Part shown: positions 1-29,602 of the stretch, piece after piece
Layout: the number at the start of each line of letters is the position of its first letter
Numbering within the stretch: position 1 is the stretch's first letter
Source: a virus
Virus record (IMG/VR): IMGVR_UViG_3300035698_005654
Location: 1 to 29,602 of that record
Direction: 5' to 3' (one strand)
Length of the DNA stretch: 29,602 nt
Notes under the pieces: model-generated
What the model saw: only the letters and a program-made list of their open reading frames with translations
Database searches by the model: none
What the model was told of the DNA's origin: nothing
Position numbers and translations under genes: made by a program

Positions 1-1417
1 GTCGTGCCAGAGTCTTTAGAAGCTCTGAGTATTCGGGGTATACGATTTCAGTCTGGATAGCACCACCAAGAACGTCCATCAGTTCTGTGAATCGATTGGC
101 GTCTGTGACTGTGCGTGACTTTTTGACCAGAGCAGGAACGATCTTGTATCGGTCAGCACCGGGAGCGAGATAGTTATTGTATCCGTTCGCGGGGTCGAGC
201 AAAGAGTTTCCAGCCGAAGAATCGGTAAAGTCTACAAATGATTCTTCTTGGTCGAGCCCGATCTTGTATGAAGGGGTCGGAGAGTATGCGTCAAGCACGA
301 TAGTCTGTGGAAGGACCAGTGCCATGTATCCGTTGGTTACAACATTGCTTCCGTCATCTGCGTTGACGGTCTTCATATAGTATATACCACGTTCAATAGA
401 CGCAGCCGAACCCACACCAATAGCGGTAGATGAGCTTTCAACCGTTGCGTTATTAGTTGGCGAAACAAGATCGCGTTCGACATAGGATGTGACCGTAGCC
501 CCGGCGATAGAATGTTCACCGTATACAATATCATTTACTTCGAAGTTGCCCGAGTCTACAAGCACATCAACAATCTGTGACGCACTATCATAGGATACAA
601 TGTATCCAACAGCCGAGTTGTTGTTATCGATGGAATCTTCCAGTGTGATACCAGATTTTACCCGAGTCTTGACATAGATACGTTCACCTTCAAGGAAGGG
701 AGTACCGGGAGAGACAGCGAGTGTGAGCTTGGCAGGAATAGTCAGTTGTTCGCCACGGAAAAACTTATCTTTTCCAGCGACACTATTCGAAGCAACCATC
801 GTACCTATCTGTACATCTGCGAGCTTTAGGATTTCGCCGCTTTGGAATGTGCCGGTGATTTTATCAATGACGATGTATTCTACGACTTCGGCACTATTGA
901 ATTTATATGAAATCATCCGAGCCGAAGCACCAGATGTGTTGCCGGTAAGTGTAGCACCGGTCCCGCCTGTCTCTACTTCAGTCCGTGTAACCGTGTTGAC
1001 GAATAGGGTCTGTGTCTGATTACCCGACAGATACTTTACGAAAAGTGTGTGTGGGTCTGTCGATGCGAGCCCGTTGTTGCCCGGTGTTGCGGTGTTGATT
1101 ACTCTGGCTCTCGCAAGCGACTTAGACCCGATCAATGTCTTGTTGGCAAAATCAGATGCGGAAATATCTGTGGACGCAAACTCATCTTGGAGCTTGACGT
1201 AGTTGTATGATATATCCAGATGCGTCTTGCCGCCCGTAACTACAGACCCATCCTTGAAGATATGATCCCCAAGCCGTTCTACTTGCTTCTGTAGAATCGT
1301 CTGTGTCTGTGTCAACTCTCTGGCTTGGACAGCCCGAGCAGGGTTGAACATCATTCGCAGAAATTGATCGTCTTCGTTATAATCGTCGTAGTATGGCTGA
1401 GTATTGAATGCTGTCAC
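1..1417 (-). CDS. DUF4815-type baseplate/tail-fibre structural protein (3' end beyond the window)
   Basis: The reading frame runs leftward off the window edge, so about 472 N-terminal residues are visible. The start is a GTG at 1417-1415, 15 nt after the gp8 stop, with AAGGA upstream and no better ATG. The N-terminus reads TAFNTQPYYDDYNEDDQF, then FNPARAVQARELTQTQTI and later HIFKDGSVV. This Tyr/Asp-rich opening, the 'RAVQARELTQ.QTILQ' helix and 'G.HIFKDGS' are the signature I associate with DUF4815 virion proteins of cyanophage-type T4 relatives. The rest is beta-rich and low in cysteine, as in fibre or wedge proteins. It follows gp8, where T4 has gp9/gp10, so a peripheral baseplate or short-fibre attachment role is inferred from position. 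Family assignment is from memory of the motif and not from a search. Confidence 0.8.
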   Translation of the reverse strand, partial: MTAFNTQPYYDDYNEDDQFLRMMFNPARAVQARELTQTQTILQKQVERLGDHIFKDGSVVTGGKTHLDISYNYVKLQDEFASTDISASDFANKTLIGSKSLARARVINTATPGNNGLASTDPHTLFVKYLSGNQTQTLFVNTVTRTEVETGGTGATLTGNTSGASARMISYKFNSAEVVEYIVIDKITGTFQSGEILKLADVQIGTMVASNSVAGKDKFFRGEQLTIPAKLTLAVSPGTPFLEGERIYVKTRVKSGITLEDSIDNNNSAVGYIVSYDSASQIVDVLVDSGNFEVNDIVYGEHSIAGATVTSYVERDLVSPTNNATVESSSTAIGVGSAASIERGIYYMKTVNADDGSNVVTNGYMALVLPQTIVLDAYSPTPSYKIGLDQEESFVDFTDSSAGNSLLDPANGYNNYLAPGADRYKIVPALVKKSRTVTDANRFTELMDVLGGAIQTEIVYPEYSELLKTLAR

Positions 1418-1431
1418 TTTGTATATTTTCC

Positions 1432-3042
1432 TTAAAACTCAAATATTAGCTTGAATTCTTCTGTTTGATTGGAAGACCGTAAAACCGGTGTCTGGTGTTC
1501 TACATACATGATAGTACCTGAGTTTGGTTCTAACTGTGGCTTTTCAATACTATTTATAGTCCCAATAGTAGACGCCTTGGAGGCATGCTGTAAACTCTCT
1601 CCCAAAACAAAAGCATCTCCGTCTTTTTGGTTCACCGTCACGATGCCTGTCGAGTCATCTGTCTTGCTGTATTCAACCACCGATGCGGTTTTTGTAGTGT
1701 CTGACAATACTTGTACCGTGTCATCGGGGGCAACATAGTTGTCGGAGTTTCCGTTGATGCTTGTCAGATTCAACCTATATGTCTGACGATAAATCGAACC
1801 GGCGGCAATAGTTGAAGTATTTATAAGAGTTGGGTCAAATATCAGCCCAAATTTTCTAAAATCATTCCCGGCAGTGATCGCAGAGTCTTCTACTTCGGTT
1901 GTAGACAGAAGCATAACGTTCTTTGCCCCTAACTCTACAGGGGCATTGCTGCCATGCCCACCAGACGGAGAGTATATCGGAGAAAACGCGGCGGGAGTAC
2001 CACCGACAGCCAACGCTGCGGGATACAGAGCAGTATCTTCTATTACCAAATCGTCATCCAAGAACCGCCCAGATGTCGGGGTTATTGTGACCGTTGTATA
2101 TCCAGCACCGACATTGACAACTTCGGCAAAATAGATGTTTGAGTCTGTGTTTATATACAGATCGACGATCAATCCTGTCCCGTCACCAGACACGCCGTAC
2201 CCATCTTCAACGCGAAGAATCTTATTCGTCACATTGACCGGAGTTGTCCCTCTTTGATACGCACCATTAGATGATGGATTCGTCACCAACACAACAGGGA
2301 CAGCCCCATCTATGGCTCGGTGTTGTACATTTAGCTGTGACGCATACGCACCGGGAAGATCAACATCGGCTTTCTTTACAGGAATCCATTCAGATAGTTG
2401 AGAGTCAACAAACTTATTCTGATCGCCCGATGAGATTGTATACATGTATTGCCATTTGTATCCACCGATGGATGATCCACCAAATGCCGCAGCACCAGAA
2501 TCAGCGGTGCGGAATGGAACCGATGACTTCAGGGTAGGCTGCACCGATGATTTGATGGCAGCACCACTGGCATCTGCCCCGGTCTGTAGGCATTTGTATA
2601 CATCGAACGCACTATTCATAATATAGAAGTCGCCAGCCACATATCCACCGGCGTCTGCTACTTGGTTTTCACTTGCGGTCGGATGGGCAAATAAGTCTGT
2701 GTCGTTATGAGCATATGCCGTGTATATTGTTTCACCAGTAATATCCCACAGGTTCTTGCTCACCACCAATGCGGTGTTAGATGATATGACACGTTTGAGT
2801 CCGAACATATCTTTCCATAGCTGGATTTGATAGTCGTGGGTTTCAACGTCATCCACATTATCGATGTCTGCTACGTTGTCTGATGAGTTGGCTTCGTTCC
2901 ACGGTGTCGCCTTGGCTAAGAACAAATATACATTGTTCTTGAAGGTCACGCCATCGTCTTTCAACTCTCCAAAGGATTCCTTGAATTGTTGAGCAGCAAA
3001 TGTACCGAAGTTCGTAGTGATTTTTGATCTAATGTTTGGCAT
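1432..3042 (-). CDS. 8: Baseplate wedge subunit gp8
   Basis: gp8 is a structural wedge protein that binds gp7 and gp10 in the T4 baseplate. The C-terminus here (IMYVEHQTPVLRSSNQTEEF followed by KLIFEF) matches the end of T4 gp8, which has MIYMENRPP, then DQTEEINILFTF. The N-terminal part has the matching 'VYLFLAKATPWNEAN' strand (T4: FITFGRSEPW) and 'W.DMFGLKRVI' (T4: WTHMMGTVKVL). The centre has 'GGYKWQYMYTIS' (T4: GYVWEYLFEI). At 536 residues it is about 200 longer than T4 gp8 (334). The extra length lies mainly in the second half (about residues 240-490), which is Thr/Val/Gly-rich and beta-like. It sits 4 nt after the gp7-like gene in the order gp6-gp7-gp8, as in T4. Confidence 0.93.
   Translation of the reverse strand: MPNIRSKITTNFGTFAAQQFKESFGELKDDGVTFKNNVYLFLAKATPWNEANSSDNVADIDNVDDVETHDYQIQLWKDMFGLKRVISSNTALVVSKNLWDITGETIYTAYAHNDTDLFAHPTASENQVADAGGYVAGDFYIMNSAFDVYKCLQTGADASGAAIKSSVQPTLKSSVPFRTADSGAAAFGGSSIGGYKWQYMYTISSGDQNKFVDSQLSEWIPVKKADVDLPGAYASQLNVQHRAIDGAVPVVLVTNPSSNGAYQRGTTPVNVTNKILRVEDGYGVSGDGTGLIVDLYINTDSNIYFAEVVNVGAGYTTVTITPTSGRFLDDDLVIEDTALYPAALAVGGTPAAFSPIYSPSGGHGSNAPVELGAKNVMLLSTTEVEDSAITAGNDFRKFGLIFDPTLINTSTIAAGSIYRQTYRLNLTSINGNSDNYVAPDDTVQVLSDTTKTASVVEYSKTDDSTGIVTVNQKDGDAFVLGESLQHASKASTIGTINSIEKPQLEPNSGTIMYVEHQTPVLRSSNQTEEFKLIFEF
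1551..1558 (-). promoter_or_regulatory. Candidate T4-type late promoter inside gp8
   Basis: The minus strand reads TATAAATA exactly, the T4 late promoter octamer. It lies in the 3' part of gp8 about 134 nt upstream of the GTG start of the DUF4815 gene and could give that gene an extra late transcript. An 8-mer like this is expected by chance about 0.45 times per strand in a window this size, so a single match is weak evidence. Confidence 0.35.
1818..1825 (-). promoter_or_regulatory. Second candidate late promoter inside gp8
   Basis: This is another exact TATAAATA on the minus strand, 260 nt upstream of the previous one and also inside gp8. Two perfect octamers in one gene, on the late-transcribed strand, are more than expected. 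No transcript evidence is available, and the codons here are ordinary for the protein. Confidence 0.3.
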
Positions 3043-3046
3043 AATT

Positions 3047-6000
3047 TTATACTATCGAGATTGAATGATCGGGCAGGTTAGGGGTGTAGAGTCTCCCACG
3101 CAATGTATTTATGTCTTGTATACGGATGTCTTGGAAAATATCTCCCGCCGACTGACCCGAAGCGATAGTTGCCTTTCTGTTTGTATTGACAACACTGATG
3201 ATGTCGTTGTAGTTGAATCCTGTATCACTGGCGACCGTCACGCCCAATGTACCCGTCTGTGCGGCAGAGTCCCATGACCACGATGCGACCGTCGCTGTCC
3301 CGTTCACCTTACCAGCACCAGCCGTAAGCGATTGTATCTGTTCGTATGGCAAGAAGAATGTGTTTGCCTTGACCCCACCTGTAATAGCGGTTGTGCCAAG
3401 AAGAAGCGTATTCATCGTCACCTTGAAGTGAGCGATACCTAATACGTTATCTTCGTTTGGGTGTGTACGCTCTACGGTAGGATCGAAGTTAGGATTAGTA
3501 GTCACATCGTCAAACTCATAGCTCTGGTATGTGGCAATGATTGTGTCTATTGAATACATTCCATATGTTCGGTGTTCTAACGAAAGTTCTGTATTGTTTT
3601 CAGGCACAACCAAAACCTGTGGAGCAAAATACATTCCCGCCGGGTGAAGCACATCCATCAAGACCCTTCGGAATTTGCCGATAGGTTCTGTCGCCCGCAG
3701 TTGATACGAGAACGGTTGATAGAACACATTGTCTTCAAGAAACTTTTCACTACTCAAGAACCCGCTTCCGGTAGAATAGTAACCCGCTTCATTGAGCAGT
3801 GCGGCTCGCTTTGTTCCAGAGATACAATACGCATTTCCCCGTTGTGGAAGGGCAGAGTTATCAAATACCTTTGCCACCGTTGCTATTTTCGTTTCCCCAT
3901 CATAGTCCGTGATGTCTCTATAGATGGTTGTGTCATCATTCAGGGTGATCTTGATGTTCGACCCGTTGTATACATCATCAACCGACGATGCATTACCGTC
4001 GAGCGATAGCGTTTGTGGAGTCACGTTGAAAATAGACCCACATACTGTGTGGATAGATGCCGGACGTTTCGTGTCATCGGTGACAACATTTGTGTCCACC
4101 AATACTGCACAGTTGTCAATCGCACGAACAATCCATGACTTGTATTCAAGCGGGCAAGAATCTATCTCACTTGAGAATCCCGTAACATCAGATGTAGCCG
4201 TTGAATCTATTTCAGTCCAGTCCTGTACCCAACTTCCGCTTCCCTCTACCAGTTGATATCTTTCTTCCCACTTAGAAGCAAAGTATCTTATCTCGGCATG
4301 ATATGTCGCTGTTGTGTAGTTATAGACAGAGACACCCGCACCGGTTGGAATCTGTGCCGCACACGCGGCGTTGTCTGTCTGTACGATTTCTGTGATTTCA
4401 CCTGACCACAGTGGATAGCTTAGACTACTCTCATCAAAGGCGAGAGTTGTTGTTGTGAATCTTTTTGATCTTGAGCCAGTCCCGCATGCGGAATCCTTGA
4501 GAGCATCAAGGAAACTATATCGCACCGTTGACGCTTTGTATACATTTGTGTTCGTGCCTGTCTTGTAGTACATACGAGTAACCGAGTCGGTAAGCTCGGC
4601 TTGCAGCCCGGCATTGTCACCAAGAGAGTATCGTATTTGAATAAAGACTGAATCGTTTTCCTCTGTCCAGAGAGAAGTAACAACATAGGGTATCGAACCG
4701 CCCCATGTTACACCCACCGAGTCAGCGAACAACACCAAATCGCCAACAGACACGGTAGAGTCAACCACATAGATACTAGATGGTTCTGTGTCGGGACCGG
4801 CTCCCCAATTGGTAGAGTCAACATAATCTTCGGCTGATATACTGTACGAAACCGGTGTGTAGCTGTAGTATTGTTTATCGCCGCACATGTCCACCAAGAA
4901 TACCGCGTCACATGAGGCTGGCGTGTAGATACTATACGTTTCTTCAATAGCCTGCGAGACAGACGGGATCACATAATCGCCTTGGTTCAGATCGACGTAA
5001 TCACCATCAACATGTGTGATGTCTGAGTATCCGATGCCTGTAATCGCACTATCAGATATCTCGCTGCTGTCGTGAAGGATAGAGTTGGTGATGCCGACAT
5101 TAGAATACTGACCAGACCACGCAGCAGAATCTACTTGGAATTTTGCGTTGGTCTTGATGTTATTGAATCCGAGATTGGTTCCCGATTTCAATGTCCAGTA
5201 CGGGTAGCCCGAATCTTCTGCGGCTGTGTCGCCTTGATAGTTGGTGACGTATACAACCGAGTCAATCGATCCGGACAATGCGTTGGATAGTGTAGAGTCT
5301 ACATTGTCGCCAAACACAAACGCGAGCCCTTGGCAGTTTACAAACTCGATGCGTTCGTAATCTACTTCAAGCTGTGTGTCGGCGTTGAGATAAATCCCGT
5401 ATGCCTGTTCGACACTGGATGAGTTGATGATCGCGTTTACAATACAATCCTTGACGGTCGGGCAATCATAGAAAGCACCACGACCGAGCCGGGAGATTGT
5501 TGTATTCAATACGGTCGCATGATTTACGTTTTGCCAGATGTTTTCGACCGTACACTCAACGACATGATATGTACCAGACGAATCAAACAGCCGAGATGAT
5601 TGTGTACGACCGGTGTTGATAATGACGCCACTATCATCGCGTATGTAGCAGTTGCCGAAGCTAAAGTTTCCGTTGAAACTTTGTATAGTAACCATGTCAA
5701 ACGACACATCGACAAATCGTACATTTACTTCTTTGGTAAACTCAAGCTCTTTCCGTGTACCGAGCCCGATGACCGGACCCCTTGCTGTCTTGCCCTGAAT
5801 GCGTATGTCTGACAGCCCCGCCTGTCTCAACTCAAAGTCAGATGGAACAGAGTCAATCGTATACGCACCTGTGTCTGTGAGTAATAGCGTCTGCCCCTGT
5901 TTCATGCTCAATAGCGTTGTGTGGAAAGAGTCGGTTGTTCCAAGCTCTTTGTATTTGGTTGTGTAGTTTGCGACAGTACATTCTGTCGGGATGGTCGTAT

Positions 6001-7339
6001 CGTCTTCGATACCTATTGTAGAGATAGAGTCGGGAGAATAGAAGTAATCCTGACCGGGATCAACAATCTTGACACTGCCGATACCGCCCACGGATGTACC
6101 GTAGATCATGATGTCTGCACCCGATCCGGATTGCGATGACACCAAGACGTTAGCACCTGACCGTCTGCCTACCAGTGTTTCGCCTGTGACGAAAGCAACC
6201 GCCGAGTAGCGATAGGCTTTCATAATGCGTGATTCGGAGTTCCAATCCACAACAACAGCCTTCGCACCAGATATAGCACCGATGATGATTTCATTGACAA
6301 CAAAATCAGTACCAATATCATCAGCCGTTGTCACATATGTTTCGGTGACATACGCACCGGGATTCTTGGTGTATCCAGACCCACCATCGATAATCTTGAT
6401 GCGGGTCACACCGCCCGAAGCACTGACCGAATCAACATACGCTTTCGCGTTGATGCCTGATGTGCCAGAGTTTGTAAAATATATCGGGTCGCCTACAGCA
6501 TAGCCCGATCCACTATTAGAGATGATGACCGTATCAAGTGAACCGGCTCGCAGTGATTCGACAACAGCCACCGCACCCGTAGATGATGTGTTGGGCTCGC
6601 CCTGAGACAACAGGATATTGTCACCCACGGTATAGCCAGAGCCATGATCGTTGAAGTTGAAGCCAACTAACAGCGGGGATATAGTTGCGATGAGCGTATC
6701 ATCGGCTGCGTATATCTTGCCATCTACATCGAACGTGCCGACGATTGTGTTGCGGTCTAACTCAAGCTCATAGAATGTACGACCGGAAACAACATATTTG
6801 TTGACATCCGATACGGTAGCCGAAGCACCCGATGTCTTCTGTGTAATCTGTCGCGATTCCATGTCGGCTGGATCGCCTGTCGATGCCACCACCTTGATGA
6901 TCTTGCGACGTACCCAATCACCGTCCGATGAATAGAGGATGTCTTTCTTTGGGAAGTATAGAGATGCGGGCTCATCAAACAAGATGCGGAATAGAAACTG
7001 GTATGAGCTTTCTGTTCCCTTTGCACGATAAAACTCTTTGATGTTCTTGATTAGGAACGCACGATCCACCTTGATGTCTCGCGGGATACGCTGCATAAAC
7101 TGATCTGCGAGATGATTCATAAACTCATCAGATGTTTCATCGACGTTCTGATACTTGCTCACAAGACCATCGATAGTTTCTACAACACCGGCGTCTTTTT
7201 CAAGCCATTCAAAGTATGTCTCTACAAACTGTATGAATGTAGAGTATTCTTCGCTCTGTAGAAACTCCGGTACTTGTTCGGATATCTGTAATGATATCTT
7301 ATCAACGAGAGTTGTTTTCTTGTCACCAAAATTGCTCAT
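3047..7339 (-). CDS. 7: Baseplate wedge protein gp7-like, with beta-helix insertion
   Basis: This 1430-residue protein lies between gp6 and gp8, where T4 has gp7, the wedge initiator. Residues about 102-130 (EFYRAKGTESSYQFLFRILF) match the C-terminal third of T4 gp7 (FYSTKGIEASYKFLFKVLY). A segment near residue 1230 (FRRVLMDVLHPAGMYFAPQV) matches T4 'VIRFVHPVGFGFIAITLL'. In T4 these blocks are close together; here about 1100 residues separate them. The insertion holds three GSGY repeats (about 233, 277, 320), then from about 475 to 700 a region beginning 'QGQTLLLTDTGAYTI' with short beta rungs and stacked Asn/Thr/Cys, typical of a right-handed parallel beta-helix. The large N-terminal part of T4 gp7 is absent. 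The start is 1 nt past the gp6 stop side, so translation is probably coupled. Identity as gp7 rests on the two blocks plus synteny. Confidence 0.82.
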   Translation of the reverse strand: MSNFGDKKTTLVDKISLQISEQVPEFLQSEEYSTFIQFVETYFEWLEKDAGVVETIDGLVSKYQNVDETSDEFMNHLADQFMQRIPRDIKVDRAFLIKNIKEFYRAKGTESSYQFLFRILFDEPASLYFPKKDILYSSDGDWVRRKIIKVVASTGDPADMESRQITQKTSGASATVSDVNKYVVSGRTFYELELDRNTIVGTFDVDGKIYAADDTLIATISPLLVGFNFNDHGSGYTVGDNILLSQGEPNTSSTGAVAVVESLRAGSLDTVIISNSGSGYAVGDPIYFTNSGTSGINAKAYVDSVSASGGVTRIKIIDGGSGYTKNPGAYVTETYVTTADDIGTDFVVNEIIIGAISGAKAVVVDWNSESRIMKAYRYSAVAFVTGETLVGRRSGANVLVSSQSGSGADIMIYGTSVGGIGSVKIVDPGQDYFYSPDSISTIGIEDDTTIPTECTVANYTTKYKELGTTDSFHTTLLSMKQGQTLLLTDTGAYTIDSVPSDFELRQAGLSDIRIQGKTARGPVIGLGTRKELEFTKEVNVRFVDVSFDMVTIQSFNGNFSFGNCYIRDDSGVIINTGRTQSSRLFDSSGTYHVVECTVENIWQNVNHATVLNTTISRLGRGAFYDCPTVKDCIVNAIINSSSVEQAYGIYLNADTQLEVDYERIEFVNCQGLAFVFGDNVDSTLSNALSGSIDSVVYVTNYQGDTAAEDSGYPYWTLKSGTNLGFNNIKTNAKFQVDSAAWSGQYSNVGITNSILHDSSEISDSAITGIGYSDITHVDGDYVDLNQGDYVIPSVSQAIEETYSIYTPASCDAVFLVDMCGDKQYYSYTPVSYSISAEDYVDSTNWGAGPDTEPSSIYVVDSTVSVGDLVLFADSVGVTWGGSIPYVVTSLWTEENDSVFIQIRYSLGDNAGLQAELTDSVTRMYYKTGTNTNVYKASTVRYSFLDALKDSACGTGSRSKRFTTTTLAFDESSLSYPLWSGEITEIVQTDNAACAAQIPTGAGVSVYNYTTATYHAEIRYFASKWEERYQLVEGSGSWVQDWTEIDSTATSDVTGFSSEIDSCPLEYKSWIVRAIDNCAVLVDTNVVTDDTKRPASIHTVCGSIFNVTPQTLSLDGNASSVDDVYNGSNIKITLNDDTTIYRDITDYDGETKIATVAKVFDNSALPQRGNAYCISGTKRAALLNEAGYYSTGSGFLSSEKFLEDNVFYQPFSYQLRATEPIGKFRRVLMDVLHPAGMYFAPQVLVVPENNTELSLEHRTYGMYSIDTIIATYQSYEFDDVTTNPNFDPTVERTHPNEDNVLGIAHFKVTMNTLLLGTTAITGGVKANTFFLPYEQIQSLTAGAGKVNGTATVASWSWDSAAQTGTLGVTVASDTGFNYNDIISVVNTNRKATIASGQSAGDIFQDIRIQDINTLRGRLYTPNLPDHSISIV

Positions 7340-9145
7340 TTATTGACCGCTTCCACTTGGGGTTCCTGTGATCGGCTTACTTGACGTTCCCTGATTGACC
7401 GCCAATCCAGATTCGGATTCTTTCTTGACCGCAACCGTGATGTCGGTGTCTTCCGATGTGATGATGGTATTCCGTGTCGGGAGTATATCATTCGTGGCTG
7501 GAATAGCATTGACACTGATCGGGTCTGTGCCTGTTTCGGTTCTGAAGTTTGTCAGCTTCACGATACCCTTGGCATAGTTCACGGTCCCGGCATTCTTGAC
7601 AAGCAACGATGTCGATGTAGTTGTCAGCTTCCAGATGTTGATGTTCCCGTATCCATCATCCTTGAATTGTGCGTCAAGGATCGCACCGTTTGTATCCGCA
7701 TACTTGAACGGGGAAGACACTACAGAATATATATAACCCGCGTATGGGTTGAAAATCTCGTTGCCGTACTTGAGATTGACCGTCTGTGATATACCATTCT
7801 CCGGTGCAAACTCTTTACGCATATTCACGCGAGTAAGGTTGCCGGTGATCGATGTGTCTGCATCATCAATAGCTTCGGTCAGGTTTGAGTATCTAAACTC
7901 TTTGTTGAATCTGTTGATGTTGTTTGTGACGAACGTGTTGATTGCTGATGTGACTAGCCTACTGACATCGGCATCGGACATCGATGTAGTAGTCTCATCG
8001 TATCGTGTCTCATTGTTGATGACAATATACAGAAATTCTGGATCGGTAATCTCTGGAATAATAGACACAATGTTTCGTGACTGGACTACGCTGTTGAGTA
8101 CCGATTTCTTCGTCGCGTCAGACACAATGAAGTTAGCCTTTGGCTTGAGTGTGATAAACACCTTGCCGTAAGAAGGTGGGTCAAGGTCTTCGCCACCGTA
8201 TACGTTCACCGCTTCGATGGTCGAGAAGTTGTTGAGGATAAGCGATTCATAGTCAGCCGCAGTGACCGCACGATTTTGTGCCTGATAGTTTTTTGGTGCG
8301 GCTTTCGTGATCGAGTTGATGCTTTCACGGATGCCACCACCTGCCGATGCCGTGATCGTTGTGACCGCAGCACCACCAAGCACGAACAGCCGGGCTCCGT
8401 TGCCCCGCGACCCGTTACATGTAATATAATCTATCTTGATAATGTTGCCATCGTTCAGTGCCTTGCCTACAACACCATCACCGAAGTAGATTTCATATCG
8501 CCTGTCATCTGCTTCCTGCAAGAAGTACACCTTCGATGTGTCTGACACTTGATTGATGTCATCTGCCCGAGCATATACAAATGTGGTTGTGTCCGTCGAT
8601 GAGAGTTGAACCGTGACTACCATTGTGGTCGTGTCGATAGTGCGGTTAGGGATGACAAACTTCTGATCGGTGTCTTGCGAGTCATAGACATATGAGACAG
8701 ACTTGCGTGACCCTTCAGCGAGAATCACACCGTCTACAGCACCAGCGGGCAGTGAGTAATCGGTGATCTGATAGAAGTTGAGCCCAACGCCTTCAGACGA
8801 AGAAGTAAAGGCTTGAGTTTTAGATAGGGTAGTCTGAACACCAAGACCCGCCACATTGACTGTTGATCTTGCGGCTGAGTACGACGTAGGCACATATCCC
8901 AACGCTTTTGCATGAGACACAACCGATGATCGCGTCTGTGCGGTGTCGAGGAACATTTCGTTCGCGAGCATGTTAGCATGAAACGACATGTAGTGTGTAT
9001 TGTATGCGAGCAGATCGAGTAGAACGTTCAGCCCTGCACCATCAAAGTCGTAATCCCTGAACGTGTCCTGATTACGCATGAATGATTTTAGATTGGACTT
9101 GATTGTATCGAAATCAAGCTCGGAGATTTGTAGGTTATCAGCCAT
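7340..9145 (-). CDS. 6: Baseplate wedge subunit gp6 (J-like)
   Basis: gp6 forms the inner iron-ring of the baseplate by dimerising at both ends; it is the T4 counterpart of P2 gpJ. This protein has 601 residues, against 660 in T4. It opens with 'LQISELDFDTIKSNLKSFMR' followed by 'FRDYDFDGAGLNVLLDLLAYNTHY' and 'NMLANEMFLDTAQTRSSVVSHAKALGYVPTS', the highly conserved gp6/baseplate-J N-terminus. A typical 'RYEIYFGDGVVGKAL' strand and 'NYQAQNRAVTAADYESLI' follow at about residues 215 and 290. The C-terminal tail is Gly/Ser/Thr-rich. The gp25-gp6 pairing (W-J pairing in P2) supports the call. The start codon is 3 nt after the gp25 stop. Confidence 0.96.
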   Translation of the reverse strand: MADNLQISELDFDTIKSNLKSFMRNQDTFRDYDFDGAGLNVLLDLLAYNTHYMSFHANMLANEMFLDTAQTRSSVVSHAKALGYVPTSYSAARSTVNVAGLGVQTTLSKTQAFTSSSEGVGLNFYQITDYSLPAGAVDGVILAEGSRKSVSYVYDSQDTDQKFVIPNRTIDTTTMVVTVQLSSTDTTTFVYARADDINQVSDTSKVYFLQEADDRRYEIYFGDGVVGKALNDGNIIKIDYITCNGSRGNGARLFVLGGAAVTTITASAGGGIRESINSITKAAPKNYQAQNRAVTAADYESLILNNFSTIEAVNVYGGEDLDPPSYGKVFITLKPKANFIVSDATKKSVLNSVVQSRNIVSIIPEITDPEFLYIVINNETRYDETTTSMSDADVSRLVTSAINTFVTNNINRFNKEFRYSNLTEAIDDADTSITGNLTRVNMRKEFAPENGISQTVNLKYGNEIFNPYAGYIYSVVSSPFKYADTNGAILDAQFKDDGYGNINIWKLTTTSTSLLVKNAGTVNYAKGIVKLTNFRTETGTDPISVNAIPATNDILPTRNTIITSEDTDITVAVKKESESGLAVNQGTSSKPITGTPSGSGQ

Positions 9146-9148
9146 TGT

Positions 9149-9568
9149 TTATCTTACTCTCTGTAGAACGAATGATAGGGTTACGGGTTCAAGCACATTG
9201 ACGAGATAATATACAATTGTGACATCAAAGCTGTTTGCGTCGGGTCGTGCGTTTACTTGTATTGCTTCTACTTCAATGCGGGGCTCAAAGTTATTGATGA
9301 CTTCACTGATTTTCTTTTCAATCAGGATAGCCGACAAGGGTGTGACCTGTTCGAACAACAGACCATAGACACCCGAGCCCAACTCCGGATGGAACGGTCG
9401 CTCATAATGAGAAGTCATAATCAATACTTTCAATGCCTGTTTGATAGAGGCATCGTTTGTCTTTACCGATACATCGTGTGTGTTGGCGTTGAGTGCGAAC
9501 GTCAGGTCAAGATCGATGTATCGTTTTGCCGGAATGTCTGTATATTTTGGTTGTGATAATGCTGTCAT
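9149..9568 (-). CDS. 25: Baseplate wedge subunit gp25
   Basis: gp25 joins gp6 and gp53 at the inner baseplate and helps nucleate the sheath. At 139 residues it is near the T4 length (132). 'SHYERPFHPELGSGVYGLLF' (about 53-72) corresponds to T4 'GSRPFDPEFGCDLSDQLFE'. The conserved EPR triad is at residues 95-97 (NNFEPRIEV). The ending 'PVTLSFVLQRVR' is typical of cyanophage-type gp25. Despite the family's old lysozyme label, gp25 is structural. It is the first gene of this late operon. No Shine-Dalgarno sequence precedes the ATG; instead a late promoter lies 5 nt upstream. Confidence 0.96.
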   Translation of the reverse strand: MTALSQPKYTDIPAKRYIDLDLTFALNANTHDVSVKTNDASIKQALKVLIMTSHYERPFHPELGSGVYGLLFEQVTPLSAILIEKKISEVINNFEPRIEVEAIQVNARPDANSFDVTIVYYLVNVLEPVTLSFVLQRVR

Positions 9569-9936
9569 GCTTATATTTATAAAGATGTACAGAAGCGATT
9601 TTCTAAATAGTATATTTTTCCATCATGTATACAATATCGACATGAGAGCGTATCGTGTCGAAGAAGTCTCAGATCATCGACATGACCTAACAAATACCTA
9701 ACGCCATGGATGGTCGCATGTTATATAATCATTATAACCATTTGCCCGGCTATTATACTGAGCCCCTAGCTTCCCGTCTAAGGTGGGGGTATGTGGGGTG
9801 ATGCTACGCTACCGGCTAATCTGTGGAACGGCACACAGGCGATTCTAGGGCGGTCTGAGAGGCAAATACGACAGGTTTCTATATGGATATGGGTCTGCCG
9901 CCAGCCATACTATAAGTGCTGTGTTGACAAGGAGAT
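9569..9936. other. Divergent intergenic region, no confident gene
   Basis: This separates the leftward baseplate operon from the rightward operon. 9721-9737 is AT-rich, with TATAAT-like hexamers on both strands (9724-9729 plus, 9731-9736 minus) but no matching -35 on either. 9756-9850 may fold: CCCTAG (9764-9769) pairs with CTAGGG (9845-9850), with an inner CTGTG/CACAG hairpin (9821-9825 and 9834-9838). The enclosed ACCGGC (9811-9816) also occurs in the two larger RNA elements downstream, and the segment starts with TACTG as they do. It may be a decayed or divergent relative of those elements. No tRNA-like fold was found. Confidence 0.4.
9574..9581 (-). promoter_or_regulatory. T4-type late promoter for the baseplate operon
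   Basis: The minus strand reads TATAAATA, the canonical T4 late promoter recognised by gp55/gp33-modified RNA polymerase. It ends 5 nt before the gp25 ATG. In T4 transcription starts about 6 nt after the octamer, which would place +1 at or next to the A of the ATG, giving a leaderless message. The absence of a Shine-Dalgarno sequence agrees with that. Confidence 0.7.
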
Positions 9937-10083
9937 ATGAACATGCACTCTATGTCCTGTGTTGCCAAGGGGTTAGACAAAGTTGACTTTATTCAAGAAA
10001 ACATGCCCAAAGGGGTTGACTTTTGCTGGAAATGTGTCATACTATATGTGTTGGGTTGGGGAAAAGCGTTCCCCGGTAATTAG
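9937..10083 (+). CDS. Possible 48-residue small protein
   Basis: This short frame begins MNMHSMSC and ends at the TAG at 10081. It has a strong Shine-Dalgarno sequence, AAGGAGATAT, which is ideally spaced for the second ATG (9943). Against it, the frame runs through a good promoter (10016-10045) and into the first structured RNA element (10050-10107), so its 3' half is constrained by something else. The amino-acid composition gives no clue to function. Treat it as a possibility only. Confidence 0.25.
   Translation: MNMHSMSCVAKGLDKVDFIQENMPKGVDFCWKCVILYVLGWGKAFPGN
10016..10045 (+). promoter_or_regulatory. Sigma70-type promoter for the rightward operon
   Basis: The -35 is TTGACT at 10016-10021 and the -10 is TACTAT at 10040-10045, with an 18-nt spacer. 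The predicted start, about 10052, falls in the first bases of a stable RNA structure, so the transcript would begin with that fold. A second TTGACTTT about 45 nt upstream has no -10 at the right distance. Confidence 0.6.
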
Positions 10084-10107
10084 GTCAGACGATTCTGACC
10101 CCCCAAC
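10050..10107 (+). ncRNA. Structured leader element I (three-way junction)
   Basis: The outer stem GTTGGG (10050-10055) pairs with CCCAAC (10102-10107). It encloses two perfect hairpins: GGGGAA/TTCCCC (10058-10063 with 10069-10074, 5-nt loop) and GGTCAGA/TCTGACC (10083-10089 with 10094-10100, loop CGAT). The linker is GGTAATTA. The structure starts at the predicted +1 of the upstream promoter. Two hairpins at the very 5' end of an early transcript recall the put antitermination RNAs of phage HK022, though the sequences are not the same as far as I can recall. Downstream of it is a pyrimidine-rich run, not a clear U-tract terminator. Confidence 0.6.
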
Positions 10108-10116
10108 TTTCTCTTT

Positions 10117-10128
10117 TGTTCTTTGACA
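10117..10128 (+). promoter_or_regulatory. boxA-like antitermination motif 1
   Basis: TGTTCTTTGACA resembles bacterial rRNA boxA (TGCTCTTTAACA), bound by NusB-NusE. It lies 6 nt before the 17-bp stem of element II. In rRNA leaders boxA likewise precedes the processing stem. Confidence 0.5.
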
Positions 10129-10134
10129 TTCTAC

Positions 10135-10283
10135 TGTGCTTGCTGGGCGGGGTTGGTGTGAAACGGAGTAATTACCGGCGACGATTCAAGACTTTCACGT
10201 TTTTATTTGAATCGCTAATACGTTTCGGCTCGAACCCGAAACGGAAGATGAAACCACTGTGTCAGTCCCGTTCAGCAAGCACA
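10135..10283 (+). ncRNA. Structured leader element II
   Basis: A 17-bp closing stem pairs 10135-10151 with 10267-10283 (GTGCTTGCTG with CAGCAAGCAC, then two G-U pairs, then CGGG with CCCG). The two G-U pairs suggest selection at the RNA level. Inside are CGATTCAA/TTGAATCG (10182-10189 with 10207-10214) and CGTTTCGG/CCGAAACG (10221-10228 with 10236-10243, 7-nt loop). TTACCGGCGA at 10172-10181 is nearly repeated in element III (ATAACCGGCGA). There is no sensible reading frame across it. The layout boxA - TACTGT - 17-bp stem - ACTA-GAA is shared with element III. Confidence 0.65.
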
Positions 10284-10294
10284 CTAGAATATTT

Positions 10295-10307
10295 TGCTCT
10301 TTGAAAA
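10295..10307 (+). promoter_or_regulatory. boxA-like antitermination motif 2
   Basis: TGCTCTTTGAAAA is a close match to bacterial rRNA boxA (TGCTCTTTAACA) and resembles boxA copies in 16S-23S spacers. It lies 8 nt before the closing stem of element III, in the same relative place as boxA 1 before element II. Confidence 0.55.
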
Positions 10308-10315
10308 CTTCATAC

Positions 10316-10474
10316 TGTATTTTCTGGCGGGTACGGAAAGACCGGGTTTATAACCGGCGAATGATGGAATCCCCACGAATTATCCTATCATTTGAGCATC
10401 AGGTACGGACGATCTTCGTGCCGCCGATGTAAACTAACGTCCGATGTGACAAAGGGAACCCGCCAGAAAATGCA
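10316..10474 (+). ncRNA. Structured leader element III
   Basis: A 17-bp stem pairs 10316-10332 with 10458-10474. Its core of 13 bp (TTTTCTGGCGGGT with ACCCGCCAGAAAA) is perfect. Inside are GGGTT-TAT-AACC (about 10344-10355), an ATGAT..ATCAT hairpin (10361-10365 with 10387-10391) and two competing helices: GGTACG/CGTGCC (10402-10407 with 10417-10422) and CGGACG/CGTCCG (10406-10411 with 10438-10443). The ACCGGCGA core and flanks are shared with element II, so the two are probably diverged duplicates. The Shine-Dalgarno sequence of the first gene (TTGGAG, about 10495) lies outside the fold. Confidence 0.65.
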
Positions 10475-10510
10475 CTATGGAACACAAAACCTTTTGGAGT
10501 AGATTTCACA

Positions 10511-10795
10511 ATGCCCCGATTCTCAGGTGAATATTGCCGCGACGTTGCCGAACATGCTGGTTTGGAATACGTTGAATATGATGATGCCATGTCTGCCGCA
10601 TTCGGTTCACCTGAAGCGGCTGATTCTGCATATGCGAATGACTGGACCCAAGCGGTCGCTGTGTATAAGAAGTGGCTCGATGAGTCAGACACACATCACT
10701 ACAGTAATGTCCGAGAGGATTTTTATCCTCAAGATGGCGTAGCCGATGCGTTACGGGCTGGACGATCACGCATCATAATGGAGGATTTATCCTGA
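10511..10795 (+). CDS. Hypothetical protein, first gene of the rightward operon
   Basis: This is a 94-residue soluble protein of unknown function, not recognised. It is acidic and rich in Ala, Asp and Tyr, with 'VAVYKKWLDES' in the middle. The start is an ATG preceded by TTGGAG about 11 nt upstream, 36 nt after structured element III. Other frames across this stretch are open, but only this one connects to the next gene through a TGATG overlap at 10793-10797, which supports it. Confidence 0.65.
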   Translation: MPRFSGEYCRDVAEHAGLEYVEYDDAMSAAFGSPEAADSAYANDWTQAVAVYKKWLDESDTHHYSNVREDFYPQDGVADALRAGRSRIIMEDLS

Positions 10796-10971
10796 TGACA
10801 AACGCACCGACACGAAGACCGACCATTGTTGTGAAGCACGAATATGGAAATGTATACAAGCTGTTGAGTACACGATACACATGGCTTGAGCTTCCGGAAG
10901 GCTCGCGGATGATGGGCTACGATTTAGACAACCGAGAAAAGAACCAAGGAATACGAGTAATACGAATATGA
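10795..10971 (+). CDS. Hypothetical 58-residue protein
   Basis: This small basic protein of unknown function begins MTNAPTRRPTIVVKHEYG and ends IRVIRI. The ATG overlaps the previous stop (TGATG) and its stop overlaps the next start (ATGA at 10968-10971), so it sits exactly between two coupled genes. A beta-rich fold is likely from 'VYKLLSTRYTWLELPEG'. Confidence 0.6.
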   Translation: MTNAPTRRPTIVVKHEYGNVYKLLSTRYTWLELPEGSRMMGYDLDNREKNQGIRVIRI

Positions 10972-11189
10972 GCATCGATGTACTGGAACATGTTGAAAAG
11001 ACCCGAGAAAACTTCGAAATCTTCGTTGAAGGTTTTGCGGCTGGTGGGGCAGACACACCCAAGGCAATCGGGGATGGCTTGCGGGAATGCCCATACGAAG
11101 CTATCACAGATAAATTCAAGCTGTGGCATGCCGGGTATGGTCATGCGATGTCTTCCCTGTTCGAAGAATGCAACAGATGGAGTATGTGA
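10968..11189 (+). CDS. Hypothetical 73-residue protein
   Basis: A helical, acidic small protein of unknown function, with 'VLEHVEKTRENFEIFVEGF' near the N-terminus and 'LWHAGYGHAMSSLFEE' near the end. The second part pairs aromatic and His residues as in a helix-helix packing surface. It is coupled upstream by ATGA and the next gene starts 1 nt after its stop. Confidence 0.6.
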   Translation: MSIDVLEHVEKTRENFEIFVEGFAAGGADTPKAIGDGLRECPYEAITDKFKLWHAGYGHAMSSLFEECNRWSM

Positions 11190-11190
11190 T

Positions 11191-11388
11191 ATGAGTAGAA
11201 TGAAGGATTTGATAACGCCGAGAGACAACTTGCTGTTGTCATATCGGGAAGCAAGAAGTACGGGCATGCCTGTACTAGATGAAATATTGCCGAACGGAAT
11301 ACATGTTATTATAATGCCTAGTGGTGCTATGAGAAATATGGTCGGCATTGAAAATGTTCAACGTGTACTCACAGAGGAAATACGATAA
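11191..11388 (+). CDS. Hypothetical 65-residue protein
   Basis: The frame is open far upstream, but the ATG at 11191 is chosen because it directly follows the previous stop. The product begins MSRMKDLITPRDN and includes 'GMPVLDEILPNGIHVIIMPSG'. The function is unknown. The stop and the next ATG overlap as TAATG. Confidence 0.55.
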   Translation: MSRMKDLITPRDNLLLSYREARSTGMPVLDEILPNGIHVIIMPSGAMRNMVGIENVQRVLTEEIR

Positions 11389-11585
11389 TGAAACAGGTAA
11401 TCAATCTACGCAAGGCACAAAATGGTGTCGATGGTGATGTATATATTGTGGAATCATTGACGAATCGCATGAACCCGGAAATTGGCTGCCACCTAACGTC
11501 GGATCAAGTGCAAGATTTTATCAACGATGCAGAGTACAGCCGTGGCAAGAACCCGCTGTCCGTCAACATCAAGGGTAAGAAATAA
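11388..11585 (+). CDS. Hypothetical 65-residue protein
   Basis: This small soluble protein of unknown function begins MKQVINLRKAQNGVDGDVYI and ends with a Lys-rich VNIKGKK. It overlaps both neighbours by one base (TAATG at each end), so translation is probably coupled along this stretch. Confidence 0.6.
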   Translation: MKQVINLRKAQNGVDGDVYIVESLTNRMNPEIGCHLTSDQVQDFINDAEYSRGKNPLSVNIKGKK

Positions 11586-11845
11586 TGTATATAAATCTCA
11601 GTGTTCGTCCTGTACTTGCCCCCGGCTCATTGATCGAAGCATATGCTGTGTGTGTATGTTGCAATGAAGAATATGTGACATCTCCGTTTACCGTGAAGCA
11701 ATTCAAGGCATGGCAAGCCGGGGTTCTAATTCAAGATGCGTTCCCCGACATGCCCGCCGATGATCGGGAGTTTTTGATATCTGGAATATGCCCGGCAGGG
11801 TGGGACAAAATGAACGCCGAAGCAGAAATGGAAATGGGAATATGA
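11585..11845 (+). CDS. Conserved phage hypothetical protein ('ALIQDAFP..ADDREF' family)
   Basis: An 86-residue protein with 'QFKAWQAGVLIQDAFPDMPA' then 'DDREFLISGICPAGWDKM'. I recognise this as a family of small proteins common in phages of many hosts, usually annotated hypothetical. A CxxC (CVCC, about residue 23) and a later Cys (ICPAGW) could bind zinc, although the usual C-terminal CxxCW is here CPAGW, so the second Cys is missing. It overlaps the next gene by ATGA. Confidence 0.75.
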   Translation: MYINLSVRPVLAPGSLIEAYAVCVCCNEEYVTSPFTVKQFKAWQAGVLIQDAFPDMPADDREFLISGICPAGWDKMNAEAEMEMGI

Positions 11846-12132
11846 GCGTAACACTTACCATAACAAATATCCAAGATGCTAAAGACGCAATCATAGGCGA
11901 CAACCCCGAATTCGAAATTGTACGCGAAGAAAAATCGCTTGGTGAATTACGATGGGCGGCTGAATATGAAGTCATCTTGAAACAAATATCAACCGGCTTG
12001 TATTGGGCTGCTACCTATATGCGTGGCACTGGCGATGAGGGCGAGCGACCATACGAATATGATAAAGAAGCGGTGTGGGATCAAGTCACCAAAACTAAAA
12101 AGTGGAAAACCGTCTACAAGAAATTGGTATGA
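11842..12132 (+). CDS. Hypothetical 96-residue protein
   Basis: The frame is open upstream to 11788, but the start at 11842 is preferred because its ATG overlaps the preceding stop. The product begins MSVTLTITNIQDAKDAI and ends in a Lys-rich 'TKTKKWKTVYKKLV'. The middle 'RWAAEYEVILKQISTGLYWA' suggests an alpha/beta fold. The function is unknown. The stop overlaps the next start as ATGA. Confidence 0.65.
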   Translation: MSVTLTITNIQDAKDAIIGDNPEFEIVREEKSLGELRWAAEYEVILKQISTGLYWAATYMRGTGDEGERPYEYDKEAVWDQVTKTKKWKTVYKKLV

Positions 12133-12374
12133 GCCACACATACGGAAGAAAAACATATCGGACTCGCGTACATGCATCAGACCTGACTTTGCAAGATGAT
12201 ATCATCACAGACAATAACGTTAGATATATTATCACCGCAGTAACATCAAATGGTATTGACACGATGACAATAGCCATGCATCCATCAGGCATTCCAATGT
12301 CTCCGGCTGTAACAAAATTGATTGACCTGAACACAGACGAAATGATACATATTGCCCGATTAGATCAAAGATGA
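12129..12374 (+). CDS. Hypothetical 81-residue protein
   Basis: The start at 12129 (MSHTYGRKTYRTRVH) is preferred over an in-frame ATG 27 nt upstream because it forms an ATGA overlap with the previous gene. The segment 'DDIITDNNVRYIITAVTSNG' looks like a small beta barrel. The function is unknown. Confidence 0.6.
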   Translation: MSHTYGRKTYRTRVHASDLTLQDDIITDNNVRYIITAVTSNGIDTMTIAMHPSGIPMSPAVTKLIDLNTDEMIHIARLDQR

Positions 12375-12378
12375 AAAA

Positions 12379-12585
12379 ATGATTGCCAAATGGAAACTTG
12401 TAAAAGACCTGAAACAAGCCGACAAAGTATACACCGATGCAGGTAATGTGTATACCGTCCGTGGGTGTTGGACAGACACAATGAAGCGAACATCCACCAT
12501 CCAGTTTTACGACAAAACGAAAGATGACTATTCAGCCGGGAAGTCTATCAAACTACCGATGAGCCAGAGAGTGACATTGCAATGA
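12379..12585 (+). CDS. Hypothetical 68-residue protein
   Basis: A small beta-rich protein beginning MIAKWKLVKDLKQADKVYTD and including 'GNVYTVRGCWTDTMKRTSTI'. The pattern suggests an SH3- or KOW-like barrel, but this is only an impression. No binding residues are identifiable. The next gene overlaps its stop. Confidence 0.6.
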   Translation: MIAKWKLVKDLKQADKVYTDAGNVYTVRGCWTDTMKRTSTIQFYDKTKDDYSAGKSIKLPMSQRVTLQ

Positions 12586-13055
12586 AACATCCACTAACTA
12601 TAGCCTTCACCGGCACACGACAAGGAATGACCAATGATCAAAAGTCTTCAGTGTTTGCTTTGCTTACTGATCTTATGCCCGATTTCACCCTTCATGGGTG
12701 TTGTCGTGGGGCTGATGTGGACTTCAATGACTTGGTGTTACGACACCGAACCGATTTGAATCCAAACGTCCGGATTCATGGGCATCCATCCGAATCTACA
12801 TACAACAGCGATGACCAGTGTTCGGACCTTTGCGAAGGGATGGACTACACCGCACCGATGGGCAAACCACTATCACGCAATGCACTTATGGTAAAAAATG
12901 CAGAGCTTGTAATCGGATGCCCACCAAACTATGAGAACGTATTGCGGTCTGGAACGTGGTCTACGATACGCAAGGCGAAACGCAAAGACAAAGTTATAAT
13001 CGTGTTCCCCGATGGAACGCTTGAAAAACACATCGACAGATTTATGAAGGGATGA
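12582..13055 (+). CDS. SLOG-superfamily (DprA/LOG-like Rossmann) protein
   Basis: This 157-residue protein shows the SLOG pattern: 'IAFTGTRQGMTNDQ' (residues 7-20, first strand plus glycine loop), 'LHGCCRGADVDF' (37-48), 'HGHPSES' (66-72), 'LSRNALMVKNAELVIGCPP' (98-115) and 'RSGTWSTIRKAKRKDKVIIV' (122-141). The GTR and RSGTWxT motifs normally form a nucleotide- or nucleic-acid-binding pocket. Small phage members of this family are common and their substrate is unknown. SLOG proteins are known to bind NAD-derived or nucleotide ligands in conflict systems, so an anti-defence or nucleotide-handling role is possible but not shown. It is coupled at both ends by ATGA-type overlaps. Confidence 0.8.
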   Translation: MKHPLTIAFTGTRQGMTNDQKSSVFALLTDLMPDFTLHGCCRGADVDFNDLVLRHRTDLNPNVRIHGHPSESTYNSDDQCSDLCEGMDYTAPMGKPLSRNALMVKNAELVIGCPPNYENVLRSGTWSTIRKAKRKDKVIIVFPDGTLEKHIDRFMKG

Positions 13056-13507
13056 TGATGGTATCAGAACAACAAATGAAGCGAACGATTGAAGTGCTGG
13101 AATGTATCATGTTTCATAATGGTATGAACGTCGGGCACGATGCACGACGAAATGATACATACGAAGAAGGTCGTGCGGCTATTCAGGAATCGATTGACCT
13201 GATGAAAGCGATGCGTGAGTTGCGGAACAATGCTGTAGAGGCTGCCGAACCACAACCAAAGCCGACATGTGAAATGACGAAACTTGTGTTCCCGTTTCTT
13301 GTCGCTCCGCTGACGGTGGACGAACAATACGCAGACCACGAAGGAAAGTATCGCAAGGTGCTGTTGGGAAATGGAGAGTATTCTCCGCCTATCCATGTGA
13401 ATGATGGGGCGTGGATGATGATCGATGTTGGTGCTGACTTCGATGGTGTGAATATCAACGCGACCGCGATTGCGTTTATCAAGAAACACCGAAAGGAATT
13501 GAAGTAA
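13052..13507 (+). CDS. Hypothetical 151-residue protein
   Basis: Three in-frame ATGs at 13052, 13055 and 13058 overlap the previous stop; any may be used. The N-terminal 65 residues look helical (EQQMKRTIEVLECIMFH, then EEGRAAIQESIDLMKAMREL). A Pro/Glu-rich hinge follows, then a beta-rich C-terminal half with 'PIHVNDGAWMMIDVGADFDG'. No family was recognised. The next gene starts with a TAATG overlap. Confidence 0.65.
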   Translation: MMMVSEQQMKRTIEVLECIMFHNGMNVGHDARRNDTYEEGRAAIQESIDLMKAMRELRNNAVEAAEPQPKPTCEMTKLVFPFLVAPLTVDEQYADHEGKYRKVLLGNGEYSPPIHVNDGAWMMIDVGADFDGVNINATAIAFIKKHRKELK

Positions 13508-13938
13508 TGTTGAAAAATATGACAAAGTTTATTAGTGAATTGAATATAGCAGCTCATAATAGAACCAAGATTATCGATCTACAACAGATAATCGATACGG
13601 CTGTAAAGAACAACGGATCACTTGACTACCCGCTTGATGCCATCGGTGGATGGGCAGATGATTGGAGCGATGAAGTCAATGATGCATCAAATATACTAGA
13701 GCGTCAGCTTGGGCGACTGACAGAGTTCAATGATGCGATGAAGCGAAAGTTGGACGCCAACACCACAGAAGTAAACAAGGAAATCGAAAAGGCGAACAAC
13801 GACGATTGGATTTTGGATGACGCTGGCATCAGCCGACAACCATATCCACCGAAGTTGCTTGACGATCAAAGTGATATGATATGTGTTTCAAGAAAAGAAT
13901 TAGCCGCATGGATAAGGGAAGCCAATAATGTTGAATAA
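13507..13938 (+). CDS. Hypothetical 143-residue helical protein
   Basis: Mostly helical, with a likely coiled-coil segment around residues 68-100 (ERQLGRLTEFNDAMKRKLDA then TTEVNKEIEKAN). The C-terminus includes 'ISRQPYPPKLL' and 'ELAAWIREANNVE'. The function is unknown. It overlaps the next gene by 11 nt. Confidence 0.65.
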   Translation: MLKNMTKFISELNIAAHNRTKIIDLQQIIDTAVKNNGSLDYPLDAIGGWADDWSDEVNDASNILERQLGRLTEFNDAMKRKLDANTTEVNKEIEKANNDDWILDDAGISRQPYPPKLLDDQSDMICVSRKELAAWIREANNVE

Positions 13939-14347
13939 CTTTGTAGCCAAGATGACCGATGACGATATTTGTTTTGCAGCGGGAGAGTTTCCTCAGTTGT
14001 GCGGCATTGTGAGCGACATCCAAATCAAACAGGACTATATCTCTCACGCATATGACCGGATCGCAGACAGCAAGAATGCTATTGTAGAAAAGAGAGTCTT
14101 CTTGCGGCAGGAATTGAAGAAACTCCTGTCAACCAAGCGTGTCGGCATGATGAGATATATCCGAGCCATGACCGGATGCCCATGCAACGAAGCGGGTCTG
14201 TGCAATAAATACGACGATGCATCAAAGCCGCCCGTAATTGAGATGACATACGATGTGCTTGAAAAGCTAATCCTTGCGATTGACGATCTGCCTGTAGGTG
14301 CTGCCCGAGAAGACATGAACGAATTCATTAGAAAAGTGTCGGAATAA
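13928..14347 (+). CDS. Hypothetical 139-residue protein
   Basis: A helical protein with a basic central region (EKRVFLRQELKKLLSTKRVG). A Cys-rich patch 'MTGCPCNEAGLCNKYDD' at about residues 81-97 holds three Cys within ten residues and could bind a metal, but no family is recognised. It overlaps the upstream gene by 11 nt. The next gene begins 2 nt after its stop with a GTG. Confidence 0.65.
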   Translation: MLNNFVAKMTDDDICFAAGEFPQLCGIVSDIQIKQDYISHAYDRIADSKNAIVEKRVFLRQELKKLLSTKRVGMMRYIRAMTGCPCNEAGLCNKYDDASKPPVIEMTYDVLEKLILAIDDLPVGAAREDMNEFIRKVSE

Positions 14348-14349
14348 TA

Positions 14350-14754
14350 GTGACTGACCCAAACAGAGCAAGTGAAATCGTTGGTCTACGCATGAAGCTA
14401 GGCAACGTGGAGGGTCTGCGAAGTGAAGACCCCATAACCGGTGAATCCAAAGGCAAGACCTTTCCTGTCTTCAACTACACTATCACCAGAGGCAACGGGA
14501 GTGCCAGTGATATTGTGACCGGATATATCCGCTGCTACGGCAATCAGTTTATCATGGTGTTCTATAGAAACGATGGATGGGAGAAGCGGGACCAGATGAA
14601 GATATTATCTTCACATGAAAACACAGTCACCTTTCTAGACTATGTGCGACTAAACAATAAGATATATATGGAGTCTGTACCTGACAAGCATTCAATCAAG
14701 AAAGCAGACGCCGAAACATCAATAACACACAGAGAAGTGAAACCACTAAAATGA
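14350..14754 (+). CDS. Hypothetical 134-residue protein (GTG start)
   Basis: The GTG start 2 nt after the previous stop is the only early start in frame. The product has a beta-rich core: 'TFPVFNYTITRGNGSAS', 'IVTGYIRCYGNQFIMVFYRN'. It ends in a charged tail. The function is unknown. The stop overlaps the next start (ATGATGG). Confidence 0.65.
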   Translation: MTDPNRASEIVGLRMKLGNVEGLRSEDPITGESKGKTFPVFNYTITRGNGSASDIVTGYIRCYGNQFIMVFYRNDGWEKRDQMKILSSHENTVTFLDYVRLNNKIYMESVPDKHSIKKADAETSITHREVKPLK

Positions 14755-14924
14755 TGGAAATCGTATACTTCACCGGAGCCGCATTAGTCACCCTTGTATT
14801 GGCGTTGACGAAAGAGGAAGATTCGCATTATACAGGAACATACTATTCTGTTCCTGCTATTACAACGTGGGCGATGGTAGGAATGACCTTTTTTGCCCTA
14901 TTATTCAAGATATCGCAGCCCTGA
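14751..14924 (+). CDS. Small membrane protein, two predicted segments (57 aa)
   Basis: The product begins MMEIVYFTGAALVTLVLALT, has a short polar loop (KEEDSHYTG), then a second hydrophobic segment 'AMVGMTFFALLF'. This two-helix hairpin is the size of small holin-like or superinfection-type membrane proteins, but no function can be assigned. The start overlaps the previous stop, and the consensus promoter begins 3 nt after this gene. Confidence 0.55.
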   Translation: MMEIVYFTGAALVTLVLALTKEEDSHYTGTYYSVPAITTWAMVGMTFFALLFKISQP

Positions 14925-14927
14925 CCC

Positions 14928-14956
14928 TTGACATCCACCCTATTTTATGGTATAAT
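14928..14956 (+). promoter_or_regulatory. Perfect consensus sigma70 promoter
   Basis: TTGACA at 14928-14933 and TATAAT at 14951-14956 are separated by exactly 17 nt. The flanks CCC before the -35 and GG before the -10 are shared with the gp32 promoter at 19431. The predicted start near 14963 is only about 2 nt before the ATG of the metallophosphoesterase gene. Confidence 0.9.
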
Positions 14957-14964
14957 GTACAGAT

Positions 14965-15717
14965 ATGACAATGAAGATCAATAAACAACAACTGGATAAT
15001 GTCTGGTTCACATCAGACACACACTTCGGGCACAGAAGCATTTCTAAATTTTGTGTGCGTCCGTGGGTTGGTGAATGGTACGTCGATGCTAACAAGGCGA
15101 TGTACGATAGCCCTGTCCGTCCTAATGATTGTGGAACACTTTTTGATCGCATGCGTAACTACGTCATGCCTTCGGAGGATGTTGTACAGCACAATATGGA
15201 CCTGATCGCAAACTGGAATAGGCATGTCAAGCCAAATGACATTGTGTTTCACCTTGGCGATTTTTGCTTTGGCAACGCGAGCGATGCGTCAACCTATCTT
15301 GATATGCTGAATGGTAAAATCCACTTTATCTGTGGCAACCACGACAAGCCAGCGAAGAAGGTTCGTGATCGGTTTGAGTCATTCAATGATTTGCTTGAAG
15401 TCAACTTCGAAGACGAAGAACAAGCGAGCCATCTACATCCACCACGCAGGGGCGATATACGCAAGGTGGTCATGTGCCACTACCCGATGCGTCGATGGAA
15501 TGGATCGTTTCATGGAGCATGGCATCTGTACGGACATGTCCACAACACGATTGAGACACACCGGGCATCATTCGATGTCGGCGTCGATTCAGTAGCCCGT
15601 ATCCTTCAGGACAAGGTAGACCCTGATGTGTATGTACCGTTCAAGTGTCACTACCGCCCAATGTCATACGCAGAAGTCAAAGAATACATGTTTGATATTA
15701 CCGCACGTTCAGTATAA
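14965..15717 (+). CDS. Calcineurin-like metallophosphoesterase
   Basis: A 250-residue enzyme with all core metallophosphoesterase motifs: FTSDTHFGH (D18, H20), LGDF (D99), GNHD (N125, H126), a metal-binding His in 'VMCHYPMRRW' (H172) and GHVH (190-193). Enzymes of this family use two metal ions to cleave phosphoester bonds. Phage versions may act on nucleotides, RNA ends or phosphoproteins, and the substrate cannot be told here. Between the first two motifs is an unusually long insertion (about residues 35-75), a feature of some phage members. It is the first gene after a perfect promoter. An alternative ATG lies two codons in. Confidence 0.9.
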   Translation: MTMKINKQQLDNVWFTSDTHFGHRSISKFCVRPWVGEWYVDANKAMYDSPVRPNDCGTLFDRMRNYVMPSEDVVQHNMDLIANWNRHVKPNDIVFHLGDFCFGNASDASTYLDMLNGKIHFICGNHDKPAKKVRDRFESFNDLLEVNFEDEEQASHLHPPRRGDIRKVVMCHYPMRRWNGSFHGAWHLYGHVHNTIETHRASFDVGVDSVARILQDKVDPDVYVPFKCHYRPMSYAEVKEYMFDITARSV

Positions 15718-15730
15718 GGAAAAATGAACA

Positions 15731-22429: not shown

Positions 22430-23211
22430 AAAAAACTTTGGATATCGGTCAACCTCAACTCATTGAGGGTTTTACATTTTTTGCACTCGAACGATATATC
22501 AATATATGCATGGGACTGGTCTGCACTATACTTCTTGAATGCTTCAATCACACGCTTGGGTAGTTTCTCGACCCACGCGATAATCTCATCTTCGGTGAAT
22601 TCAGTCAGTCGGTGTACTTCATCACCTTCATGTATGCCCTTGATTCCACACGCGAGATACAGCAAAAACCCGTTGCCGTAATGGATGGGTATCTGTCTGT
22701 CCGAAAACTCTACGGTCTTGATCACAGGGATAGGCTGAAACTCGATTGTGATGTTTTCATCGGGTATCTTACACATCGCGAGCCCGTCATTTGGAGATGA
22801 GAGCTTCAGTGTTTCAAGCGGTACTTCTACAGGGTTGTTTACTTCACATTCTTTGCATGCAATAAAGGGTCGTGCGACTTCATCGACACTCTTGCCACGA
22901 ATCTGAATCAACAAATACTCCATGTCGCTTTGTGTCAAATCACATATTTGCATAGAGGCTGGCAGGCTTATCACACACTCATCGATGATCGCAATCATTG
23001 TCTTGAGAAGATGGAACGTGACTTTTTCCTTTTGCTGTACAGACAGGTTCTTGACAACAGAATCATCGCTTACTTCGGCTTTCGCTTCATTGAGCATTGT
23101 GAGGATTGTCTTTTCCTCTTTGATTGTGAATGGTCTGAATGTACAGGACTTCCCGCGTGACGGGACGATACATGTATATGACGGTGTTTTTAGTGTTGGA
23201 AGTGGGCACAT
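22423..23211 (-). CDS. 26: gp26 baseplate hub assembly/tail chaperone protein
   Basis: A 262-residue member of the T4 gp26 'T4_baseplate' family: 'MCPLPTLKTPSYTCIVPSRG' then 'CTFRPFTIKEEKTILTML' is the conserved opening ([LP].L..P.Y....PS.GK...FRPF..KEEK). Two CxxC pairs, CKEC at 119-122 and CKKC at 243-246, can form a zinc ribbon. The last codons before the stop are AGT TTT TTT CAC TAG, containing a T-TTT-TTT heptamer. This product, the frameshift and the downstream tape-measure gene together match the arrangement of tail-assembly chaperones. A GGAGAAA precedes the ATG. Confidence 0.88.
   Translation of the reverse strand: MCPLPTLKTPSYTCIVPSRGKSCTFRPFTIKEEKTILTMLNEAKAEVSDDSVVKNLSVQQKEKVTFHLLKTMIAIIDECVISLPASMQICDLTQSDMEYLLIQIRGKSVDEVARPFIACKECEVNNPVEVPLETLKLSSPNDGLAMCKIPDENITIEFQPIPVIKTVEFSDRQIPIHYGNGFLLYLACGIKGIHEGDEVHRLTEFTEDEIIAWVEKLPKRVIEAFKKYSADQSHAYIDISFECKKCKTLNELRLTDIQSFFH
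22429..22435 (-). promoter_or_regulatory. -1 ribosomal frameshift site T-TTT-TTT
   Basis: On the minus strand the gp26 codons AGT TTT TTT CAC TAG contain the heptamer T-TTT-TTT in the X-XXY-YYZ register. Slipping back one base continues into the gp51-like frame, open for 65 codons, while the zero frame stops two codons later. A weak imperfect stem (GCATTCA with TGAAAGC) lies just downstream. Confidence 0.6.
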
Positions 23212-23248
23212 AGTCTATGTTTCTCCATAGTGTAATAGTAATAATGAT

Positions 23249-24043
23249 TTAGAAGTTGAACACTTGATCAGGCAGTTTCAGGTTGTCTCCAAAGGGAGAT
23301 GATTGGATGGGCAGGTTGTCGTTGATGATGTTTCCACCGGCTTGTCTCAGTTGACCCATGAATGAGTTATCGTCACCGTTGCGTAGCTTCAATCCACCGG
23401 GGAGCCATTTACGGTATTTGAATGTGACCGTCAGTTTATGGTATGCGTTGTTCATGTCGTGCCCGAGTTCCAATGCACCTATGAGAGAAGGGTAGCACTC
23501 AAGCATTTTGACAGAATACACATCGTTCAATCCACTCAGGGTCGCTGCGACTTCAGCCTCAAGGTCATTCGGCGTGTCTCCAAATATGCTCAGGAACGGA
23601 ACCCCTGTCTTTTCTTGGATCACTTCGATGTCAGAGATGTATTCTTTGTAGTAGTTGAATTCGTGTGTGTACGGGTCGATGATCGCGTGCTGCCAATCAT
23701 CGAAAAACTTCTTTTCTTCCATGTTTGCAGAGCATCGGAATACAAGCGTCAGGTCATTGAAGTCCATCGAGTTGGGGAAACTCCGCTTCGGACCATAACT
23801 CCCCGCCCGTGTCGTGTTTGTTGTTTGGATGTTTCGTGCAGGGAGGATCGCTCTTTCACATGATAAATCCAAAAATCGTTGATTCAGTGTGCCAGCCGAC
23901 ATCTTGACGAGAGATGCGAATTTTGATGTGAATGCAGACCCACCAAATGACAGCTTATCGGGCAGACTCAGACGGACACGAAACATGTTCGGTCGTTCAA
24001 TGCCACGAAACTTGATGTCGGAAAGTATTCTGCTTATGCTCAT
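23249..24043 (-). CDS. 54: gp19-superfamily tail-tube protein, probably tube initiator gp54
   Basis: A 264-residue protein of the T4 gp19/gp54 tube superfamily: 'RPNMFRVRLSLP' (N-terminal strand), 'CERAILPARNI', 'PNSMDFNDLTLVFRCSANME', 'KKFFDDWQHAIIDPYTHEFN', and near the end 'VYSVKMLECYPSLIGALELG' then 'YHKLTVTFKYRKW'. gp54 starts tube polymerisation on the baseplate and is longer than the tube protein gp19 (163 aa), so the length favours gp54. A gp48-like cap protein cannot be ruled out. The C-terminal 45 residues are an extension not seen in gp19. TCTAAATA, one base from the late promoter octamer, lies 7 nt upstream of the ATG. Confidence 0.78.
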   Translation of the reverse strand: MSISRILSDIKFRGIERPNMFRVRLSLPDKLSFGGSAFTSKFASLVKMSAGTLNQRFLDLSCERAILPARNIQTTNTTRAGSYGPKRSFPNSMDFNDLTLVFRCSANMEEKKFFDDWQHAIIDPYTHEFNYYKEYISDIEVIQEKTGVPFLSIFGDTPNDLEAEVAATLSGLNDVYSVKMLECYPSLIGALELGHDMNNAYHKLTVTFKYRKWLPGGLKLRNGDDNSFMGQLRQAGGNIINDNLPIQSSPFGDNLKLPDQVFNF

Positions 24044-24049
24044 ATAGTT

Positions 24050-25054
24050 CTATTTAGACACGATCTTTACATTTGATCCAAAGGATGCCTTGACTTTCAT
24101 GTTTTTACGGAGATTCGGGGTATATTCGTTCTTCATCCTGTCTGCCGTTCCACCCCATGTGTTTGTCTGTGAATACGGGTCAGACGAAATAAAGAGTTTG
24201 TTGTTGTCCTGAAACACAAAAGGCACTCCGTCACCTTTCGTGTGTTCAAGCACCCAATCAAGCACGTTTTCATGGACAATGGCTTCCGAAGGGAATATGT
24301 ATACATCGCCTTTTCCACTCTTGTCTACATAGCCACGCAAGCCAGAATGCCCCGCGAGTTTCAATCCGTCACTCGTTTCTTTCTTACTCGGGTTCTTGAA
24401 GATATCGGTTGTCTCGGGCTTTCCACTAAAATAGGCTTTGTGCGTCCATGTGTCTCCGATCCACTTTTCTCCGACAATCTCGATCTTGTGGCTTCTTTTC
24501 GCAATCTCACGCTCGACCGTCTTTTCTCTCATGTCTGAAACGCCGTATTCATAGAACGGCATGTAGACATCTTTCAAACTCCCCTTTCCTATTGCTCTTG
24601 GAAGGTTCTTGTTCTTTTTCAGGTTTTTCTGCCAGAAGCCTTTCCATCTCTTGTATACGTCTTCTAGTTCAAGACTCCTGTGTGTGAGATTGTGTATTGT
24701 ATATTCAGAAACCTCGACACTCCCTGTCCAGTAGACATAGACACCGACCGCTTCGCCTTTCATCTTTTGCTTGATATATGAATATGCTTCTTTGTGTTCT
24801 GCTTCGGGGGACCATGCATACAAATCTCCAAGACCGCCACGGTCCACGAATCCGCGTAGTTTATTGACTCCGAAGTCGTCCTGATTGTCTGATATATCTT
24901 TGGACTCTGAAACAGAAGGGTTTTTGTATATATCAAAGGCTTCGAGATTGGGATATCTCCTTTTGACACGCATGTTTATGGGCATCGCGTTGAACCATTC
25001 TTCATGGACTGGATATACTGATCTTGACATATGAAACTTTCTGTTTGTTTTCAT
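24050..25054 (-). CDS. Two-domain member of the YKNP/DxGxGDLY paralog family
   Basis: 334 residues holding two copies of the repeated domain. Copy 1 has IYKNPS at 42-47, RGFVDRGGLGDLYAWSP at about 67-83, H87 and WQKNLKKNKN at 141-150. Copy 2 has IFKNPS at 218-223, RGYVDKSGKGDVYIF at 240-254, H261 and a degenerate C-terminal segment (PNLRKNMKVK). A VGEKW stretch at 194-198, ahead of copy 2, resembles the N-terminal tag of its neighbours, so this gene is probably a fusion of two former genes. The N-terminus has only a degenerate tag (VHEEW, 16-20). The function is unknown. It is the last array gene before the tail-tube initiator gene, 6 nt away. Confidence 0.75.
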   Translation of the reverse strand: MKTNRKFHMSRSVYPVHEEWFNAMPINMRVKRRYPNLEAFDIYKNPSVSESKDISDNQDDFGVNKLRGFVDRGGLGDLYAWSPEAEHKEAYSYIKQKMKGEAVGVYVYWTGSVEVSEYTIHNLTHRSLELEDVYKRWKGFWQKNLKKNKNLPRAIGKGSLKDVYMPFYEYGVSDMREKTVEREIAKRSHKIEIVGEKWIGDTWTHKAYFSGKPETTDIFKNPSKKETSDGLKLAGHSGLRGYVDKSGKGDVYIFPSEAIVHENVLDWVLEHTKGDGVPFVFQDNNKLFISSDPYSQTNTWGGTADRMKNEYTPNLRKNMKVKASFGSNVKIVSK

Positions 25055-25111
25055 GTCTATTTAGGGGAGAAACTATGAAAGGATAGTCCGAATCACTCTT
25101 TTCGTGTAATG

Positions 25112-25119
25112 GATTTATA
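25112..25119 (-). promoter_or_regulatory. Candidate late promoter in the paralog array
   Basis: The minus strand reads TATAAATC, seven of eight bases of the T4 late octamer. It lies in the only sizeable gap of the array, 57 nt before the two-domain gene. A small TTAACC-ATCT-GGTTAA hairpin sits just upstream of it. It could drive the two-domain gene and the tail genes after it. Confidence 0.4.
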
Positions 25120-25171
25120 AAGGTTAACCAGATGGTTAAGGATCGTCCGCATGTCTGTGCATCAAGGGGTT

Positions 25172-25681
25172 TTAGTACGATTTATCCTCTGCCGATACGC
25201 GAAGACCCATACCCAACGCCTTGAAATTCCTATTGGCAGCGATGTTTTTGCTCCAAAATGATATCATCGCTTTTCTCCATCCTGACTTGGTGTTCGGATC
25301 GCCGGGAATGTCGTAATCGTTCTGATCGATCCCAAAGTCTATGCGGTTCCCGCGTGATTGTAACGCTATGTAGGACAGTGTAATCGTCTTTGCCTTTGCG
25401 TGTATATATAGCGGAAGTATAGGCTTTTTCAGATATTTGTACTGCGGCTCTAGAGCGCGTAGAATCATCTGATGTGTTATATCGGCGGAACACATATAAA
25501 GATCGCCCATCCCACCACGATCAAGAAGTACCCGCAAAATGCCCGGCGCATAGGTGGATTCGGACGCCCTGATGGTCTGTACTTCAGCCTTCGACGGATT
25601 TTTGTATATGTTCCTTTGATAGCCAGCCTCCTTGCCATGCACAGCGACCCATTTTTCGTCTATGTTTGTAGGGGTTTTCAT
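25172..25681 (-). CDS. Single-domain YKNP/DxGxGDLY paralog
   Basis: 169 residues. The tag IDEKW is at 7-11, IYKNPSKAEV at 25-34, DRGGMGDLYM at 54-63, H70 in 'SADITHQMIL', and FWSKNIAANRNFK at 142-154. Between the DxGxGD motif and the C-terminal segment are two or three beta strands (PILPLYIHAKAKTITLSYIA). The family and function are unknown. The start codon overlaps the stop of the upstream paralog by one base (TAATG), so the two are translationally coupled. Confidence 0.75.
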   Translation of the reverse strand: MKTPTNIDEKWVAVHGKEAGYQRNIYKNPSKAEVQTIRASESTYAPGILRVLLDRGGMGDLYMCSADITHQMILRALEPQYKYLKKPILPLYIHAKAKTITLSYIALQSRGNRIDFGIDQNDYDIPGDPNTKSGWRKAMISFWSKNIAANRNFKALGMGLRVSAEDKSY

Positions 25682-26310
25682 TAGATGCCTTTGCTCAAAT
25701 CAGAATCGACTCTGCGTACACCGATGTTCTTGAATGCCTTGTTTCGTAGGATGTTCTTGCCCCAAAATGAGTCAATCTTCTTTACCGCATCGGCATATCC
25801 GGACCATCTATCCGCACCGGGTTCGTTGGAAGCGTCCCTATCGTACAGCCTTGTGATCGCTTCTGTGAATTTCGAAAAGTAGATTTCCTTTCTCTTGTAT
25901 TCATAGTACAGATCGAGAAGCTCACCTTTTAGTGTGATTCCGGGCTTTGTTAGGGCTTGTATGAGATCGCCATGGTTCATATCACCCGATGCCATATAGA
26001 GATTTCCCATTCCACCCCGATCTACTATACATCGCGTCTTTGATGCCTTGTATTGGGAAGATTTCACCATTTCTCGGACTTCTGCGAGACTTGGATTGAT
26101 GTATACGGTGTAATCGTCTGCCGTCGCGAACGCCCGACCATTTGCGATGGGGTCTTCAGATAGTTCAAAGTTTTGTACAATTTTACCATTTTGCCCTTGT
26201 TTTATGCACAATTTTGTATATTGTACACTTTCTGCCCCGGATTCTAATATATTAGGAATCTCCGCCGGAATCGTGGGTTCTGTGCTTTTAGTAGAGTCTT
26301 TTGGCAACAT
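25681..26310 (-). CDS. Single-domain paralog with extended N-terminus
   Basis: 209 residues, about 40 longer than its neighbours because of a Ser/Pro/Thr/Glu-rich N-terminal extension that contains ILE (21-23) and LSE (50-52) but no clear E-K-W tag. The domain follows: VYINPSLAEV at 69-78, DRGGMGNLYM at 97-106, H113 and FWGKNILRNKAFKNIGV near the end. The Lys of YKNP is Ile here, and the second Asp of GD is Asn. It overlaps the upstream paralog by 23 nt. Confidence 0.72.
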   Translation of the reverse strand: MLPKDSTKSTEPTIPAEIPNILESGAESVQYTKLCIKQGQNGKIVQNFELSEDPIANGRAFATADDYTVYINPSLAEVREMVKSSQYKASKTRCIVDRGGMGNLYMASGDMNHGDLIQALTKPGITLKGELLDLYYEYKRKEIYFSKFTEAITRLYDRDASNEPGADRWSGYADAVKKIDSFWGKNILRNKAFKNIGVRRVDSDLSKGI

Positions 26311-26776
26311 TCTGCACCCCCATGTTTTTCATGTTCTTGTTTGCAAGGATGTTTTTGATCCAGAATTTGTCTCGCATGATTACCATACGCTTAGTGCCCT
26401 TTTGCCCATCGAAAATGTCTTCATCCTCGTTATCAAGAGACATCGCATCCCAAGACCATGTTATTTCGCCTTGCGGGAGAGGGCGGTAATACAGCGAAAT
26501 TAGCTGACCCTTCATAGTCTTGTCTAATCTATAGCGAGCGAGAATGTTTGTATGTGTAAAGTAGTACGAATCGAATGCAATGATGTCTCCCATTCCCCCA
26601 CGATCTACCCATATCCGAACGTATGAGGATACTTTGTTTACAGCGATGATGTCCAAAACCTCTTGTTTAGAAGGGTTTTTGTATATCTCGGACGTTCCGG
26701 AACCGCGAGCCCCCGAACCAGTCAGTTTAGCTGTTTTCCACCATTTTTCGAATATGAGGTTTTGAGAGTTATCCAC
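26288..26776 (-). CDS. Single-domain paralog (GTG start)
   Basis: 162 residues from a GTG with AGGA at good distance. The tag LIFEKWW is at 7-13, IYKNPSKQEV at 31-40, VDRGGMGDII at 57-66 (Ile-Ile replaces Leu-Tyr), H75 and FWIKNILANKNMKNMGV at 138-154. A Gly/Ser-rich linker (SGARGSGTS) separates tag and domain, as expected if the tag is removed. The function is unknown. Confidence 0.72.
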   Translation of the reverse strand: MDNSQNLIFEKWWKTAKLTGSGARGSGTSEIYKNPSKQEVLDIIAVNKVSSYVRIWVDRGGMGDIIAFDSYYFTHTNILARYRLDKTMKGQLISLYYRPLPQGEITWSWDAMSLDNEDEDIFDGQKGTKRMVIMRDKFWIKNILANKNMKNMGVQNVAKRLY

Positions 26777-26800
26777 AATGCGTCCTATTTTCGGGAAAGT

Positions 26801-26866
26801 CTATTTTACTGCATGAATATTGAAAGTCACCCCGGAGAGACTTTTCGTGTATTCGGAGTTATCCAC
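26801..26866 (-). pseudogene. Possible relic of a paralog start
   Basis: A 21-codon frame begins with the same GTGGATAACTC as the neighbouring paralog 90 nt away (product MDNSEYTKSLSGVTFNIHAVK, shorter than a domain). The copy lacks every domain motif and ends at a TAG. It looks like a duplicated gene start that was never completed or has decayed. Confidence 0.35.
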
Positions 26867-26867
26867 A

Positions 26868-27340
26868 TCAAAAGCCGCGTAAAAATTGTTCTCTGTCTGT
26901 GTCTACCTTATTTATCCCGGCGTTTCGTACATGCTTGTTTGCGAGCATGTTTTTTGCCCAAAACCGCATATATTCTTCGTCAGCCTCTGCACTATTCGAA
27001 TCGCTCCGCAGTGTAGGCGTATACTCGGAAAATGAAATCTCCTTTTTTCCGGCATGCACATAGATGTGAAGAATCGCGCCCTTCGGAAACTTTGGGTCTT
27101 CTTGCCCCAATGCTGTTTCGATGGACGCATGCACTTCTTAAGAAGTGCATGCACTTCTTTTGCAGGGGAAAACACATACAAATCGCCACGCCCGCCACGA
27201 TCTATGAGTGCCCGTACCCGCCCTTTCGCATGCGGATTTCCTATGAGGATAGATGATATCTCTCCCCGACTCGGATTTTTGAATACAGGGACTTTCTGTG
27301 AAGTAACAATATACAGGTCTTCTTCTATGTTTTTCACCAT
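26868..27340 (-). pseudogene. Paralog disrupted by a 20-nt palindromic insertion
   Basis: The first part (from ATG 27340, MVKNIEEDLY, with a GGAAGG site; an upstream ATG at 27355 is also possible) carries VFKNPSRGEI and LIDRGGRGDLYVFSPAKEVHA. The second part, in another frame, reads SIETALGQEDPKFPKGAIL through 'RFWAKNMLANKHVRNAGI' to a stop at 26868. Together they make one complete family member. The shift is caused by 20 extra nt near 27132-27151. Removing one 20-nt unit joins the frames exactly (distance between the frames 221 nt, minus 20, is 201, a multiple of three). The ribosome could possibly bypass the insertion; otherwise the gene is dead. Confidence 0.75.
27127..27159. repeat. 26-bp perfect palindrome plus overlapping direct repeat
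   Basis: 27127-27152 is a perfect palindrome centred on TTAA, with arms of GCATGCACTTCTT. The 13-mer GCATGCACTTCTT recurs 20 nt on (27127-27139 and 27147-27159). The unit is therefore a 20-nt tandem duplication of a self-complementary sequence. Confidence 0.9.
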
Positions 27341-27771
27341 GATATCGCCTTCCATCCCTTTTTTCCTAGGAAGCGTGTGAAGTTGTCGTTTTGCGTGATA
27401 GCTTCCAATCTTTGTTGTCTTTTCTTGTCAGAGCCTAATGTCAGGACTTTCATAGTCTTTTTTCGTACATCAAACTCTGCCCGTAGAAAGTCTACAGATG
27501 ATAGCTTATTTAGATGTTTCAATGCCATGCCGTGTAAAAGTCTATAATCGAAAATCCATACGGTCCCTGCTCCATATTCGGAAACGAGCATACGGACCTG
27601 CATTCCGAATTCCGTATCAAGATTTTTCACAATCTCATTGTATTCCCGCACCGTTGGATTTTTAAATATGGGCATGTCCAATACTTCGGAATTCATATCA
27701 CCGGTCCATATACGGTTCGGCACAGAAGTCGCCCATTTTTCGCTGATATATTGGGAGAATGATTTTATCAT
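27334..27771 (-). CDS. Divergent paralog (tag kept, domain degenerate)
   Basis: 145 residues from the ATG at 27771, chosen because it overlaps the upstream stop (ATGA) and gives the tag MIKSFSQYISEKW, as in its neighbour. IFKNPTVREY is kept at 35-44. The middle motif is 'RMLVSEYGAGTVWIF' in place of D-x-G-x-GD-L-Y, losing both Asp, though His is kept (LLHGMAL, H80). The C-terminal W-x-KN segment is missing. It may be adapted to a different role or be decaying. Confidence 0.65.
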   Translation of the reverse strand: MIKSFSQYISEKWATSVPNRIWTGDMNSEVLDMPIFKNPTVREYNEIVKNLDTEFGMQVRMLVSEYGAGTVWIFDYRLLHGMALKHLNKLSSVDFLRAEFDVRKKTMKVLTLGSDKKRQQRLEAITQNDNFTRFLGKKGWKAISW

Positions 27772-28277
27772 ATGTCCATATTCCTTTTCTGCACGACAAA
27801 TCCTGACTTCATCATACGCTTTACGTTGCGGTTTTTCAGTATATTCTTTTCCCATAGTTCGTCGATCATAGCCCGACTTTCTTTTACGCTATATTCTATG
27901 GAGTTTCCGTAAGTCTTCCCGGCTTCAAGACTCCAATAGGAAAAACCGACACCGAGCGAGCCATCTGTAATATAGCATGGAAGATTATCACCGACGCCCT
28001 TATTCAGATGTTTTTTCACCTTACGGTATACTGAACCATGGTTCACAGCCGCACTCCACATGTACACATCGCCCGCACCATCGTCGCCTATCCATAGACG
28101 TACAATATCTTGATAGCGTGTGTCTGATTCCAAGTTTTCTGCAAAGGCTTCTTGTACTTCGGTTCGCGTCGGATTCTGATAGATGGAAATTTTTCCGCCA
28201 ATGATCCTTTGACTAGTCGCCATATCAAGAAACTTTTCGGACAGTATGTATTGGGAGAATGATTTCAACTTTTCCAC
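27768..28277 (-). CDS. Single-domain paralog with clear N-terminal tag
   Basis: 169 residues. The tag is MEKLKSFSQYILSEKF, with LSEKF at 12-16. IYQNPTRTEV is at 32-41, LWIGDDGAGDVYMWSAAVNH at 61-80 and LWEKNILKNRNVK at 141-153. Almost the same K-S-F-S-Q-Y-I segment opens the next gene, evidence of recent duplication of the gene starts. It overlaps the upstream paralog by 13 nt. The function is unknown. Confidence 0.75.
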   Translation of the reverse strand: MEKLKSFSQYILSEKFLDMATSQRIIGGKISIYQNPTRTEVQEAFAENLESDTRYQDIVRLWIGDDGAGDVYMWSAAVNHGSVYRKVKKHLNKGVGDNLPCYITDGSLGVGFSYWSLEAGKTYGNSIEYSVKESRAMIDELWEKNILKNRNVKRMMKSGFVVQKRNMDI

Positions 28278-28705
28278 CTTACTCTATATGAAGATTTCAC
28301 CATCCGTGAAAGATAGATGTTTTTCTCTACTTTGTCATGAACCGTCTGTCTCGCGGTCACTTCGCTGTTGTAATAGTAAATCTCTGCTGTCCGCTTCTTC
28401 CCGTCGAATTCTCCAAAGACCGCCCAATTTCCGTTCTCATGGAGCCCTGCCCTGAAAGAGTCTATAGCGTCCGCATGAAAGAGCTTATACGAGAATGCAT
28501 ATAGATCGCCCTTCCCGTCATGGTCAATGATGAATCGGAAGTTTTTCGGAAACGCTCCGAGTTCTTTCTCTGTTTCTTCTATAATGCTCGCGTATTCGGA
28601 CGGGCTCGGATTTTTGTATATGGAATAGTTAGTCTGTGAATACTTCGTCTTAGAGAGAGCAACGTACTTTTCGCATAAGCCCATGAATTGTTTGAAAGTC
28701 TTCAT
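28265..28705 (-). CDS. Single-domain paralog with tag
   Basis: 146 residues. The tag is MKTFKQFMGLCEKY (LCEKY at 10-14). IYKNPSPSEY is at 29-38, FIIDHDGKGDLYAFSYKLFH at 58-77 and a weak C-terminal segment 'VEKNIYLSRMVK' follows. The start is 3 nt after the end of the upstream two-domain gene. The motif D-H-D-G-K-G-D shows that the core is D-x-x-G-x-G-D, with Asp and Gly conserved but not the second Arg/Gly. Confidence 0.75.
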   Translation of the reverse strand: MKTFKQFMGLCEKYVALSKTKYSQTNYSIYKNPSPSEYASIIEETEKELGAFPKNFRFIIDHDGKGDLYAFSYKLFHADAIDSFRAGLHENGNWAVFGEFDGKKRTAEIYYYNSEVTARQTVHDKVEKNIYLSRMVKSSYRVRWKS

Positions 28706-28708
28706 TTT

Positions 28709-29602
28709 TTACGCTTCCCCTACAGAGTTGATCTTATTGCCTACGATCTTTTCTATCTTCTTGTTTGCCATGAGATTTTTCGACCACCGATCTATATCTT
28801 CTTTCCATTTTTTAGAACGCTTCTTCATAGAGAAAGATGATATGTCCATGCCCGTATCTTTCGGATAGACCCATACGGCGACCGGCTGAATCGTCGCGGC
28901 GTTTCCAAGTTTCGGAACGCGGATCGCGGCTTCATGCTCCAACTCAGAGTTGAAGATATAGACATCGCCTTTCCCGGCATTATCTACCCACGCACGAATC
29001 TCATCATATTCTCCTTCGTCCATAGCGTCCAATACTTCGCGGGGCGTTGGATTTTTGTAGATTGATATGGGAGTCCCCTCATCGCCTTTTTTCATGGCAA
29101 GATATGCTTCGTTTAGGAAACTCTTTATGTCAGATGCCTGTTTTGCTACATTGAATGGGGCAAAGTTTTTATTTGCCATGAGATTTTTCTTTATGCCCGG
29201 CAGAAGTTTCTTTGCTTTGGCAAATGATATTCCACCACCGATTGATTCTTCGCCGGTAATCCATACGGTCTTTCGCGGTTTCCATGCGAGAGAAACGCCG
29301 ACCGGGATTCCCTTCAAGAATCCTTTCATATACCCATAGGCATAGTGATGTAGAAACGCACCGTCCCACATATAGACATCGCCCCTGCCAAGATCGTCCA
29401 CGAAAAATCTCATGCCGTTGTCTTTGTGTGAATATTCCTCATCCTTCATATACTTCAGCATTTCTGAGTTTGTCGGATTCTTGAATATTGTCAGCGGATT
29501 GGACTTATAGAAAAATGTCGGGTCGCTCTGATCGCCTTTGGGCAAATCTTGGTTCGACACTTCTAGCGTCTTGAAGTATTTCTCTTTGATATAGTGTTTG
29601 AA
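28709..29602 (-). CDS. Two-domain paralog (5' end outside the window)
   Basis: Reading continues to the window edge, and the 14 codons before an internal GTG at 29560 encode FKHYIKEKYFKTLE. This matches the tags of the neighbours (I-K-E-K-Y), so the true start lies beyond the window and the GTG is not it. Domain 1 has IFKNPTNSEM, FVDDLGRGDVYMWDGAFLHH and KKNLMANKNF. A second tag-like stretch, IKSFLNEAYLAM, precedes domain 2: IYKNPTPREV, WVDNAGKGDVYIF, H and WSKNLMANKKIEK. The function is unknown. The repeat of tag plus domain within one chain again suggests a gene fusion. Confidence 0.75.
   Translation of the reverse strand, partial: FKHYIKEKYFKTLEVSNQDLPKGDQSDPTFFYKSNPLTIFKNPTNSEMLKYMKDEEYSHKDNGMRFFVDDLGRGDVYMWDGAFLHHYAYGYMKGFLKGIPVGVSLAWKPRKTVWITGEESIGGGISFAKAKKLLPGIKKNLMANKNFAPFNVAKQASDIKSFLNEAYLAMKKGDEGTPISIYKNPTPREVLDAMDEGEYDEIRAWVDNAGKGDVYIFNSELEHEAAIRVPKLGNAATIQPVAVWVYPKDTGMDISSFSMKKRSKKWKEDIDRWSKNLMANKKIEKIVGNKINSVGEA

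Follow-up and report, generated by a model that had tools for sequence, protein, structure and literature searches.

A tandem array of diverged genes built on one undescribed domain, with leaders resembling the T4 capsid-targeting sequence, in a T4-like virus

Bacteriophage T4 packages several small basic internal proteins, IPI, IPII and IPIII (Ip1-3), whose 10-residue capsid-targeting sequence ends in an L/I-x-E prohead-protease site. Residues 4 and 7 of IPIII serve targeting, residues 8 and 10 permit processing, and gp21 cleaves after L/I-X-E (PMC9026906). Ip1-3 are injected, and each of them blocks a different GmrSD (PMC12373910, PMC9026906). Only the leader is common to these proteins, the mature parts being reported as non-homologous. 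T4 Alt, a packaged ADP-ribosyltransferase, is likewise cleaved by gp21, injected and host-modifying (PMC9026906). In SPN3US and phiKZ the prohead protease cuts packaged ejection proteins at AxE or SxE, and paralogous ejection proteins with identical N-termini occur (PMC5694885). Polyvalent proteins (Iyer et al. 2017) are early-acting, presumably packaged phage effectors, in which a single domain may be repeated in tandem, as in a prophage protein with 12 ART copies (PMC5512222).

In this article we describe a gene array in a window of 29,602 nucleotides, the whole analysed stretch of the IMG/VR record IMGVR_UViG_3300035698_005654, which comes from a T4-like virus of bacteria. The array resembles the T4 internal proteins in consisting of small basic proteins, several per genome, with similar leaders and sites, and differs from them in that 9–13 neighbouring genes carry one homologous domain without known family, which also occurs in two-domain proteins and in giant fused forms. 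Alt has no sequence match in the array and the window proteins have no ART domain, while the SPN3US and phiKZ ejection proteins belong to another phage group, have long propeptides and show no relation to the array domain. Unlike polyvalent proteins, the window proteins consist of one domain type, encoded in separate small genes with T4-type leaders.

The array and its domain

Nine consecutive minus-strand genes at 24050-29602 (Table 1) contain eleven copies of one small, undescribed domain of about 130 residues, as proposed in the initial annotation, and leave-one-out profiles recover each copy with E values of 5e-16 to 7e-28 (Z=1000). Both parts of the broken g5, although left out of the profile, are recovered, at 1.6e-13 and 3.2e-8. 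These are minimum counts because the first gene, g9, extends beyond the window end, in line with the earlier remark that the array continues. All nine genes are present, but not all as initially drawn: the frame of g5 is broken, and the most likely starts of g7 and g6, at 28268 (TTG) and 27771 (ATG), give shorter genes than the ORF starts. The source of the g5 frameshift is a palindromic 20-bp duplication, with a 26-nt perfect palindrome at 27127-27152 and a 13-nt direct repeat at an offset of 20; the lesion may be real or an assembly artefact.

Table 1. Features of the array. A slash follows the Glu of each candidate protease site.
Feature	Coordinates	Strand	Site and Glu codon	Remarks
g9	28709..29602	-		two domains; 5' end outside window
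g9, first site			FKHYIKE/KY, 29582-29584	targeting-like; gene begins within
g9, second site			IKSFLNE/AY, 29108-29110	upstream of domain 2
g8	28265..28705	-	MKTFKQFMGLCE/KY, 28670-28672	single domain; targeting sequence
g7	27768..28268	-	MKSFSQYILSE/KF, 28236-28238	single domain; TTG start; AlphaFold2 pLDDT 77, pTM 0.76
g6	27334..27771	-	MIKSFSQYISE/KW, 27739-27741	single domain; targeting sequence
g5	26868..27355	-	NIEE/DL (weak, upstream), 27320-27322	single domain, frame broken
g4	26288..26776	-	NLIFE/KW, 26747-26749	single domain; targeting sequence degenerate
g3	25681..26310	-	FELSE/D, 26155-26157	single domain after ~50 additional residues; no clear N-terminal targeting sequence
g2	25172..25681	-	NIDE/KW, 25655-25657	single domain; leader short, degenerate; AlphaFold2 pLDDT 78, pTM 0.75
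CTAAATAG	25057..25064	-		10 nt upstream of g1
g1	24050..25054	-	PVHE/EW, 25001-25003; EIVGE/KW, 24467-24469	two domains

Pairwise identity among the copies is only ~20-32%, so the copies are old. Recent local duplication is rejected on these identities together with the tree, in which copies from this array and from a second one on another contig interleave; the initial view of a long-diverged array therefore holds. Across 53 copies the site E and an N, P, E and H are invariant, whereas GxGD and WxKN are found in the majority only. Upstream of NP, conservation continues as far as an invariant Glu and the [KE]-[WFY] that comes after it. The mature domains are basic, with a median pI of 9.2 in the window and 9.1 in contig G004, compared with 9.6-9.7 for the T4 internal proteins; the L079 copies of contig G012 are an exception and are acidic.

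No array protein had a credible match in Pfam or PHROGs, and fold and sequence searches of PDB gave none either, which bears out the statement that no named Pfam family is involved. At E<=0.001 Foldseek found nothing in PDB or BFVD, the best BFVD match, for one of two models, being a 'PolyVal ADP-Ribosyltransferase' (prob 0.92, E 0.026, TM 0.42). A 121-residue protein of Rhizobium phage RL2RES is among the leading BFVD matches of both models (prob 0.92 and 0.80), and judging by length it is probably RL2RES_104 (QGZ14230.1; 121 codons), the best profile match in that phage at E 0.028 without filters. The match is below significance on both measures, and RL2RES_104, a single copy amid DNA-metabolism genes with neither targeting leader nor NP motif, is a lead only. 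A tblastn search of 50,697 phage records with g1, g2, g9, one G004 protein and the L076, L081 and L082 copies detected no relatives, the mycobacteriophage matches of g1 being noise (E>=0.2). The domain profile found nothing in the whole T4 genome, and so no homology to the mature parts of IPII and IPIII, and the domain was not found in HTVC008M or Melnitz, the nearest isolates by gp6. The motif pattern had 43 matches in 85,000 GTDB genomes, none of them homologous outside the motif.

The array adjoins tail tube-like and baseplate genes on the same strand, as originally described. The octamer CTAAATAG recurs 14 nt upstream of the tail tube-like gene at 24043, and TATAAATA lies 13 nt upstream of a gp25-like gene; the two are weak candidates for a T4-type late promoter element.

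Leaders and candidate protease sites

The N-termini of the array genes are copies or remnants of the T4 capsid-targeting sequence, those of g8, g7 and g6 (Table 1) being directly comparable with MKTYQEFIAE/A of T4 IPIII, whose propeptide is MKTYQEFIAE (record X04567). The array leaders retain the key IPIII positions, [FY]4, [FY]7, [ILM]8 and E. Aromatic residues at 4 and 7 are found in g6, g7, g8 and nine genes of G004; the targeting sequence is degenerate in g1, g2, g4 and g5 and absent in g3. A leader pattern, composed with the T4 and array leaders already in view, was applied to all start codons. Its sole matches in T4 were IPIII and IPII (2 of 2,074); in the window (3 of 682) and in G004 (nine genes, 825 starts) every match was an array gene, and there was none in parts of HTVC008M (280 starts) or Melnitz (437 starts) or in the whole RL2RES genome (3,235 starts).

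The leaders end in L/I-x-E, the site of the T4-type prohead protease. The motif [LIVM]xE[KE][WFY] is present within the first 30 residues of 18 of 21 array genes, as opposed to 2 of 173 other genes, and the broader [LIVMFY]xE[KEG][WFYL] lies 10-31 residues upstream of 47 of 55 domains compared with 3 of 8,398 other positions. At P3, 36 of the 55 have L or I. In the window, a site in some form precedes every copy (11/11). The site Glu is invariant in the 53 aligned copies and is directly followed by [KE] and then W, F or Y in 51 of them; since these residues are also conserved, the segment could belong to the domain fold instead of marking a cut. Cleavage at [LI]-x-E before each domain is a prediction. 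Because most copies carry what in T4 is a head-loading address tag, the array looks like a set of injected proteins. The initial suggestion of a co-injected set thereby gains strong sequence support from targeting sequences and candidate protease sites as far as packaging is concerned, and the injection step would follow.

Relatives and their surroundings

Single-protein scans of IMG/VR detected no relatives; the degenerate pattern D-x-G-x-GD led to a distant copy, L012, and D-x-x-G-x-GD and a subset alignment led to the remaining contigs. Copies per phage range from 1 to 17, and include the second array of 13 genes and 17 domains, fused forms with 11 domains in one frame of 2,396 residues and 8-9 in one of 1,316 residues, and single-copy members. 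The surroundings differ among contigs, the adjoining genes being those of a head module, terminase, helicase or ssDNA-binding proteins. In G012 the domain genes immediately precede a gene for a prohead protease, and the gene of the major head protein is close by. This protease (L079) matches our own gp21 profile at 6.5e-15; phrog_207 matched it in one genome search, the only protease that this profile finds in the metagenomic contigs, and not by hmmscan at E<1e-4, while Pfam S77 finds none in these contigs. No prohead protease was found in the window, in the other contigs, most of which are fragments, or in the 144-kb G009, and a head module is likewise absent from the window.

Head-closure and terminase genes lie close to the domain gene of G015; that of G009 stands in a series of genes whose N-termini are similar but whose cargo is unrelated, among them a leader-bearing gene with the InPase domain of polyvalent proteins. 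Neighbouring genes in both contigs share the leader and the Glu and then continue with unrelated residues. The second array includes an Acb1-like 2H phosphoesterase gene, which would fit a counter-defence island. The L012 copy is located mid-way in an ORF of 1,384 residues, on a viral contig that has no array; the 892-residue part scanned has no Pfam domain, and the ORF may be a polyvalent protein. The earlier comparison with polyvalent proteins is thus partly supported by this ORF, the weak BFVD match and the InPase gene, but several disparate domains per polypeptide, the mark of such proteins, are not seen in the window, where each protein has one or two copies of the domain and no Pfam domain.

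Alternative readings and a proposed course of events

We think it rather probable that the array encodes diversified internal head proteins of the T4 type on one new domain, which are packaged, cleaved, injected and probably active in counter-defence. The predicted packaging is well supported by sequence, and the alternatives differ in whether they accept it. A cytoplasmic role as accessory proteins, with E-[KE]-[WFY] as the first element of the fold and the leader likeness due to chance or a general helix, would agree with the conservation of [KE]-[WFY] to the same degree as the domain, with its retention inside fused proteins and with several window copies lacking a full leader. We regard it as quite unlikely, given that the leaders fit experimentally defined targeting positions, that the pattern scan was specific in the genomes and parts tested, that the neighbours in G009 and G015 keep leader and Glu but not what follows, and that AlphaFold2 (g7, g2) models the leader and the residues behind the Glu with low confidence. 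An accessory role in tail or baseplate, suggested by the position beside tail tube and baseplate genes, by the common strand and by the octamer preceding both g1 and the tail tube-like gene, is very improbable, as no tail family was matched and other contigs place the family elsewhere.

Two further readings accept packaging, and we consider either one unlikely. Proteins of the core or for DNA condensation, acting in core assembly, head-size control or charge neutralisation with copy number as dosage, would suit the basic domains, the protease and capsid genes alongside in G012 and the abnormal head morphology published for IPIII mutants of T4 (PMC9026906), but the very low identity with few invariant residues exceeds the needs of dosage, copy number varies widely across phages and the nearest isolates do without the domain. 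Injected enzymes, each copy modifying host molecules as polyvalent-protein domains do and being delivered by T4-type packaging, would explain why E33, R50 and H70 are near-universal in such strongly diverged copies, and the 1,384-residue ORF, the PolyVal ART match and the InPase neighbour point the same way; against this, PDB and Pfam give no enzyme match, the structural matches are weak, and the invariant residues could be structural.

Under the internal-protein reading, the precursors would bind the prohead core late in infection via the N-terminal capsid-targeting sequence, a step supported by sequence and by the genome context of the relatives. A T4-type prohead protease would then cut after [LI]-x-E before each domain and remove the leader, and the same cleavage would separate the paired domains of g1 and g9. 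By analogy with the T4 internal proteins, the small basic domains would remain with the packaged DNA and be co-injected. Each variant may then bind, and probably inhibit, a host target of its own, with restriction enzymes or other defence enzymes as the likeliest candidates; different targets are proposed because of the analogy with Ip1-3 and the old divergence of the paralogues. The initial idea of diversification against host targets fits that divergence and is otherwise conjecture. More tentatively, the fused members of 2,396 and 1,316 residues could be polyproteins that are cut at [LI]-x-E in the assembling head and free mixed injectable domains. Tandem genes and fused forms would then be two routes for loading one diversified set.

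The recent finding on GmrSD and the three internal proteins of T4 raises the question of how large and diverse such sets are. Here one homologous domain family occupies 9–13 neighbouring genes per phage, besides fused forms, outside the T-even phages. Its profile and the leader-plus-site signature offer a means of detecting injected proteins in T4-like phages that have not been cultured, and the paralogues would lend themselves to the mapping of target specificity. Cleavage of the fused forms in the prohead, if it occurs, would be a novel means of loading many effectors together.

The tandem array and its setting

Nine partly overlapping genes (g1 to g9) of this 29.6-kb viral contig encode eleven copies of one small domain, as the initial annotation proposed: leave-one-out profiles found every tested copy (E 5e-16 to 7e-28), and a first profile built without g5 detected both halves of that gene, which is frameshifted at a perfect palindrome. 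The frameshift reflects either a recent palindromic duplication or an error of assembly. No copy matched Pfam, PHROGs or the PDB, in agreement with the initial annotation, which recognised no named Pfam family, and none of the libraries searched describes the domain family. The copies were also said not to form a recent array, and this holds: those of the window and of a second array, on contig G004, interleave in a weakly resolved tree in which neither array forms a single clade (0 of 200 bootstrap trees), so the expansion appears to predate the split of the two phages.

Neighbouring genes are T4-like, encoding baseplate wedge (gp53-, gp6- and gp25-like), baseplate hub, gp32-type single-strand binding and tail tube-like proteins. 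Two Kyanoviridae are the closest isolates by gp6: Pelagibacter phage HTVC008M (40%) and Methylophilales phage Melnitz (38%). The elements CTAAATAG and TATAAATA are possible T4-type late promoter elements. Baseplate wedge families match a 1,430-residue protein mainly in its N-terminal part, and the unrecognised remainder may be a long insertion.

AlphaFold2 models of g7 and g2 (pLDDT 77-78, pTM 0.75-0.76), of low confidence in their N-terminal part, share the order strand-helix-strand-strand-helix-strand-strand-helices. Foldseek searches with the domain models returned nothing at E<=0.001, the top BFVD matches being a PolyVal ADP-ribosyltransferase and a 121-residue protein of Rhizobium phage RL2RES. 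In that genome RL2RES_104, annotated as hypothetical, is the top, insignificant profile match; it may be a distant single-copy relative in an isolated phage.

Locations of the array, its relatives and associated features
Feature	Location	Strand	Details
Array g1-g9	window 24050-29602	minus	nine genes, eleven domains
g5 palindrome	window 27127-27152		26 nt; 13-nt direct repeat, offset 20
CTAAATAG	window 25064	minus	10 nt upstream of g1
CTAAATAG	window 24057	minus	14 nt upstream of tail tube-like gene
TATAAATA	window 9581	minus	13 nt upstream of gp25-like gene
1,430-residue protein	window 3047-7339		
Second array	G004 (39 kb) 29028-39135, up to contig end		13 genes, 17 domains
2H phosphoesterase gene	G004 32124-32621 (L025:12124-12618)		
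Fused copies	G011		2,396-residue ORF, 11 domains
Fused copies	G013, G014		near-identical 1,316-residue ORFs, 8-9 domains, one more in G014
Fused copies	G012 (107 kb)		ORFs of 915 and 366 residues, four copies
Single copy	G009/G010		leader MKKFKEYLKE/EW
Single copy	G015		leader MKRFLQYIAE/EW
Leader-bearing run	G009 (L076:7835-15559)		
ORF with distant copy	L012:1-2679		1,384 residues
Protein with second repeat	L078:6530-13555		2,342 residues (2,396-residue frame)
RL2RES_104	MN549361.1 68990-69355		121 codons

A T4-type leader and its glutamate

A conserved Glu, overlooked in the initial annotation, precedes each array domain. The best-preserved genes have it as the last residue of a leader: MKTFKQFMGLCE/K in g8, MKSFSQYILSE/K in g7, MIKSFSQYISE/K in g6 and, truncated by the window end, FKHYIKE/K in g9 (slash, proposed cut). 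The propeptide of T4 IPIII is MKTYQEFIAE (X04567); its mutants assign residues 4 and 7 to targeting and 8 and 10 to processing, and gp21 cleaves after L/I-X-E (PMC9026906). The array leaders retain these four positions. Scanned at all start codons in ORFs of 60 or more residues, the leader pattern occurred in T4 at IPIII and IPII only (2/2,074 starts) and at array genes only in the window (3/682) and in G004 (9 genes; 825 starts); there was no match in the scanned parts of HTVC008M and Melnitz or in the entire RL2RES genome (3,235 starts). Since the pattern was designed with T4 and array leaders in view, the evidence is its specificity, not its sensitivity.

The motif [LIVMFY]xE[KEG][WFYL] lies 10-31 residues upstream of the NP motif in 47 of 55 domains, and at 3 of 8,398 other positions in the same proteins. 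In a 53-row alignment the site Glu, N28, P29, E33 and H70 are invariant, with R50 in 47 rows. The residues after the Glu, [KE] and then W/F/Y, are conserved as well (51/53 copies), which is the main doubt on cleavage; the fold may include this stretch as well.

Relatives and their gene context

IMG/VR was searched by patterns, so the distribution found is a lower bound. Most G004 array genes have clear leaders; its domain genes flank a gene for a 2H phosphoesterase, which matches 2_5_RNA_ligase2 (1.7e-9) and narrowly misses the Pfam cut-off for anti-CBASS Acb1 (1.7e-5). In G012 both multi-copy genes lie directly upstream of a 1,041-residue protein with a T4-type prohead protease domain (phrog_207 6.5e-21, absent from a separate hmmscan listing; three-sequence gp21 profile 6.5e-15) and precede a major head protein gene (4e-32). 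Head-closure and terminase genes lie near the G015 copy.

The G009 copy lies in a series of some ten small genes that looks like an internal-protein island; their leaders (MNTFKQYLIE/A, MSKYKEYLNE/A, MKKFKAFLKE/Q) are similar to one another and to the T4 capsid-targeting sequence, and their cargo is unrelated and mostly unrecognised. One gene has a weak ParB-like nuclease match; another encodes an InPase domain known from polyvalent proteins (PF18823, 6e-52), with PHROG matches including DarB-like antirestriction and minor head proteins. In these genes unrelated residues follow the same Glu, which speaks for its being part of the leader rather than of the domain alone.

The ORF with a distant copy, on another viral contig, shows by eye R...S-x-S...E-x-E near its C-terminus, resembling an ADP-ribosyltransferase arrangement; Pfam found nothing in the 892 residues scanned. 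In the L078 protein a second repeated unit (YGHxSPxDMLWW ... GRIDxKKKVI ... RDFxIALY, between domain copies 2 and 3) occurs several times, without Pfam match.

Proposed role in infection

The array proteins would be made late in infection and enter the prohead core, where the prohead protease would cleave after Glu, including between the domains of g1 and g9 and perhaps of the fused forms; the mature domains would stay with the DNA, be injected and act on host targets. The T4-type leaders and sites partly support the co-injected set suggested in the initial annotation, injection itself being inferred. T4 serves as the model: Ip1, Ip2 and Ip3 are injected, each inhibiting a different GmrSD (PMC12373910). 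By this analogy, the likeliest function of so many diverged copies is to block a range of host defence enzymes; less likely roles are in core structure, in DNA condensation or in enzymatic takeover of the host.

The array domains are basic, as are the T4 internal proteins, with which no mature-domain homology was found. Whereas the mature parts of the latter are reported to be non-homologous, here a single domain family is multiplied, in tandem genes or in repeats fused into one protein. Functionally, the putative packaging signal, the gene surroundings and the basic charge place the family with T4-type internal head proteins.
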